A DNA stretch of 64,000 bases from contig PACT01000039.1 of the NCBI GenBank assembly GCA_002700285.1, positions 13,328-77,327 of the forward strand, written 5' to 3'. Shown here in pieces: positions 1 through 64,000 of this stretch. A program made the position numbers and the translations under genes. The stretch comes from Crocinitomicaceae bacterium (GTDB lineage Bacteria > Bacteroidota > Bacteroidia > Flavobacteriales_D > Sanyastnellaceae). A model generated the notes under the pieces. The model made no database searches, was not told the origin of the DNA, and was given only the letters and a program-made list of their open reading frames with translations. Numbering within the stretch: position 1 is the first letter of the stretch; every line of letters starts with the position of its first letter.

Positions 1-895
1 CGAGTGCAGCTGAAGCGCCTGCACACGCCAGCGGGTGGCCACCAAATGTTGTAATATGACCAAGAACAGGAGAGTGAGAAAGTTTGGACATGTTGTGACG
101 TGAAGAAACAAAGGCACCGATAGGCATACCGCCTCCTAAGGCTTTGCCTAAACAAAGTATATCTGGCTCGATGTCGAAGGCGCCAAATGCAAACGGAGCG
201 CCTGTTCGTCCCATTCCACATTGAACTTCGTCTAGAATTAGCATTGTGCCAGACTTTGTGCATGCTTCCCTTAACAACTTCATCCATGTCGGTGAAGGAA
301 TTTGAACCCCAGCATCACCTTGTATGGTTTCAACGATAATGCATGCAACTGTATCGTCTATTGCTTGTAGTGAAGAAACGTCATTGAATTTTATAAATTC
401 AATCTCGGGCAGAAGCGGGAGGAAGGGAGTCTTACGTTCCATATTTGAGGACACCGACAAAGCGCCAGATGTATTTCCATGATACCCACCTTTGCAGGCG
501 AGCATTTTACGTCTTCCTGTGATGCGTTTGGAAAGCTTAAGTGCGCCTTCAATCGCCTCTGATCCAGAGTTGACAAAATACACAGCGTTTAAGGCTTCAG
601 GCAGCATGGATGTCAAGCGCTCAGCCGCACTGACAGTTGATTGGTGATGGAACTCTCCGTACACCATTGTGTGAAGGTTTCTGTCAATTTGTTGATGCAG
701 CGCGTGACTTATTTCAGGGTGGCCATGTCCGAAATTGCTCACACCTACACCACTTATTGCATCGAATAATTTTTTTCCTCCTTCACAATGAAGCCAAACC
801 CCTTGTGCACTTTCGATGTGAACATTTAAGGGGTAAGGGGTCGTTGCTGCCAATCCGAGATCCAAGAACGGTCCAAACTTATTTTCAGATTCCAT
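1..895 (-). CDS. Class III PLP-dependent aminotransferase (ornithine/acetylornithine type), 3' end outside window
   Basis: About 298 N-terminal residues are visible; the gene runs off the left edge. The fold-type I class III signature is clear: VNSGSEAIEGALKL early on, LILDEVQCGMGRTG in the middle, then DILCLGKALGGGMPIGA, whose Lys should form the Schiff base with pyridoxal phosphate, and GHITTFGGHPL. The start ATG lies 11 bases after the stop of the GH92 gene, so it is probably the last visible gene of the same operon. Family members move an amino group between omega-amino acids (ornithine, acetylornithine, 4-aminobutyrate, lysine) and 2-oxoglutarate. The sequence does not settle the substrate, and no arginine biosynthesis gene is nearby, so I do not call it argD or rocD. 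Confidence 0.85.
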   Translation of the reverse strand, partial: MESENKFGPFLDLGLAATTPYPLNVHIESAQGVWLHCEGGKKLFDAISGVGVSNFGHGHPEISHALHQQIDRNLHTMVYGEFHHQSTVSAAERLTSMLPEALNAVYFVNSGSEAIEGALKLSKRITGRRKMLACKGGYHGNTSGALSVSSNMERKTPFLPLLPEIEFIKFNDVSSLQAIDDTVACIIVETIQGDAGVQIPSPTWMKLLREACTKSGTMLILDEVQCGMGRTGAPFAFGAFDIEPDILCLGKALGGGMPIGAFVSSRHNMSKLSHSPVLGHITTFGGHPLACAGASAAL

Positions 896-906
896 AAAGT
901 CTCGCG

Positions 907-3897
907 TTATTTATAAGAAATCTCCCATTCATCTACAAAAGTCCATCTGTCGAACCCAGCACCTAAATGCCATTCAGGGATCAGCCCTCTTGGATTTGCT
1001 TTGACTCTTACATAACGAACATTTTCAATCATGGATTCTGTTTTGAATCTGAACACTTGCTTTTCATAATCATCTTCCATCACATCGTGAGTGATTCTTT
1101 CTGATAGCTCAAAATTGACACCGTCTGATGAAGTATAGAATTCCACATTTTCCGGCAACCAAATCCAGGGTCTTATATCTTGAATACACCCCAAAGTCAT
1201 CCCCGTCACTGTTTTTGATTTCCCTAAATCTATTGTCGCTTCAAATGGAGTAGCGTAGTACCCTTGCCAGTCACCCGTTCTGTACTCGTCTCCACCTTTG
1301 AGTCCGTCCACAAGTGTTGACGGGCCAGAAGCTTCATATTGCGGTGAATAGGGGTAAGTAAGTTTGACCTCCCAGTCATTGTCAATTTTAACGATGGCGT
1401 GATGGACTTCCCTAGATCGTATACCATTTGCTTCAGCGTATGCGTAAAATTCAGAATTAGATTTCACATTTATCGGCTTGGTATAGACATTCCATTTGCT
1501 TCCATTGAGCGTATAATAAATGATTGCATTCTTATCGAGATGTTGTAAAATAACGTCTGATCGTTTTCCTTGAAATGAGCGCGGAGAAACAAATGCGGGA
1601 ACAGGGACAAAATTTGTATCGTTCACAGCGGTTGATGGGCGGTCCTCCGAAAGCAGACCAAACCCATTATTGGGTTCAGTCGAGGTTTCAAATGAGAGGG
1701 GGCCGCCATTGAGAATCTCATTATAGTTTAACCAAGATCGCTTGGATCCATTGGCTGAACTGATATAGGGGCCTGTTTTGTCTTTAGAGATGTAAAGCGG
1801 TCTATTCCAAGCACGTGCTGAACTGTTCGCAGGTGTCACCACCACATTGTCGAACTGTGGAGCACCAATTGCAAGTTGTGCTTCTTTAGAATGAGTTGAT
1901 GAGCCGGGTGACACCGGATAAAGCCCTATTGAAGACAGAACATACCACGCTGACATCTGCCCGCAGTCTTCATTCCCGCAAAGACCATCAGGTTCTGAAG
2001 AATACAGGTCCGTAAGGATTTCAGTGACAATCTCAGAAGTACGCCATTGCTTCCCCACGAAAGATTGAAGATAAGCCACGTGGTGGCTCGGCTCATTTCC
2101 GTGCGCGTATTGTCCCAACAGACCAGTTATGTCAACTTGATGCCTGCCCGAGGTCTCAGAAGATGCTGAGAATTGGTTTTCTACCAATTGAGAGAACGCT
2201 TCAGGAGAGGAGGCAAGGCGGATTTGACCTGAAATATCATGTGGCGCGAAGAAGGTATACTGCCAACCGTTCGCTTCGGTATAATTAAAATTCACTTCTG
2301 TGGGATTGAAGTTGGGAACCCACGCACCATCTCTTTTAGGTTGAATGAAATGTGATTCAGGGTTTAATATATTTCGCCAGTAAAGCGCGCGTTCTCTAAA
2401 TATTTCAGAGATAGAATCCTCTCCTAAGCTGGAAGCAAATGCAGAAATACAGGCGTCATCAAAACAGTATTCGAGTGTTTTTGATGTGGCTTCACTCTCT
2501 CGCTCGCTTGGGATATAGCCCCATTGTTTGTAACTCGGAAGACCCAAGTGCGCTGAATCGGCAGCCTGAATCATTGCTTTGAGTGCCAGTTCTTCATCCC
2601 ACCCTGTAATTCCCCATGCTTTCGCATCAGCAATCACTGGAACACTGTGATATCCGATCATGCAGCCCGTATAATTGCCTGCCAATTCCCAAACGGGCAA
2701 TTGTCCACCTTCCTGATACATTCTGAGCATCGTTCTCATAAAATCACGAGTCCTTCCAGGTTCAATCCATGACAGCAAAGGGTGCAAAGACCTGAAGGTG
2801 TCCCACAAGGAAAATACAGTATAATGCAATCCTTCGTCCTCATCCAGTTGGTGAACTTGAAGATCAGTCCCTCGGTATCTTCCATCTACATCTGATGCGA
2901 CGTTGGGGACTGTACATGAATGGTAAAGAGATGTATAGAACTTTGTTTGATCATCCTTCGTTGCGCCGCTTACCTTGATGCGACTTAGCTGCTCCTCCCA
3001 TCGTGTTTCATTTGCTGATCTATATTTTCTGAAGTCGCTGTGAGGCGCTTCAGCATTCAAATTTCCGACAGCGCCCTCAACATCGCAAAAGCTTAATCCC
3101 ACCCTGACTGTAAGTTCATCGATGACTCCAAAATCAGCTGTGAATACAGGCACAAAGTCCATTTCCAGATTAAAACCTCCAGACTCATCACTACTAATAG
3201 TTTTTAATTCAGACAATTGACCTGACCATGTGAAGCTTTTGTTGAACCTAATGGCAAAATATACATGTTGTTCTTCAGCCCAGTTATTTGAAAGTCGATG
3301 ACCCACAATTGTACTGTCATCAAGCGGGTAAATACTGTAGTTTATCAAATCATCCCGATGTTCCAAATCGATAATCAGCGTTAAAGTATCTGGACTCTCT
3401 AATGAATATTTATGAATCCCCACCCTTTCAGAGGTTGTGAGTTCAGCTTTTATGCCATGGTCTTTAAGTCCTACAGTATAATATCCCGCATGGGCGTATT
3501 CAGTGCTTTTGTCAAACCCGCTTTTATATCTCTCTTTCCATGTCTGTGCATCTGAAGCGAACTGTGTACAAGGCATTAAAAGAATATCCCCGTAATCACT
3601 GACACCTGTTCCCTGGAGGTGGGTGTGGCTGAAGCCGTAAATAACCGAATCTGAATAATGATAGCCCCCGCAACCATCCCACCCATCTAGTCTTGTGTCG
3701 GGACTTAATTGAACCATGCCAAATGGTGACGTCGCTCCGGGATATGTATGTCCATGCCCCCCCGTTCCAATCATGGGGTCCACTTTGTGATGCAGATACT
3801 TAGAATCTTTGTTGTTTTTTTGAGCTAAGATCGGCTTAGGAGTGCAACATATTCCAATGATTGCTGCACAAATAAAGGAAACAGTTAAATTCTTCAT
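907..3897 (-). CDS. Secreted GH92 alpha-mannosidase with C-terminal beta-sandwich domains
   Basis: 996 residues. The first about 26 residues form a signal peptide ending near ILAQ. The GH92 hallmarks are present: DPMIGTGGHGHTYPGATSPF around residue 41 and GNEDCGQMSAWYVLSS around residue 640, part of the conserved active-site region of these calcium-dependent exo-alpha-mannosidases. After the catalytic part, residues about 775-860 resemble the chitobiase/hexosaminidase C-terminal domain (IIYYTLNGSKWNVYTKPI). Residues about 870-996 look like an F5/8 type C (CBM32-like) domain (TVTGMTLGCIQDIRPWIW). It probably trims mannose from N-glycans or mannans in the periplasm or at the surface. The start overlaps the stop of the upstream S41 gene by 4 bases (ATGA), implying translational coupling. 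No SusC/SusD pair is in the window, so it is not in an obvious polysaccharide utilisation locus. Confidence 0.93.
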   Translation of the reverse strand: MKNLTVSFICAAIIGICCTPKPILAQKNNKDSKYLHHKVDPMIGTGGHGHTYPGATSPFGMVQLSPDTRLDGWDGCGGYHYSDSVIYGFSHTHLQGTGVSDYGDILLMPCTQFASDAQTWKERYKSGFDKSTEYAHAGYYTVGLKDHGIKAELTTSERVGIHKYSLESPDTLTLIIDLEHRDDLINYSIYPLDDSTIVGHRLSNNWAEEQHVYFAIRFNKSFTWSGQLSELKTISSDESGGFNLEMDFVPVFTADFGVIDELTVRVGLSFCDVEGAVGNLNAEAPHSDFRKYRSANETRWEEQLSRIKVSGATKDDQTKFYTSLYHSCTVPNVASDVDGRYRGTDLQVHQLDEDEGLHYTVFSLWDTFRSLHPLLSWIEPGRTRDFMRTMLRMYQEGGQLPVWELAGNYTGCMIGYHSVPVIADAKAWGITGWDEELALKAMIQAADSAHLGLPSYKQWGYIPSERESEATSKTLEYCFDDACISAFASSLGEDSISEIFRERALYWRNILNPESHFIQPKRDGAWVPNFNPTEVNFNYTEANGWQYTFFAPHDISGQIRLASSPEAFSQLVENQFSASSETSGRHQVDITGLLGQYAHGNEPSHHVAYLQSFVGKQWRTSEIVTEILTDLYSSEPDGLCGNEDCGQMSAWYVLSSIGLYPVSPGSSTHSKEAQLAIGAPQFDNVVVTPANSSARAWNRPLYISKDKTGPYISSANGSKRSWLNYNEILNGGPLSFETSTEPNNGFGLLSEDRPSTAVNDTNFVPVPAFVSPRSFQGKRSDVILQHLDKNAIIYYTLNGSKWNVYTKPINVKSNSEFYAYAEANGIRSREVHHAIVKIDNDWEVKLTYPYSPQYEASGPSTLVDGLKGGDEYRTGDWQGYYATPFEATIDLGKSKTVTGMTLGCIQDIRPWIWLPENVEFYTSSDGVNFELSERITHDVMEDDYEKQVFRFKTESMIENVRYVRVKANPRGLIPEWHLGAGFDRWTFVDEWEISYK

Positions 3898-5594
3898 TTT
3901 GATGATTTGGGTGTTTTACAAACGTTGCAGTCCACTCTGTTGTGTAACCCGAAATGTAACACTGCAGGTCGATTCGGTGAAGTTAATTCCTGAAAGACCG
4001 ATCTCATTTTTAAAGGTAAAACAATTTGAATAGATGTGTTGCGTCTTGTGATACAAAGCTTGATGTCAATTGTGATTCGTTGAAGTTCTTCAAGCGTTGC
4101 GTTTTTGCGCAAGGTTTTGAACTCCGAGATGCACTTGTCACCCTCGGATAAGATCTCCCACACTTCTTTTCGGGTCTTTCCACCCCAATCTCTTACGCGA
4201 GAATAGACAGTCTCTAATTCCTCCCAAAGTACTTTTGATTCTCGATCAATGAGATCTGATTCATCACCTACGTTAGGATTTGAAATCCAATCACTGATTG
4301 CGCCCTCTATCGGATCGATTCCGGAAATTAAATCTTCCACGTTATCCTGAACCCACCTTGTAGGAGCCACTGGTTTCAATCCCATTTTTATGTCGTCATC
4401 CATTGAGAAAATCCCAGAAGCAATCGAAACCTTGAGACCGGATTCGGGCAACTCGTATTTCACAGGATCTGAAAATGTTCCCGAGCGTCCACCCATACAA
4501 GCCTCACCAAATATCGGCCCCCGTTTTTGTTGTTTAAAAACCCCGGCCAATGACACGGATGCAGAAGCTGAAAACCCATCAATGAGTAGGGAAGTAGGGC
4601 CGTCCCACAGATGCTTTCCACCCATCTTTCGTCCCTTAAATCTGACCGTATCTAACGTGTTTCCATTGCGCAAATTATTTGGCTTAATGTAAATGGCGGG
4701 CACTTTGATTGTTTGGTCACAGATATAGTAAAGCACCTCACTCATTCTGGCTGAATATCCACCTGTATTCCCGCGTAAATCGATCACCAACGCCTTCGTT
4801 CCCCACTTTTTAGACTTTCTCTCGAGTTTTCTAAACCCTCGCCTTAACACTCTGAAATACACCCTCGAATTGCCTTTGCCAAAGGATTTTATTTTCAATA
4901 TCACGTGATTATCTGCCACATGCCATTCAATGTGTTCTTCATGGTTAAAAAATCTTTTTAATGTGGCTTTCTTTTTTGGTGATCCAAATTCGTAGTTAGC
5001 GCCATTCACTTGGATTTCTCCATCAAAAGTGTTGTCTCCCAAATCTTTGTCTTGAAGCGAAACAGCCACTGGTACAAGCAAAGCTTCAGCGAATCGGGTT
5101 TTCCCTGTCCAACTGTTTCCTTCTTGCGGGGCGATGAGCAAGGCCTTTGACAATAGATCTAGAGATGATATTCCATTGATTGATGCGACGTGTGTGCCTG
5201 TTTTTATTTGGCCCAAATCATCTCTTTTTACATAGATTAAATTTTCTATGGCAGTGAATTGCAATGAATTAGATCGATATCCATTTAACACATTTTCCCT
5301 CCAGGGTTCGAGTGAAACAGATGTGTGGCTGTCCTTCAAGACATTTAACCATTCACCCACAGCTTCGACAAAAGTATGTGATGTCCCTGATGTTTTCGTT
5401 GTCGCATTTTCATAGGCACGCGTCCACTCTTCTTGAGGGCAAAATGCGAAGGGGAGTGGGTGATGTTTCTCGACCCAAACCTTGAGGGAGTCTAAATCTC
5501 TTTTAAAGGAAGTTGAATCAACGCTGCTCTCAAACGAGAAACATGTTGAAGCTATACCTATTAATAAGGTTGTGACTGTGATGATGCGTAACAC
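3894..5594 (-). CDS. Secreted S41-family peptidase-like protein
   Basis: 566 residues with a signal peptide (LLIGIASTCFSFE). The tail-specific protease fold is recognisable: ALVIDLRGNTGGYSARM near residue 268, then LLIDGFSASASVSLAGVF near residue 340 holding the candidate nucleophilic Ser, followed by GPIFGEACMGGRSGTF. This matches the S41 pattern in which a Ser in an SAS/SAA motif follows the RGNxGG loop. I could not assign the catalytic Lys with confidence, so activity is unproven. Residues after about 430 match no domain I recognise. The gene lies 18 bases after paaZ and overlaps the GH92 start by 4 bases. A role in periplasmic protein or peptide turnover is likely; the link to mannosidase function is inference from the operon only. 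Confidence 0.8.
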   Translation of the reverse strand: MLRIITVTTLLIGIASTCFSFESSVDSTSFKRDLDSLKVWVEKHHPLPFAFCPQEEWTRAYENATTKTSGTSHTFVEAVGEWLNVLKDSHTSVSLEPWRENVLNGYRSNSLQFTAIENLIYVKRDDLGQIKTGTHVASINGISSLDLLSKALLIAPQEGNSWTGKTRFAEALLVPVAVSLQDKDLGDNTFDGEIQVNGANYEFGSPKKKATLKRFFNHEEHIEWHVADNHVILKIKSFGKGNSRVYFRVLRRGFRKLERKSKKWGTKALVIDLRGNTGGYSARMSEVLYYICDQTIKVPAIYIKPNNLRNGNTLDTVRFKGRKMGGKHLWDGPTSLLIDGFSASASVSLAGVFKQQKRGPIFGEACMGGRSGTFSDPVKYELPESGLKVSIASGIFSMDDDIKMGLKPVAPTRWVQDNVEDLISGIDPIEGAISDWISNPNVGDESDLIDRESKVLWEELETVYSRVRDWGGKTRKEVWEILSEGDKCISEFKTLRKNATLEELQRITIDIKLCITRRNTSIQIVLPLKMRSVFQELTSPNRPAVLHFGLHNRVDCNVCKTPKSSK

Positions 5595-5612
5595 CTAAAT
5601 CGTGGTCTTCGT

Positions 5613-7667
5613 TCAATCAGGCGTTTGGTCCAAACACTTCACCATGGTGAGGATCGTCGCAATGGCAACTGTTTCATCTGTATCATCGTAAACATCTACC
5701 AGGTACTTCACGATTCCTTTAGCGATATCTTCTGGCTCTCGACGTTCCTGAGAGATTTTTTCTTTCACAGTCAAACGCACGCCAATGGTTGCGCCGGGAT
5801 AAACGGGCTTTGTGAAACGACATTCTTCAATGCCATAATTGAGTAACACAGGCCCTTTTTTTGGTTCAACAAATAGACCTGCAGCCTTGCTTAGAATAAA
5901 GTATCCGTGAGCCACACGCTGTTCAAAAATGGTTCCTTCTAAACTTGTTTCATCGACGTGAGCGTAGAAGTTGTCACCTGAAACATTTGCAAAATTTGTA
6001 ATGTCTGCTTCCGTAACGGTGTGTTTCGCTGTCGTAACAGTGTCACCGATATTCAGTTCTTCAAAATGTTTTCTAAATACGTGAGGATCTGATTCGGGTT
6101 GAACCGCTCCAGGTTGGTATTGCTCTGTGATTGCAGTGAGCATGGAAGGATGTCCTTGAATCGCTGTACGCTGCATATAATGCCTGATACCTCTTAGGCC
6201 GCCCATTTCCTCACCGCCTCCTGCGCGACCTGGACCACCATGAACAAGAAGTGGCAGTGGAGAACCGTGCCCTGTGCTTTCTTTCGCACTCTCGCGATCA
6301 AGAACTAAAATACGTCCGTGCATACTAGCGGCATTCCTGACGAATTCTGTAGCGACCTGACGATCGTGGGTTGTAATGCTGCAGCAGAGCGAGCCGCGTC
6401 CTTTTTTTGAAAGATCTACAGCTTCTGAAACAGTAGCGTAGGGCATTATAGTACTCACAGGCCCAAAAGCTTCCACGTCGTGAACTTTTACGGCTGCGTT
6501 CACATTCTTGACTCTCATTAATATTGGACTCATGAATGCGCCTTTTTCAGAATCGGCACCACGAACATCCACCTCGTCAGGTGAGCCGAAAACAATCTCG
6601 GACTCTTCTTGAAGTATGGCAATTTGAGCACGTACGTCCTCGCGCTGTATTTGTCCTACCAACGCGCCCATTCGTACACCTTCTAAAGAGGGGTCTCCGA
6701 TGACAACTTTTGAAAGCTGACTGATCAATTGCTCCTGGAATACATCGATGTGTTGTTCAGGCACCATGATTCTACGAACAGCAGTGCACTTCTGACCACA
6801 TTTGACCGTCATTTCATTTCTAATTTCTTTGACAAACAAGTCAAATTCGGGCGTGCCTGGTCCTGCATCTGGGCCTAAAATTGCTGCGTTGAGTGAATCG
6901 GCCTCCAAATTAAAAGGAACACTGTTTTGAACAATCCCTGGGTGAACCTTGAGCACTTGACCTGTTGAAGCAGAACCTGTAAAAGTGACAACATCTCTTT
7001 CGTCGACAAAGTCCAGAAGATCACGCGCAGAACCACACACAAGTTGTAAGGCTCCTTGAGGCAATATGCCACTGGCATGAATTTCTCTCACCATATATTC
7101 AGTCAAGAATGATGTGACTGTCGCGGGCTTCACAATGGCAGGGACGCCCGCAAGAAGGTTTACAGAGATTTTTTCGAGCATTCCCCAAATTGGGAAGTTG
7201 TATGCATTAATATGAACAGCGACGCCTTCCTTTGGAACAAGAATGTGATGTCCCCCAAACGTACCTTCTTTAGAAAGGGGGATAAAATCTCCATCCACCG
7301 CAAATGATGTGTCTGGGAGTTTACGTCGCAGACTTGCATTTGCGAAAAGATTGCCTATGCCGCCTTCAATATCTATCCAGCTATCTATCTTGGTTGCTCC
7401 TGTTTCTGAGCTGACGGTATAGAATTTATGCTTAATGCTGTGAAGATGAAGGGCAAGCTTTTTAAGCATGATGCCTCTTTCTTGAAATGTCATCTTTCTC
7501 AATGCAAAGCCTCCAGTCGATCTGGCATAGTCATACATTGCTTTTATGTCTATCCCATCTGTACTTGCTAATGCCACAGGCACACCATTTATAGCATTAT
7601 ATAAGGTCGTACCTTCACCTGTCCCTTCAATCCAACGATTTTTGACAAGATTTCCCAGCTGTTTCAT
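5613..7667 (-). CDS. paaZ: PaaZ-type bifunctional aldehyde dehydrogenase / MaoC-like enoyl-CoA hydratase
   Basis: 684 residues, the usual PaaZ length. Residues 1-520 are an aldehyde dehydrogenase with catalytic Glu near 255 (FNLEADSLN) and Cys near 295 ([15 protein letters not shown]). Residues about 535-680 are a MaoC hot-dog hydratase with the Asp/His pair in [11 protein letters not shown] near 566. The PaaZ-specific joining region [20 protein letters not shown] is present. In phenylacetate breakdown PaaZ opens the oxepin-CoA ring and oxidises the aldehyde. None of the other paa genes (paaABCDE, paaG, paaK) lies within this window, so they must be elsewhere or the enzyme has another role. 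It is the first gene of the minus-strand run that continues with the S41 and GH92 genes. Confidence 0.92.
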
Positions 7668-7751
7668 AATTTCTACTTATTTTGAATTGGCAAGTTAGAA
7701 AGATTCTGCTCAGGCAACCTTTTAATCTATTCGGCGTCTTACTAGTGATAT

Positions 7752-7759
7752 CAAACCTA
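7752..7759 (-). promoter_or_regulatory. Candidate -7 box for the paaZ operon
   Basis: Minus-strand TAGGTTTG fits the Bacteroidota consensus TAnnTTTG, and its predicted start is about 80 bases upstream of the paaZ ATG. No TTG is found at the proper -33 distance, so this is a half site only. Confidence 0.33.
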
Positions 7760-7853
7760 TGTAAAGCCTGCTCATCGATTAATTAAAGATGTTCGTCGAA
7801 CAAATAATTATAAACTCCTTGTAAAAAGTTTATGTTTTTTGAGAAGAATGTCA

Positions 7854-7861
7854 TATCTTTA
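7854..7861 (+). promoter_or_regulatory. Weak -7 box upstream of the T9SS cargo gene
   Basis: TATCTTTA differs from TAnnTTTG in the last base and lies 73 bases before the start codon. It has the same TATCTTT core as the rpsA promoter. No well-spaced TTG was found. Confidence 0.25.
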
Positions 7862-7934
7862 TCGCAAGTCTTTGAAACGGCTTAACAAAATTTGAAAAAT
7901 AACTAAATCCGAGATAACTCTTAAACCCATTCTC

Positions 7935-8894
7935 ATGAAGAATCTTTTTGCAATGACCGCGGCCCTTTTGATTGGCTTTGGAGCTAACGCTAACAACGTC
8001 GAGTTGATAGTAGAAGCAGTAGACAACGGAGGCGTTGTACCTGGTAACACATTCCGTGTTTACGCAGTACTTCCTTCAGCACAACATTCACTCCACGCGA
8101 TTTTCGCTGCTGAGGAGCACGTTTTAAACGTAGCGACAACTGGAAGCTTTTTCCAGCACCAGTATGGATCGTCTTCATCACTTGATGTGAACGAAGCAAT
8201 CGTTGGTATTGAGCCTGGTTTGGCTTTTGATAGTTGGGTAACTGTTGGCGCTGACAATAGTGAAAACAACAATCTTTGGACAATCGGTATTGACTACACG
8301 AACTTTTTAGCTGGTAACGAACTTACTGTTACTGATGGAGCTTGGTTTGTTGTTCCTACAGATGTTCAAGCTGCTGCAGAGGTAGGTAACAAAGTACTTC
8401 TTATGCAACTTACTACTGACGGAACAGCTACTGGCGTTCTTAACCTACAAGGTCGTGATGGCGAAGGTGGAACTTGGAGAGCTCATGATTTGACATTCTC
8501 TACTACAGATGCTCAAGTTTTCGGTTGCACAAACGTTGCTGCAACGAACTACAACAACAATGCAACATACAACGACGGTTCTTGCGAAGGTCAAGCTACT
8601 GACGGTCTAGTAGGTATTGCTGAAGACACGAAATTCAATGTGTTCCCTAACCCAGTATTTGAGTCTACATTCAGCATGCAGTTTGATGCTGAGCTCGTAC
8701 TAGGTGACCAGAACATCATCGTTGAAGCTACTGACTTATCTGGTAAGAAGGTTCTTACTAGCGAGTACACACAGCAAGATGTTGTAGGTGGTAACCGTCT
8801 AATTATTAAGCATGGTTTAGCTGCTGGTTCATACACATTGACTGCGATTCATAAGGACTTTTCTCAAGCAACTAACTTCGTGGTAACACGCTAA
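7935..8894 (+). CDS. Secreted T9SS cargo protein, probably highly expressed
   Basis: 319 residues. There is a signal peptide (MKNLFAMTAALLIGFGANA). A body of about 180 residues matches no family I know. It is followed by the motif FGCTNVAATNYNNNATYNDG, a short cysteine-bounded module seen next to sorting domains in Bacteroidota surface proteins. The last about 80 residues form a T9SS type A sorting domain (KFNVFPNPVFESTFSMQF, later ATDLSGKKVLTSE and GSYTLTAIHKD). Codon use is distinctive: AAC for Asn, GGT for Gly and CGT for Arg prevail, as in rpsA and unlike its direct neighbours, which suggests strong expression. A strong terminator directly follows, so it is probably a single-gene unit. 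Function unknown; an abundant surface or released protein is inferred. Confidence 0.85.
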   Translation: MKNLFAMTAALLIGFGANANNVELIVEAVDNGGVVPGNTFRVYAVLPSAQHSLHAIFAAEEHVLNVATTGSFFQHQYGSSSSLDVNEAIVGIEPGLAFDSWVTVGADNSENNNLWTIGIDYTNFLAGNELTVTDGAWFVVPTDVQAAAEVGNKVLLMQLTTDGTATGVLNLQGRDGEGGTWRAHDLTFSTTDAQVFGCTNVAATNYNNNATYNDGSCEGQATDGLVGIAEDTKFNVFPNPVFESTFSMQFDAELVLGDQNIIVEATDLSGKKVLTSEYTQQDVVGGNRLIIKHGLAAGSYTLTAIHKDFSQATNFVVTR

Positions 8895-8940
8895 AAGTTG
8901 TACTGAGATTCTCTAGAATCTTATAACTACCATATTAAAG

Positions 8941-8966
8941 AGGGAACCTTCGGGTTCCCTTTTTTT
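8941..8966 (+). terminator. Rho-independent terminator after the T9SS cargo gene
   Basis: A perfect 8-bp stem (AGGGAACC/GGTTCCCT) closes a TTCG tetraloop and runs straight into seven T residues. Confidence 0.93.
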
Positions 8967-8984
8967 ATGCCTTAATTTCGGCAC

Positions 8985-10364
8985 ATGAATAAATCTATTT
9001 CTGTTATCTATTTTTTGCTTTCAACGTTCATGATTTTGAATGTGACGGGATGTAAGCAATACGCGTCCACGTGTGAGACTAGTTGTGAGCCATCTTGCTG
9101 TACAAAGAATCCAATTGTTGTAAGTGGTCCAATGTTGGGGCACGTCAGCATGAGGTCTGCGAATGTTTGGGCTCAAGTAGATTCCAAATCAGACCTTGCG
9201 ATGATGTATTGGGAAATGGGAGTTGAAGAGGCAAACTCTCAATTGACGGAATCGGTGGTTGCCACATCTGCGACAGCCTTTAGTGCCAAGTTGGAAATCG
9301 CAAATCTTGAACCGGGGAGAGAATATCAAGCGGTACTGTTTGCAAATGGAGGAGCGTTAGGCGATACGATATCAATCACCACCCAAACGCTTTGGGATTA
9401 CCGCATGGATCCACCAGACTTCAAAGCTGTGGTAGGCAGTTGTGTGTTTGTGAATGATTCTATTTATGACAGACCGGGGAAAGGGTACGGAGGAGAGTAT
9501 AAAGTGTTTGATGCAATCACAGATGTAGAACCTGATATGATGCTCTGGCTTGGGGACAATGTATACCTCAGAGAAGTTGATTTTCAAAGCTATTCAGGAT
9601 ATTTATACCGTTATACACATACCAGGGCTTTGCCAGAAATGCAAGGGCTTTTGATGGCATGTCCCAATTATGCGATTTGGGATGACCACGATTTCGGACC
9701 AAATGATGCAGATATGTCTTGGATACATCGCGATTGGGCACAAGAAGCTTTTAGGACATTTTGGGCAAACCCCAGTTATGGCGCTCCATCAGGTGCTGAT
9801 AACGTAGGTAGCGCTTTTAGATTTAACGATGTTGAATTCTTCCTGTTAGACAACAGATCACATCGCATTCATCCAAACAATAGAACACAGGATCTTAAAG
9901 TTCTGGGTGATGCGCAACTCGATTGGTTAATCGCAGCTTTAAATAAGAGCAAGGCGCCATTTAAGATGGTCGCATTGGGTGGACAGTTCTTAAACGATGT
10001 TGCCAAGCATGAAAACATGGCCAATTATCCTGAACGTCAGGAAATCATAGATCGCATTGAGGAGGAGCATATTCATGGCGTCATTTTCTTAACTGGTGAT
10101 AGACATTGTACTGACATGAGTCGTTTAGAACTTGAGGGTGGTGCTGTGATACACGACTTGACAGTCTCACCATTGACAAGTGGTGCCTATGACAATTCTA
10201 AAGAAAACAACACGTTGAGGATTGAAGGCACGACTACGCCTCAAAGAAACTTTGCCGAATTAAACTTTTCGGGGCCAAGAAAGGACAGATCATGTGAAAT
10301 CGTCATCAAGGACAATGAAGGTGTAAAATTATGGTCAAAAACACTCAAGTCTAAGGAACTGTAA
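8985..10364 (+). CDS. PhoD-like metallophosphatase lipoprotein
   Basis: 459 residues. The N-terminus is a lipoprotein signal with lipobox VTGC (Cys about 23), followed by a Cys-rich stretch. Residues about 45-130 form the fibronectin-like PhoD N-domain. The metallophosphatase part shows FKAVVGSC, MMLWLGDNVY, YAIWDDHDFGPND and VIFLTGDRHCTDMS, the order of metal ligands in PhoD-type alkaline phosphatases and phosphodiesterases, which use Fe and Ca. It probably releases phosphate from phosphoesters at the outer envelope. A degenerate -7 box (TAATTTCG, 8973-8980) ends four bases before the ATG, so the mRNA may be leaderless. pdxH follows 17 bases downstream. Confidence 0.88.
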   Translation: MNKSISVIYFLLSTFMILNVTGCKQYASTCETSCEPSCCTKNPIVVSGPMLGHVSMRSANVWAQVDSKSDLAMMYWEMGVEEANSQLTESVVATSATAFSAKLEIANLEPGREYQAVLFANGGALGDTISITTQTLWDYRMDPPDFKAVVGSCVFVNDSIYDRPGKGYGGEYKVFDAITDVEPDMMLWLGDNVYLREVDFQSYSGYLYRYTHTRALPEMQGLLMACPNYAIWDDHDFGPNDADMSWIHRDWAQEAFRTFWANPSYGAPSGADNVGSAFRFNDVEFFLLDNRSHRIHPNNRTQDLKVLGDAQLDWLIAALNKSKAPFKMVALGGQFLNDVAKHENMANYPERQEIIDRIEEEHIHGVIFLTGDRHCTDMSRLELEGGAVIHDLTVSPLTSGAYDNSKENNTLRIEGTTTPQRNFAELNFSGPRKDRSCEIVIKDNEGVKLWSKTLKSKEL

Positions 10365-10381
10365 ACGTTATTATTGTATCT

Positions 10382-11026
10382 ATGAAAAACATCCAAAACA
10401 TAAGAACAGATTATGTCAAGGGAGTCCTCCATATTCAAGATTTACAAGATTCACCAGGACAACAATTGTCAAAGTGGTTAGAAGATGCCATAGCAGCTCA
10501 AGCGCTAGAGCCCAATGCCTTTTGTTTGTCTTCATTGAGTTCAAATGGATTTCCCAGGGGGAGGAACGTACTTGTGAAGGGAGTAGAGGAGGAAGCCATT
10601 GTGTTCTTCACAAATAAGATGAGTGCAAAATCTGCAGACCTTTCCTTTAATGCCAAGGCAGGCGCCACATTTCTTTGGCCAGAATTGGAACGTCAAGTAT
10701 GTATTTATGGAGATGTGTCTGCGTTGTCTGAAAAAGAAAATGACAGTTATTTTGCAACCAGGCCTAGGGGGAGTCAATTGGGCGCATGGGTTTCTCAGCA
10801 AAGCCAACCTTTATCCTCACGTGAAGAATTAGATGCCACTCTCGAAGCGGTCAGAAAAAAGTACCAAGACATAGATGTTATTGATCGCCCCAGTCATTGG
10901 GGAGGCTTTAGAATTACTTTTGTGAGCGTGGAGTTTTGGCAGGGACGTGCGTCACGATTGCATGATAGAATCGTCTATACAAAAGGTAACGGAGGACAGT
11001 GGCAGAAAGGTTTGTTGCAGCCCTGA
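10382..11026 (+). CDS. pdxH: Pyridoxamine/pyridoxine 5'-phosphate oxidase
   Basis: 214 residues, the normal length. It oxidises PNP or PMP to pyridoxal 5'-phosphate with FMN and oxygen. Family landmarks: SSNGFPRGRNVLVKGV (FMN and substrate region), RPRGSQLGAWVSQQSQPL, then HWGGFRITFVSVEFWQG, ASRLHDRIVY and a C-terminal WQKGLLQP, the conserved end of PdxH. The product serves PLP enzymes such as the ilvE product and the aminotransferase at the left edge. A degenerate promoter box TATTATTG (10369-10376) ends five bases before the ATG, so it may have its own very short or absent leader. Confidence 0.95.
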   Translation: MKNIQNIRTDYVKGVLHIQDLQDSPGQQLSKWLEDAIAAQALEPNAFCLSSLSSNGFPRGRNVLVKGVEEEAIVFFTNKMSAKSADLSFNAKAGATFLWPELERQVCIYGDVSALSEKENDSYFATRPRGSQLGAWVSQQSQPLSSREELDATLEAVRKKYQDIDVIDRPSHWGGFRITFVSVEFWQGRASRLHDRIVYTKGNGGQWQKGLLQP

Positions 11027-11044
11027 TTGCGAATTAGTCCAAGC

Positions 11045-12244
11045 TTAATCTACTCTCAGCACAAGCCCTTTAAGGTAAGCGCCCTCAGGGTGAAATGCAC
11101 TTACAGGATGGTCTGCGGGCTGATGTAGGCGATGTAAAATACGCACTGTTCTATTTGACTGTATGGCTGCAGCGATAATGGTGTTTGTAAAGAGCTTTTC
11201 ATCAACAGCTTGGCTGCATGAGAACGTAAAGAGCAATGATCCAGGTTTCATCGATTCAATTGCACGAAGATTAATCCTCTTGTATCCCTGAACAGCAGCA
11301 TGACGTGCTGTTGCACGCTTGGCAAAAGCGGGCGGGTCAAGAACGATGATGTCGTACTCACTCAAATCTTCCTTCAGATAGGCAATCGCATCTTCCTGTA
11401 AGGATTTGTGACCTTCAGAGGGCAAGTCATTCAACTGTACATTCTCATCACAGACTTCTAACGCTCTGGCGGAACTGTCTAAGCTGTGTACTTCAGTCGC
11501 ACCAGCTTTCATCGCATAGATAGAAAATCCACCAGTATAACTGAAGACATTTAAAACTTTTTTTCCTTTCGAGTAATGTGCAAGTAGATTCCTGTTTTCG
11601 CGTTGATCTATGAAAAAGCCTGTTTTTTGACCCTTTTCCCAGTCGATTTTAAATTTATGGCCATGCTCCATTGCATGGTGGTTTTCGGGGATCTTACCCC
11701 ACACCAAACCATCTTCACTTGTGATGCCGCCATGTTTTGCAAGTGATTTCGAACTTTTATCGTATACCGCAAGAAGTGCGTCACCCAAAGCTGCTGAAAA
11801 TGCTGCACACAAAAGTTTCATTTCCTTGTGCATGCCAGGGGTGTGGCATTGAATGACAAGGACGCCACTGTAGAAGTCAGCAATAAGACCTGGGAGTCCA
11901 TCACCTTCAGCATGTATTAATCGACATGTATTGTTCTCGTTATTATCTATTAGTCCAAGTTGTCGCCTCACATTTACAGCTTCCAAAACTTTTGCTTTCC
12001 ACCAATCATCGTTGGGAATATCCTCAGCAAATGTCAGCAATCTGATTGCGATTGATGTTCCTGGTGAATAATGGCCCCAACCGAGAAGCGCACCTTTATT
12101 TGCCCTCACACACACCCAATCCCCAGCACTGGGTTTTCCATCAACGGATTTAATAGCCCCACTAAAAACCCAAGGATGACGGCGTAAGATGCTCTCTTGT
12201 CTTTTAGGTTTAATGGTGACAGTGCAGTAGTTGGTGTTATTCAT
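11045..12244 (-). CDS. rlmI: RlmI-like class I SAM-dependent rRNA methyltransferase with PUA domain
   Basis: 399 residues. Residues about 1-75 are a PUA RNA-binding domain (RRHPWVFSGAIKSVDGKPSA). The SAM-binding Rossmann domain follows: VLNVFSYTGGFSIYAMKAGA as motif I and YDIIVLDPPAFAKR as motif IV, with FSCSQAVDE near the C-terminus. This is the architecture of RlmI, which makes m5C1962 in 23S rRNA; related proteins may modify other sites, so the exact target base is inferred. It is 9 bases downstream of recQ on the same strand and converges with pdxH. Confidence 0.85.
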   Translation of the reverse strand: MNNTNYCTVTIKPKRQESILRRHPWVFSGAIKSVDGKPSAGDWVCVRANKGALLGWGHYSPGTSIAIRLLTFAEDIPNDDWWKAKVLEAVNVRRQLGLIDNNENNTCRLIHAEGDGLPGLIADFYSGVLVIQCHTPGMHKEMKLLCAAFSAALGDALLAVYDKSSKSLAKHGGITSEDGLVWGKIPENHHAMEHGHKFKIDWEKGQKTGFFIDQRENRNLLAHYSKGKKVLNVFSYTGGFSIYAMKAGATEVHSLDSSARALEVCDENVQLNDLPSEGHKSLQEDAIAYLKEDLSEYDIIVLDPPAFAKRATARHAAVQGYKRINLRAIESMKPGSLLFTFSCSQAVDEKLFTNTIIAAAIQSNRTVRILHRLHQPADHPVSAFHPEGAYLKGLVLRVD

Positions 12245-12253
12245 GTCGTGAAA

Positions 12254-14161
12254 TTACGATATACGATATACTGTAGTCCCCTTTGTTCTGATTTCTTGCT
12301 TATTAAGTTGTTCTCGAAGCAAAGTGGAAATGCCAGCGCGATGTCCTGGGGAGAATGACCGAATCAATGTGAATGCATCAACACCTTGCTTCCCTGACTT
12401 TTTGATAAGGAGTGAAAGTCTTGCTTTAAGGGTGTTTTTATCCCAGGTACAATCGTCACATACCCCACATTTTTCAACATGCGTTTTGTTGCTGTTGTTG
12501 AAGTACCCATCTAAATATTCAGCTCTGCATCCTTCAGATGAAATGTAAGATTGCATTGAATGCCATTTTTCTTCAGCAGATTTAATGCGGTCAGAGTAAA
12601 TGTGAGATGGCAACACTACTTTTGAAGCGGCTATTCTAGCTGTAGGCCAAGCTATTTCATACTCAGCTGGGTTTGGGGACCATTCAATTCGGCCCTGAGC
12701 ATCCAAAGCGCTCAAGGCCATTGCAACTGCTTTCTCCGCCAAACCTAATTCATTTCCTATTTGTTTTGCTGAAGTATTGAACGGAGAATCATTCGTCAAG
12801 GTTCTCATTAACCAATCTGCAACGACCTCGTTGGGGTGATTGTTCTCATTTAGTATGCGATTGTGTCCTCCCAACCATCTTAACCTCCCCAATTTTGAGC
12901 GTTTTTTATTCTTTAAGGAAATCAATAGTGCACGGTCTAATAACTTTAAACTCGACAAAATCTGAGCCGTTGAATACGGTTTGGTTTTAACGGTCATTTT
13001 AAGGTCAAATTCAGTGGGTTCAGAAGGGGTGTCACCTATAGCAACTCTGCCCTGATTGGCCAAAGCTTGGTAGACATCACAAATGATTTTCCTAGAGGGG
13101 AATTGTGCCTTTATGTTTTCCTCAGCTTTTACGCGCTTTTGATCATCTTGAAAAAGCAAACATCTCGCAGGTTTTCCATCTCTTCCTGCACGACCGGATT
13201 CCTGAATATAGCTTTCTAAATTTGCAGGTGCGCCTACGTGAATAATCCATCTCACGTCTGGCTTATCGATCCCCATCCCGAATGCGGAGGTACAAGCCAT
13301 AACAGCGATCTTATTTGAAATCCAATCTCGCTGGCGTTTCTGTTTTACTCTCGGTTTAAGACCGGCGTGAAAGGATGTTGCATTAAGTCCGATTGCCGTA
13401 AGCCTTTTCGCCCATGTATCTGCTTCATTTCTGGTTTTTACATACACCAGTCCAGATTCATGAATCGCTGTAGATTTCGCAAACTGTAGTATTTCTGCTT
13501 CGGTGTCTCCCCACGTACTTACCTCATAACTGAGGTTTGGTCTGCGCATTGAAGCCTGATGTAGAGAAGCTTTTTCTAAACCTAGCTGGGTTGCAATGTC
13601 AAGGAGAACTTCGTTTGTCGCGGTTGCCGTGTATGCCCCAATTGCAGCTTTGGGGTAAATGAGTCTCAGGGTATTTATGTTTCGAAACTCCGGTCTAAAG
13701 TCATGTCCCCATTGAGAAATACAATGTGCTTCGTCTATTGCGATTGTTCTTACATCAAGTTTATCTGCCCTTGCGATAAACATCGGGTCCTTCAGTCGCT
13801 CTGGTGACATATAGAGAAACTCAAGGCCTCCAACTCTCGCATTTTCAAGAACTCTGTCGATTCCGTCTTTGCCAATGTTTCCCGATATAAATGCTGCGCG
13901 AGCACCGATTAATTTAAGTTGGTTGGTTTGGTCCTCCATCAAGGCAATAAGTGGAGAAATAACGATGCAAAGACCACCTCTGACCAGAGAAGGCAACTGA
14001 AAGCAAAGCGATTTTCCGCCACCAGTTGGTAACAGTGCAATGACGTCCCGACCCGAAATCAGATCTTCAACGGGTCCCTTTTGAAAATCCCTTAAAGAAC
14101 GAAATCCCCAAAAAGAGTGTAAGGTATCTTCTATGTTGGGTATTGAGTCAGAGTGAGGCAT
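12254..14161 (-). CDS. recQ: ATP-dependent DNA helicase RecQ
   Basis: 635 residues. Superfamily 2 helicase motifs are in order: Walker A LLPTGGGKSLCFQLP near residue 45, DEAH box AIDEAHCISQWGHDF near 145, TATATNEV, then AFGMGIDKPDVRWIIH and QESGRAGRDGKPARC in the second RecA lobe. The RecQ zinc-binding element follows with Cys near 545 (GCRAEYLDGYF) and the CGVCDDC cluster near 568. It unwinds duplex DNA 3' to 5' in recombination and replication-fork repair. Total length fits a RecQ with no or a very short HRDC domain. The ATG lies five bases after a TATTTTTG box, so the mRNA is probably leaderless. It is divergent from tpiA, 35 bases away. Confidence 0.94.
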   Translation of the reverse strand: MPHSDSIPNIEDTLHSFWGFRSLRDFQKGPVEDLISGRDVIALLPTGGGKSLCFQLPSLVRGGLCIVISPLIALMEDQTNQLKLIGARAAFISGNIGKDGIDRVLENARVGGLEFLYMSPERLKDPMFIARADKLDVRTIAIDEAHCISQWGHDFRPEFRNINTLRLIYPKAAIGAYTATATNEVLLDIATQLGLEKASLHQASMRRPNLSYEVSTWGDTEAEILQFAKSTAIHESGLVYVKTRNEADTWAKRLTAIGLNATSFHAGLKPRVKQKRQRDWISNKIAVMACTSAFGMGIDKPDVRWIIHVGAPANLESYIQESGRAGRDGKPARCLLFQDDQKRVKAEENIKAQFPSRKIICDVYQALANQGRVAIGDTPSEPTEFDLKMTVKTKPYSTAQILSSLKLLDRALLISLKNKKRSKLGRLRWLGGHNRILNENNHPNEVVADWLMRTLTNDSPFNTSAKQIGNELGLAEKAVAMALSALDAQGRIEWSPNPAEYEIAWPTARIAASKVVLPSHIYSDRIKSAEEKWHSMQSYISSEGCRAEYLDGYFNNSNKTHVEKCGVCDDCTWDKNTLKARLSLLIKKSGKQGVDAFTLIRSFSPGHRAGISTLLREQLNKQEIRTKGTTVYRIS

Positions 14162-14166
14162 ATTTG

Positions 14167-14194
14167 CAAAAATAATTTACTTCCCATAATTCAA
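14167..14194 (-). promoter_or_regulatory. recQ promoter (TTG-N17-TATTTTTG), apparently leaderless
   Basis: On the minus strand TTG (14194-14192), 17 bases and TATTTTTG (14174-14167) fit the Bacteroidota promoter. Only five bases separate the box from the recQ ATG. Confidence 0.45.
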
Positions 14195-14196
14195 AG

Positions 14197-14952
14197 ATGA
14201 TGAGGAACATCGTAGCAGGAAACTGGAAAAGCAACAAATCTATCAACGAAGCCCAAAATTGGATGGGCGAGATGGGTGAAGCTATGGATAATTTGCCGAA
14301 AAACGTAAGAATTATGGCCGCTGTTCCCGCGCCATATTTGGCTATGCTGGCACATGAGAAACACCCTCGCATGCTTATCGCTTCCCAACAAGTGAGTGCC
14401 AATGGTCACGGTGCTTTTACAGGAGAATTTACTGCTGACATGCTCGTTTCTTGTGGTGTTGATTACGCATTGGTCGGTCATTCTGAAAGGCGATCGGCAT
14501 TCGGGGAGACTGATGAAATCGTTTCAGGCAAACTGAAGCAATGCATAGAATCAGGTTTAGGCGTCGTGTTATGCTGTGGTGAACACTTAAATGAGAGAGA
14601 GGCTGACCGACAAGAGGAGGTGATTAAAAGTCAACTCGAATCCGCACTTCATGGTGTCACATCAGACGACATGAAGAATATCATTGTGGCCTATGAGCCG
14701 ATTTGGGCAATAGGCACTGGAAGAACAGCAACGGCTGCTCAAGCTGCAGAGATGCACACCTTTATAAGACGTTGGATTTCTGAAAAGTTTGATTTACACA
14801 CTGCGGAGAATACATCGGTTTTATACGGTGGGAGTTGTAAACCTTCGAATGCAAAAGAATTATTTGCATGCAAAGATGTCGATGGTGGTTTGATCGGTGG
14901 CGCGTCATTAAACCCAGCTGATTTCCAATCTTTAATCTGCTCTTTTGCATGA
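14197..14952 (+). CDS. tpiA: Triosephosphate isomerase
   Basis: 251 residues, standard length. It interconverts dihydroxyacetone phosphate and glyceraldehyde 3-phosphate in glycolysis. Active-site residues are all visible: Lys11 in AGNWKSN, His about 95 in ALVGHSERR, Glu about 166 in AYEPIWAIGTG, with the phosphate loops GTGRTATAAQA and LYGGSCKPSN and the C-terminal GGLIGGASL. Two ATG codons are adjacent at the start and either could be used. The last four bases (ATGA) overlap the start of prmA, so the two are translationally coupled. Confidence 0.97.
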   Translation: MMRNIVAGNWKSNKSINEAQNWMGEMGEAMDNLPKNVRIMAAVPAPYLAMLAHEKHPRMLIASQQVSANGHGAFTGEFTADMLVSCGVDYALVGHSERRSAFGETDEIVSGKLKQCIESGLGVVLCCGEHLNEREADRQEEVIKSQLESALHGVTSDDMKNIIVAYEPIWAIGTGRTATAAQAAEMHTFIRRWISEKFDLHTAENTSVLYGGSCKPSNAKELFACKDVDGGLIGGASLNPADFQSLICSFA

Positions 14953-15812
14953 GCAGAGCGTTCATCAGAGAGGATTATCTCAAGGTGGAAATCACATTTG
15001 AGCCCGTGCTTCCAGCACGTGAAGTTGCAATTGGGTGGTTATCAGAATTGCCATTCGAAGTGTTTGAGTCAACAGAACATGGTGTCATAGTTTACGCACC
15101 GAAAAAGTTTATTAAACAGAATGAATTACTCCAAATTAAAACCAACCTGGAAGCAATTGCTGCTGTAAAGTGGAAGGAATCAATCGTAAAGACTGAGAAT
15201 TGGAATGCTGCATGGGAGTCTGATTATGAACCTGTAAATATTGAAGGCAGAGCCATGGTAAGGGCGCCATTTCATGCTGCACCTCCATCGGGACTTGACA
15301 TTGTGATCGCCCCACATATGTCATTTGGTACAGGACATCACGACACAACTTGGCTGATGATACGTATGCTTTTGAATCTCAACGTGAAAGGAAAGAAGGT
15401 GCTCGATATGGGGTGTGGCACAGGCGTTCTTGCACTTACTGCTCTTAAACTCAAGGCGTCATTTGTTCTTGCAATTGACATCGAAGAAGGAGCTTTTGAA
15501 AATACACGCGAAAATGCGGCATTGAATGGGTTTGAAAATGAAAACCGTCTTTGTGTAAAATGTGGTGACGTTACCTTGTTAAAGGAACATCATCACCATG
15601 ATGTGATCCTTGCAAACATCAATCGGAATATTCTATTACAAGATTTAGCAAGCTACGACGATGTGCTTACTACGGGTGGAAACATAGCATTGTCAGGGTT
15701 TTTTACAGGTGATGTGCATGTAATTCAGGAAGCGATTAAGAAGCTTGGATGGGAAAGTTTGGAAGTTTCAGAAAGTGATGGTTGGGCGTGTATTCTTTGT
15801 GGGAAAACTTAA
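14949..15812 (+). CDS. prmA: Ribosomal protein L11 methyltransferase
   Basis: 287 residues. PrmA trimethylates ribosomal protein L11. An N-terminal substrate-recognition domain (about 1-90) precedes the methyltransferase core: MSFGTGHHDTTWLMIRML, the PrmA signature, VLDMGCGTGVLALTAL as SAM motif I near residue 152, and VILANINRNILLQDL as motif IV. It overlaps tpiA by 4 bases. Downstream, 48 bases separate its stop from the ATG chosen for the large secreted protein. Confidence 0.94.
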   Translation: MSRAFIREDYLKVEITFEPVLPAREVAIGWLSELPFEVFESTEHGVIVYAPKKFIKQNELLQIKTNLEAIAAVKWKESIVKTENWNAAWESDYEPVNIEGRAMVRAPFHAAPPSGLDIVIAPHMSFGTGHHDTTWLMIRMLLNLNVKGKKVLDMGCGTGVLALTALKLKASFVLAIDIEEGAFENTRENAALNGFENENRLCVKCGDVTLLKEHHHHDVILANINRNILLQDLASYDDVLTTGGNIALSGFFTGDVHVIQEAIKKLGWESLEVSESDGWACILCGKT

Positions 15813-15860
15813 GAATAATTTCGCAATTGATTGACCTACAAAACCTACCTTGTTAGATTG

Positions 15861-18800
15861 ATGACCACACTTCGTAACTCATCCTATATGTCTAATTTTT
15901 ATGCTGTCACAATAGGCTTTTGTCTATTGGTTTTTCCGGGTTTTTATTCATTTTCTCAAGACTCAAAAGACTCTGAGCTGCTTTCTCCATCAGATTTTGT
16001 CAAAGAAATGGAGGGCAACTTTGCAAAAGGTCTTGTCGAAAACGCAAGGTGGATGAGAAGAGAGTTTGGCCCAAAATTTCTTGATGACAAATTATCCAAC
16101 GCCATTCAGGATACAATTATTTCTACAGTCAGCCAATTACAAAGTGTCCATATTCGTAATTCCTCTGGCATTTTGGCATACTTACAGGGTGCGCTTGTGC
16201 AAATTGAAGATGGCTTTGATCAAAATTCATTAAACGATTGGCGTTCTTGGAACAGTCAAATCCATGCAATGATTTCCAATAAAAAGTGGAGAAAGAAACT
16301 CGTGCCATATCTGCAATTGTCTCCCGATTTATTTTCTTCGGGTCTGATTGCAAAAAAGAAAACAGTGGTTTGGCAATTTCAAGATGGTGATGTGGAATTT
16401 GGCTTAGATTCTTTGCCTTTTGTGAAATTTAACAATGGTACGCTTGTGTGTTATTCGAATGGTGACAGTGCAAGAGTAAGGTCTACTTCTGGGGTATTTT
16501 TACCAACCTTAGGCCGTTGGAAGGGGACAGGTGGTCAAGTTCATTGGGAAGGGACTACGTTCAATGATAGCTTGCAATTTGCAGAGCTGAAAGATTACCA
16601 AATCAAGCTTTCGGTCAGTTCATTTAGAACGAGCCCCGTCATTTTTCATACAGAACTTATAGATAGAAATTTAGTGGGGGGACTGACAGTGAAAGTAAAG
16701 TCTTCTAAATCTCCACATGACAAAGATTATCCGAAATTTGAATCCAGAGACGAGAGATTGGTGCTCGAGAATATCTATCCAAACATGGACTTCGAGGGAG
16801 GTATCGTCGTCAGAGGTTCAAGATTGGATGGGACTTCAGTAAGTGGGAATCCTGGTTACCTGAAGATATATCATGAGGATACGTTATTTATTCGATGCGC
16901 CGTAGATGAGATTTTATTCCAAAATGATGGATTTGTAGCTTCGAAAGCAGGGATGTCTATTTATTTAGATGAAGACAGCATTCACCATCCAAGTATTGGT
17001 GTTAGATATGATCGAAACAGTGAATTTGTCAGATTTATTAGGGATGAAGAGGGAATAGGATTGCAGGCTTTTTCTGACTCATATCACAAAATGGATTTCC
17101 AAGTTGAAGCGTTAACATGGAAGTTAAGCGGAAAGACAATTGATTTTGGTCCACTGCTTCCAACTGGACGTAGCGTCGGTATTTTTAGATCTCAATCGAA
17201 TTTTGACAAACGAACATTTGATGAAATGTCAGCTTATGCTTCTATTAACCCTTTGATAGAACTAGGTAAGTTTGTTCACGAAAGAGAAGACCCAGGATTT
17301 TATGCAATTGATTATGCAGATTATTTAAAGCTAAACGAGGTGCAGGCGAGGATGTTGTTGATCAATTTGGCATTAGATGGGTATGTTGATTACGATGTGA
17401 AAGAAAGATGGTGTACCTGGCTTCCAAAAGCTGAAAAACATTTAAAATGTAACAGAGGCAGGGTCGATTATGACGTCATCGCCTTTAAATCGATCGTCCA
17501 ATCTGGTGCAAATGCCAGGCTGGGCTTAAGTTCGAGGATATTAGAAATAGATGGTCTTTCTAAATTCAAATTAAGTACAGAACAAAATGTGATCGTGACT
17601 CCTGAATATGGTCGAATCAAGATGTCTGAAGATCGAAATTTTACGTTTTCAGGGAGAGTAGCCGCAGGGAATTTTGAGTTTTCTGGTTCAGGGTTTGAGT
17701 TTAATTATGCAGACTTCCTTATTGCATTGAATTCTGTAGATAACATGCATATTAGGGCTGAGATTGATGGTGAATTGGGAATTGATGGCAAGCCTAAAAC
17801 AAGGAAGGTGAGAAATTCAATTGATGGTATTACGGGCACCTTAGAAATAGATGACCCATCGAATCGCTCAGGATGGAAGTCTGAATACTACACGCACTAT
17901 CCTGTTCTTAATAGTGAGGGTCCGTCTTATGTTTATTACGACAGTCCAAGTATTCACAAGGGCGCATACCATAGAAACAGATTTCGTTATGCATTGGAAC
18001 CCTTCGATATTGATAGCTTAGATAACTTTGTGAAAGACGACCTGAGTTTCAAAGGTGAACTTTTGGCAGGCGGAATCGTCCCTGATTTGGATGTCGACTT
18101 ACGTCTTATGAAAGATTTCTCTCTTGGAATAAAGACAGCGAACCCTCCTGGTGGATTTCCTCTTTACGAAGGAGTAGGCACCTTGAATGCTGATTTAACG
18201 CTTAACATGGATGGACTGCAAGGGAACGGGGCGATAGATTTTTTGACATCTCATTTGGTAGGCGAGGCGATGGTGTTGGTTCCTGACTCAGCATTCGGCG
18301 AGACAACCGCCTATACGAATGCGTCATCTGCGGATCATGTTCCATCTATTGAAGCCACTGAAACTGAATTTGCGCTCCACACGTCGTCTGAACGCGGTGA
18401 GCCTTTGTTAGATGTCATATCTCAATTTGACAGATTAAGATGTTTTAACGATGATGTGATGCTCTCCGGAGCAATACATTTGAGTGCCCTTGGAATGTCT
18501 GCCGAGGGTGAGTTTGAATTTGAAGAAGCATTTCTAAGCTCCAAAGATTTCACAATGGGTGAGCTAGGAATGAAAGCTGATACCGCAAGATTTGAAATTC
18601 AAGGAAATGATCTAAATGCTCTTGCTTTTAAAACGGACAACGTAAAAGCAGATGTTGATTTCAAAACACGTGTAGGCGACTTCGTTTCACATGCAGGGCT
18701 GACAGAAATTGCGCTTCCTGCTGTCAGATATTTGTGTACGATGGATCGATTTAGATGGTTTATGGACGAAGATCAAATCGAGCTTGAAAACACCTTTACC

Positions 18801-20369
18801 GACCAAGAAGAACTGGTTTTCGCTGATCTTGCTGACAAATCCTTTTCGAACTTTGTATCTGTTCACCCCAACCAAGACTCACTTCATTTTGCATGTACTC
18901 GCGCCTTATATAACGTAGAGAAAGCCATCGTTGTTTGTCGAGATGTGAAGGCAATCGCGGTAGCAGATGCTGAGATTTGGCCTGACAGTGGGAAAGTCAC
19001 CATTCGACGTGATGCGGCGATGGATCCTTTAAAAAACGCGTTGATTTATGCCAATGATGTCACCAGATATCACCGTTTTTTCGATGCGACTATTGACGTG
19101 AAAGGCCGACTAGATTATAGAGCGGCGGCATCATATTTATATAAGGACGCACAAGGTATAGACTGGCCTATTTTCTTTGACAAGATTGATGTAGACACTT
19201 CATATTCAACGACAGCAATGGGTTCCATTTCGATGGGGCAAGCGTTCTATTTGAGCCCATATTTTGAATTCACAGGAGATGTCAAACTCTTGTCAGGTCG
19301 AAAGGATCTTGAATTTGATGGCGGAACACGTCTGGCTTTTAAATGTGAAGATTTTAAAAGACAGTGGATACAGTTTGAATCTGTTATTGATCCGTCTGAT
19401 GTTGCCATACCTCTTGATTCCATTGTTCAAGAAATGACGAAAGCCCATCTTGGTGTGGGGGTCATTATGTCTGACGATGCTCCCTTCACGTCCTATTCTG
19501 CGTTCTTTACTAAAAAACCAGACCGGGGAGACCGAGAGATTTTTAAACCAGAAGGTGCCCTCAGATTTGACAGTAAAAAAGCGAGGTATGTGGTATGTAA
19601 TGCTGATAAACTTCGTCGTGAGGGTCTCCCTGGAACATTCGTTGAATTGCCTGAAGATGGATGTGGCGTCTATTCATCCGGGGCCTCAAAATTGCCATTC
19701 GACTTCAGTATTATTGACCACACCTTTGTTGGCTCTGCATGGGAGTCCGAGTCCGGCAAGATTCAAATGAAAGGTTCACTGGCGCTTGATATATATATGT
19801 CAGATGACCTTGAGTCACATTTGGCTGATCAGCTTACAAACGCAGCTGTTTCTACTCCATTGGATTTCAGTGCTACAAATTATGAGTATGCTTTAAGAGA
19901 ACTTGCAGGAATGGAAGTTGCAGATAATGCACTTAGAGAATTGTCGCGAGAGGGCACCTTCAAAAAGGTCCCTAAAGAAATTCGGTATACAATGATGCTT
20001 ACAGGGCTTGAATTTTTCTACGATTCATATGAGGACGCATTTGTTTCAACTGCGGAACTTGGTATAGCTACGATTGGAGATGAGGCTGTGTTTAGAACAG
20101 TACCAGGTCGTGTTGAGCTTGTTCGTGACAGGGGGCGTGATGAACTACGAGTTTACTTTCATTTAAGTGAGAATCATTGGTACTATTTCGAATATGACAC
20201 GTTTTTTAATTTCGAAACAAATGACACGAACTTTATGGAAGTTTGGAATAACTTAAAGGACAAAGATAAAAAGCTCACAAATCCCATGACTGAGAAGACG
20301 ATTAAAATGCAAGCTTCGAGGAATGGCCTCAGACAAGACTTTGTTGACAGATATCGTGATTTTGAATAA
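15861..20369 (+). CDS. Very large secreted protein of unknown function
   Basis: 1502 residues from this ATG. I chose 15861 over an in-frame TTG at 15831 because it is an ATG, and over the ATG at 15888 because it supplies an Arg in the n-region before the hydrophobic stretch AVTIGFCLLVFPGFYSFSQ. Cleavage after FSQ would leave a protein of about 1470 residues with no other obvious membrane segment and no T9SS sorting domain, so a periplasmic or outer-envelope location is inferred. The body is rich in alternating short strands of the kind LSFKGELLAGGIVPDLDVDL and LNADLTLNMDGLQGNGAI, which recall AsmA/TamB-like beta-rich bridge proteins, but I recognise no named domain. The C-terminus ends in a charged region (NNLKDKDKKLTNPM). 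It lies between prmA and fadH on the same strand, 9 bases before fadH. Confidence 0.8.
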   Translation: MTTLRNSSYMSNFYAVTIGFCLLVFPGFYSFSQDSKDSELLSPSDFVKEMEGNFAKGLVENARWMRREFGPKFLDDKLSNAIQDTIISTVSQLQSVHIRNSSGILAYLQGALVQIEDGFDQNSLNDWRSWNSQIHAMISNKKWRKKLVPYLQLSPDLFSSGLIAKKKTVVWQFQDGDVEFGLDSLPFVKFNNGTLVCYSNGDSARVRSTSGVFLPTLGRWKGTGGQVHWEGTTFNDSLQFAELKDYQIKLSVSSFRTSPVIFHTELIDRNLVGGLTVKVKSSKSPHDKDYPKFESRDERLVLENIYPNMDFEGGIVVRGSRLDGTSVSGNPGYLKIYHEDTLFIRCAVDEILFQNDGFVASKAGMSIYLDEDSIHHPSIGVRYDRNSEFVRFIRDEEGIGLQAFSDSYHKMDFQVEALTWKLSGKTIDFGPLLPTGRSVGIFRSQSNFDKRTFDEMSAYASINPLIELGKFVHEREDPGFYAIDYADYLKLNEVQARMLLINLALDGYVDYDVKERWCTWLPKAEKHLKCNRGRVDYDVIAFKSIVQSGANARLGLSSRILEIDGLSKFKLSTEQNVIVTPEYGRIKMSEDRNFTFSGRVAAGNFEFSGSGFEFNYADFLIALNSVDNMHIRAEIDGELGIDGKPKTRKVRNSIDGITGTLEIDDPSNRSGWKSEYYTHYPVLNSEGPSYVYYDSPSIHKGAYHRNRFRYALEPFDIDSLDNFVKDDLSFKGELLAGGIVPDLDVDLRLMKDFSLGIKTANPPGGFPLYEGVGTLNADLTLNMDGLQGNGAIDFLTSHLVGEAMVLVPDSAFGETTAYTNASSADHVPSIEATETEFALHTSSERGEPLLDVISQFDRLRCFNDDVMLSGAIHLSALGMSAEGEFEFEEAFLSSKDFTMGELGMKADTARFEIQGNDLNALAFKTDNVKADVDFKTRVGDFVSHAGLTEIALPAVRYLCTMDRFRWFMDEDQIELENTFTDQEELVFADLADKSFSNFVSVHPNQDSLHFACTRALYNVEKAIVVCRDVKAIAVADAEIWPDSGKVTIRRDAAMDPLKNALIYANDVTRYHRFFDATIDVKGRLDYRAAASYLYKDAQGIDWPIFFDKIDVDTSYSTTAMGSISMGQAFYLSPYFEFTGDVKLLSGRKDLEFDGGTRLAFKCEDFKRQWIQFESVIDPSDVAIPLDSIVQEMTKAHLGVGVIMSDDAPFTSYSAFFTKKPDRGDREIFKPEGALRFDSKKARYVVCNADKLRREGLPGTFVELPEDGCGVYSSGASKLPFDFSIIDHTFVGSAWESESGKIQMKGSLALDIYMSDDLESHLADQLTNAAVSTPLDFSATNYEYALRELAGMEVADNALRELSREGTFKKVPKEIRYTMMLTGLEFFYDSYEDAFVSTAELGIATIGDEAVFRTVPGRVELVRDRGRDELRVYFHLSENHWYYFEYDTFFNFETNDTNFMEVWNNLKDKDKKLTNPMTEKTIKMQASRNGLRQDFVDRYRDFE

Positions 20370-23151
<2,782 letters not shown>

Positions 23152-23152
<1 letters not shown>

Positions 23153-23733
23153 CAGATCAGTACGCCTACTTCAGCTTCACTTAATTCTCTGACTTGTCCA
23201 GCTTTCAAATCTTTCAATTTAAATGGCCCGATCGATTCTCTGATGAGTCGCAATGTCGGAAACCCAGCAGATGCAGTCATTTTCCTGACTTGCCTGTTTT
23301 TACCTTCCGTCAGCGTGATAGAAATCCAAGTGTCTGGAATGCTTTTCCTGACACGGATGGGAGGGATTCTGTCAAAATATGTGGGTTGAGGCTCCAGCAC
23401 AGACGCTTTACATGGCCTTGTTTTAAATTCCTTTCCTTTGATTTTAATCATGAGCGGATTTTGAAGCGTTCGTATGTCAGAGAAATCAGGTGAACCCTCG
23501 ACCTGGGCATGGTATGTCCGGGGGTGGCCATTTTCAGGCGACAAGAGCTCCGAATTTAAACGCTTGTCATTTGTCAAGAGTAACAAACCTTCAGAGTCCG
23601 TATCTAGCCTGCCCACGGAATACACATCACTCTCGAATTTGAAGTCGACATCTGCAAGAGAGGGGTGACCACCTTCACGCGTAAACTGACTCAGCATCCC
23701 ATACGGTTTGTGCAAGAGATAGTATTTTTTCAT
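23152..23733 (-). CDS. rluE: RluE-type rRNA pseudouridine synthase
   Basis: 193 residues, without the N-terminal S4 domain found in RsuA, RluB and RluF; this short form fits RluE. The catalytic Asp is in SVGRLDTDSEGLLLLTND near residue 41. ITLTEGKNRQVRKMTASAG and LRLIRESIGPFKLKDLKAG are the C-terminal family motifs. RluE in E. coli converts U2457 of 23S rRNA to pseudouridine; the same target here is inferred. A near-consensus box (TAACTTTA) lies just upstream on the minus strand. plsC overlaps its stop. Confidence 0.88.
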
Positions 23734-23849
23734 ATGCTAGAAGTTTGGCGTAAAGTTAGTCGTTCCAATCGGCAACGAAAACGTTTCTGTGCCATGTTCT
23801 TCCATAATTTCAGTTCGTAGAAAAAGCAACATGAATTTCATAGGTTAAA

Positions 23850-23883
23850 TTTACTCATAGTCCTTCATGAATTGTTAAATTTG
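23850..23883 (+). promoter_or_regulatory. rnpB promoter
   Basis: A perfect TAAATTTG (23876-23883) with a TTTA 22 bases upstream. The start predicted five to seven bases later coincides with the 5' side of RNase P helix P1 at about 23888. Confidence 0.55.
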
Positions 23884-23887
23884 TGTC

Positions 23888-24235
23888 ACGGTTGCCTTCA
23901 TCGCCTCACGCAAGTGGGGAGGAAAGTCCGGACAGCTTAGAGTGCCGCACTCCTCGAAAGGGAGAACCATCAAACGTGATGGGATAGATAGTGCTATAGA
24001 GATTTAAACCGCCGATGGCTCGTAAGAGCACAGGTAAGGCTGAAAAGGTGGAGTAAGAGCCCACCAGTGATGGAGTGATCCATCAGCTTTGGTAAACCTT
24101 GCGGGCTGCAAGACCATGTAAACTAGTGTTTGAGAGCTACTCGCTCGATGCTAGAGGGTAGGTCGCATTAGATCAATGATGAAGCTCGGTGTTGTTTATT
24201 CAGCAACGGGAACAGAATCCGGCTTACACCGTAAT
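23888..24235 (+). ncRNA. rnpB: RNase P RNA, bacterial type A
   Basis: The conserved core elements are in order: GAGGAAAGTCCGGACAGC near 23918, AGGTAAGGCTGAAAAGGTG and AGAGCCCACCAG near 24030-24065, and ACAGAATCCGGCTTACA near 24212. The ends pair as helix P1, with ACGGT at 23888-23892 against ACCGT at 24228-24232. It is the catalytic RNA that trims the 5' ends of pre-tRNAs. Exact ends are estimated to a few bases. It sits alone between rluE and pruA, both on the other strand. Confidence 0.96.
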
Positions 24236-24239
24236 CATG

Positions 24240-24270
24240 AGAGGGACCCTTTAGAATGGTGTCCCTCTCT
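24240..24270 (+). terminator. Hairpin just after RNase P RNA
   Basis: An 8-bp stem AGAGGGAC/GTCCCTCT with a 13-base loop follows the 3' end of rnpB by a few bases. The T-run after it is poor (CTCCATTTCC), so it may act as a processing or stability hairpin as much as a terminator. Confidence 0.5.
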
Positions 24271-24298
24271 CCATTTCCATCAATTTCTTGAAGACCTT

Positions 24299-24327
24299 AA
24301 AAGGCATCCATCACGGATGCCTTTTTC
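24299..24327. terminator. Bidirectional terminator between rnpB and pruA
   Basis: An 11-bp stem (AAAAGGCATCC/GGATGCCTTTT) with a five-base loop ends in T-runs on both strands. It can stop rnpB transcription rightward and pruA leftward. Confidence 0.85.
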
Positions 24328-24348
24328 ATGTTGCTCAATCTTGTTCGA

Positions 24349-25977
24349 TTAAGAATGAAAGGGGTATCTGTAGTCTTCAACAGGAACCAGGGTCTCTTTG
24401 ACCGTTCGCGGGCTGACCCAGCGAAGGAGGTTGAGGGCAGAGCCTGCTTTGTCATTGGTTCCTGATCCTCTGGCGCCACCGAAGGGCTGCTGACCTACGA
24501 CTGCGCCTGTGGGCTTGTCGTTAAGATAGAAATTTCCAGCGGCATGCTCAAGAGCGTCTTTTGCAGCAGATAAAGCATATCTGTCTTGAGCAAAAACGGC
24601 TCCGGTAAGTGCGTACTCACTTGTTGAGTCAACAAGCTTGAGCGTTGCGTCAAAATCGTTCGCAGGGAATACGTAAATCGTCAGGACAGGGCCGAAAATC
24701 TCTTCCACCATCGTTCTGAAATGAGGGTTTGATGTAACGATAACTGTGGGCTCAATAAAGTATCCCACAGAGTCATCGCAAGTACCACCAGAAATAATCT
24801 CACAATCGTCTTGACCCTTTGCATACTCAATGTATCCCTGGATCTTGTCAAATGACCGTCTGTCAATGACTGCATTGATGAAATTCGAAAAATCAGCTGG
24901 TGAGCCCATTTTCAATGTCTTTAATTCTCCTAAAAGCTGTTCCTTGATCTCGGGCCAAATGTTGTCGGAGATGTAGGCACGAGAAGCTGCTGAACACTTT
25001 TGGCCTTGATACTCAAAAGCTCCGCGAATTAGTCCTGCCGTCACTGCTTTTGTATTCGCACTGCTGTGCGCCACAACGAAGTCTTTGCCACCAGTCTCGC
25101 CCACAATACGCGGGTAGGACTTGTAGTTTTCAAGATTCTCACCGATGGTTTTCCAAAGGTGGCGGAAAACGGCTGTTGACCCCGTGAAGTGAAGCCCAGA
25201 GAAGTCTTTGTGTTTAAAAACAACATCTCCTGCTACTGGGCCGTCAACTGTGATTAGATTGATCACGCCGTCAGGAAGGCCTGCTTCAATGAATATTTCC
25301 ATGAGAACTTGTGCACTGTACATCTGCGTTTCAGCAGGTTTCCAAACGACAACGTTGCCCATCAAGGCCATACATGCAGGAAGATTGGCTGCGATAGCCG
25401 TAAAATTAAATGGAGTCACGGCGAATGTGAATCCTTCGAGCGCTCTGTATTCCGTTCTGTTCCAAATGCCGTCCGCACTTTCCGGTTGAACGAGCTGAAT
25501 CTCTTGCGCGAAGTATGCATTAAATCTAAGGAAATCAATCAGCTCACAAGATGCATCAACCTCAGCCTGAAAACAGTTCTTCCCTTGAGAAAGCATTGTA
25601 GCAGCATTGATCTTTGATCTGTATTTTCCAGCAATAAGGTCGGCCGCTTTTAGAAAGATGGTCGCTCTTTCAACAAAAGAAAATGCAGCCCATTGCTTAC
25701 GTGCAGCAAGTGCAGCGTTGATTGCTGCTTCAACGTGAGACGCATCCCCATAGTTGAAATGGCCGAGGACTTTTCCGTGCTCTTGAGGGGGAGTCATGGG
25801 TCTTTTGTCAGATGTGCGGACGTGATCGCCTCCGATATACATAGGGACGTCGATAGGATCTTGATTGTACATGTGATTGTACATCTCCTGAAGTTCTTCT
25901 CGCTCAAGTGAGCCTGGAGCATATGAAAGAACGGGTTCGTTGACCGGGAAAGGGACTTGAAATGTGCCGTGTGCCAT
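24349..25977 (-). CDS. pruA: L-glutamate gamma-semialdehyde (1-pyrroline-5-carboxylate) dehydrogenase
   Basis: 542 residues from this ATG. An ATG eight codons upstream is in frame but lies next to the promoter box, and MAHGTFQVPFPVNEPVLSYA matches the usual Bacteroidota N-terminus. It oxidises glutamate semialdehyde to glutamate with NAD as the last step of proline use. Catalytic Glu is in RIVGETGGKDFVVAH near 291 and Cys in YQGQKCSAASRAY near 325; FTGSTAVFRHLWKTIGEN is the cofactor region. It is a stand-alone PruA, not a PutA fusion, and putA is not adjacent. It is divergent from the PD40/SPOR gene and ends at a shared terminator with rnpB. Confidence 0.95.
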   Translation of the reverse strand: MAHGTFQVPFPVNEPVLSYAPGSLEREELQEMYNHMYNQDPIDVPMYIGGDHVRTSDKRPMTPPQEHGKVLGHFNYGDASHVEAAINAALAARKQWAAFSFVERATIFLKAADLIAGKYRSKINAATMLSQGKNCFQAEVDASCELIDFLRFNAYFAQEIQLVQPESADGIWNRTEYRALEGFTFAVTPFNFTAIAANLPACMALMGNVVVWKPAETQMYSAQVLMEIFIEAGLPDGVINLITVDGPVAGDVVFKHKDFSGLHFTGSTAVFRHLWKTIGENLENYKSYPRIVGETGGKDFVVAHSSANTKAVTAGLIRGAFEYQGQKCSAASRAYISDNIWPEIKEQLLGELKTLKMGSPADFSNFINAVIDRRSFDKIQGYIEYAKGQDDCEIISGGTCDDSVGYFIEPTVIVTSNPHFRTMVEEIFGPVLTIYVFPANDFDATLKLVDSTSEYALTGAVFAQDRYALSAAKDALEHAAGNFYLNDKPTGAVVGQQPFGGARGSGTNDKAGSALNLLRWVSPRTVKETLVPVEDYRYPFHS

Positions 25978-25998
25978 ATTGTTAATTAATAATTTACG

Positions 25999-26030
25999 CA
26001 AAACTACTTCCTCACACTTAAGAAAGCCAA
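25999..26030 (-). promoter_or_regulatory. pruA promoter (TTG-N21-TAGTTTTG)
   Basis: On the minus strand TTG (26030-26028) lies 21 bases before TAGTTTTG (26006-25999). This matches the Bacteroidota consensus and predicts a leader of roughly 15 bases. Confidence 0.6.
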
Positions 26031-26039
26031 TTGGTAATG

Positions 26040-26047
26040 TATTTTTC
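26040..26047 (+). promoter_or_regulatory. Near-consensus -7 box for the PD40/SPOR gene
   Basis: TATTTTTC differs in one base from TAnnTTTG and ends eight bases before the ATG, so the leader would be almost absent. It is close to the divergent pruA promoter. Confidence 0.28.
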
Positions 26048-26055
26048 GGAAGAAT

Positions 26056-28149
26056 ATGAAATACCTGTTCTCAAATATTGAAATAACCCCAATTTTCCTC
26101 ATGATTTTGGGTGTTGTTTCTTTTTGTGCAACTGCCCAAAACAACATTCCCAGCGCTTCCTCAGCCGCTGCTTTTTTTATGGAAGGGGATATGTCGGAGT
26201 CAAATCGTCAATATGGCGCGCTTTTAAGTATCGAGCCTGATCAGATGGAGTTTCAATATTATTATGCAGTGACCTGTACTGCAGACTCAGAATTACGCCA
26301 AGAAGGGATACAAAGGCTTCTGGCCTTGAACGGTAAAATGGAGTCTGAAGGGGAGCGTCTTTTCTTTCTTGCCCAAGCGTATCACCAGATTGAAGATTTC
26401 ACACAAGCCGCAAAATTGTTTCAACGTGCAATTGCGAACGCTGACAAGAAGTCTGAGTGGTTAAATGAAGCTGAATTCCACCTCGTGCAATGCGAAGCGT
26501 TACTCGATCTTGAGCCCCCCACCATTTCGCTTTCGCACTCGAGTAAAAATGCGGTTGAATTGAGTGACTTTTTTAGATCGATTCCCACAGAAAGCACACC
26601 TTTTAGAATCACCCTGGTACCCACAGAACTTCGTTCTAAACTTGATAAGAAAAGAGGTTGGGTGAGTCCTGTCGTTTACGACCCAAAGTCTGACGTCATT
26701 TACTTTTGTTCATATGGTAATAAAGGTGCTACAGGGCTTGATATCTATATGTCAAAGATTAACCCAGACGGTTCATTGACAGAATCTCAGCGACTTCCCA
26801 ATTCGGTAAATAGTGCTTCAGACGAAATAAACCCTGTGTATCACAGCGAGACGGAATCAATCATCTTTGCCTCCGATAGAGCATCATCTATAGGCGGCTT
26901 TGATTTATTTTCTTCCAAGGTGATCTCATCAAATGGTAAGTACCGTTCTCCTGAAAGATTACCTCGCGCTTGGAATACAGCCTCAAATGAATATTTTCTT
27001 TTCCCTGATTCGAATGCTTTGGCTGACGGAAACCCAAGTGGAGGATGGCTCGTGAGCGATCGGTCAGGTCATTTCAGTTCGGCTGTGCTTTGCCGTTCCC
27101 AAGCCTTATCGATTGCCCCACTCGAATCCATTGATCAACAAAATCAAGAAGATTCTTTAGAAGATTCACCCATTGCGATTCAAAGTACACACCCCGCTTC
27201 TGAAGCGAAGGAGAATGAGGCGTCAGAGAATGTGATTGTCGCACAAGCAGACCCGATTCAGGAACCCGTTCTCGAGCCAGTGAACACGCCAGTTATAGCC
27301 CCCGTTCAGACGTCAGAATTAGCAATACAAGTGGGCGTATTTTCATCCTTGCCAGATGCCGGTTTTCTGCCAGAAAATACAGATATTATTGTTAAAACGT
27401 TGCCGAATGGATTGATCAAAGTCTTTGTGGGGCCGTTTGTGAATGAGGAAGAGAGGAGCAAGGTAAAAGTTGAATTAATCGCGTTTGGATTGGAGGATGT
27501 GTTTAACGCTACGGTAATACAAACAGTGGATGAGGATGAGGAAAAAGAAATTGATCTTCAATCTAAACCTCTCATTGCTCTTGAAGGGATTCATCCAACA
27601 GACCACCTCCAAGGTGTCTGGTATGCAGTTCAAATAGGTGCGTTTTCAGGAGAACCTAGCCAGCCCATGTTAGCCATGACAAAGGGGAATGTATTTTACG
27701 AAGTGATAACTGACGGATTGAAGCGATGGTATACAGAGGCAAGCCAAAATGTGGATCAGACATTGGAAAACCTCCCCATTTTAATTCAAAGAGGTGCGAG
27801 GACTGATGCGTTTGTTGTTCAGCTCAAAGATGGAAAACGCATGAAGATCATGGCCATGAATTCTGTTAACCCTAAGCCCAGTGACGCCCAACCCAAAGAA
27901 ACAGAAGTGGCTGTCGCATCTGATGTGTTCTATCGAGTAAGAATCGCTTCTTTTGATAATGCCATACCTGCGATTGAAGCTGCTGCTTTACTGCATTTAG
28001 GCACGTTGGTCACTGTTCGCAGTATTGAAATTGCAGGGGAGAAGGTCTATTTCACCTCCAAGTTGCTCTTTGAGGAAGCAAAGCGAGCATATGATTTATC
28101 TGTTAAAGAGGGTTTTGAAAATGCTAAAATAGAAAAATATAATGAATAG
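26056..28149 (+). CDS. TPR/PD40 protein with three SPOR-like domains
   Basis: 697 residues with a signal segment (FLMILGVVSFCATAQ). Residues about 35-155 look like TPR helices (FFLAQAYHQIEDFTQAAKLF). Residues about 195-350 carry WD40-like PD40 beta-propeller repeats (YDPKSDVIYFCSYG, IIFASDRASSIGGFDLF). After a Glu/Pro-rich linker come three SPOR-like units starting LAIQVGVFSSLPDAGFL (about 422), WYAVQIGAFSGEPSQPM (about 520) and FYRVRIASFDNAIPAIEA (about 622). SPOR domains bind denuded glycan strands of peptidoglycan, and PD40 plus TPR is common in envelope proteins related to T9SS or gliding in this phylum. A PorE/OmpA-like periplasmic scaffold role is inferred; there is no OmpA domain. It overlaps the next gene by 8 bases. 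Confidence 0.82.
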   Translation: MKYLFSNIEITPIFLMILGVVSFCATAQNNIPSASSAAAFFMEGDMSESNRQYGALLSIEPDQMEFQYYYAVTCTADSELRQEGIQRLLALNGKMESEGERLFFLAQAYHQIEDFTQAAKLFQRAIANADKKSEWLNEAEFHLVQCEALLDLEPPTISLSHSSKNAVELSDFFRSIPTESTPFRITLVPTELRSKLDKKRGWVSPVVYDPKSDVIYFCSYGNKGATGLDIYMSKINPDGSLTESQRLPNSVNSASDEINPVYHSETESIIFASDRASSIGGFDLFSSKVISSNGKYRSPERLPRAWNTASNEYFLFPDSNALADGNPSGGWLVSDRSGHFSSAVLCRSQALSIAPLESIDQQNQEDSLEDSPIAIQSTHPASEAKENEASENVIVAQADPIQEPVLEPVNTPVIAPVQTSELAIQVGVFSSLPDAGFLPENTDIIVKTLPNGLIKVFVGPFVNEEERSKVKVELIAFGLEDVFNATVIQTVDEDEEKEIDLQSKPLIALEGIHPTDHLQGVWYAVQIGAFSGEPSQPMLAMTKGNVFYEVITDGLKRWYTEASQNVDQTLENLPILIQRGARTDAFVVQLKDGKRMKIMAMNSVNPKPSDAQPKETEVAVASDVFYRVRIASFDNAIPAIEAAALLHLGTLVTVRSIEIAGEKVYFTSKLLFEEAKRAYDLSVKEGFENAKIEKYNE

Positions 28150-29836
28150 ATTTAAAGTTATTATATTTATTTTCAGCACTTTATGCTCTTTCACCTTCAT
28201 TAAAGGTCAAACATATATTAATGAACTTATGGCCAGCAATCAACTCAACAGTTTCGATGATTTTTTCGAAAGTGATGACTGGGTCGAGCTATATCACGAG
28301 GGAGGTATTTTAAACCTAGACGGGTATTTTTTAAGCGACCGATTGGATAGCCTCACCAAATGGCAGTTTCCGAGTACAAATGCGGGGCTTACAACGATAT
28401 TGCCAAATGGATTTTTATTGGTTTGGCTAGATAACGACTCCATTCAAGGTGAGAATCATGCTGAATTTAAGTTGAGTCCTGATGGTGAAGGGATTTACCT
28501 CACTGCACCAGATGGGGTTACAATTATTGATTCATTGACTTTCCCTCCCCAACAAACAGACATTAGTTACGGACGTGTATGCGATGGGTGTGAAGACTGG
28601 ATGTACTTTAATGTCCCCACACCAGATGAAAGCAATTATGAGGAAACACTAGCGACCCCAGTACTCTATATAAATGAGGTTCTGATTTTAAATGTAGATA
28701 ACCTGATTGACGAATATCATGAGGCAGACCCTTATGTAGAAGTGTTCAATCCCAATTCGTTTCAGGTCAATCTTGCGGGCTATACATTTTCTAATACTGC
28801 AGGACAGTCATATACAATTCCGGTGAATTCCCCTGTGGAAACAACAGTGGAAGGAGAGGGCTTTTTGCTGTTTTGGATGGATGGTAACCCCTCTCAAGGT
28901 GGCCACCATTTGGGGTTTGAGCCCGCGGTTTCAGATGGATCTTTGAGTTTAACAGGCCCTGATGAAGTCATCGCAGACACATATGATTATTCGATCGGGT
29001 TAACAAATACAAGCTGGGGAAGAGTTGCTGACGGAGCGCCTTCAAGTCAGTGGTTCAATACACCGACTCCCCGGGTTTCAAATTCTCTCTTGATTATCCC
29101 TCCAGCTGATTTGTCGATTAATGAACTCCAATCTTCAAATGTAGCAGACACAATAGATCCTTCTGGAGTTACAGGACCCGTTGAGATCTTTGGGGCGCAT
29201 GAAGATTGGTTAGAAATCGTGAATAATGAGGATGTCGCTGTTGACTTGGCGGGTTACTACCTCACAGATAGACTTAACCAACCCATGAAATGGCAATTCC
29301 CTCTAGGTATACCTGACTCTACTGTAATACAGCCGGGTGAATTCAAACTCATTTGGATAGATGAGGACAATGCTCAAGGATGGAATCATACAAATTTTAA
29401 ATTTAATTCTGGAGGTGAAGTCATCGTATTGAGGTCCATTGATGGTTTTTCAATCGCCGACTCAGTGCATTTTAGTGTGATACCTGCAGATCACAGCTTG
29501 GGTAGGTCTCCTGATGGCACAGGCCCATGGCAAATATTTTCTCCAGGCTTAACAACACCCGAGTATTGCAATGTTTGCACAACTTCAATTGAAGACACCC
29601 CTGCTCAAGCCACGTCAATGTCGGAACACCACTTCTTTCCAAATCCGATCCGTTCAGGTGCTTATATCACAATCAATGCGCCATCTGAATTGCGTGATAT
29701 GAATGGTCGTAACATCATTGATTATAAAACTTCGGGCACACATCTGTTGGGTGTTTCACCTGGATTATATATACTTTGTCCAACACAGGATTCACGTTTT
29801 TACGGGCATGGGGAAAGGGTGATTGTTACACCGTAA
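28142..29836 (+). CDS. Secreted protein with three lamin-tail domains and a T9SS sorting domain
   Basis: 564 residues with a signal peptide (FIFSTLCSFTFIKGQ). Three lamin-tail (LTD) modules are visible, each with an INEL/INEV start, a DWVE- or YVEV-type strand and an NLDGYFLSDRLDSLTKWQFP-like segment: about residues 25-150, 175-310 and 325-460. The first and third are clearly similar (DRLDSLTKWQFP against DRLNQPMKWQFP). The C-terminus has a T9SS sorting domain starting HHFFPNPIRSGAYITI and ending FYGHGERVIVTP. LTD modules occur in many secreted bacterial proteins, often beside nucleases or calcium-binding domains; none is present here. The 8-base overlap with the PD40/SPOR gene implies coupled translation and perhaps a shared surface role. 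Confidence 0.85.
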   Translation: MNRFKVIIFIFSTLCSFTFIKGQTYINELMASNQLNSFDDFFESDDWVELYHEGGILNLDGYFLSDRLDSLTKWQFPSTNAGLTTILPNGFLLVWLDNDSIQGENHAEFKLSPDGEGIYLTAPDGVTIIDSLTFPPQQTDISYGRVCDGCEDWMYFNVPTPDESNYEETLATPVLYINEVLILNVDNLIDEYHEADPYVEVFNPNSFQVNLAGYTFSNTAGQSYTIPVNSPVETTVEGEGFLLFWMDGNPSQGGHHLGFEPAVSDGSLSLTGPDEVIADTYDYSIGLTNTSWGRVADGAPSSQWFNTPTPRVSNSLLIIPPADLSINELQSSNVADTIDPSGVTGPVEIFGAHEDWLEIVNNEDVAVDLAGYYLTDRLNQPMKWQFPLGIPDSTVIQPGEFKLIWIDEDNAQGWNHTNFKFNSGGEVIVLRSIDGFSIADSVHFSVIPADHSLGRSPDGTGPWQIFSPGLTTPEYCNVCTTSIEDTPAQATSMSEHHFFPNPIRSGAYITINAPSELRDMNGRNIIDYKTSGTHLLGVSPGLYILCPTQDSRFYGHGERVIVTP

Positions 29837-29877
29837 AGACTTTTTCAATTTTAAGGGCAACAAATCTGTGTAAATCA

Positions 29878-29908
29878 TTGTGAGACACTGCCTGAAACAC
29901 TATCTTTG
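29878..29908 (+). promoter_or_regulatory. rpsA promoter (TTG-N20-TATCTTTG)
   Basis: TTG at 29878-29880, a 20-base spacer and a perfect TATCTTTG at 29901-29908. This is the best Bacteroidota promoter in the window and predicts an rpsA leader of about 85-90 bases. Confidence 0.72.
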
Positions 29909-29928
29909 CGCCCTTAAATCGGGTAGAA

Positions 29929-29972
29929 GTGAGGAGCTGTCCGTTGAATTATATCTGATTTGCCATCCTCAC
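29929..29972 (+). promoter_or_regulatory. Possible stem in the rpsA mRNA leader
   Basis: GTGAGGA (29929-29935) and TCCTCAC (29966-29972) are perfectly complementary over 7 bases inside the predicted leader, about 30 bases before the start codon. S1 genes are often autoregulated through leader structure; that role here is inference. Confidence 0.3.
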
Positions 29973-30001
29973 ACAGGCAAGTCATACAAATGAAGGGAAG
30001 C

Positions 30002-32401
30002 ATGAACGAAGCACCCAAAGAGCCTGAAGAGACTAAAGAAAACAACGTTTCGCAGGACATTAAAGAGACTCCACAAGTGGAGCAGCCAACTGAAGAAGTG
30101 GCACAGCCAGAAGTAGAAACAAAACAGCCAGTTGCTGAAGAAGTTGCAGAAGAGGCAGCTACAGAAGCGGTTGAGGAGGTCGTAGCTGAGGAAGTTGCTG
30201 AAGAGGCAGCTCCTGAAGCAGTTGAGGAGGTCGTAGCTGAGGAAGTTGCTGAAGCGGCAGCTCCAGAAGCGGTTGAGGAAGTCGTAGCTGAGGAAGTTGC
30301 TGAAGCGGTTGAGGAAGAAGTTGCTGAAGAGGCAGCTCCAGAAGAGGTTGAAAAGGCAGAACCAGTCAGTGAGGAACCTAGACCAACTGAACCTCGTGAG
30401 ATTTCAGTTCCAACTGGTGATTTTGACTGGGATTCATTTGAATCTGATGTAGATGAATTATCAAGCGAGGACCGTACGAAACTCGAAGATTTATATGAGG
30501 CTAACCTCACACTGATTGAGGACAAACAAGTTGTGACAGGTACTGTTATCAATGTTGGAAAGAAAGAAGTGGTTGTTAATATTGGCTATAAGTCAGAAGG
30601 TGTTATTACAGCATCTGAATTCCGTTACAATCCAGATCTAAAGCCAGGCGATACTGTTGCTGTTTTTGTCGAGAAAACAGAGGATGCGAATGGCCAACTC
30701 GTCGTAAGTCATCGTACCGCACGTGTTTATGAGGCTTGGGGCAAAATCAATGAAGCGAAAGAAGAAGATCTTATTATTAATGGTACCGTTAAATGCCGTA
30801 CCAAAGGTGGATTAATCGTGGATGTATTTGGTCTTGAAGCCTTCTTGCCAGGTTCACAGGTTGATGTAAAGCCTATACGCGACTTTGATGAGTATGTAGG
30901 CAAAGAGATGGAGTTCAAGGTTGTCAAAATTAACCAAGAATTTAAAAACGTTGTTGTTTCTCATAAAGCGCTTATTGAAGCTGAACTGGAAGAGCAGAAA
31001 CGTCTTATTATTAAGGACCTTGAAAAAGGTCAAGTCCTTGAAGGAACAGTTAAGAACGTTACTTCTTACGGAGTATTCGTTGACCTTGGAGGTGTAGATG
31101 GACTTGTTCATATTACTGACATGAGCTGGGGACGCGTTGGTCATCCAGAAGAGTTGGTTGAACTAGATGCGAAGATCAATGTTGTAATCCTAGACTTTGA
31201 TGACGACAAGCGTCGTATCGCTCTAGGCATGAAGCAGTTAACTCCGCACCCATGGGATTCTCTAACTGAAGATCTTACAGAAGGAACAAAGGTTCAAGGT
31301 AAAGTTGTTGTGATGGCTGACTATGGTGCATTTATTGAAATTGCACCAGGTGTAGAAGGTCTATTGCACGTGAGCGAAATGTCTTGGTCACAACACCTAC
31401 GTTCAGCACAAGACTTCCTAACTGTAGGTCAAGAGGTCGAGTGTGTGTTATTAAGCATAGACAGAGAAGAGCGTAAAATGTCACTTGGCCTCAAGCAAAT
31501 GAGCGTGGATCCATGGGCAGAAATTGAGACACGCTATCCGATCAACTCTAAGCAGAAAGGTAAAGTTCGCAATTTCACTAACTTTGGTTTATTCGTTGAG
31601 CTTGAAGAAGGCATTGATGGCTTGGTTCACATTTCAGATCTTAGTTGGTCTAAAAAGATCAAGCATCCATCTGAATTCTGCAGCGTAGGAGACGAAATCG
31701 AAGTTGTAGTGATGGAGCTTGACAATGAGAACCGTCGTATGAGTCTCGGTCACAAGCAGATAGAAGAGAATCCGTGGGAAGTATTTGAAACAATATTTGC
31801 CGTTTCTTCAAAACATCAAGCTACAGTTGTGAAAATTGAGGGAGCGAATGCATTAATCGCGCTTCCTTATGGTCTAGAAGGTACATGTCATATCAAGCAC
31901 CTGAATAAAGCAGATGGAGAATCCTTAGAAGTAGATGCTACTGCTGAATTTGTTGTTCTTGAATTTAACCGTAATGCTAAGAGAATTACAGTTAGTCACT
32001 TACGTACTCACGAAGAAGGCCCCGCAAAGAAAGAGCGTAAGCCACGTTCAAATAGCGGAGGTTCTAGTGGTTCATCAACAATGATGGATTCTATCAATAA
32101 GAAGACTGAAAAGAGTACACTTGGTGATTTAGATATTTTATCTAAACTTAAGCAAACCATGGATTCGTCTACGCTTGCACCTGAGCCAGAAGCGACTCCA
32201 GCAGCGAAGGAGGAAGCTCCTGCAGCGAAGAAGCCAGCAGCGAAGAAGCCAGCAGCGAAGAAGCCAGCAGCGAAAAAAGCAGCAGCGAAGAAGCCAGCAG
32301 CGAAGAAAGCAGCAGCGAAGAAGCCAGCAGCGAAGAAAGCAGCAGCGAAGAAGCCAGCAGCGAAGAAGCCAGCAGCGAAGAAAGCTGCGGATAAGAAGTA
32401 A
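30002..32401 (+). CDS. rpsA: 30S ribosomal protein S1 with acidic N-tail and Lys/Ala/Pro C-tail
   Basis: 799 residues from this ATG. An ATG at 29990 and a TTG at 29960 are also in frame; I prefer 30002 because a purine-rich stretch (AAGGGAAGC) precedes it and MNEAPKEPEE looks natural. Six S1 OB-fold repeats are visible at about 175-245, 258-330, 343-416, 428-500, 516-588 and 601-670 (for example GTVKNVTSYGVFVDLGGVDG and GKVRNFTNFGLFVELEEGID). S1 binds mRNA on the small subunit. Two additions are unusual: residues about 48-115 are Glu/Val/Ala repeats of 17 residues, and residues about 741-795 are eleven AAKKP or AAKKA units like the tail of histone H1. Codon use fits very high expression. A strong terminator follows. 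Confidence 0.93.
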   Translation: MNEAPKEPEETKENNVSQDIKETPQVEQPTEEVAQPEVETKQPVAEEVAEEAATEAVEEVVAEEVAEEAAPEAVEEVVAEEVAEAAAPEAVEEVVAEEVAEAVEEEVAEEAAPEEVEKAEPVSEEPRPTEPREISVPTGDFDWDSFESDVDELSSEDRTKLEDLYEANLTLIEDKQVVTGTVINVGKKEVVVNIGYKSEGVITASEFRYNPDLKPGDTVAVFVEKTEDANGQLVVSHRTARVYEAWGKINEAKEEDLIINGTVKCRTKGGLIVDVFGLEAFLPGSQVDVKPIRDFDEYVGKEMEFKVVKINQEFKNVVVSHKALIEAELEEQKRLIIKDLEKGQVLEGTVKNVTSYGVFVDLGGVDGLVHITDMSWGRVGHPEELVELDAKINVVILDFDDDKRRIALGMKQLTPHPWDSLTEDLTEGTKVQGKVVVMADYGAFIEIAPGVEGLLHVSEMSWSQHLRSAQDFLTVGQEVECVLLSIDREERKMSLGLKQMSVDPWAEIETRYPINSKQKGKVRNFTNFGLFVELEEGIDGLVHISDLSWSKKIKHPSEFCSVGDEIEVVVMELDNENRRMSLGHKQIEENPWEVFETIFAVSSKHQATVVKIEGANALIALPYGLEGTCHIKHLNKADGESLEVDATAEFVVLEFNRNAKRITVSHLRTHEEGPAKKERKPRSNSGGSSGSSTMMDSINKKTEKSTLGDLDILSKLKQTMDSSTLAPEPEATPAAKEEAPAAKKPAAKKPAAKKPAAKKAAAKKPAAKKAAAKKPAAKKAAAKKPAAKKPAAKKAADKK
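30143..30295 (+). repeat. Three tandem 51-bp units in rpsA
   Basis: Copies at 30143-30193, 30194-30244 and 30245-30295 are nearly identical and encode 17-residue acidic units (VAEEAAPEAVEEVVAEE). Partial copies continue to about 30350. The unit length keeps the frame. Confidence 0.88.
32222..32386 (+). repeat. Eleven tandem 15-bp units in rpsA
   Basis: The unit GCAGCGAAGAAGCCA and its variant ending in AGCA repeat exactly eleven times, encoding AAKKP or AAKKA. Being in frame, copy number can change without breaking the gene. Confidence 0.92.
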
Positions 32402-32430
32402 GATTATTTTTACATCGTAAAAAAAAAGAA

Positions 32431-32454
32431 AGGGAGGCTTCGGCCTCCCTTTTT
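32431..32454 (+). terminator. Rho-independent terminator after rpsA
   Basis: An 8-bp stem AGGGAGGC/GCCTCCCT on a TTCG tetraloop, followed by T residues and preceded by an A-run. Confidence 0.92.
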
Positions 32455-32462
32455 GTTATTCG

Positions 32463-32470
32463 TATCTTTG
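32463..32470 (+). promoter_or_regulatory. -7 box touching the pyrR start
   Basis: A perfect TATCTTTG directly after the rpsA terminator and four bases before the inferred AUC start of pyrR. No TTG is found at the right distance upstream, since that stretch is the terminator. Confidence 0.45.
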
Positions 32471-32474
32471 CATC

Positions 32475-33020
32475 ATCGATTCTCAAGTCCTAATAAACGA
32501 GGAGCAATTTGAGCTCATCCTCGACCGGCTCGCGCATCAACTGCTCGAGCATCATGATTTTACAAAAACTGACCTCATCGGTTTACAGCCTAGAGGCATC
32601 ATTCTTGCACATCGGATTCAAGCAAAACTCTCTGAGTTACTTGACCACAATGAGATTAGATGTGGGGAGCTTGATGTGACATTTCACAGAGATGATCTCA
32701 GAATACGTGACAAACCTATTGCACCCCAACAAAATAAAATGGAGTTTCTTGTGGATGGAAGAAACGTTGTTCTGGTAGATGATGTCTTCTTCACCGGCCG
32801 AACCATAAGGGCTGGTTTTGACGCACTTTTAGCATATGGGAGACCTGATAAAGTTGAATTAGCGGTGCTGATTGACAGAAGATTCAGCAGAGAATTGCCA
32901 ATTGAACCCACCTATATCGGAAAACAGATCGACAGCATCGTTGGTCAGCATGTGGTTGTGGAGTGGAAAGAGGAGAATGGATCCGATCGTGTCTTACTTT
33001 TCAATTCAAAACCTGAATGA
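32475..33020 (+). CDS. pyrR: PyrR: pyrimidine operon regulator / uracil phosphoribosyltransferase, non-canonical start
   Basis: About 181 residues. The phosphoribosyltransferase signature is VVLVDDVFFTGRTIRAG (PRPP loop), with LIGLQPRGIILAHRIQ before it and LAVLIDRRFSRELPIEP after it. The reading frame contains no ATG, GTG or TTG between a TAA at 32418 and a GTG at 32676, yet family-like sequence (EEQFELILDRLAHQLLEHHD) begins about 67 codons before that GTG. Alignment by memory with flavobacterial PyrR puts the first residue at the ATC at 32475. A real AUC start, a start at nearby ATA/CTG, or a base error in the original ATG are all possible. PyrR senses UMP and may control pyr genes; it overlaps pyrB by 4 bases. 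Confidence 0.82.
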   Translation: MDSQVLINEEQFELILDRLAHQLLEHHDFTKTDLIGLQPRGIILAHRIQAKLSELLDHNEIRCGELDVTFHRDDLRIRDKPIAPQQNKMEFLVDGRNVVLVDDVFFTGRTIRAGFDALLAYGRPDKVELAVLIDRRFSRELPIEPTYIGKQIDSIVGQHVVVEWKEENGSDRVLLFNSKPE

Positions 33021-33952
33021 GTAAACTTTCAGTAAACCACCTGTTGGGCATACGCGGAATGAATCGCGATGACTTGGAGCTCATTTTTGATACAGCTGCT
33101 GAGTTTAAAGAAGTTTTGAACCGACCTATTAGAAAAGTTCCTTCTCTACGTGATTTAACTGTCGCAAATTTATTTTTTGAAAATTCTACCCGGACACGTT
33201 TGTCATTCGAATTGGCACAAAAACGCTTGTCCGCTGATGTGGTTAACTTTTCGGCTGCCAGTTCATCTGTTAAGAAAGGGGAGACACTTGTAGATACTGT
33301 GAACAACATTATTGCGATGAAAGTTGACATGGTGGTGATGAGGCATCCTCATCCCGGAGCGATACATTTCCTTGCCGACAGAGTAAATTCGACCTTCATT
33401 AATGCTGGAGATGGCACTCACGAGCATCCTACTCAAGCGCTTTTAGATGCATTTAGTATAAGAGAGAGACTAGGGAATGATCTTGAAGGTAAAAAGATTG
33501 CCATAGTAGGTGACATACGTCATTCAAGAGTTGCTTTGTCAAATATTTTGGCACTGAAGCTCCTAGGTGCGCGTGTTCGTGTATGTGGGCCCGTGACACT
33601 AATTCCTAAGCACATGGACTCTTTGGGTGTTGAAATCAGTCATAATTTTGATGAAACGTTGCTATGGGCTGATGTTGTTAACATGTTGCGCATTCAACAT
33701 GAAAGGCAAGGGGATTCAATGTCCATACCTTATTTTCCCTCAATTCGAGAGTATACGCTGAATTTTGGCTTGACTCAAGAACGCTTGCATAGGCTTGATA
33801 AACAGCTAACTATACTTCATCCTGGTCCAATTAATCGGGGTGTTGAAATTTCAAGTGGTATTGCAGACAGTGACCATTCCCTCATATTAGATCAAGTAGA
33901 GAATGGTGTTGCTACTCGAATGGCTGTGATGTACTTGTTAGCGAGGCGATAA
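33017..33952 (+). CDS. pyrB: Aspartate carbamoyltransferase catalytic subunit
   Basis: 311 residues, the standard length. It joins carbamoyl phosphate and aspartate, the first committed step of pyrimidine synthesis. FFENSTRTRLSFELAQKRL (carbamoyl phosphate site), VNFSAASSSVKKGETLVDT, HEHPTQALLDAFSI, VGDIRHSRVALSN and the C-terminal HPGPINRGVEI are all present. No regulatory chain pyrI is adjacent, as is normal for this phylum. The start overlaps the pyrR stop (ATGA), so the two form a pyrimidine operon driven from the pyrR promoter. Confidence 0.96.
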   Translation: MSKLSVNHLLGIRGMNRDDLELIFDTAAEFKEVLNRPIRKVPSLRDLTVANLFFENSTRTRLSFELAQKRLSADVVNFSAASSSVKKGETLVDTVNNIIAMKVDMVVMRHPHPGAIHFLADRVNSTFINAGDGTHEHPTQALLDAFSIRERLGNDLEGKKIAIVGDIRHSRVALSNILALKLLGARVRVCGPVTLIPKHMDSLGVEISHNFDETLLWADVVNMLRIQHERQGDSMSIPYFPSIREYTLNFGLTQERLHRLDKQLTILHPGPINRGVEISSGIADSDHSLILDQVENGVATRMAVMYLLARR

Positions 33953-33991
33953 GTTTCTTAAAATTTAATACAAAGAATATTGTCAAATAGT

Positions 33992-33999
33992 TATATTTG
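33992..33999 (+). promoter_or_regulatory. -7 box upstream of the STAS gene
   Basis: A perfect TATATTTG in the 67-base gap after pyrB, 20 bases before the STAS ATG. A well-spaced TTG is lacking. Confidence 0.37.
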
Positions 34000-34019
34000 A
34001 CCATAACACACCCTATACA

Positions 34020-34394
34020 ATGAATTTCTCTATTGAACACCGCGACAATGTCGCAATACTGACATCTAAAGTTGAAAAGCTAGATGCACTTCAAGCGCCT
34101 GATTTAAAAGCTCAGCTCGTATTACTTGGCAAATCGGGGACCCAAAACATCATACTCGATTTATCTGAATCGAGATATTGTGACTCAAGTGGTTTAAGCG
34201 CTGTTTTAGTAGGCAAAAGACTCTGTGGTGACGCAGGCGGTTCGTTTGTCTTGTGCGGCCTACAGCCGAGTGTAGAAAAGCTCATTTCAATTGCGCAATT
34301 ACATCGTGTCCTAAATATTGTACCTACTGCAAAAGAGGCAGTCGATATGGTTTATATGGAGATGCAGGAGAGAGAAGTTGGAAAAGAAGATTAA
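34020..34394 (+). CDS. STAS-domain anti-sigma factor antagonist
   Basis: 124 residues, a single STAS domain like SpoIIAA or RsbV. NIILDLSESRYCDSSGLSAV carries the conserved Ser (CDSSGL) that partner kinases phosphorylate. In such systems the unphosphorylated antagonist releases a sigma factor or other target from its anti-factor. No anti-sigma kinase, PP2C phosphatase or sigma factor is adjacent. The only other candidate switch proteins in the window are the SiaB/SiaC pair 26 kb away. The downstream T9SS protein starts 22 bases later on the same strand. Confidence 0.88.
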   Translation: MNFSIEHRDNVAILTSKVEKLDALQAPDLKAQLVLLGKSGTQNIILDLSESRYCDSSGLSAVLVGKRLCGDAGGSFVLCGLQPSVEKLISIAQLHRVLNIVPTAKEAVDMVYMEMQEREVGKED

Positions 34395-34416
34395 TCGAAT
34401 TATAAAAAACAAAACA

Positions 34417-35643
34417 ATGAATAAATTTTATGCCCTTTTTTTCGCAGTCGCTATCTCAAGCACTGCTTTTGGACAATGTGTTTCGGATTTTGATTTCGGC
34501 GAAGTTGGCTTCGGTGTGTCTCCTGACCCCACTCTAGGTGAGAATTTTGTGTCTGGAGTCGTTGGACAGGAATATATGGATGTCATTCACATTTTAATTC
34601 CAACTTATGCTTCAGATGTAGATGAAGCTTACCCACCCACGCTACCTATTGATTCAATAAACCTTATTGACGTCGTCATGACAGATATTGCCACAGGTAC
34701 GGCGTATTCTCCCGAAGAATTGGGTTTAATGGTCGTCTGTAATAACAATGGTGATTCACCTGACCCATGTATGTTTATGGGTGGACTTCAATATTGCGCC
34801 TCAATTGAGGGGACACCGACACTCCCTGGAAATTACAGCATTGATTTATTGGTACTGGGTTGGCTCACAATTTTCGAGCCCTTTTCTGCTGAGTTTGCTT
34901 ATGCAGACTTCTCATTAAACATTCAATGCGACCTCATTGAAAGCATCGCTACTGTAGATTCTGACAGCGATTTAGGTACTTTAGGAAGTATCGATGTGAC
35001 TCTTGCTGAAGGCGTGGTTGCGACATCTTTTTCTTGGACTGATGCCGATGGAACTGTAGTGGGGACAGATGAAGATCTCACAGATGTTGCTCCGGGCACT
35101 TATACACTGACATTGGTCTCTGGTGATTGTACAAGTATCTTTGATGGCAATGTAATCATCGATGCGGCGACGGCTTGCACACTTGCTGCAGACTATGTTA
35201 TTGAAGGCGGAGGAATTGACGTTACAGTAACTGGTGCAGAAGGAGTCGCAACATTCTCTTGGACCGACGTTAACGGAATCACAATTAGTTCAAGCGAAGA
35301 TCTGACGGATGTTGTAGACGGAGAATATTCTCTTTTGATCACAGATGAAGATGACTGTACAGTTGAGCTATCGGGTCTTACAGTTGTGAAAGTTGAAAGT
35401 TTCAATGTGTCAACAAAATGGTCTGTCATACCAAACCCAACAAGTTCATCATTTTCTATTCAAAGTAATTTCCTTAACGACACACAAATCAGAGTCTTGG
35501 ATGTCAGCGGAAGAGTCATTTTAAATGAATCACTTTCTTCAAATCAAATGTGGAGTGTAAATGATTGGAGAGAAGGGGTTTACTTCATTCAGCTGTCAGG
35601 CAAGTATGGAACGACTACACGTCGTTTAGTGGTGCAGCACTAG
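34417..35643 (+). CDS. Secreted T9SS cargo protein with SprB-like repeats
   Basis: 408 residues from this ATG; the frame is open further upstream, but only this Met gives a signal peptide (MNKFYALFFAVAISSTAFGQ). After a unique Cys-containing domain of about 170 residues, two SprB-like modules follow: SFSWTDADGTVVGTDEDLTD with VAPGTYTLTLVSGDCTS, and TFSWTDVNGITISSSEDLTD with VDGEYSLLITDEDDCTV. The T9SS sorting domain begins WSVIPNPTSSSFSIQSN and ends TTRRLVVQH. SprB repeats occur in large gliding adhesins; this is a small relative, so an adhesive or matrix role at the cell surface is inferred. rnz starts 12 bases downstream. Confidence 0.86.
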   Translation: MNKFYALFFAVAISSTAFGQCVSDFDFGEVGFGVSPDPTLGENFVSGVVGQEYMDVIHILIPTYASDVDEAYPPTLPIDSINLIDVVMTDIATGTAYSPEELGLMVVCNNNGDSPDPCMFMGGLQYCASIEGTPTLPGNYSIDLLVLGWLTIFEPFSAEFAYADFSLNIQCDLIESIATVDSDSDLGTLGSIDVTLAEGVVATSFSWTDADGTVVGTDEDLTDVAPGTYTLTLVSGDCTSIFDGNVIIDAATACTLAADYVIEGGGIDVTVTGAEGVATFSWTDVNGITISSSEDLTDVVDGEYSLLITDEDDCTVELSGLTVVKVESFNVSTKWSVIPNPTSSSFSIQSNFLNDTQIRVLDVSGRVILNESLSSNQMWSVNDWREGVYFIQLSGKYGTTTRRLVVQH

Positions 35644-35655
35644 TCAACTTAAACA

Positions 35656-36582
35656 GTGCGCAAATTTGATCTTACTATTTTGGGGTGTGGTGCAGCAGCA
35701 CCCACCCCTTCTTTTTTGACCACATCTCAACTTGTCAATATCCATGACCACTTAATATTAATAGATTGTGGTGAAGGCTGCCAGCTTACATTACGAAAAT
35801 TAAAACTTAAGTTTCAACGAATTAAAACGGTTCTTATAAGTCATATGCATGCGGATCATGTCATGGGTTTGCCTGGACTGCTTGCAAGCATGAATTTGCT
35901 AGGTAGAAAGACAGCGATTGACATATTTGGACCTGAAGAACTTGAGAGTTTTGTCAAAACAATTTGGCATAAAACAGGTACCCATATAGATTTTCCAGTA
36001 AATTTTAATGTTGTTGATCATGCTAAGCCATCGCTGTTACTCGAAATGAAAAGCTATAAAATAGAAGCTTTCCCAACAAAACACAGAATAGCCACATGTG
36101 GTTTTAAAATAGAAGAACTTGAAGGGAGCTGGCATTTAAAACCTGAGACAAAAGATTTGTTTAATTTAAGTTACCACGAAATTAACGTACTTAAGAAAGG
36201 TGAGTCCATTAACAGAAAGGGTGGAGTAGTGGTGGATCCAAATAAGTTCTGTATTGCACCTTTAAAAACAAGATCCTATGTTTTCGCTGCTGATACAGCC
36301 TATACGCCTAAAGTGATTGAGGGAGCGCTAAATGCCAGTCTGTTATATCACGAAGCGACCTTTATGGAGTCTGAAAAATCTATTGCGACAAAGACGATGC
36401 ATTCAACGGCGTCTGATGCTGGGAGAATCGCCCGTGAAGCAAATGTGAAAAAACTATTGATTGGCCATTTTTCCAATCGATATAGGGTTTTAGATGGTTT
36501 GCTAGATGAAGCTCGTTCTGTTTTTGAAAATACTTTCCTCTCAATCGAAGGTGAGACGATTTCTATAGATTATTTGGACTAA
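35656..36582 (+). CDS. rnz: Ribonuclease Z (tRNA 3' processing endonuclease)
   Basis: 308 residues from a GTG start. The metallo-beta-lactamase zinc motif is VLISHMHADHVMGLPGLL, preceded by LILIDCGEGCQLTLRKLK. Later ligands are in YVFAADTAYTP and LLYHEATFM, and KTMHSTASDAGRIA and LLIGHFSNRY complete the RNase Z pattern. It cuts pre-tRNAs after the discriminator base, which this organism needs because the tRNA in the window does not encode CCA. The length is typical. Confidence 0.94.
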   Translation: MRKFDLTILGCGAAAPTPSFLTTSQLVNIHDHLILIDCGEGCQLTLRKLKLKFQRIKTVLISHMHADHVMGLPGLLASMNLLGRKTAIDIFGPEELESFVKTIWHKTGTHIDFPVNFNVVDHAKPSLLLEMKSYKIEAFPTKHRIATCGFKIEELEGSWHLKPETKDLFNLSYHEINVLKKGESINRKGGVVVDPNKFCIAPLKTRSYVFAADTAYTPKVIEGALNASLLYHEATFMESEKSIATKTMHSTASDAGRIAREANVKKLLIGHFSNRYRVLDGLLDEARSVFENTFLSIEGETISIDYLD

Positions 36583-36586
36583 CTTT

Positions 36587-36611
36587 ACTATCTGGAATCA
36601 TTCCAAATAGT
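36587..36611. promoter_or_regulatory. 25-base palindrome upstream of the LuxR-type regulator
   Basis: ACTAT-C-TGGAAT-C-ATTCCA-A-ATAGT: 11 of 12 symmetric positions pair, with one C/A mismatch and a single central C. It lies 4 bases after the rnz stop and 10 bases before the regulator start. It could be an operator for a dimeric regulator or, with TATTTTAT after it, a weak terminator for rnz. Confidence 0.55.
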
Positions 36612-36621
36612 ATTTTATGAC

Positions 36622-37299
36622 ATGTTAATGAAATCAATAATAATAGCAGACAGCAGCACCATTGGGCGCATTGGTCTCAAAGCAATTATTGATAAGATGG
36701 ATGGCTACGATGTAGTAGGAGAGGCCGATAACAGTGAACAAGTGTTTGTTTTAATTGAAAAGAACACACCTCACATTGTCATTATTGATTTTTTAAGTGA
36801 TGGCTTTGATATTGAAACTGTTGTAGAAATAAAGCGTCGTTATCCAAACGTTATGCTTCTTGCAATCACTCCACTCCAAAGTGGTGCAACTCTCACCAGT
36901 GCTTTAAGAGCAGGGATTGACAGTTACATTAAGAAATCCTGCGACATACCAGAAGTAATAGATGCCATTGAAAAGACTTCTGAGAGAACGAGTTTTTATT
37001 GTGGCCAGATTTTAAAGAAAATCAGAAAAGAATCCATCGACATCCATGACCTAGAAGTCATGGACTTTTCATGTGATGCGATTGGATTAAGCAAAAGAGA
37101 AAAAGAAGTCCTTGCTATGATTGCAGAGGGACACACAAATACAAAGATTGCTGAATTGCTTTTTCTTAGCGCTCACACGGTGACTACGCATAGAAAAAAT
37201 ATCATGCATAAACTTGGTGTTAAAAATACGGCGGGGATCGTCATGTATGCTGTTAAATCGGGGATTGTAAGCCCCAATAGGTTTCTGTTTTCTCATTGA
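36622..37299 (+). CDS. NarL/FixJ-type response regulator
   Basis: 225 residues (an in-frame ATG two codons later at 36628 is also likely). Residues about 1-120 are a receiver domain: SIIIADSSTIGRIGLKAIID, phospho-acceptor Asp in HIVIIDFLSDGFD, Thr in LLAITPL and Lys in SYIKKSCD. One residue of the usual acidic pair is Ser (ADSS instead of ADD), so phosphorylation may be altered. Residues about 150-215 are a LuxR helix-turn-helix: GLSKREKEVLAMIAEGHTNT, then IAELLFLSAHTVTTHRKNIM. No histidine kinase is adjacent. A 25-base palindrome just upstream suggests autoregulation. Confidence 0.9.
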   Translation: MLMKSIIIADSSTIGRIGLKAIIDKMDGYDVVGEADNSEQVFVLIEKNTPHIVIIDFLSDGFDIETVVEIKRRYPNVMLLAITPLQSGATLTSALRAGIDSYIKKSCDIPEVIDAIEKTSERTSFYCGQILKKIRKESIDIHDLEVMDFSCDAIGLSKREKEVLAMIAEGHTNTKIAELLFLSAHTVTTHRKNIMHKLGVKNTAGIVMYAVKSGIVSPNRFLFSH

Positions 37300-37319
37300 T
37301 ATTCATTTAGTTAAGATTT

Positions 37320-37345
37320 GATTTTGACGTGAAAATCGTCTTTTT
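37320..37345 (+). terminator. Weak terminator-like hairpin after the LuxR-type gene
   Basis: GATTTT/AAAATC stem of 6 bp with a six-base loop, then GTC and five T residues. The stem is AT-rich, so efficiency is doubtful. Confidence 0.3.
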
Positions 37346-37439
37346 AATGTTTATTGCATATTCTCATTTGAATAACATTTGCATTGACCCCATTAAATTG
37401 ACGACATTTGCACTCCCAAACCCTTTTTGTGAAACTTAA

Positions 37440-38507
37440 ATGATAACTACCGATTCAATGTTCGACATCCAAGTTTCAAACAGCTCGTCAATTGACAGTG
37501 TTGACTTTGAAAACATTGCATTCGGTCAAGTATTTTCAGATCATTTGTTCGTGATGGATTATGATGATGGGAAGTGGCAAAAAGGTCGTATCCAACCATT
37601 TGGCCCCTTGACGCTAAATCCTGCGACCATGGCGCTACACTATGGGCAAGCGATTTTTGAAGGCATGAAAGCATATTTTCAGCCTGATGGAGGCGTAAGC
37701 ATGTTTAGACCTGGAGATAATATTAAACGTTTTAATATTAGTGCCGTTAGAATGTGCATGCCTGAAGTCCCTGAGGACATATTTATGCAAGCGCTGGTTG
37801 AATTAATTCAACTTGATAAGGCATGGGTTCCCAAAAACGAAAATTCATCTTTATATATTCGTCCATTCTTATTTGCAACTGACTCTCATGTGGGCGTTAG
37901 ACCAAGTCATTCATATAGGTTTGTCATATTTACATGTCCAGTAGCGAAATATTACGACAAACCTGTGAAAGTCAAGGTAGAATTCAACTACACCAGAGCA
38001 GCAGTCGGCGGTACTGGCGCAGCCAAAGCTGCTGGTAATTACGCTGGGTCTCTCTATCCGACAAAACTCGCAAATGACCAGGGGTATGATCAACTTTTGT
38101 GGACAGATGCAAAATCTCACACCTGCATAGAGGAATGTGGAACGATGAATGCCGCTTTTGTGGTTAATGGCCAATTGATTGTGCCTGCAACCAGCGATAC
38201 TGTTCTTGCTGGGATTACGAGAGATAGCGCCATCAAACTGGCACAAGATTTGGGCATCAATGTCGTGTCCAGAACTGTACAAGTTGCTGAGTTGGAAGCG
38301 GCCGCAAAAAATGGAACCTTAAACGAAGCATTCGGGTTGGGCACTGCTGCAACGGTTTCACTAATGTCCACCATAGGATTTAAAGATTGGGATTTTGAAT
38401 TGCCCGATCCAGCAACATGGACGATTGCTCATCAAATTAAGGATGCACTCGATTCAGTTCGACTCGGCAGGAGCGAGGATATTCATGGTTGGAATATCCC
38501 AGTCTAG
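37440..38507 (+). CDS. ilvE: Branched-chain amino acid aminotransferase
   Basis: 355 residues, matching the longer eukaryote-like BCAT class common in Bacteroidota. It transfers the amino group of Leu, Ile or Val to 2-oxoglutarate. ALHYGQAIFEGMKAYFQPDG and SLYIRPFLFATDSHVGVRPS are family motifs. The PLP Lys is near residue 196 in GGTGAAKAAGNYAGSLYPTK, and IEECGTMNAAFVV binds the cofactor phosphate region. A second in-frame ATG at 37458 would drop six residues. It stands alone, between the regulator and a convergent lipoprotein gene; no ilv or leu biosynthesis gene is near. Confidence 0.95.
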   Translation: MITTDSMFDIQVSNSSSIDSVDFENIAFGQVFSDHLFVMDYDDGKWQKGRIQPFGPLTLNPATMALHYGQAIFEGMKAYFQPDGGVSMFRPGDNIKRFNISAVRMCMPEVPEDIFMQALVELIQLDKAWVPKNENSSLYIRPFLFATDSHVGVRPSHSYRFVIFTCPVAKYYDKPVKVKVEFNYTRAAVGGTGAAKAAGNYAGSLYPTKLANDQGYDQLLWTDAKSHTCIEECGTMNAAFVVNGQLIVPATSDTVLAGITRDSAIKLAQDLGINVVSRTVQVAELEAAAKNGTLNEAFGLGTAATVSLMSTIGFKDWDFELPDPATWTIAHQIKDALDSVRLGRSEDIHGWNIPV

Positions 38508-38583
38508 CTTTAGGTGTGAGGTTGTAGTCCATTGTTAACCACGTCCAAAACAGTTTGAAGAAATCGTATGACAGGATTAAGAA

Positions 38584-39126
38584 TTATTCCTCGTCTTCAA
38601 GTCGTTGAATTTCCTGATCACACATGTTGATGATCTGCGTTCTTACCAGAGGATCAATTTTAACATCTAGCTTGGCTTTCTTTTTCAGGAATCGGAACAT
38701 CGCTGACTTTTTAATTTCATAAGCTACAAAGACAGCATAGTAATTGTCTTCCTGTAGAAATTTCTTTGTGCCAATCTTTCTTAGATCACCAATTGATGTG
38801 CTTGTTATTTCTCGGGTTAACGTCTCAAATCTTTCAATCGCTTCATTTACATGCTCACCTTGCACATCCTTAAGATAACTGTCTGCCACAACTTGAATTG
38901 AGGTCGAAACTTGCTGGGCTAAGGCTTTGTGAGCTTCCATCTCTGCTTTTGTATTGGCAATTTGATCTCTTGCACTCACCCCTTTACCTGTAGCTCTGAA
39001 ATACCTTCCGTTTGACATATATGATCTTCCAGAAAAGGGTTCTTTCACTTGAGTGCCGAGTGAAGATGAGCATCCTGTTGAAAAAACGACTAAAAATGCA
39101 AGAATGGGCAATGTGAAATATTTCAT
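38584..39126 (-). CDS. LPP20-like lipoprotein
   Basis: 180 residues from this ATG; an upstream in-frame ATG at 39165 would put 13 extra residues before the signal peptide. The signal MKYFTLPILAFLVVFSTGC has a lipobox at STGC (Cys 19). The region GVSARDQIANTKAEMEAHKA to EDNYYAVFVAYEIKKSAM resembles LPP20/FlgT-type lipoprotein domains, where amphipathic helices precede a YYAVVAY-like strand. The tail is acidic. Function is unknown, probably envelope-associated. It converges on ilvE and is divergent from the DUF6913 gene. Confidence 0.75.
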   Translation of the reverse strand: MKYFTLPILAFLVVFSTGCSSSLGTQVKEPFSGRSYMSNGRYFRATGKGVSARDQIANTKAEMEAHKALAQQVSTSIQVVADSYLKDVQGEHVNEAIERFETLTREITSTSIGDLRKIGTKKFLQEDNYYAVFVAYEIKKSAMFRFLKKKAKLDVKIDPLVRTQIINMCDQEIQRLEDEE

Positions 39127-39181
39127 GATATAAATTTTACGAAAAATAAGCATCAATCGTGCCACAGTTGCTATACATGGC

Positions 39182-39189
39182 TACCTTTG
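39182..39189 (+). promoter_or_regulatory. -7 box four bases before the DUF6913 gene start
   Basis: A perfect TACCTTTG ends at 39189 and the GTG start is at 39194, implying a leaderless mRNA. The nearest TTG upstream is only 11 bases away, which is too close for a standard -33 element. Confidence 0.37.
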
Positions 39190-39193
39190 ATTT

Positions 39194-39778
39194 GTGAATT
39201 GGAAAGAACGTATAGGCCGCTGGTATTTATCCAGAACGAAAGCAGAATCTAGAATTCCTAGTAGCTGTAGTCTTCGAAATGCACAAAGTGTAGGTCTATT
39301 ATACTTGGAACGTGACCATGAGTTTTATCGCACAATTAAGAGTATTGCCAAGCATTTAAGAGATGATTTGGGCGTAAAAAATGTTTCCATGCTTTCATTT
39401 GTGAATGACGACATGAAAAACACCCCCGGTTGGTTGGTCAGAAAACTAGGTGGCGGCTTTTTTTGCAAATCTGATCTTAATTGGTACGGCAGACCTATTA
39501 ATGAAGTGCAACAATTTGTTGAAAGTGATTTCGACATATTGATTGATTTGGAACTTGAGCCCGTTTTGCCATTGAAATACATATTGAAATCATCAAATGC
39601 AAAGATGAAGGTGGGACCTCAACAACTCGATTTTCCATCTGATTATGACATTAATATTGGTATTTCTCCTGTCGTCAAGTCTTTAGAAAATGGTGTTGAT
39701 AAAAATGATGACATGGCGATTTGGAAAGAACAAACTGAACGAACTTTTCATTTCATAACAGAAGCGAATATTCAATAA
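39194..39778 (+). CDS. DUF6913-family conserved Bacteroidota protein
   Basis: 194 residues from a GTG start; no ATG lies near the N-terminus. The protein is soluble, without signal peptide, and matches my memory of a small family restricted to Bacteroidota that commonly precedes dapA. Recognisable parts are SVGLLYLERDHEFYRTIKSI, DLNWYGRPINEVQQFV and DFDILIDLELEPVLPLKYIL, and the end is FHFITEANIQ. No catalytic motif is evident and the function is unknown. The dapA ATG begins two bases after its stop codon, so the two genes are surely cotranscribed. Confidence 0.75.
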   Translation: MNWKERIGRWYLSRTKAESRIPSSCSLRNAQSVGLLYLERDHEFYRTIKSIAKHLRDDLGVKNVSMLSFVNDDMKNTPGWLVRKLGGGFFCKSDLNWYGRPINEVQQFVESDFDILIDLELEPVLPLKYILKSSNAKMKVGPQQLDFPSDYDINIGISPVVKSLENGVDKNDDMAIWKEQTERTFHFITEANIQ

Positions 39779-39779
39779 C

Positions 39780-40670
39780 ATGAATAATACATTAAGTGGC
39801 CTAGGAGTAGCGATGGTAACACCATTCAATGAGAAAGGTGGGATTGATTACCCTGCGCTTCAACGATTAACTGAGAACCTCGTGAATGGGGCATGCGATT
39901 TCCTTGTCGTGCTTGGAACTACGGCAGAAACGCCAACGTTAACAGAAAAGGAACAAAGAAGGGTTTTGGACTTTATTTTAGAGGTGAATGCAAAACGTAA
40001 ACCTGTTGTTGTAGGTATAGCAGGAAACAACACTGCTGAATTATGCAAACGTATTGTGTCGTTTGATTTGTCGGGGGTCGATGCTGTATTAAGTGCTTGT
40101 CCATCCTATAACAAACCCTCGCAAGCAGGTTTAATCGCTCATTTCGAAGCCGTTGCCAATGCTTCTTCACGCCCTGTGATCCTTTATAATGTCCCATCCA
40201 GAACAGGATGTAATCTTGAAGCGAAGTCTACTTTACATCTTGCAAACAATCCGAATATCGTGGCAATCAAAGAGGCCAGTGGAAATTTAGTCCAAATCGA
40301 TTCCATCCTCTTAAATCGTCCTTCTGGGTTTAAAGTGTTTTCTGGAGATGATGCGCTCACTCTTGCGATGATTTCCTCAGGAGCTGATGGAGTAATTTCT
40401 GTCATTGGAAATGCAATCCCTGACATTTTTGGCACCATGGTTCATCAATCCCTTTTCGGACAAATAAATGAAGCCCGAGCAACTCACCTAAGTTTAAGTC
40501 CGCTTGTTGAAGCAATATTCAAAGAAGGCAATCCCGTTGGGATTAAAGCAATGCTAGAACAGATTGGGATTTGCGAAGCGCATGTTCGACTTCCCCTTGT
40601 GTCTGCGACACCTGAACTTAAGAAGTTAATTTATACGCAGATTGCCGAGCTAAATGTCACAATTGCCTAA
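39780..40670 (+). CDS. dapA: 4-hydroxy-tetrahydrodipicolinate synthase
   Basis: 296 residues, typical length. It condenses pyruvate and aspartate semialdehyde in lysine and diaminopimelate synthesis. The Schiff-base Lys is near residue 164 in NIVAIKEASGNLVQI, the catalytic Tyr near 136 in VILYNVPSRTGCNL, and LVVLGTTAETPTLTEKEQRR is the pyruvate-binding loop. It directly follows the DUF6913 gene and converges on the transketolase C-subunit gene 14 bases away. Confidence 0.96.
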   Translation: MNNTLSGLGVAMVTPFNEKGGIDYPALQRLTENLVNGACDFLVVLGTTAETPTLTEKEQRRVLDFILEVNAKRKPVVVGIAGNNTAELCKRIVSFDLSGVDAVLSACPSYNKPSQAGLIAHFEAVANASSRPVILYNVPSRTGCNLEAKSTLHLANNPNIVAIKEASGNLVQIDSILLNRPSGFKVFSGDDALTLAMISSGADGVISVIGNAIPDIFGTMVHQSLFGQINEARATHLSLSPLVEAIFKEGNPVGIKAMLEQIGICEAHVRLPLVSATPELKKLIYTQIAELNVTIA

Positions 40671-40684
40671 AGCCAAATGAACCT

Positions 40685-41659
40685 TTATTTCTTTTGAGCA
40701 ATGAGTTCTAAAGCGCGTGCCACAATGACCTCTGCTGTTAATCCGTACTTTTCCATCAACTGTTTTGGTGTTCCACTTTCCCCGAATTGATCGTCAACTG
40801 CAACCATACGCATTGGGGTAGGGTTGTTTTCAGCTAAGACTTGAGCGACCGATCCGCCCAAACCACCCCATCGTTGATGTTCCTCGGCAGTTACAACACG
40901 TCCTGTGCGCGCCGCACTTTCATTAATTGCTTTTGAATCAAGGGGTTTGATAGTATGCATATTGATGACATCTGCATGGATTCCTTGGTCTCGCAATATG
41001 AGTCCAGCTTGTATTGCCTCCCAAACCATATATCCAGTCGCAATGATTGTGACATCATCTCCTTCCATTAATTTCTGAGCTTTCCCAATTTCAAAAGGGG
41101 CATTATCTTTATAAAATACGGGGAGTTTTGGTCGTCCAAACCTCAAATAAACAGGACCTTGAATATCCGCAATCGCCAATGTAGCTTGACGGGTTTGTTC
41201 GTAATCTGCCGGACAGATCACAGTCATGTTTGGCAGCATTTTCATCATTCCAATATCTTCAAGAATCTGATGCGTTGCGCCATCTTCGCCCAATGTTAAT
41301 CCAGCGTGTGATGCACATATCTTCACGTTTTTCTCGCTGTATGCCACTGATTGACGGATTTGGTCATACACTCTTCCTGTAGAAAAGTTCGCAAACGTAC
41401 CCGTAAATGGAATTTTGCCTCCGATGGTCATGCCAGCGGCCATGCTGATCATATTTGCCTCTGCAATTCCTACTTGGAAAAATCTGGCTGGATGCGCATC
41501 TCTGAAATCACCCATTTTCAGTGAACCAGTGAGGTCAGCACAAAGTGCGACCACTTCAGGATGCGTGGTGCCCAATTCAAGTAATGCTGCTCCAAATCCA
41601 CTTCTTGTGTCTTTAGATTCTGAAGGATTGAGGGTGATAAATGGTGAAGAATCAGTCAT
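40685..41659 (-). CDS. Transketolase, C-terminal subunit
   Basis: 324 residues, corresponding to the pyrimidine-binding and C-terminal domains of transketolase. [20 protein letters not shown] opens it; [38 protein letters not shown] and [20 protein letters not shown] are the family motifs, including the Glu that activates thiamine diphosphate. With the N-terminal subunit it should move two-carbon units between sugar phosphates in the pentose phosphate pathway. Its first bases overlap the end of the VWA gene by 8 bases. It is the last gene of the minus-strand operon. Confidence 0.93.
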
Positions 41660-43067
41660 GAAGATTTAAATTAAGGGTAGAACCCGATTTAATTGTAAAT
41701 GTGGATTGAATGCTATACTTAGATGAGCTTGCTTGTCGAGCTCTGAAAATTACTGTGTAAGTCCCTGGCTGAAGGGTGTAACGTCCGGAGGGGTTGCCAA
41801 ATGGAAGTTGCACGACATGTGCCAATGTGCTTGCATCTACAATGCTTCCGTATCCAGAAGCCGAGGATTGTAACATTAAACTGCCAGGTGAAGCGATTGT
41901 TATTTCAGTTGGCGTATCCGCAATGACTTCAATGTTCTCCACCAGGGTAGGAGGTGTTGTGTGGAATCGGGCGTCATAAAAACCGGACAAGATCTTAATC
42001 GACGTACCGATATTCATAGAATAGAACGATTCACATTCTCCTGCCTCGTATAAATCCACACTTAGATTGCCGTAATCATTTCTCCTGGTATGAGGAAATT
42101 TCGGTGATAATAACCCTTGAGACATATCACTGATGGAAATCACATTGTGTTTTCCAGGCGCAAGACGTATCGAATCCATTCCTTGAGATGGCAGCGTATG
42201 AAGCGTAAGGTTATAGGTGGGTACAGGGTCCAAATAAAAGGTGTCTGTTGAATTCTTATAGCCTAGCGTATGAACTACTTGAGGATGGCTGTCACCTGTA
42301 CGCAGATCAGTAAAACTCAGCGGTACATCTGTAATGAGGGGTTCATTGTTGTCATCTAGAAGATTAACTTCAACGGTTGTGTTATGCAGAGCCTGTTCTA
42401 AGACCAAATGAAGGACTGTTTCGAATGTTTCAGGATTAGAGGCATCATAGAAGTTTCCCACGCATCTAAGAGACTCTTTAAATTTATCTTCGATTCCGAT
42501 TCCGATAATAAAAGGCTTAACAATAATCCCTCTAGATTGAAGCATTCTACTGACAACACATGGATCTTCATCACATGCCTCAATGCCATCCGTGATTAAA
42601 ACAATGACATTCCGACCTGGTTCAGTTGGAAAATCGTCAGCAGCACGTTCCAGAGATCTCGCGATTGGGGTTGTGCCTTGCGCACGCAGTCTTCCGAGTT
42701 TTTGTTTAATAATCAGATTTGTCCCTGTGGCAATTGGGACGATTAATTCGGTATCATCACAATCTTGATTCCCCTCGACGTGTCTTGTACCGTGACCGTA
42801 TGCCCTCAGACCCAATTCTAGATTATCTGTGCCATAAAGTGTTTCAAGTGACTTAGAAAGCAACTTCGTCGCGAGACTTATTTTCTTTTCGCCCCCCCAA
42901 AACGCATTCATGCTATTCGAAGCATCGAAAACAAATAATATTCGCGTAGGCCCATCATCGGTAGATGGGTTTAAGTCAAAACTTATTGTTGCTTGTGCTG
43001 AAATAAATCCAGGAATGAGCAACAACACTAAAAACCAAAACCGATGATATTTTAAATGAGATGACAC
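41652..43067 (-). CDS. Secreted von Willebrand factor A domain protein inside the transketolase operon
   Basis: 471 residues with a signal peptide ([16 protein letters not shown]). Residues about 40-240 are a VWA domain with a complete metal site: DASNSM near 47 (DxSxS), the Thr in [12 protein letters not shown], and the Asp in [15 protein letters not shown]. Residues about 240-471 are beta-rich, with repeated elements such as [17 protein letters not shown] and [14 protein letters not shown] that look like carboxypeptidase-regulatory or PEGA-type sandwiches. There is no membrane anchor or sorting domain. VWA domains bind protein partners through a divalent ion. The gene sits between the two transketolase subunit genes, 18 bases after the first and overlapping the second by 8. 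Why a secreted protein is there is unknown. Confidence 0.85.
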
Positions 43068-43085
43068 GAAATGGTAATTCTTTAT

Positions 43086-43928
43086 TTAGTAATCTCCTTC
43101 GGTTTCCTCAAGTTGGGTCAATGCATCAGCCAGTTGCGCATCATTAGGTGCAATGCCGTGCCATTTATGTGTTCCTTCCATAAAGTCTACGCCCTTACCC
43201 ATAACCGTTTCCATAAGGACTACGGATGGCACTCCAGACCCCCTTGCAGCTTTGGCTTCCTGAATGACACGGTCCAAATCGTCGAGGTTGTGACCATTAC
43301 ACTTCAACACGTTCCATCCAAAAGCGGACCACTTCGCAGAGAGGTCGAGCAATGACATGACATCCTCTGTAGAACCATCAATCTGCTGACCGTTACAATC
43401 GATAAAACTGATGATGTTATCTATTTTGTTATGTGCGGCATACATCGCAGCTTCCCATATTTGACCTTCTTGTAACTCACCATCACCATGAAGTGTAAAT
43501 ACCCATGTATCTTCTCCTAAGAGTCTCTTCGTTTCAGCAGCGCCGATTCCTACACTCAACCCTTGACCTAAAGATCCCGATGCAATTCTGACACCAGGCA
43601 AGCCTTCTTCCGTCGCCGGGTGACCTTGAACGCGTGAGTTTAACTTCCTGAAAGTGGCCAATTCAGAGGTTGGGAAAAATCCTCTTCTTGATAAAACACT
43701 GTACCAAACAGGTGAAATATGTCCATTTGAGAGAAAAAACAAATCTTCTCCTTTGCCATTCATAGAGAAATTTTCTGCGTCAATCTTCATGACGTCAAAG
43801 TAAAGTTTCACAAACAATTCAACACATCCAAGAGACCCTCCGGGGTGACCGGATGATACAGCGTGGACCATGCGGACAATGTCGCGGCGGACTTGGGAAC
43901 AAAGGGCGGGAGTAGCTTGTGTGCTCAT
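43086..43928 (-). CDS. Transketolase, N-terminal subunit
   Basis: 280 residues, corresponding to the thiamine-diphosphate-binding domain. VRMVHAVSSGHPGGSLGCVE and SNGHISPVWYSVL are typical; GDGELQEGQIWEAAMYAAHN to FIDCNGQQIDG is the Mg-ThDP motif. It must work with the C-terminal subunit 1.4 kb downstream. Split transketolases are known in archaea and various bacteria, where the two genes usually touch; here a VWA gene separates them. It is the first gene of this three-gene unit. Confidence 0.93.
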   Translation of the reverse strand: MSTQATPALCSQVRRDIVRMVHAVSSGHPGGSLGCVELFVKLYFDVMKIDAENFSMNGKGEDLFFLSNGHISPVWYSVLSRRGFFPTSELATFRKLNSRVQGHPATEEGLPGVRIASGSLGQGLSVGIGAAETKRLLGEDTWVFTLHGDGELQEGQIWEAAMYAAHNKIDNIISFIDCNGQQIDGSTEDVMSLLDLSAKWSAFGWNVLKCNGHNLDDLDRVIQEAKAARGSGVPSVVLMETVMGKGVDFMEGTHKWHGIAPNDAQLADALTQLEETEGDY

Positions 43929-44032
43929 TATTAAATAGAGTAACGTGATTTTGGTCGTAAAAGTACTTCAGCAACGTCCGACTAAGTTGAAGTGTTTATA
44001 AAGTTTAGTAAATCGTTGAGAGGTTAGTTATC

Positions 44033-44040
44033 TACCTTTG
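44033..44040 (+). promoter_or_regulatory. -7 box for the ychF operon
   Basis: A perfect TACCTTTG, 24 bases before the ychF ATG. The nearest TTG is 14 bases upstream, shorter than usual. Confidence 0.37.
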
Positions 44041-44064
44041 TTAATCTTACAAAAGAAAATTATC

Positions 44065-45162
44065 ATGGCTCTACAATGTGGCATCGTCGGTCTTCCCAAT
44101 GTTGGAAAGTCCACACTTTTTAATTGTTTGTCCAACGCAAAAGCGCAAAGTGCAAATTTTCCATTCTGTACGATCGAACCAAATTTGGGTGTAATTACTG
44201 TGCCTGACCCAAGATTAAATAAGCTTGCTGAACTTGTTCAGCCACAAAATGTTCTCCCCACTACGGTTGAAATTGTTGATATCGCCGGTCTGGTCAAGGG
44301 CGCCAGCAAAGGGGAAGGATTGGGCAACAAGTTTCTTGGGAATATTAGAACCACGGATGCCATCATACATGTATTAAGGTGTTTTGATGATGACAACATC
44401 ATCCATGTTGACGCGTCTGTTGATCCTATTCGTGACAAAGAAGTCATCGATATGGAACTTCAATTAAGAGACCTCGAAAGCTTAGAAACAAAAAAGGAAA
44501 AGGTGGGAAAGGCTGCCCGTACGGGTGATAAAATTGCAATTAAAGAACTTGAGTTTTATGATGAGCTTAAAGACATTCTTATGAGTGGCAACAATGCCAG
44601 GAACATCGAGAAGACAGATTTTAACGCTCCTCTTATGAATGATCTTCAGCTACTTACTTCAAAACCTGTGCTTTATGTATGCAATGTTGACGAAGCAAGT
44701 GTCGTAAAAGGCAATGCCTATGTTGACAGGGTGAGCAAGATGGCTGAAGCGGAAGGTTCCGAAATCATCGTCATAGGCGCAGGAATTGAATCTGATATTG
44801 CGGAATTTGATGACCTCGAAGAAAGGGCCATGTTCCTTCAAGATCTGGGGCTTGAAGAGGCTGGCGTTGCCAAATTAATCAGGACGGCATATAAATTACT
44901 GGACCTCCAAACATACTTTACTGCTGGTGTTAAAGAAGTACGTGCCTGGACTATCCGCAAAGGGTTTACCGCGCCACAAGCTGCAGGCGTTATACATACT
45001 GATTTTGAAAAAGGATTTATTCGAGCTGAGGTCATCAAATATGAAGACTTCATTTCATTTGGTTCCGAGAATGCGGTCAAGGAAGCTGGAAAACTCTCGG
45101 TTGAAGGAAAAGACTACATTGTCCAAGATGGAGACGTCATGCATTTTCGATTCAATGTATAA
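44065..45162 (+). CDS. ychF: Redox-regulated ATPase YchF (OLA1 family)
   Basis: 365 residues from this ATG, the family length. An in-frame TTG at 44038 is part of the promoter box and was rejected. G1 is GIVGLPNVGKSTLFNCL, G3 is VDIAGLVKGASKGEGLGN, and the NKxD position is replaced by NVDE, as in YchF proteins that prefer ATP. A coiled-coil region (LQLRDLESLETKKEKVGKAA) and a C-terminal TGS domain (YFTAGVKEVRAWTIRKGFTA) complete it. YchF associates with ribosomes and affects stress responses. The end overlaps the next gene by 8 bases. Confidence 0.95.
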   Translation: MALQCGIVGLPNVGKSTLFNCLSNAKAQSANFPFCTIEPNLGVITVPDPRLNKLAELVQPQNVLPTTVEIVDIAGLVKGASKGEGLGNKFLGNIRTTDAIIHVLRCFDDDNIIHVDASVDPIRDKEVIDMELQLRDLESLETKKEKVGKAARTGDKIAIKELEFYDELKDILMSGNNARNIEKTDFNAPLMNDLQLLTSKPVLYVCNVDEASVVKGNAYVDRVSKMAEAEGSEIIVIGAGIESDIAEFDDLEERAMFLQDLGLEEAGVAKLIRTAYKLLDLQTYFTAGVKEVRAWTIRKGFTAPQAAGVIHTDFEKGFIRAEVIKYEDFISFGSENAVKEAGKLSVEGKDYIVQDGDVMHFRFNV

Positions 45163-45592
45163 GGTTTTAACGTTTTTATTTTTGTCAGCTTTATCGATCA
45201 CAATCGTTCAAGGCCAAAACAAAATCCATGCTCCAGGCATGCCTGAATCGGCCGTCCTTACAATGTCGAGTCAGCAAGAAGCATGGAATTCGGGAAACAT
45301 TGATGCGTTTATGATTGGATATTGGGAATCTGACAGTTTACTTTTTGTCGGTGGTGGAGGTGTTACATCAGGATATAATGCTACTTTAGAGCGGTACAAG
45401 AGAAGCTATCCGAATGTTGAGTCGATGGGGTACCTCACGTTTAACAACCGGTCTTGGACACCCTTGGGGCGAAAAACAGCATTGTTAATTGGGTCATGGA
45501 GACTCAATGATGACGTGGGAGGGATGTACTCTCTTGTTTGGCGAAAGATTAAAGGGGAATGGCATATTATAGCCGACCACTCTAGCAATTAG
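45155..45592 (+). CDS. Secreted NTF2-like (DUF4440-type) protein
   Basis: 145 residues from an ATG inside the last codons of ychF; this Met gives a signal peptide (VLTFLFLSALSITIVQGQ). The mature part fits the small NTF2-like/SnoaL fold: QQEAWNSGNIDAFMIGYWES, SDSLLFVGGGGVTSGYNATL, and a final GMYSLVWRKIKGEWHIIADH strand pair. Such proteins bind small molecules or act as isomerase-like domains; no catalytic residues are assigned. Overlap with ychF and a 2-base gap to the rhomboid gene show a three-gene operon. Confidence 0.82.
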   Translation: MYKVLTFLFLSALSITIVQGQNKIHAPGMPESAVLTMSSQQEAWNSGNIDAFMIGYWESDSLLFVGGGGVTSGYNATLERYKRSYPNVESMGYLTFNNRSWTPLGRKTALLIGSWRLNDDVGGMYSLVWRKIKGEWHIIADHSSN

Positions 45593-45594
45593 TC

Positions 45595-46185
45595 ATGCCT
45601 TTGCTTCTCCCTATTATTGTCGTTACCGCCTGCATCTCAATTTATGCGATGAAACGTCCGGAAGTACTCAGTAAAATGATGCTTTCTCCTTATAAAGTAG
45701 TGCACAACAATGAATATTATAGAATACTTTCGCATGGATTTATCCATTCTGACGGGATGCATTTGGCCATAAACTTATTTGTATTGTGGGAGTTTGGAAG
45801 TGTTGTTGAATTGGAATACGGAGAGGGGTTTCCGTTTTTATTTTTTGGGGCTATCATTGCTGCATCAATCCCAGCTATTGCGAAGCATAAAAACAATATA
45901 AATTACAATTCGTTAGGTGCATCTGGCGCAGTTAGCGCAATTCTTATGGCATTTATTGTCGCGCATCCCTCACACACTTTGTTGTTGTTGTTTGTCATCC
46001 CCATTCCAGCAATTTTGGCTGGATTGTTGTTCTTCATTTTTGAAAGATCAATGCAGAAAAGGGGAGGCACAGGTATTGCACATGATGCACATATCTATGG
46101 CGCAGGGTTTGGTCTCATTTATGCGTTAATTAAAGATCCAAACGGATTGTCAAATATGTTTTATACACTTACAGGATTGTTTTAA
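45595..46185 (+). CDS. Rhomboid-family intramembrane serine protease
   Basis: 196 residues with about six hydrophobic helices. The catalytic dyad is visible: Ser about 111 in NSLGASGAVSAILMAF and His about 166 in AHIYGAGFGLIYAL. RILSHGFIHSDGMHLAINLF holds the conserved His/Asn region of helix 2. Rhomboids cut substrates within or next to membrane helices. It is the last gene of the ychF operon and converges on divIC. Confidence 0.92.
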   Translation: MPLLLPIIVVTACISIYAMKRPEVLSKMMLSPYKVVHNNEYYRILSHGFIHSDGMHLAINLFVLWEFGSVVELEYGEGFPFLFFGAIIAASIPAIAKHKNNINYNSLGASGAVSAILMAFIVAHPSHTLLLLFVIPIPAILAGLLFFIFERSMQKRGGTGIAHDAHIYGAGFGLIYALIKDPNGLSNMFYTLTGLF

Positions 46186-46210
46186 CACTCAATGTTCAAT
46201 CTACTAGTTT

Positions 46211-46537
46211 CTATTCAACAATTCTGAAAACATCCTCTTCTGGCAACTTCATAAAATACCTTTCTCGAGCAACTCTCTCTAGAACCGCAGGGTTAGACTT
46301 TATTTCATCTAAGCGCAATTGCAAATCGACATTCTTCAAGGATGTTTGCCTGACTTCGGCTTTCATTTCATTCAGCGTGATTTGTTCATCTATAATATAG
46401 AACAAGTCAACATCACTAATGAACATCACCCATCCAATTGCAATGATTGATGTTGCTGAATACTTATTTCTTAGCACATCTTTGAAGAAGCCCATTAAAA
46501 AGCCCTTGAGCTTTGATATTTGAGGTCGCATTGTCAT
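46211..46537 (-). CDS. FtsB/DivIC-family septum formation initiator
   Basis: 108 residues. One transmembrane helix (SATSIIAIGWVMFISDVDLF) is followed by a coiled coil (LNEMKAEVRQTSLKNVDLQL) and the conserved end ERVARERYFMKLPEEDVFRI. This is the layout of FtsB/DivIC, which joins FtsL and FtsQ/DivIB in the divisome. An in-frame second Met two codons in is also possible. It begins directly after the clpC stop, so it is cotranscribed with clpC. Confidence 0.9.
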   Translation of the reverse strand: MTMRPQISKLKGFLMGFFKDVLRNKYSATSIIAIGWVMFISDVDLFYIIDEQITLNEMKAEVRQTSLKNVDLQLRLDEIKSNPAVLERVARERYFMKLPEEDVFRIVE

Positions 46538-49207
46538 TTATTCTTTGACTTTATCATCTTTTGACGGCCCTTTTTTATTTGCAGGTTTCTTGGGACTTTT
46601 CTTTTTCTTCGCTGGTTTCGATGTGCTTATAATGTCTTCATCTGCGCCATCAGGCATTGTTAAAACGCCACCTTTTACAACAGTAATTTTGAGATTATCC
46701 TCACCTAAAGTGTATTCAGCTTTTAACAAGTCTCCTTCTTCAACAGACGAATTGATGATTTCTTCGGCAAAGGGATCTTCCAAATGTTTTTGTATTGCTC
46801 TTTTTAGAGGTCTAGCACCGTATTTCTCATCATATCCTTTGTCTACGATGTAATCTTTTGCAGTTTCGGAAACTTCAAGTCCATATCCCAAACTTATCAC
46901 CCTGTTCTTTAGAGCCGCGAGCTCTAAATCTATGATCGAGTGAATGTGTTCTCTATTTAGTGATTTAAATAAAACCACATCATCAATACGATTTAAAAAC
47001 TCAGGTGCAAAGGCTCTCTTTAGTGCTTTCTGTATAACCCCAGCTTTATTTTGATCCTCATTGTTTTCCTTAGCAGATGTGTTAAATCCCACCCCTGTTC
47101 CGAAATCAGCAAGCTGTCGAGCGCCAATATTTGACGTAAGAATCATCACTGTATTTCTGAAGTCAACTTTCCGCCCCAGGCTGTCAGTCATTTGACCATC
47201 ATCTAGTGCTTGAAGAAGGAGGTTAAAAACATCGGGATGTGCCTTTTCAATTTCATCAAGAAGTACAATAGAGTAGGGGCGACGGCGAACTTTCTCAGTG
47301 AGTTGTCCGCCCTCTTCATAGCCTACGTATCCTGGAGGTGCTCCTACCAAACGCGTCACGGCAAATTTTTCCATGTACTCACTCATGTCAATTCTAATGA
47401 GCGCATCATCACTGTCAAACATAAACTTGGCGAGTTCCTTCGCAAGTTGTGTTTTACCTACTCCTGTGGGGCCTAGGAAGATAAATGAACCGATCGGCTT
47501 ATTTGGATCTTTAAGTCCAGCTCTGTTCCGCTTTATTGCCTTCACAACTTTATTTATCGCCTCTTGTTGACCGATTACTTTGGTCTCAATATTTTTATCC
47601 ATCCTGGCGAGCTTTCCGCTTTCTTTCTCCGCGATTCTTTGAACAGGGATGCCCGTCATCATGGCAACAACATCTCCCACGTGATCTTCTGTCACAGAAA
47701 CTCTAAGGTTTTTGCTCTCTTCATCCCACTGGCGCTTGGCAGTGACTAAACGCTCATTTAAATTTCGCTCAGTATCTCTAAGTCTTGCCGCTTCTTCATA
47801 GCGTTGGCTTCTCACAACCCTGATCTTCTCTTCTTTGATCCTGTCAATTTCTTCTTCAATGTCAAGGATTTCTTGAGGGACATGAATGTTATTCAGGTGG
47901 ACCCTACTTCCCACTTCGTCTAAAGCATCTATGGCTTTATCTGGAAGATGTCTGTCAGTAATGTAACGCGACGTTAATTTCACACATGCACTTATGGCTT
48001 CGTCTGTGTAGATAACACTATGATGCTCTTCGTATTTGTCCTTAATGTTGTGTAAAATCTGTTTTGTCTCTTCTATCGAAGTAGGCTCCACTAAAACCTT
48101 TTGAAAACGACGTTCAAGGGCACCATCTTTTTCGATATGCTGACGGAATTCATCAAGTGTTGTTGCACCAATACATTGGATCTCTCCTCTTGCAAGTGCG
48201 GGTTTAAACATATTCGATGCATCGAGTGATCCACTGGCACCACCTGCACCAACAATTGTGTGGATTTCGTCAATAAACAGAATGACATCTGGAGATTTTT
48301 CAAGTTCATTCATGACAGCCTTCATTCTCTCTTCAAACTGACCGCGGTACTTCGTTCCCGCAACGAGAGAGGCAACATCTAAAGTGACAATGCGTTTTCC
48401 ATAAAGAACACGGCTGACTTTCTTCTCAATTATTCTCAGGGCCAAACCCTCCGCAATCGCGCTTTTGCCTACACCGGGTTCGCCAATAAGAATTGGATTG
48501 TTTTTCTTTCTTCTTGACAGAATCTGAGAAACACGTTCGATCACTTTTTGACGGCCGACGATGGGGTCTAATTTCCCCTCTTCAGCCATCTTCGTTAAAT
48601 CTCGTCCGAAATTATCTAGGACTGGCGTTTTACTTTTGGTATCACCTTTTCTTTTCGAGACACTGTTTGAAGATCCGGAGCCCCCACCTGTGGATGGTTC
48701 TTCATCAGGGCCCATGTCGTTGTCTGACATTGGCGCCTCTAGTCTAGGAGAAGAAGTCGCACCTGAATTTTCTGAGATCATATTTTCAAATTCCTCTTTG
48801 GCAATTTCGTAATCAATGTTAAATGCATGTAAGGATTTTGTTGCAACATTGTCTTCATCTTTGAGGATGCTCAGCAAAAGATGCTCTGTGCCTATGACGG
48901 GGCTTTTAAAAATCTTAGCTTCTAAATATGTAATCTTCAGAATTTTCTCAGCCTGCTTTACGAGCGGCATGTTGCCTGCACCTAATGGACTTCCTCCAGA
49001 AGGTCTGATTGAACTTTCGATAAGTTTACGGAGTTTTTGAATGTCACAATTGAGCCCTTCTAAAATTCTAATTGCTGTCCCTTCGCCTTCCTTAATTAAC
49101 CCTAACAACAGATGCTCAACACCTATGTACTTGTGTTCTAGCCTCAAAGCTTCCTCACGACTAAACGTGATTACTTCTCTAACCCGTGGTGAAAATTTCG
49201 CGTCCAT
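46538..49207 (-). CDS. clpC: ATP-dependent Clp protease ATPase subunit ClpC
   Basis: 889 residues from this ATG; the frame extends to a TTG at 49243, which is less likely because MDAKFSPRVREVITFSREEA matches family starts. Two Clp-N repeats fill residues 1-150. AAA-1 has Walker A GEPGVGKSAIAEG near 240, a UVR-type middle segment follows (SQRYEEAARLRDTERNL), and AAA-2 has GPTGVGKTQLAKE near 577 and VLLDEIEKAHPDVFN. ClpC unfolds proteins for ClpP. The C-terminus carries a Lys-rich tail (KPAKKKKSPKKPANKKGP) not usual for the family. Transcription probably starts from the promoter at 49298-49326. Confidence 0.95.
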   Translation of the reverse strand: MDAKFSPRVREVITFSREEALRLEHKYIGVEHLLLGLIKEGEGTAIRILEGLNCDIQKLRKLIESSIRPSGGSPLGAGNMPLVKQAEKILKITYLEAKIFKSPVIGTEHLLLSILKDEDNVATKSLHAFNIDYEIAKEEFENMISENSGATSSPRLEAPMSDNDMGPDEEPSTGGGSGSSNSVSKRKGDTKSKTPVLDNFGRDLTKMAEEGKLDPIVGRQKVIERVSQILSRRKKNNPILIGEPGVGKSAIAEGLALRIIEKKVSRVLYGKRIVTLDVASLVAGTKYRGQFEERMKAVMNELEKSPDVILFIDEIHTIVGAGGASGSLDASNMFKPALARGEIQCIGATTLDEFRQHIEKDGALERRFQKVLVEPTSIEETKQILHNIKDKYEEHHSVIYTDEAISACVKLTSRYITDRHLPDKAIDALDEVGSRVHLNNIHVPQEILDIEEEIDRIKEEKIRVVRSQRYEEAARLRDTERNLNERLVTAKRQWDEESKNLRVSVTEDHVGDVVAMMTGIPVQRIAEKESGKLARMDKNIETKVIGQQEAINKVVKAIKRNRAGLKDPNKPIGSFIFLGPTGVGKTQLAKELAKFMFDSDDALIRIDMSEYMEKFAVTRLVGAPPGYVGYEEGGQLTEKVRRRPYSIVLLDEIEKAHPDVFNLLLQALDDGQMTDSLGRKVDFRNTVMILTSNIGARQLADFGTGVGFNTSAKENNEDQNKAGVIQKALKRAFAPEFLNRIDDVVLFKSLNREHIHSIIDLELAALKNRVISLGYGLEVSETAKDYIVDKGYDEKYGARPLKRAIQKHLEDPFAEEIINSSVEEGDLLKAEYTLGEDNLKITVVKGGVLTMPDGADEDIISTSKPAKKKKSPKKPANKKGPSKDDKVKE

Positions 49208-49297
49208 ATCGTCTTCGGTTCTTTCTTTTCTTGTGAATATCAACTGCCCTTATATAGATAACGAATAAAAACAAAATTCGTTGCTTAAGAGTTATTT

Positions 49298-49326
49298 CAA
49301 ATCTACATAGCTCCCTTGATAATCAA
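49298..49326 (-). promoter_or_regulatory. clpC promoter (TTG-N18-TAGATTTG)
   Basis: On the minus strand TTG (49326-49324) stands 18 bases from TAGATTTG (49305-49298). The predicted leader is about 85 bases. The rest of the 296-base gap to gyrA holds the gyrA box and nothing else that I could identify. Confidence 0.5.
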
Positions 49327-49416
49327 AAAGAATACTGCCTCTGTTATTCACAACAAAATTGCGTCAATTGTGAAGAATTGTCGTTGATTTATGAGGTGAT
49401 TCACTTTTTGCTTTTG

Positions 49417-49424
49417 TATTTTTG
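49417..49424 (+). promoter_or_regulatory. -7 box upstream of gyrA
   Basis: A perfect TATTTTTG, 79 bases before the gyrA ATG. No TTG with proper spacing. Confidence 0.35.
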
Positions 49425-49503
49425 GAACCCTGCGTAACAGCTAAGAACACGCATCATTAAGCGATGATTAGCAAGCAGAATTTTTGACGATTTAGCTGAT
49501 AAT

Positions 49504-52074
49504 ATGGCAGAAGGAGAAAAGATCATCCAAATTAACATTGCGGATGAAATGAAATCAGCCTACATCGATTATTCGATGTCGGTCATTGTTTCAAGGGCAT
49601 TGCCCGATGTAAGAGATGGGCTCAAACCCGTTCACAGAAGGGTGTTGTATGGCATGCTTGACTTAGGAGTATACTCTAACAGAGCGCATAAAAAATCCGC
49701 ACGTATTGTGGGAGAGGTGCTCGGTAAGTACCATCCTCACGGAGATTCATCCGTGTATGACACGATGGTACGAATGTCGCAAGACTGGTCACTTCGTTAC
49801 CCTATGGTAGATGGGCAGGGTAACTTCGGAAGTATCGATGGAGACAATCCTGCTGCGATGCGTTATACGGAGGCTCGCCTGCGTAAAACTGCTGAAGCAA
49901 TGTTGGGCGACCTAGATAAGGACACTGTTGATTTTGCCGCAAATTTTGATGGCAGTTTAACAGAGCCTACAGTCCTTCCTGCAAAACTTCCAAACCTGTT
50001 GATTAATGGAGCTTCAGGAATTGCTGTGGGTATGGCGACGAATATGCCTCCACATAACCTTTCAGAGGTTCTTGACGGCGTTGTTCACTATATCGACAAT
50101 GAAAATTGCACTGTAGATGATTTGATGGAGTTTGTCAAAGCACCTGACTTCCCTACAGGTGGAATTATACATGGCGTATCAGGTGTTCATGAAGCCTTCA
50201 GGACAGGTAAAGGTAGAGTCGTGGTGCGAGGCCGTACGAAATTTGAAGAAACCAAATCTGGCAGAGAAGTTATTATTGTCGAGGAAATTCCATATCAGGT
50301 CAACAAAGCTGACATGGTTCGCAAAACAGCTGAATTAGTTAATGACAAGAAAATTGAAGGAATCAGCGAAATTCGCGACGAGTCTGACAGGAATGGAATG
50401 CGTATTGTATATGAGCTAAAGCGCGATGCAATTCCCAATGTCGTGCTAAATAAACTTTATAAGTACACTGCGCTACAGAACTCATTTTCAGTCAATAACA
50501 TTGCTCTCGTGAAGGGAAGACCCATCCTCCTTAACCTTCGAGATATGATCAAGTATTTTGTTGATCATAGACATGAAGTTGTTGTTCGCCGCACACAGTT
50601 CGAGCTTAACAAGGCAGAAGAACGCGCGCATATTCTTCAAGGGTTAATCATTGCACTTGACAACATCGATGCCGTTATTAAACTGATACGCGCAAGCTCT
50701 TCTCCTGAAGAAGCAAGAAATGGGTTAATGGATGCGTTTAAACTTAGTGAAATTCAAGCGCGCGCAATCTTAGACATGAGATTGCAAAAGCTAACAGGGC
50801 TTGAGCGAGATAAGCTTCGTGCTGAGTTTGACGAGTTAATGAATGTCATCACAGACTTGAAAGATATCCTTGACCGTAAGGAGCGTCGCATGACAATTAT
50901 CAAAGAGGAACTTTCTGATATCCGTGATCGATTTGGTGACGAGCGTCGCTCGACAATAGAATTCAGTAGTGCTGAAGTCAGTATCGAGGACATGATTCCT
51001 GATGAGCAAGTCGTTATAACGATAAGCCATGCTGGTTACATTAAGCGTACACGCTTAAATGAATATAGATCTCAAACAAGAGGAGGAGTAGGGGCTAGAG
51101 GATCGTCAACTAGGCAAGAAGATTTCCTTGAAAATATTTTCACAGCGACAAATCACAACTGGCTACTTATATTCACGCAACAGGGTAAATGCTTCTGGAT
51201 GCGAATATTTGAAGTGCCTGAGGGTTCGAAGCAATCTAAAGGACGTGCGATTCAGAACTTGATTAATATTGGATTAGACGACAAAGTGCTTGCTTATATC
51301 CCGGTAAAGGATATCAAAGATCCTGAATATGCCAATGCCAATTTCGTGGTTCTTGCAACAAAGAAAGGGCTCATCAAGAAAACGAGCTTAGAAGCATATA
51401 GTAGACCTAGAACCAATGGCATTAATGCTGTTACGATCCGTGAAGGTGATGAACTGCTACAAGCACGATTAACAAACGGTGAAAGTGAAGTAATTATAGG
51501 TTTGAAGTCAGGAAAAGCAATTAGATTTAACGAATCTAAAACGCGTGCAGTAGGCAGGACTGCCATGGGAGTTAAAGGTATTACTCTTGGGGGTCCAGAT
51601 GATGAAGTAATAGGTATGGTCTGCGTAAACGATACAGAAAGTTCAATACTAGTGGTATCTGCAAATGGATACGGAAAAAGATCAGCAGTAGACGATTATC
51701 GTATTACAAACCGTGGAGGTAAAGGTGTGAAAACACTTCAAATCACAGAAAAGACGGGGAATCTCATTTCTATACTTAATGTCACGGATGAACACGACCT
51801 TATGATCGTTAATAAGTCGGGAATCACGATACGGATGTCTGTAGAAGATTTACGTGTCATGGGAAGGGCAACTCAAGGTGTACGACTCATTAGCTTAAGA
51901 GGCAAAGATGAAATCGCGTCTGTCTGTAGAGTCCCTAAGGCTGATGAAGAAGAGGATATTGAAGGAGAAGAAGGCCTAGACACACCCACACAAGGAGAAG
52001 AAGGCAGCACTAGCACTGAACAAGAGATCACTCCAGAGTCAGACGAAAGTAGCCCATCTGATAACGAAGCGTAA
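49504..52074 (+). CDS. gyrA: DNA gyrase subunit A
   Basis: 856 residues. The breakage-reunion domain starts [20 protein letters not shown]. The quinolone-resistance region [20 protein letters not shown] has Ser and Asp at the two main resistance positions, i.e. the susceptible form. The catalytic Tyr is near residue 122 in [10 protein letters not shown]. The C-terminal DNA-wrapping beta-pinwheel repeats are present, with the GyrA box [11 protein letters not shown]. After it the protein ends in a long acidic Glu/Ser tail (about residues 818-856). It introduces negative supercoils with GyrB, which is not in the window. Confidence 0.97.
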
Positions 52075-52191
52075 AGTGACACAAAACAAAAAGCAGAAAG
52101 GCACGGAGTTTGCAAATATGAATACGTTGACATGATTTTTGTCTGACTTTTTAAGACCTTAAACTATAAAATTTAAATCGATAAAGAATAA

Positions 52192-53340
52192 ATGAAACAT
52201 TTCTTAATGATTATTGGATGCCTATTTGCTTTTTCTGTTACGGGGCAAAAAGAGGTGGTTTCTGCCTACAACGCTAACAAAGAGGGTGATTACCGCGCCG
52301 CATCAACGTATATTGAACAAGCAATACTTATTGAAAAGTCCAAAACCAAGGATAAAACATGGCGATATAGGGGAGAGATTTATTTAAACATCTCAAGAGA
52401 TACTTCACTGACAATGGAGTATCCAAATGCCTTGCGAATATCAATGGAAAGCTATTTAAAAGCAAAGGAACTTGATCTAAAGCAGCGATATGAACAAGAA
52501 ATCATGTTTGGTCTTAATCAAGTTCAGATAGGGGCAAATGGCAAAGGTATTTCGTACTACAACACAACTACATTTGATCTGGCGGCGTTGTCATTTGATT
52601 TGGCAGCTGAAGTTGCGCGAACATTCAACATCGTTGACACAATGGCTGTTTACAATGCTGCGTTATGTTATGAAAAGGCCGACATGACAGATATGGCCAT
52701 TGAACGGTATAAAGATTGCGCTGACATCACGTACCAGGTGCCCAATGTATTCTTGTTTATTAGCACATTATACAGGAATGCTGACAACGATGAAGCAGCC
52801 CTAAAAACTTTACAAGAAGCGCGTATATCTTATCCGAGAGAACAAAGCCTTATCATTGAGGAGCTCAACATTTACTTAACGAATAAGGATTTTGAGCGTG
52901 CAAAATCAAATTTGGAACTCGCGGCTGAACAAGACCCTACAAACGAAATACTCTGGTTTTCACTCGGAAGTGTTTTTGATAATCTAGGAAATTATGAAGA
53001 AGCCATAATAGCTTACCAGAAAGCAATCGGTGTCAAATCGGATTACTTTGATGCAAACTATAACTTAGGCGCATTGTACTTTAATAAAGCAGTACTTGGC
53101 ATCAATGAAGCAAATGAAATGTGGAAGCCTAGGATGACAAAAACTGAGGCAGCCAAGCAAAAGAAACTTGAGGATGATTCAAAAGCAATGTTTGTGACTG
53201 CTAGGCCATATTTAGAATCGGCCTTTCAAGTTGATCCATCTGATGTTGAAACGATTCGTTCATTAAAAGATATCTATGCACGCACAGGTGAGGATGATAA
53301 ATTCATCCAAATGAATAATCTTTTAAAAGGCATGCAATAG
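52192..53340 (+). CDS. Secreted tetratricopeptide repeat protein
   Basis: 382 residues with a signal peptide (FLMIIGCLFAFSVTGQ). At least four TPR-like helical pairs are seen, the clearest being NEILWFSLGSVFDNLGNYEE followed by AIIAYQKAIGVKSDYFDANY and NLGALYFNKAVLGINEANEM, and near the start NKEGDYRAASTYIEQAILIE. TPRs form protein-binding scaffolds; as it is exported without a sorting domain, a periplasmic scaffold is inferred. It lies between gyrA and tRNA-Ser, with no overlap on either side. The 179 bases after it hold only the tRNA promoter. Confidence 0.85.
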   Translation: MKHFLMIIGCLFAFSVTGQKEVVSAYNANKEGDYRAASTYIEQAILIEKSKTKDKTWRYRGEIYLNISRDTSLTMEYPNALRISMESYLKAKELDLKQRYEQEIMFGLNQVQIGANGKGISYYNTTTFDLAALSFDLAAEVARTFNIVDTMAVYNAALCYEKADMTDMAIERYKDCADITYQVPNVFLFISTLYRNADNDEAALKTLQEARISYPREQSLIIEELNIYLTNKDFERAKSNLELAAEQDPTNEILWFSLGSVFDNLGNYEEAIIAYQKAIGVKSDYFDANYNLGALYFNKAVLGINEANEMWKPRMTKTEAAKQKKLEDDSKAMFVTARPYLESAFQVDPSDVETIRSLKDIYARTGEDDKFIQMNNLLKGMQ

Positions 53341-53471
53341 TTTTATTTTTATAGGTATCTGTGAGCCAGGTTTATAATAACCCACATCCAATAAATATAA
53401 CATATCATTTTACATAATAACTATTATCATTCAAAAGGGGCAAATTAAATAAAAAGAGATTTCGCCAGTAT

Positions 53472-53505
53472 TTGGACTGAATTTGAAATCTAGTGTGTAC
53501 TTTTG
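53472..53505 (+). promoter_or_regulatory. tRNA-Ser promoter
   Basis: TTG (53472-53474), 23 bases, then a perfect TACTTTTG (53498-53505), ending 14 bases before the tRNA. Confidence 0.5.
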
Positions 53506-53519
53506 CAGCGTTATTTAAA

Positions 53520-53604
53520 GGAGGTGTGGCAGAGTGGTCGAATGCACCGGTCTTGAAAACCGACGTACCGCAAGGTACCGGGGGTTCGAATCCCTCCACC
53601 TCCG
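53520..53604 (+). tRNA. tRNA-Ser (anticodon TGA)
   Basis: 85 bases. The acceptor stem GGAGGTG pairs perfectly with CACCTCC, the discriminator is G, and the anticodon loop CTTGAAA gives TGA (53554-53556), reading UCN codons. A long variable arm (GTACCGCAAGGTAC) confirms a class II serine tRNA. The T loop is TTCGAAT. The 3' CCA is not encoded (GCAAAA follows). Confidence 0.98.
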
Positions 53605-53620
53605 CAAAAACAAAAAAAAG

Positions 53621-53647
53621 CCCATAGCATAAGCCATGGGTTTTTTT
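53621..53647 (+). terminator. Terminator after tRNA-Ser
   Basis: CCCAT/ATGGG plus an inner GC/GC pair around an ATAA loop, followed by seven T residues and preceded by an A-run. Confidence 0.88.
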
Positions 53648-53722
53648 ATGCGACTAATGTTCTGTAAATATCTGGCTGGTGTATTATTTTAAAAGTAAAG
53701 ACATAGACCGGCATATACACCA

Positions 53723-53744
53723 TACATTTGACATTATAGATTTG
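53723..53744 (+). promoter_or_regulatory. Two tandem -7 boxes before the GWxTD gene
   Basis: TACATTTG (53723-53730) and TAGATTTG (53737-53744) both match the consensus perfectly and lie 14 bases apart. The second ends four bases before the ATG, so transcripts from it would be leaderless. Confidence 0.42.
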
Positions 53745-53748
53745 CTAC

Positions 53749-55200
53749 ATGAATAGAATACTCTTATTTATACTCACTGTTGCCTCATACAGCCATGTGT
53801 CAGCTCAAAATTGGGGTGTAGAAATATTCAGATATCAATTGGCGGATCAAACCTCATTTGTGGATGTAGCCATTGAGCTTAATGCTTCTGAAATGACAAT
53901 GGAATATGGGGATTCACTTTGGATTGCTTCTACAGAAATCACGGTAGTTGTTGAGCAAGGAGATGAAATAAAAGCATTTCGAAAAATCCAACTTTCAGGC
54001 CCGAAAACAGTTGATTCCACGGAGGCTTGGACAGCGGACCACATGCATCTTGAACGCTTTCTTTTGAGTCCTGGCAACTATCAAGTTACAGTCCAGGTTG
54101 AAGGCACAGATCTTTTATTTAAAGACAACGTACAAATTTCTGTCTGTGGCAAACCTGATGTTTCAGACTTAATGCTGGTTGAAGCCTATGCCAAACTGAT
54201 CAATGGTGAAGAGAGTCTGTTTTCCAGATCGGGATTTGACATCATCCCTTTATTAGACAATACAATTGCGCCGAATGCTGATCAAGCCAGATTTTACGTA
54301 GAACTTTATAACATTGACCAAGTTGTCGGTTTGGATTCACTATTTCTATTGTCGTTTGGTTTTACAAATAGCAATGGAAATTGGTCCCCCAGTCATACCC
54401 GATATTTAAGATTGAAAGCAGCTCCTGTAGTGCCTGTATTTGAAGTTTTACCTGTGGATGGAGCTGTGCCTCCTGAAGATGGTGGTTTTTTAAAAATAGA
54501 GATTAAGACCAGAGACGGTATTGAAATTACCACCATGAATTATCCTATTTCCAGGTGGTCTCCGGCTGATGAGAATAACTATGCGGATGTTGCGTTGTCT
54601 CAATTTGCGGCCCAATGGACAGACAGGAACCACCTATATCGACACATCGAAGATCATTTGCCTTTGGCATCACCATCCGAACAAAACACGATTTTAGGGA
54701 TCTTAAAAGTAACCAGAGACCTGAAGATGCTACAAGGATTCTTAGATCAATTTTGGGTCCGAAGAAACCCTGAAAATCCAACAAAAGCTTGGCGAAATTA
54801 TAGAAATGAAGTCACTGTTGCAGACAGTATTTTTGGCGGATGTAGAAGTGGGCATGGCGCAGATACCGATCAAGGATATGTGTATCTGAAATATGGCAGA
54901 CCAAACTCTATCGTAAAACGACATCACAACACGGATTATTATCCCTATGAGATTTGGCATTACCACCATACTGCAGGGTTCTCAAATAGACGGTTTTTAT
55001 TCTACGCCCCCCATGTTGTGCTAGAATGTTTAGAAATACTTCACTCAGATATGCCGGGTGAAATCAGCAACAATGATTGGATTGAAATACTCAAATCCCG
55101 TGAAAACAGAATTAAAGTTACTGATACACAGCTTAACAGACTTAATCCAAGGAATACATTTTCTCGTGAAGAGCCTGAGGAACTTTTTTACAATCCATAA
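53749..55200 (+). CDS. Secreted GWxTD-domain protein with a degenerate GWxTD motif
   Basis: 483 residues with a signal peptide (LLFILTVASYSHVSAQ). The N-terminal half is beta-rich. The C-terminal GWxTD domain is recognised from FLDQFWVRRNPENPTKAWRN and then QGYVYLKYGRPNSIVKRHHN. The name-giving motif itself is changed: where GWKTDRG is expected, the sequence reads GCRSGHGADTDQG. GWxTD proteins are common in Bacteroidota and related phyla; their function is unknown. The stop and the next start share a base (TAATG), so it is translationally coupled to the glycosyltransferase. Confidence 0.8.
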   Translation: MNRILLFILTVASYSHVSAQNWGVEIFRYQLADQTSFVDVAIELNASEMTMEYGDSLWIASTEITVVVEQGDEIKAFRKIQLSGPKTVDSTEAWTADHMHLERFLLSPGNYQVTVQVEGTDLLFKDNVQISVCGKPDVSDLMLVEAYAKLINGEESLFSRSGFDIIPLLDNTIAPNADQARFYVELYNIDQVVGLDSLFLLSFGFTNSNGNWSPSHTRYLRLKAAPVVPVFEVLPVDGAVPPEDGGFLKIEIKTRDGIEITTMNYPISRWSPADENNYADVALSQFAAQWTDRNHLYRHIEDHLPLASPSEQNTILGILKVTRDLKMLQGFLDQFWVRRNPENPTKAWRNYRNEVTVADSIFGGCRSGHGADTDQGYVYLKYGRPNSIVKRHHNTDYYPYEIWHYHHTAGFSNRRFLFYAPHVVLECLEILHSDMPGEISNNDWIEILKSRENRIKVTDTQLNRLNPRNTFSREEPEELFYNP

Positions 55201-56225
55201 TGAATACTGTCGTCGTAATCCTCAATTGGAATGGTGTAAATCATTTACAGTCTTATTTGCCGTCAGTCGTGACCTTCTCAAATGTGCCGATCTATGTCAT
55301 AGATAATGGCTCCGCAGACAACTCTGTGAATTGGATCAGCGAAAATTATCCAGAAATTGGAATCGTACGACTTGAGGATAATCTCGGATTTGCGGGTGGT
55401 TATAACGCGGGGCTTCAAAAAATAGATGCAGACAGATATGTCCTTCTAAATTCAGATGTAAGCGTACGTTCTGGCTGGATCGAATCGGTAAATAAATCGA
55501 TGCTGCAAAATGATTGGTCTATTTGCTCCCCAATCCTATTAGATGATAAAAACACTGCGTATTATGAGTATGCTGGTGCAGCAGGTGGCTATATTGATAA
55601 AGATGGCTATATGTTCTGTGCTGGCAGATTGTTTCATTCAATTGAAAAATCAAATCAGAATTACAACAAAGACACAGAAGTGTTTTGGGCTTCTGGTGCA
55701 GCTTTATTTGTGGATGCTAAGGCATGGGGTCTCGTGGATGGTTTTGATACCGACTTCTTTGCTCACATGGAGGAAATCGACCTATGTTGGCGATTAAAGA
55801 CCAGAGGATATAAAGTTGGTGTATGTGGAACCACAACGATCCAACACCTGGGTGGAGGCACTCTGGAAGCTTCTAACCCATTGAAAGTTTATTTAAATTT
55901 CAGAAATAACCTCTTGATGTTACTTAAAAATCAAGAAGGAGTCCCTCTGTTTTTTATCACAAAAAGACTATTACTTGATGGGTTGGCTGCCTTCAGATTT
56001 CTATTAAAAGGAGAAATAAAGTTTTTTTTATCAGTTGCAAAAGCGCATTGGGCTTTCTTTTCAATGATACCCAATACGTTATCAAAAAGAGGTGCCGAAG
56101 TTGTGGCGAGAAACAAGTCCACGCCAAATAGAGTGGGTTTATATAAAAAGAGCATTGTTTCCCAGTATTTTATAAGGAATCGCACGAAGTTTTCTGATTT
56201 GATGAAAAAAGATTTTGTGGATTAG
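55200..56225 (+). CDS. Family 2 glycosyltransferase (rhamnosyltransferase-like)
   Basis: 341 residues. The GT-A fold appears as TVVVILNWNGVNHLQSYLPS, then YVIDNGSADNSVNWI, NLGFAGGYNAGLQKI and the metal-binding RYVLLNSDVSVRSGWIESV; the acceptor-side acidic motif is FFAHMEEIDLCWRLKTRGY. It resembles rhamnosyltransferases and other surface-polysaccharide GT2 enzymes. There are no transmembrane segments. The sugar donor and acceptor cannot be read from the sequence. It is coupled to the upstream GWxTD gene by a one-base overlap; no other polysaccharide genes are adjacent. Confidence 0.92.
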   Translation: MNTVVVILNWNGVNHLQSYLPSVVTFSNVPIYVIDNGSADNSVNWISENYPEIGIVRLEDNLGFAGGYNAGLQKIDADRYVLLNSDVSVRSGWIESVNKSMLQNDWSICSPILLDDKNTAYYEYAGAAGGYIDKDGYMFCAGRLFHSIEKSNQNYNKDTEVFWASGAALFVDAKAWGLVDGFDTDFFAHMEEIDLCWRLKTRGYKVGVCGTTTIQHLGGGTLEASNPLKVYLNFRNNLLMLLKNQEGVPLFFITKRLLLDGLAAFRFLLKGEIKFFLSVAKAHWAFFSMIPNTLSKRGAEVVARNKSTPNRVGLYKKSIVSQYFIRNRTKFSDLMKKDFVD

Positions 56226-56293
56226 TTAATTACTCGACTGCATCTACAAATAACCTAGTATTTGAAGCGCGAACTTTCTTTTCTTCGCAATTC

Positions 56294-57760
56294 ATGAGAT
56301 CTTACGCCCCCTTACTGCCTTATGCTATTGCTTTTTGGTTAGGGTGCACATATGGATTAGGTGAATTAAATGAAATATGGTTAATCTTCATTTTGTGGTC
56401 TATGGGTGGCTGCTGGTTGGGGTTTACATGGGGTTATCGGTTTTCTAAAGCGCGATATAGTTTGTTTTGTTGCTGTTGTCTGCTTGGAATCTTTAGATCG
56501 TATGTAGAAATTCAAAATACACCATTTCCAGATGGTGAAGTGCATGCATTTAAGATTACTTCATGTCATCCATCCCCAGTTTGTTTTGGCAAATATATTT
56601 ATGGATATGGTCACACCAGGGAGGTTGGGAAAGTGGCGTTCAAATGGCCCAGTGAATTGGTTTTTCCCGATATTGAAACGACAGCTGTTGGATTTTGGAA
56701 TGAGTTCCCAAAGCAGTCCCATAAAAGCGCGTTTGATGTAAGGGAATACTACGAAGGGATGGGATGCAGAGGGGTGTTTACTCCTCGCGGAGTGATTGCA
56801 CAACAAGACAAAATACCTTTAATTAAGGATACGCATGCATTGCCTTTCTATTATAGAAACAGAATGAAAACCAAGCTCGAATCTGCCGGAATTCCTCAAC
56901 CTGCTGCGGGGTTTCTGTTAGGCCTCTCAACAGGTGATAAAAGCTGGATTCCAAAATACACAAAAAGTTTATTCTCAAGGGCAGGTATGGCTCATCTGCT
57001 CGCAGTAAGTGGATATCATGTGGGAATTGTTGGCTGTATACCACTTTTATTTTTGCGAAGTCGAAGAAGAGAAATAAGATGGTTGTCACTTTTTGGGCTG
57101 TCTGTTATATGGTTGTTTATTGTCGCTTGCGGAAGTCCCTGGTCAGCGATAAGGTCTGGTATTATGGTCACCGTAGGTTGCATAGGGAAATGGTCAGGAA
57201 GACGAATCCTTCCTTGGCAAGGTTTCGCTGTAGCAGCTTGGGTGGTTGCATGGGTAGACCCTTGGGCTCCACAACAATTAGGCACTCAACTTAGTTTTGT
57301 TGCTACAGCAGCCATTCTTGCTGTCATATCAAATCCCAAATGGTTAATCTTAAGAATTCCAATAGCCGCTCAAACTGCGACGATGGCTTGGACAGCCACG
57401 ACATTTTATCAATTGCCTATTTGGTTTCTACCGTTCAATGTAATTGCAAGTCCAATCGTGGCTTGTATTGGCGCATTAATTGGCTCTGGCAGCTTAATAG
57501 AGGAGTTTAATCCCTCCATTGGAAACGCGTTGTTGATTTATGGGGGGCATATTGCCAAATATGCCATTGAACTGTTAAGTTCATTTGATTCTTCTCATCC
57601 TCTAGCCTTACAATTAGAATCGGGTAAAGTTTTTATTGGTACATCTCTTGTGACAATAGGCTGGTTATTTCAATCTACAATCCCCATGCTATTGGCACGA
57701 ATATTATCAATGACTGCAGTAATATATGCAGCAATTACGCTCATACGTATATTAGTTTAA
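56294..57760 (+). CDS. ComEC/Rec2-family channel protein without the metallo-beta-lactamase domain
   Basis: 488 residues. A short hydrophobic N-terminal part and a DUF4131-like OB region precede the competence domain, recognised by AGFLLGLSTGDKSWIPKYTK and LFSRAGMAHLLAVSGYHVGI, followed by about eight transmembrane helices. ComEC carries single-stranded DNA across the inner membrane in natural transformation. Full-length ComEC has about 650-750 residues and ends in a metallo-beta-lactamase domain that is missing here; the reading frame ends normally after the last helix. It may be a reduced form or have its nuclease elsewhere. It overlaps the convergent small gene by 9 bases. Confidence 0.88.
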   Translation: MRSYAPLLPYAIAFWLGCTYGLGELNEIWLIFILWSMGGCWLGFTWGYRFSKARYSLFCCCCLLGIFRSYVEIQNTPFPDGEVHAFKITSCHPSPVCFGKYIYGYGHTREVGKVAFKWPSELVFPDIETTAVGFWNEFPKQSHKSAFDVREYYEGMGCRGVFTPRGVIAQQDKIPLIKDTHALPFYYRNRMKTKLESAGIPQPAAGFLLGLSTGDKSWIPKYTKSLFSRAGMAHLLAVSGYHVGIVGCIPLLFLRSRRREIRWLSLFGLSVIWLFIVACGSPWSAIRSGIMVTVGCIGKWSGRRILPWQGFAVAAWVVAWVDPWAPQQLGTQLSFVATAAILAVISNPKWLILRIPIAAQTATMAWTATTFYQLPIWFLPFNVIASPIVACIGALIGSGSLIEEFNPSIGNALLIYGGHIAKYAIELLSSFDSSHPLALQLESGKVFIGTSLVTIGWLFQSTIPMLLARILSMTAVIYAAITLIRILV

Positions 57761-58006
57761 CTTTAATAAATTCGTTAATACTTGATCCACATACCCTTCC
57801 CATTCTGGGATATCAGCAATAGGTAATATCGCATTGACTCTGTTGTTTCGTCTAGAGTAAATAGCTTCTACAAAAAAACCATCTAATTCAAAAATGCAAA
57901 GAATATATCTGTTTTCAACGATTCGTTGTGCCAGACAAATTCCATTATCCCACATATAAGTGGTTTTTTGATCTAGCGGTAGCCTGTTAAATAAATTGAG
58001 TTCCAT
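57752..58006 (-). CDS. Small conserved Bacteroidota protein
   Basis: 84 residues, soluble and without signal peptide. It begins MELNLFNRLPLDQKTTYMWD and continues LAQRIVENRYILCIFELDGF and FVEAIYSRRNNRVNAILPIA. I recall short Bacteroidota proteins with the same MELxxFNxL start and FFVE strand, but no function is known. Composition and codon use look like a real gene. It overlaps the 3' end of the ComEC gene on the other strand by 9 bases and is divergent from the HMG-CoA lyase-like gene. Confidence 0.72.
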   Translation of the reverse strand: MELNLFNRLPLDQKTTYMWDNGICLAQRIVENRYILCIFELDGFFVEAIYSRRNNRVNAILPIADIPEWEGYVDQVLTNLLKLN

Positions 58007-58102
58007 CTGAGTGTCTTGTTAGTTATAACACTCTACGTTTTCATAACAAAATAGGTTTCATTTTATTCCATAAAAGAATCTTAATCAAGCTACTTTAGCT
58101 TT

Positions 58103-58978
58103 ATGGATAGAATTCATTTAGTCGAGTGTCCTAGAGATGCGCTTCAAGGCTGGCCTCATCAAATCTCTACAGAAGATAAGGTAGCGTATTATAGAGCCCT
58201 AATAGATGTTGGCTTCGATACGATTGATTTAGGGTCATTTGTATCAGCAAAAGCGATACCATCTATGGCAAATACAGCAAAAGTTTTAACTCTTTTAGAA
58301 GATGAAGTCATGCTTCCTAAGCAGGGCACGAGAATCTTAGTGATTGTTGCAAATGAAAGAGGCGCAACTGCAGCTTCTGAATTTGCAACAATTGATGATA
58401 TCGGCTTTCCACTTTCTTTGTCAGAAATATTTCAAAAAAGAAATACTGGTGCAAGTATTGAAGAAGCATTTTCTAGACTTGATAACATTCAAAATATATG
58501 CATTAACAACTCAAAAAGACTTGTAGTTTACTTAAGTATGGGGTTTGGTAACCCCTATGGTGAAGTTTGGCATCCAGAAATGCTAACCAAATTTTCAGAC
58601 AGATTACAAAGAGATTTGAATGTCGAAGTGATTGCATTAAGTGATACAGTGGGGACAGCTTTGGACGAGGTTGTGGAAGATGCCTTTTCTGCGGTCATCA
58701 CAGATCTTCCAAATATTGAATTCGGTGCACATCTTCATTTACACGCTACGTCTGGATTGTCAAAAATAGAGGCCGCTCTCAGAGGAGGCTGCCATCGTTT
58801 TGATGGTGCAATAAGAGGAATAGGTGGCTGCCCATTGGCTCAGGATGCGCTTGTAGGCAATGCGCCCACAGAAAGAATGATCGAGTTATTTGTAAATCGT
58901 GGTTTGTGGTCTATTGGAAATGAACGTGCTTGGGACCAATCACAAAACTTAGCATCAGAAATATTTTCTGAATTTTAA
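58103..58978 (+). CDS. Hydroxymethylglutaryl-CoA lyase family enzyme
   Basis: 291 residues forming an HMGL-type TIM barrel. HLVECPRDALQGWPHQI holds the catalytic Arg-Asp pair, FGAHLHLHATSGLSKIEAAL the metal-binding His pair, and GAIRGIGGCPLAQDALVGN the Cys near 242 of the flexible catalytic loop. HMG-CoA lyase splits HMG-CoA to acetyl-CoA and acetoacetate in leucine breakdown. The residues fit that reaction, but no leucine-degradation genes are adjacent. The 208 bases after it hold only an inverted repeat. Confidence 0.9.
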   Translation: MDRIHLVECPRDALQGWPHQISTEDKVAYYRALIDVGFDTIDLGSFVSAKAIPSMANTAKVLTLLEDEVMLPKQGTRILVIVANERGATAASEFATIDDIGFPLSLSEIFQKRNTGASIEEAFSRLDNIQNICINNSKRLVVYLSMGFGNPYGEVWHPEMLTKFSDRLQRDLNVEVIALSDTVGTALDEVVEDAFSAVITDLPNIEFGAHLHLHATSGLSKIEAALRGGCHRFDGAIRGIGGCPLAQDALVGNAPTERMIELFVNRGLWSIGNERAWDQSQNLASEIFSEF

Positions 58979-59097
58979 GAACATGAATGCCCCTTAATTT
59001 AAGCTGTGATTCATTTCAACAAAACCAAATGTAGATTTATACAAGTAGATCGTTTCAAATCTCAATAATGATATATGGATACGGTAGTGTTTCATAA

Positions 59098-59138
59098 CAT
59101 TTTCTTATTCGTCTTATTACGTGTGCGAAAAGAAAATG
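59098..59138. terminator. Inverted repeat between convergent genes, possible terminator
   Basis: CATTTTCTTATTCG (59098-59111) and CGAAAAGAAAATG (59126-59138) are complementary over 13 pairs with one bulged base and a 14-base loop. It sits in the gap between the HMG-CoA lyase-like and ZIP genes. No clear T-run follows, so termination is a guess. Confidence 0.35.
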
Positions 59139-59186
59139 GTTACGTTTGAGGCAATTTATTGCACCTTCGCCGAAGAAAATGACAGA

Positions 59187-59978
59187 TTAAGCTATGGTTA
59201 TGTAAGCTAAGCCGATTCCGATTAAGGTAGCTGTAAGTTTCTTAGCGTTAAAGTGGTGTCCTTCCCCACTTTCGAATAACACCGTCGTAGCAACATGTAA
59301 AAGGATTCCGATTACCAATCCTTGGGTTGCAGAAATAAAGCCCCCCACTCCACCTGGGAGACTCATGCCTGAGTGTAAAATGGCATCATAGAAATACATT
59401 CCAAATAAAGGCATAAGACCAAACATTGACAAAAGCCCCCATCTAACAAGTAGAGAAGATTTAATTGACTTCATCAATCCCATTAACACCAATGCTACTG
59501 GTAATTTATGGATAGCGAGGCCCATAAAAAGAGCAGAACCAATGGCCATTGAACCATCAACGTGAATATGTGTATGCGCCCCCATTTTGTTTACTTGATG
59601 AGCGGCATCTGCAACAGCACCTTCGGCGAGAGGCATAGATTCTAAAAAGGCATGAATGCACAAACTAAATATTGCAGCCCAGGGCAAAACTTTCAATACT
59701 TTACCATGTTTAGAATGATGTACATGTCCGTGTTCAAGACCTTTTGAGATATATTCAAGGAAGATTTGAACAAGAAAACCTAAGAGTACAAATATTCCTG
59801 CATTAGAGCTAAAGCTGAAGGCCTCAGGAACGAGGTGCAAAAAAATAAGGCCCATGATAAAGGCGCCTCCAAAAGCAAGGAAAATAGGAAGGTTATTCAT
59901 CGCTTTTTCACCTAAGAGCTCAAGGATTAGACCACCAACTAAAGCAACAAGTAATAAAGAAAGTCCAGTAAGTATCAT
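59187..59978 (-). CDS. ZIP-family metal transporter
   Basis: 263 residues with about eight membrane helices. IFLHLVPEAFSFSSNAGIFV carries the first His; a His-rich loop GHVHHSKHGK follows; LCIHAFLESMPLAEG and GLAIHKLPVALVLMGLM are the metal-binding helices 4 and 5 of ZIP proteins. A second His-containing loop is HTHIHVDGSM. It probably imports zinc or another divalent cation across the inner membrane. It starts 5 bases after the methyltransferase gene. No Zur-type operator was recognised. Confidence 0.9.
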   Translation of the reverse strand: MILTGLSLLLVALVGGLILELLGEKAMNNLPIFLAFGGAFIMGLIFLHLVPEAFSFSSNAGIFVLLGFLVQIFLEYISKGLEHGHVHHSKHGKVLKVLPWAAIFSLCIHAFLESMPLAEGAVADAAHQVNKMGAHTHIHVDGSMAIGSALFMGLAIHKLPVALVLMGLMKSIKSSLLVRWGLLSMFGLMPLFGMYFYDAILHSGMSLPGGVGGFISATQGLVIGILLHVATTVLFESGEGHHFNAKKLTATLIGIGLAYITIA

Positions 59979-59983
59979 TTTTA

Positions 59984-60766
59984 TTACAGTTTTCTAGCGA
60001 CTAAAATACACCTTGGAGAATTCTTGGTGTACTCCCCTAATTCATAATCTCCAAATACCTTATCTACGCGAAATCCGAAGTTTAATAACAATTCAGTCAA
60101 TTCCTTTAACGTCCATGCTCTCACTTGTTCAATATGAGTTTGCTTCCCTCCTGTTTCATCTAAGTAGGAAATCGACTTCTGAAAATATCCATCAAACAAT
60201 CTTCTCTTGATGGTAAACACATGATCTCCCTTTTCGACAGTTTCTTTGGATACCATATTCGTTTTAGAGTAATTGAAATTTAAATAATCCATCACAAGTA
60301 ATCCTCCAGGACACAAAGCATGGGCAAAACCATGAACTACTTTCTCATGATCTTCTGAATTCTCAAAGTATCCGAAGCTTGTAAAGAGGTTTGTGACCAA
60401 ATCAAACGCGCCACACCACTCCTTCTCTGCCAGCAATAATCTCATATCTAAAATTTTAAACTCAGCTGAGAGATTAAGTTTCTGAGATTTTATTTTTGCG
60501 ACCGCAATACTTTCAGGGCTTAAATCAAAACCTTTAACAGTATATCCAAGCTTTGACCATGCAAGGACATGTCTGCCTGCACCACATCCAGCATCTAATA
60601 TGTTTGTTAGATTAGATCCATATTTCAAATGTAGTTTCTCGACAAGTTCTCCAGCTTCATTGTCGTCTCTATCTCCGTATAAGATGTGATACTCCTTCGT
60701 GTCAAACCATTTCTCGAACCATTCATTATTTGTTTTCCACATACTTGAATTAATTTCTAGTTTCAT
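59984..60766 (-). CDS. Class I SAM-dependent methyltransferase
   Basis: 260 residues. SAM motif I is NILDAGCGAGRHVLAWSKLG near residue 57, followed by VKGFDLSPESIAVAKIKSQK and FDLVTNLFTSFGYFENSEDH. The end LVARKL is typical of this small-molecule methyltransferase group, which is widespread in Bacteroidota and whose substrates are unassigned. The only partner is the ZIP gene 5 bases downstream. It is divergent from siaB, 41 bases away. Confidence 0.88.
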   Translation of the reverse strand: MKLEINSSMWKTNNEWFEKWFDTKEYHILYGDRDDNEAGELVEKLHLKYGSNLTNILDAGCGAGRHVLAWSKLGYTVKGFDLSPESIAVAKIKSQKLNLSAEFKILDMRLLLAEKEWCGAFDLVTNLFTSFGYFENSEDHEKVVHGFAHALCPGGLLVMDYLNFNYSKTNMVSKETVEKGDHVFTIKRRLFDGYFQKSISYLDETGGKQTHIEQVRAWTLKELTELLLNFGFRVDKVFGDYELGEYTKNSPRCILVARKL

Positions 60767-60782
60767 GTAAATGAAATATTGA

Positions 60783-60790
60783 TAGATTTG
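60783..60790 (+). promoter_or_regulatory. -7 box upstream of siaB
   Basis: A perfect TAGATTTG, 17 bases before the siaB ATG; a second near-consensus TATTTTCG follows at 60796-60803. No TTG at the right distance. Confidence 0.37.
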
Positions 60791-60807
60791 TCACTTATTT
60801 TCGAGGT

Positions 60808-61362
60808 ATGACGACTTTGAATTCAGCTACCAAAAATACTGATAACTATGACCTCGTTCCAAAAGATCATAAGGTAATGGTTTCATATAGAGGTGTATTT
60901 AAACCTGTCACTTCAGAATACCTATTGAATTGGATTGAGCGGTTTTATTCCAGTCAAGAACTTCATCCGAATATCAAATTAAAGGTGCTTTTTCGTGTAT
61001 CTGTTGAACTGATTCAGAATCTTATTCATCACTCAAAAAATTCTGATTCATTTTTCTTTGTTTCAAGATCTGACAATGGAGACACATGTGTTGTCGGTAC
61101 GTCTAACCCCGTAACAAATGATCAAGCAACGATACTTTCTTCCACTTTAACCACACTCAAGAAAACGCCTCAAAGTGACTTAAGAGGATTAAAATTGAAT
61201 GTTCTTGACCAAGGGGCTAGAAGCTCGCACGGAGGGGGCGGAATGGGACTTCTTGATCTTACCAAAATTTCTTGTGGGAATATTAATTATGAATTCTTAC
61301 CTTGGACCCAAGACAAGCTTCTTTTCTGTCTCACAATTCAATTACATTCAACTCCAGATTAA
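60808..61362 (+). CDS. SiaB-family protein kinase (DUF6272)
   Basis: 184 residues. The fold is an atypical GHKL-type kinase: KVLFRVSVELIQNLIHHSKN contains the Glu-x3-Asn-like ATP/Mg helix, and SHGGGGMGLLDLTKISCGNI the glycine-rich ATP lid. In Pseudomonas SiaB phosphorylates SiaC and is opposed by the phosphatase SiaA, which controls the diguanylate cyclase SiaD. The siaC homologue starts 1 base after its stop, so the pair is an operon. No siaA or siaD homologue is in the window. Confidence 0.85.
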   Translation: MTTLNSATKNTDNYDLVPKDHKVMVSYRGVFKPVTSEYLLNWIERFYSSQELHPNIKLKVLFRVSVELIQNLIHHSKNSDSFFFVSRSDNGDTCVVGTSNPVTNDQATILSSTLTTLKKTPQSDLRGLKLNVLDQGARSSHGGGGMGLLDLTKISCGNINYEFLPWTQDKLLFCLTIQLHSTPD

Positions 61363-61363
61363 C

Positions 61364-61735
61364 ATGGATAACATTATCATTAGTGGCACATCAAAAACTC
61401 CAGAAGTTTCTTTTTTAACTTCTGCTAGAACGATGAAACTATCTGGCAGAAGTATTCCGGAAAATTCTATAGATTTCTACGCACCTTTGATTGAATGGGC
61501 GGATGGGCTCTGTAACTCTGAGGGATTCGTTGAAGTCAACATCCATCTAGAGTACTTTAATACGAGTTCATCTAAATGTCTGATGGACCTTTTAAAGAGA
61601 ATAGAAGCATCCACAGAAAATGCCTCTATTAACTGGTATTACGAAGAAGATGATGAAGACATGCTAGAGGCTGGGGAAGATTACGATGCGATCATAGACC
61701 TTCCTTTTAAGCTGATTGCTACCGAGATACGCTAA
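61364..61735 (+). CDS. SiaC-family regulatory phosphoprotein (DUF1987)
   Basis: 123 residues from this ATG; the frame is open upstream inside siaB, but that part is a shadow. It shows the DUF1987 pattern: MKLSGRSIPENSIDFYAPLI and EWADGLCNSEGFVEVNIHLE, then YFNTSSSKCLMDLLKRIEAS, where the Thr of NTSS is the phosphorylation site in Pseudomonas SiaC. In that system the unphosphorylated form binds and activates a diguanylate cyclase. Here no GGDEF gene is near, so the partner is unknown. The stop region overlaps the convergent ABC transporter gene by 17 bases. Confidence 0.88.
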   Translation: MDNIIISGTSKTPEVSFLTSARTMKLSGRSIPENSIDFYAPLIEWADGLCNSEGFVEVNIHLEYFNTSSSKCLMDLLKRIEASTENASINWYYEEDDEDMLEAGEDYDAIIDLPFKLIATEIR

Positions 61736-64000
61736 AACTTCTTGATTTACCAAACGGCATCCATCGCAAAAATGCCCATGCTAGAGCTGTCATAAGCCAA
61801 AGAACAAAAACATTATAATACAATGTAGATAATGTGACCCCTGCTAAATTTTTGGATGGGGAAAAATAGGGGGCATAAAACCCATTTACGTTTCTGGTGT
61901 GATGATGAATGGGAGACGCCGTAGGCTTAAACCCAGCATCTAAATCTAAAATCCTTACAGATCTCTCTTCCTGTAATACCCACTCAGCAATTTCATCATT
62001 GCGATATTGATCTCTCAATTCTCCGAGTTCACCCTTATTAATCAATGTTCTTTTCCTTGCGTCTTTTTCCTTGAATGCAGATTGATATGCTTTTCTGAAT
62101 GCTAAATCCCATAATTTTCTATTTTCAACCCCCTTGGTTGGAGGTTTCAAACCCCAAAAAACAAGATCATCCCCTGCCCTTCTCCATTCTCTATCTATCC
62201 AATCTGAATCACGAACAGAATGACAGATCTCCTCTAACCAAAAGTCACGTCTCCATGCAGACTGTCTTATGACATCATCTAAATCAGAAAAAACAGCTTC
62301 ATAGGGATTTTCGCGATATTGATTAACGGCCAACGCTTCGAAACCCCATCTTGAGACCATTAAATCACCCAAAATTGGAACATGAATCTCACTCGTAAAC
62401 CACGAATTAAAACGGTCAAATCTCACGATTGCTCCCCCAAATATAATTTGAGGAATAATGAGCAAAGGAATGATCATATAAATAACCTTCGCTGATTTAA
62501 AGGCTGCTGAGATATTTAACCCAAGTAGGTTTCCAAATATTGAGACGCTAAATAAAACGAGTGAATGAACCCAGAACATACCTGGTATTTCTAGGATAAA
62601 ATGTGACACAGCCACAAATCCAAGCGTTTGTACCGCGGAGGTGATCGCGCTAACTGCAATCTTCGCTTGTAAGTAACTTCCCCATCTTAAAAAAAGAAAT
62701 CGTTCTCTACGTAAGAGTGCTCTGTCACGATGAATTTCTTCTGCACAGATGCTGAGTCCTAGAAATAATGATACAATGACTGATATAAATAAGAACTGAG
62801 GAATGTTTTCACTTGTTCTAAATATGTATTCTCCACCATCAGGAGCGTATCTCATAAACAATGCGAGAAGCGCTGCCAGCATTGGAGCTTCCATGAAATT
62901 CACGATTAAATACTGCCTGTTGGTACTTTTCGCATTAAAATCTCTTGAGAAATAAGTTTTGAATTGTGAAAATGCTGTTGGAACATTATTTGTGGCTTCT
63001 AAATGCGGCAATTCACTATGCTTGGGTTCAGCAGCCTTGCCAATAATGACGTTAAAAAAGTCATTCCATTCTTTTGCTTCAATTCGTCTTTCGTCAGTAA
63101 TATGACCATATTCATCAACAACTCTTGATTCAATAATATCAAATATCTGTTCAGGACTAATGTTCCCACATTGAAGACAAGATGCATGACTAGGGTCAAC
63201 TTGATTTGTTAATTCTTTAAAATATGGAATTGTAGAATTTGGATCACCATAGAAAATGGGGTAGCCTCCTTGATCTAAAATAAAAAATTTATCAAAGAGT
63301 TTGAAAATATCAGATGAAGGTTGATGAATAACTGCAAAGACAAGCTTACCTCTGTGAGACATTTCCTTGAGCAGATCCATAATTTGAATACTGTCATGGC
63401 TAGAAAGTCCTGAGGTAGGTTCATCAACGAAAAGAACAAGAGGTTCTCTGATGAGCTCTAAAGCAATATTAAGACGCTTTCTTTGTCCTCCAGAGATCGT
63501 TTTATCGAGGACTGAACCTACTCTCAGATCTTTTGTCTCCCAAAGACCTAAGCTTTGTAGTGTTGAGTCAACTTTCTCATCAATTGCAATGTCTGATAGT
63601 TTTCCAAATGTAAGTTGTGCACTATAGCGTAGATTTTGGCGCACAGTTAATTCTGAGATTAATGAATCCTCTTGACCGATATGTCCTATTGTCCCTTTTA
63701 TTAACTCCGCATCAAGATGTATATCGATGCCATTGAGCAACACCTTTCCAAAGGTGGGTTTAGTTGTGCCATTTAAGACATTTAATAGCGTTGACTTGCC
63801 TGACCCGCTTCCTCCCATAATCCCCACCAAATTCCCCTCTCTCTCTGAGATGTTAAATTGATGTAACGCTTGGTCTTTGGGGAAGCTGAAATAATGCGAA
63901 ATGTCTTGCGCAGTGAATGATATTTTCGGCAGTTCAGGACTGTCAATAAATTGTCTGACCAAATCACTAAAGAAAACCCTTGATTCATTGACACCCTTTA
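61719..64000 (-). CDS. ABC-2 type transporter, ATPase-permease fusion, 5' end outside window
   Basis: The frame is open to the right edge (760 residues visible); an in-frame TTG at 63962 is not a convincing start because coding sequence continues before it. The ATPase has Walker A GIMGGSGSGKSTLLNVLNGT, the signature TISGGQRKRLNIALELIREP and Walker B VLFVDEPTSGLSSHDSIQIM, like ABCG-type half transporters. Next come several membrane helices (for example APMLAALLALFMRYAPDGGE and VIYMIIPLLIIPQIIFGGAI), a soluble region of about 170 residues, and a last helix near the C-terminus. Related Bacteroidota proteins exceed 1000 residues with an extra N-terminal domain. The substrate is unknown. Confidence 0.9.
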   Translation of the reverse strand, partial: KGVNESRVFFSDLVRQFIDSPELPKISFTAQDISHYFSFPKDQALHQFNISEREGNLVGIMGGSGSGKSTLLNVLNGTTKPTFGKVLLNGIDIHLDAELIKGTIGHIGQEDSLISELTVRQNLRYSAQLTFGKLSDIAIDEKVDSTLQSLGLWETKDLRVGSVLDKTISGGQRKRLNIALELIREPLVLFVDEPTSGLSSHDSIQIMDLLKEMSHRGKLVFAVIHQPSSDIFKLFDKFFILDQGGYPIFYGDPNSTIPYFKELTNQVDPSHASCLQCGNISPEQIFDIIESRVVDEYGHITDERRIEAKEWNDFFNVIIGKAAEPKHSELPHLEATNNVPTAFSQFKTYFSRDFNAKSTNRQYLIVNFMEAPMLAALLALFMRYAPDGGEYIFRTSENIPQFLFISVIVSLFLGLSICAEEIHRDRALLRRERFLFLRWGSYLQAKIAVSAITSAVQTLGFVAVSHFILEIPGMFWVHSLVLFSVSIFGNLLGLNISAAFKSAKVIYMIIPLLIIPQIIFGGAIVRFDRFNSWFTSEIHVPILGDLMVSRWGFEALAVNQYRENPYEAVFSDLDDVIRQSAWRRDFWLEEICHSVRDSDWIDREWRRAGDDLVFWGLKPPTKGVENRKLWDLAFRKAYQSAFKEKDARKRTLINKGELGELRDQYRNDEIAEWVLQEERSVRILDLDAGFKPTASPIHHHTRNVNGFYAPYFSPSKNLAGVTLSTLYYNVFVLWLMTALAWAFLRWMPFGKSRSFSVSR

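What the first reader, a model, noticed from the sequence alone, without database searches (positions are those of the whole stretch)
30002..32401. Ribosomal protein S1 with a repeated acidic tail at one end and a histone H1-like basic tail at the other
Besides six S1 domains the protein has three 17-residue acidic repeats encoded by 51-bp tandem units, and eleven AAKKP/AAKKA units encoded by 15-bp tandem units. Both arrays keep the frame and could vary in number between strains. Opposite charges at the ends could pair with each other, bind RNA, or drive condensation of mRNA and ribosomes. I know of no described function for this combination.
Basis: partly seen in the sequence, partly recalled or inferred. 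Interest (0 to 1): 0.6.

Follow-up and report, generated by a model that had tools for sequence, protein, structure and literature searches.

The report
Ribosomal protein S1 with repeat-grown tails
This is the ordinary RNA-binding ribosomal protein S1 of an uncultured flavobacterium, whose two floppy ends have grown by tandem duplication into an acidic tail and a lysine-rich tail; its relatives carry similar tails of ever-changing length and make-up, so the design is real but belongs to a known kind of decoration.

Summary
Window 30002-32401(+) encodes a six-domain bS1. Its N-terminal tail (140 aa, net charge -42) carries three near-identical 17-aa units (51 bp); its C-terminal tail carries eleven AAKKP/A units (15 bp).

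It is not unique. Of 84 fetched S1 genes of the family, 82 have an acidic N-tail. A lysine-rich block occurs in 30 of 76 scorable C-tails, often beside an acidic block. Units differ between species, and all 76 arrays found keep the frame. In the closest relatives, contigs stop inside (G001) or next to (G002, G013) these arrays, and the units differ, so copy numbers here are uncertain.

N-tail acidity and C-tail basicity do not covary (72 genes, rho -0.08), so end-to-end pairing has no support. AlphaFold2 gives both tails as disordered. The constant element is a short motif, TLGDLxxLxxLKxxM, in 160 of 161 distinct sequences, just before the variable C-tail.

Most likely the basic block adds weak, non-specific RNA affinity and the acidic tail is a charged bristle; neutral repeat growth is a strong rival. 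Alanine-, glutamate- and lysine-rich tails on ribosomal proteins are already described; S1 with both was not found in ten paper searches.

The parts
30002..32401 (+). rpsA, 30S ribosomal protein S1 (bS1), 799 aa, six S1 domains; most likely start ATG 30002
   Evidence: start supported by the starts of relatives
30002..30421 (+). acidic disordered N-terminal tail, residues 1-140, net charge -42
   Evidence: pLDDT under 50 over most of 1-134
30134..30305 (+). 51-bp tandem array (3.4 copies, 92%) encoding three 17-aa acidic units and part of a fourth
30422..30442 (+). FDWDSFE element; F141 and W143 invariant in 94 aligned S1 sequences; probable ribosome (uS2)-docking end of the protein (inferred)
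   Evidence: domain 1 of E. coli S1 on uS2 from PMC6847099 passages
30422..32008 (+). conserved core, residues 141-669, holding the six S1 domains
32114..32161 (+). conserved C-terminal motif STLGDLDILSKLKQTM, residues 705-720, predicted short helix at 710-721
   Evidence: pattern in 160 of 161 distinct cores
32162..32398 (+). variable C-terminal tail after the motif
32222..32386 (+). 15-bp tandem array: eleven AAKKP/AAKKA units (TRF boundary 32222-32382)

Best explanation
It is the bS1 gene of an uncultured Flavobacteriales lineage. SHOWN: both ends, predicted to be disordered, have been lengthened by in-frame tandem duplication of A/P/E-rich and A/P/K-rich codons; the tail types recur through the family while units and copy numbers turn over. 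INFERRED: the lysine-rich block is a non-specific electrostatic clamp for RNA at the free end of S1, away from the end that sits on the ribosome. It would raise local affinity for mRNA leaders in a phylum whose ribosomes do not use Shine-Dalgarno pairing. The acidic N-tail, just before the conserved FDWxxFE element that probably docks S1 on uS2, would be a solvated charged bristle that limits unspecific RNA sticking and aggregation. Selection would act on bulk charge and length, not on sequence, and the two tails would act separately. The fixed short motif TLGDLxxLxxLKxxM before the C-tail would bind an unknown partner.
For: bS1 identity. Both tails low-confidence, no secondary structure. Acidic N-tail (at least 40 aa, net charge -5 or lower) in 82 of 84 fetched family genes; in the other two (L149, L152) the frame runs off the sequence and the Met chosen is internal. 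Lysine-rich block in 30 of 76 scorable family C-tails, in genera g1, g3, g5, g11 and g18. Unit turnover with frame kept: N-arrays in 32 of 84 with 12 different periods, C-arrays in 44 of 84, 76 of 76 periods divisible by three. The C-tail also gains another module: three S1 of genus g18 (L167, L170, L173) carry a helix-hairpin-helix segment after the motif; the two that were scanned, L173 and L167, pass the PF14520 cut-off, and L241 shows the same segment by eye. Hc2, built of lysine-rich pentamers with mainly Ala, Val, Thr and Pro, binds DNA, also RNA, and varies in length in frame (PMC2848022 passages). Supplementary F. johnsoniae bS1 raised initiation on an SD-less mRNA two-fold but had little effect on rpsU mRNA (PMC9976891 passages).
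Against: No binding data. The lysine-rich block is absent from 46 of 76 scorable family S1, and its presence needs at least nine changes on the tree, so it is dispensable. In the 30 family S1 that have it, the net charge of the whole C-tail runs from -13 to +22, median 3, because an acidic block often lies beside it. In L194 a lysine-rich block sits at the N-terminus instead, so position is not fixed. Neutral slippage would also give frame-keeping turnover.
Confidence: 0.45

Rival explanations
1. Neutral low-complexity growth: replication slippage lengthens disordered ends of an abundant protein that tolerates them; composition reflects what is soluble and harmless, with no added function.
For: Units and copy numbers change between the closest species; the lysine-rich block comes and goes, at least 9 changes on the tree; differences among the eleven 15-bp units are silent or P/A; uS2 of some relatives (L201, L206) carries similar EAAPAEE-type tails.
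Against: The acidic charge of the N-tail is kept in 82 of 84 family genes although the units differ. No array has a period that is not a multiple of three (76 of 76), but for N-arrays selection on the downstream core alone would enforce this.
Confidence: 0.37
2. The two oppositely charged ends pair with each other or between molecules and drive condensation of ribosomes and mRNA.
For: This one protein separates charge strongly: net C-tail +22 is the highest among X-free sequences, with N-tail -42. Ribosomal proteins are abundant in E. coli stress aggregates (PMC10534466 passages; S1 is not among the 20 rows of the table shown).
Against: No covariation of N acidity and C basicity: 72 genes rho -0.08; genus means rho 0.04; within genera rho -0.16. 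Relatives mix both charges in the C-tail.
Confidence: 0.06
3. The basic tail is a DNA or transcription-complex tether that keeps S1, and so the 30S subunit, near nascent transcripts.
For: Resemblance to HC2, a DNA-binding protein (35.9 bits, below the 40-bit cut-off); helix-hairpin-helix segments in the same place in g18 S1; the best fold matches include 30S mRNA delivery and expressome complexes.
Against: The HC2 match is below its cut-off and probably driven by composition; no partner is known; the fold match reflects the S1 core, not the tail.
Confidence: 0.09
4. The arrays are an assembly artefact.
For: G001 contigs end inside both arrays and G002 and G013 contigs end next to the C-array; S1 is missing at E 1e-100 from 6 of 14 genus genomes while uS2 is found in 14 of 14; undetermined residues in the tails of L005 (one) and L047, L052, L152 (runs).
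Against: Assemblies of many other species show the same kinds of tails. Only the copy number is in doubt.
Confidence: 0.03

Closest known systems
Bacterial ribosomal protein bS1, six-domain type of Bacteroidota (NF004953; PDB chain 9zcd_A)
   Same: Same core over residues 139-720, E 2.3e-214, including a TLGD..LxxLKxxM C-terminus.
   Different: 9zcd_A is 591 aa, with 12 residues before and 6 after the matched stretch; the window protein has 138 before and 79 after.
Low-complexity regions of bacterial ribosomal proteins (PMC6821194)
   Same: Mostly C-terminal, Ala/Glu-rich or Lys-rich, on abundant translation proteins (section 9 read).
   Different: That section names S2, S16, L25, S3, S6, L3, L10, L17, L19, L21 and L31 for bacteria, not S1, and not an acidic and a lysine-rich tail on one protein. 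Its supplements were not seen.
Histone H1-like protein Hc2 of Chlamydia and BpH1 of Bordetella (PF07382, PMC2848022)
   Same: Consecutive pentamers with two basic residues and mainly Ala, also Val, Thr and Pro, varying in number in frame (passages).
   Different: Hc2 is a stand-alone nucleoprotein; here the array lies in the last 63 residues of S1 and the HC2 score is below the cut-off (35.9 against 40).

Membership tests
bS1 (30S ribosomal protein S1) | six S1 (PF00575) domains in tandem and score above a curated bS1 model | tested here: met
bS1 (30S ribosomal protein S1) | the one bS1 gene found for this lineage in the assembly | tested here: met
   the other two hits are a PNPase-like gene (L002) and a fragment on contig C12 that looks cyanobacterial (L003); both named by eye, not by a search
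bS1 (30S ribosomal protein S1) | binds 30S through uS2 and binds mRNA | not testable with these tools
   inferred from the family; E. coli docking described in PMC6847099 passages
HC2 / histone H1-like nucleoprotein | score above PF07382 gathering cut-off | tested here: not met
   35.9 bits against 40
HC2 / histone H1-like nucleoprotein | binds DNA in the cell | not testable with these tools
   needs an experiment
Low-complexity regions of ribosomal proteins | terminal, A/E- or K-rich low-complexity segment on a ribosomal protein | tested here: met
   class described in PMC6821194

The most novel reading that the evidence does not exclude
S1 of this family is a platform with evolvable charge-block tails: tandem-repeat turnover tunes how strongly the ribosome's mRNA-capturing arm holds RNA (or clusters ribosomes) from species to species, in a phylum without Shine-Dalgarno initiation. 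The nearly constant TLGDLxxLxxLKxxM motif before the tail would be an undescribed docking site for a translation or RNA-decay partner.
Probability: 0.15. Interest if true: 0.6.

Novelty: new variant of a known kind. Interest (0 to 1): 0.28.

Why it matters
How Bacteroidota ribosomes find start sites without Shine-Dalgarno pairing is open, and S1 is a proposed substitute (PMC6847099 passages). A family in which the ends of S1 change charge and length so quickly is a natural experiment on what those ends do. The conserved C-terminal motif is a concrete, testable lead. The arrays probably also explain why rpsA drops out of some assemblies of this group.

Tried and rejected
End-to-end charge pairing: tested by covariation in 72 complete family genes and not supported. 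Twelve of 84 family rows (open ends or undetermined residues) were dropped before that count. The test is not corrected for relatedness, except by genus means and within-genus centring.

Complementary tail on uS2: for 13 of 30 uS2 loci my pattern gave a C-tail; for 17 it found nothing, so the test is incomplete. The window genome's uS2 C-tail has net charge +3 and the 13 run from -18 to +5: no strongly basic partner for the acidic S1 tail was seen.

Other proteins with the same arrays in the genome: none for AAKK[PA]AAKK (10 matches, all inside this S1), and none for the N-tail at E up to 1. The tools see only the held assembly, 94.9% complete.

Intramolecular docking of the conserved motif: AlphaFold2 gives a short helix at moderate confidence; I did not compute its contacts. 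Second S1 copy: L003 looks like a cyanobacterial S1 fragment.

Paper searches: ten, none showed these S1 tails; 'not in print' is limited to that library and to what the listings and passages showed. The review PMC11764897 on ribosomal and histone tails was seen in passages only and does not contain 'bS1'.

Full report
WHAT IS THERE. The gene at 30002-32401(+) encodes a 799-aa protein with six S1 domains (PF00575); it passes the curated bS1 model NF004953 (867 against 720 bits). It lies in a 2.5-Mb, 46-contig assembly, 94.9% complete with 6.0% contamination. The N-terminal 140 residues have net charge -42 and contain a 51-bp array of 3.4 copies. The last 63 residues have net charge +21 and hold eleven AAKKP/A units plus ADKK.

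IS IT UNIQUE? No. With the conserved core as query, 91 of 114 genomes of the family had an S1 match at E 1e-100 or better. In seven of the 91 the gene was split or only partly matched and was not fetched; the remaining 84 were read. With outgroups and the best 80 of 585 hits in named GTDB genomes (a capped list), 184 loci gave 161 distinct sequences. The nearest named records are Flavobacteriales bacterium UBA2619 (L043) and Bacteroidetes bacterium NORP19 (L044), both 92% over the core. In 82 of 84 family S1 the N-tail is at least 40 aa with net charge -5 or lower. In the other two, L149 and L152, the frame runs off the sequence and the chosen Met is internal; TRF still sees arrays there. The starting Met was chosen as the one giving the most acidic tail, which leans towards acidity. 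Of 77 sequences outside the family, 54 have N-tails of at most 20 residues and 20 have 40 or more; one of the long ones is basic (L194, +16).

THE C-TAIL IS A MIX. Scored as at least two [AT]xKK units after the motif and a basic block of 8 or more, 30 of 76 scorable family S1 carry a lysine-rich block (5 in g1, 5 in g3, 14 in g5, 5 in g11, 1 in g18) and 46 do not; 8 were left out for open ends or undetermined residues. The label needs at least nine changes on a FastTree tree of the 161 cores. Many C-tails place an acidic EAAPAEE-like block before the lysine block; over the 30, net C-tail charge runs from -13 to +22, median 3. The window's C-tail is the most basic of the X-free set, +22. Three S1 of genus g18 (L167, L170, L173) end instead in a helix-hairpin-helix segment; L173 and L167 were scanned and pass the PF14520 cut-off. 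L241, from another family, shows the same segment by eye.

THE CONSTANT PART. Before the variable C-tail lies STLGDLDILSKLKQTM. A regular expression for it matched 160 of 161 distinct cores; the miss, L146, has TFADL. In the 94-row alignment T706, G708, L713, L716 and K717 are invariant. A phylum-wide sample is less uniform. Of 80 genomes with a match I read 47 further S1. Of 16 in the same class, 9 have the full pattern, 4 only its TLGDL part, and 3 neither (by eye TFGD and TLGN variants). Of 31 in other classes, 10 have the full pattern (families f22, f30, f32, f34), 3 only a TLGEI/TLAEL part, and 18 neither. So it is a feature of part of the phylum. AlphaFold2 predicts a short helix at 710-721 at moderate confidence and gives both tails without structure (mean pLDDT 71.4, pTM 0.42, so domain arrangement is not reliable).

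REPEAT TURNOVER AND ASSEMBLY. TRF finds N-arrays in 32 of 84 family genes with 12 different periods (12 to 117 bp) and C-arrays in 44 of 84; all 76 have periods divisible by three. Outside the family, 16 of 77 sequences have any array. S1 is missing at E 1e-100 from 6 of 14 genus genomes, although uS2 was found in all 14. Three of the six, G001, G002 and G013, are the closest by pyrB, the gene downstream (95%). In G001 one contig stops in the N-array (EEVAEEVAEEVAEE...) and another in the C-array, which shows ten full AAKKP units plus part units at both ends, without the A variants of the window. In G002 the contig ends 22 residues before a C-array of ten units, three of them substituted (EAKKP, AAMKA, AARKP). 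In G013 the contig ends 600 bases before pyrB, about where the S1 stop codon would lie. In G011 the contig ends about 300 bases after the upstream gene with no S1 remnant found. So the arrays change between close species, and assemblies break at or beside them. The copy numbers in the window may be collapsed.

DO THE ENDS TALK TO EACH OTHER? If they paired, acidity at one end should follow basicity at the other. Over 72 complete family genes, the Spearman rho of the N acidic block against the C basic block is -0.08 (p 0.53); over genus means 0.04 (p 0.87); within genera (55 genes) -0.16 (p 0.24). Tail lengths do correlate (rho 0.56), without correction for relatedness. This gives no support to pairing.

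MECHANISM. Shown: bS1 with repeat-grown, predicted-disordered tails whose charge type recurs while sequence turns over. From literature passages: in E. coli, domain 1 of S1 sits on uS2 and domain 4 lies near mRNA positions -12 to -15; Bacteroidota lack Shine-Dalgarno sequences and S1 is a postulated substitute (PMC6847099 passages). Added F. johnsoniae bS1 raised initiation on one SD-less mRNA two-fold and hardly affected rpsU mRNA (PMC9976891 passages). Hc2, built of lysine-rich pentamers, binds DNA and RNA and varies in length (PMC2848022 passages). The best-supported reading is a tunable, non-specific RNA clamp at the C-end and an independent acidic bristle at the N-end (confidence 0.45 as a mechanism). 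Neutral growth is close behind (0.37).

KNOWN OR NEW. Section 9 of PMC6821194 reports 822 low-complexity regions in bacterial ribosomal proteins: 49% made of at least 70% alanine and/or glutamate, 9% with at least 30% lysine, the vast majority C-terminal. S1 is not among the proteins named there. Passages found by my terms in two papers on the S1 family (PMC6705787; PMC6566611) showed no such tails. The combination is therefore filed as a new variant of a known kind.

Noticed in passing
window 32114-32161; S1 loci: Motif TLGDLxxLxxLKxxM at the C-terminus of bS1: full pattern in 160 of 161 distinct sequences near this lineage, in 9 of 16 further S1 of the class and 10 of 31 from other classes of the phylum; no function found in my searches.
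   Followed up: partly
L167, L170, L173 (genus g18), L241: S1 C-tails end in a helix-hairpin-helix segment (LKKIEGIGPKIA...), in the place where other genera carry lysine repeats.
   Followed up: partly
window 46538-49243 (-): A ClpC-like ATPase (named from recall) also ends in a lysine/proline-rich tail (KPAKKKKSPKKPANKKGPSKDDKVKE).
   Followed up: no
L003 (G000 contig C12, 6-368): Fragment of an S1 gene that looks cyanobacterial (recall) in the same assembly; probably a contaminating contig.
   Followed up: partly
L194 (g33), L193 (g25): S1 of other families carries lysine-rich AAKKP or APAKK blocks in the N-terminal tail instead.
   Followed up: no
L201, L206 (uS2 genes): uS2 of some relatives has long EAAPAEE-type acidic C-tails, like the S1 tails.
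   Followed up: partly
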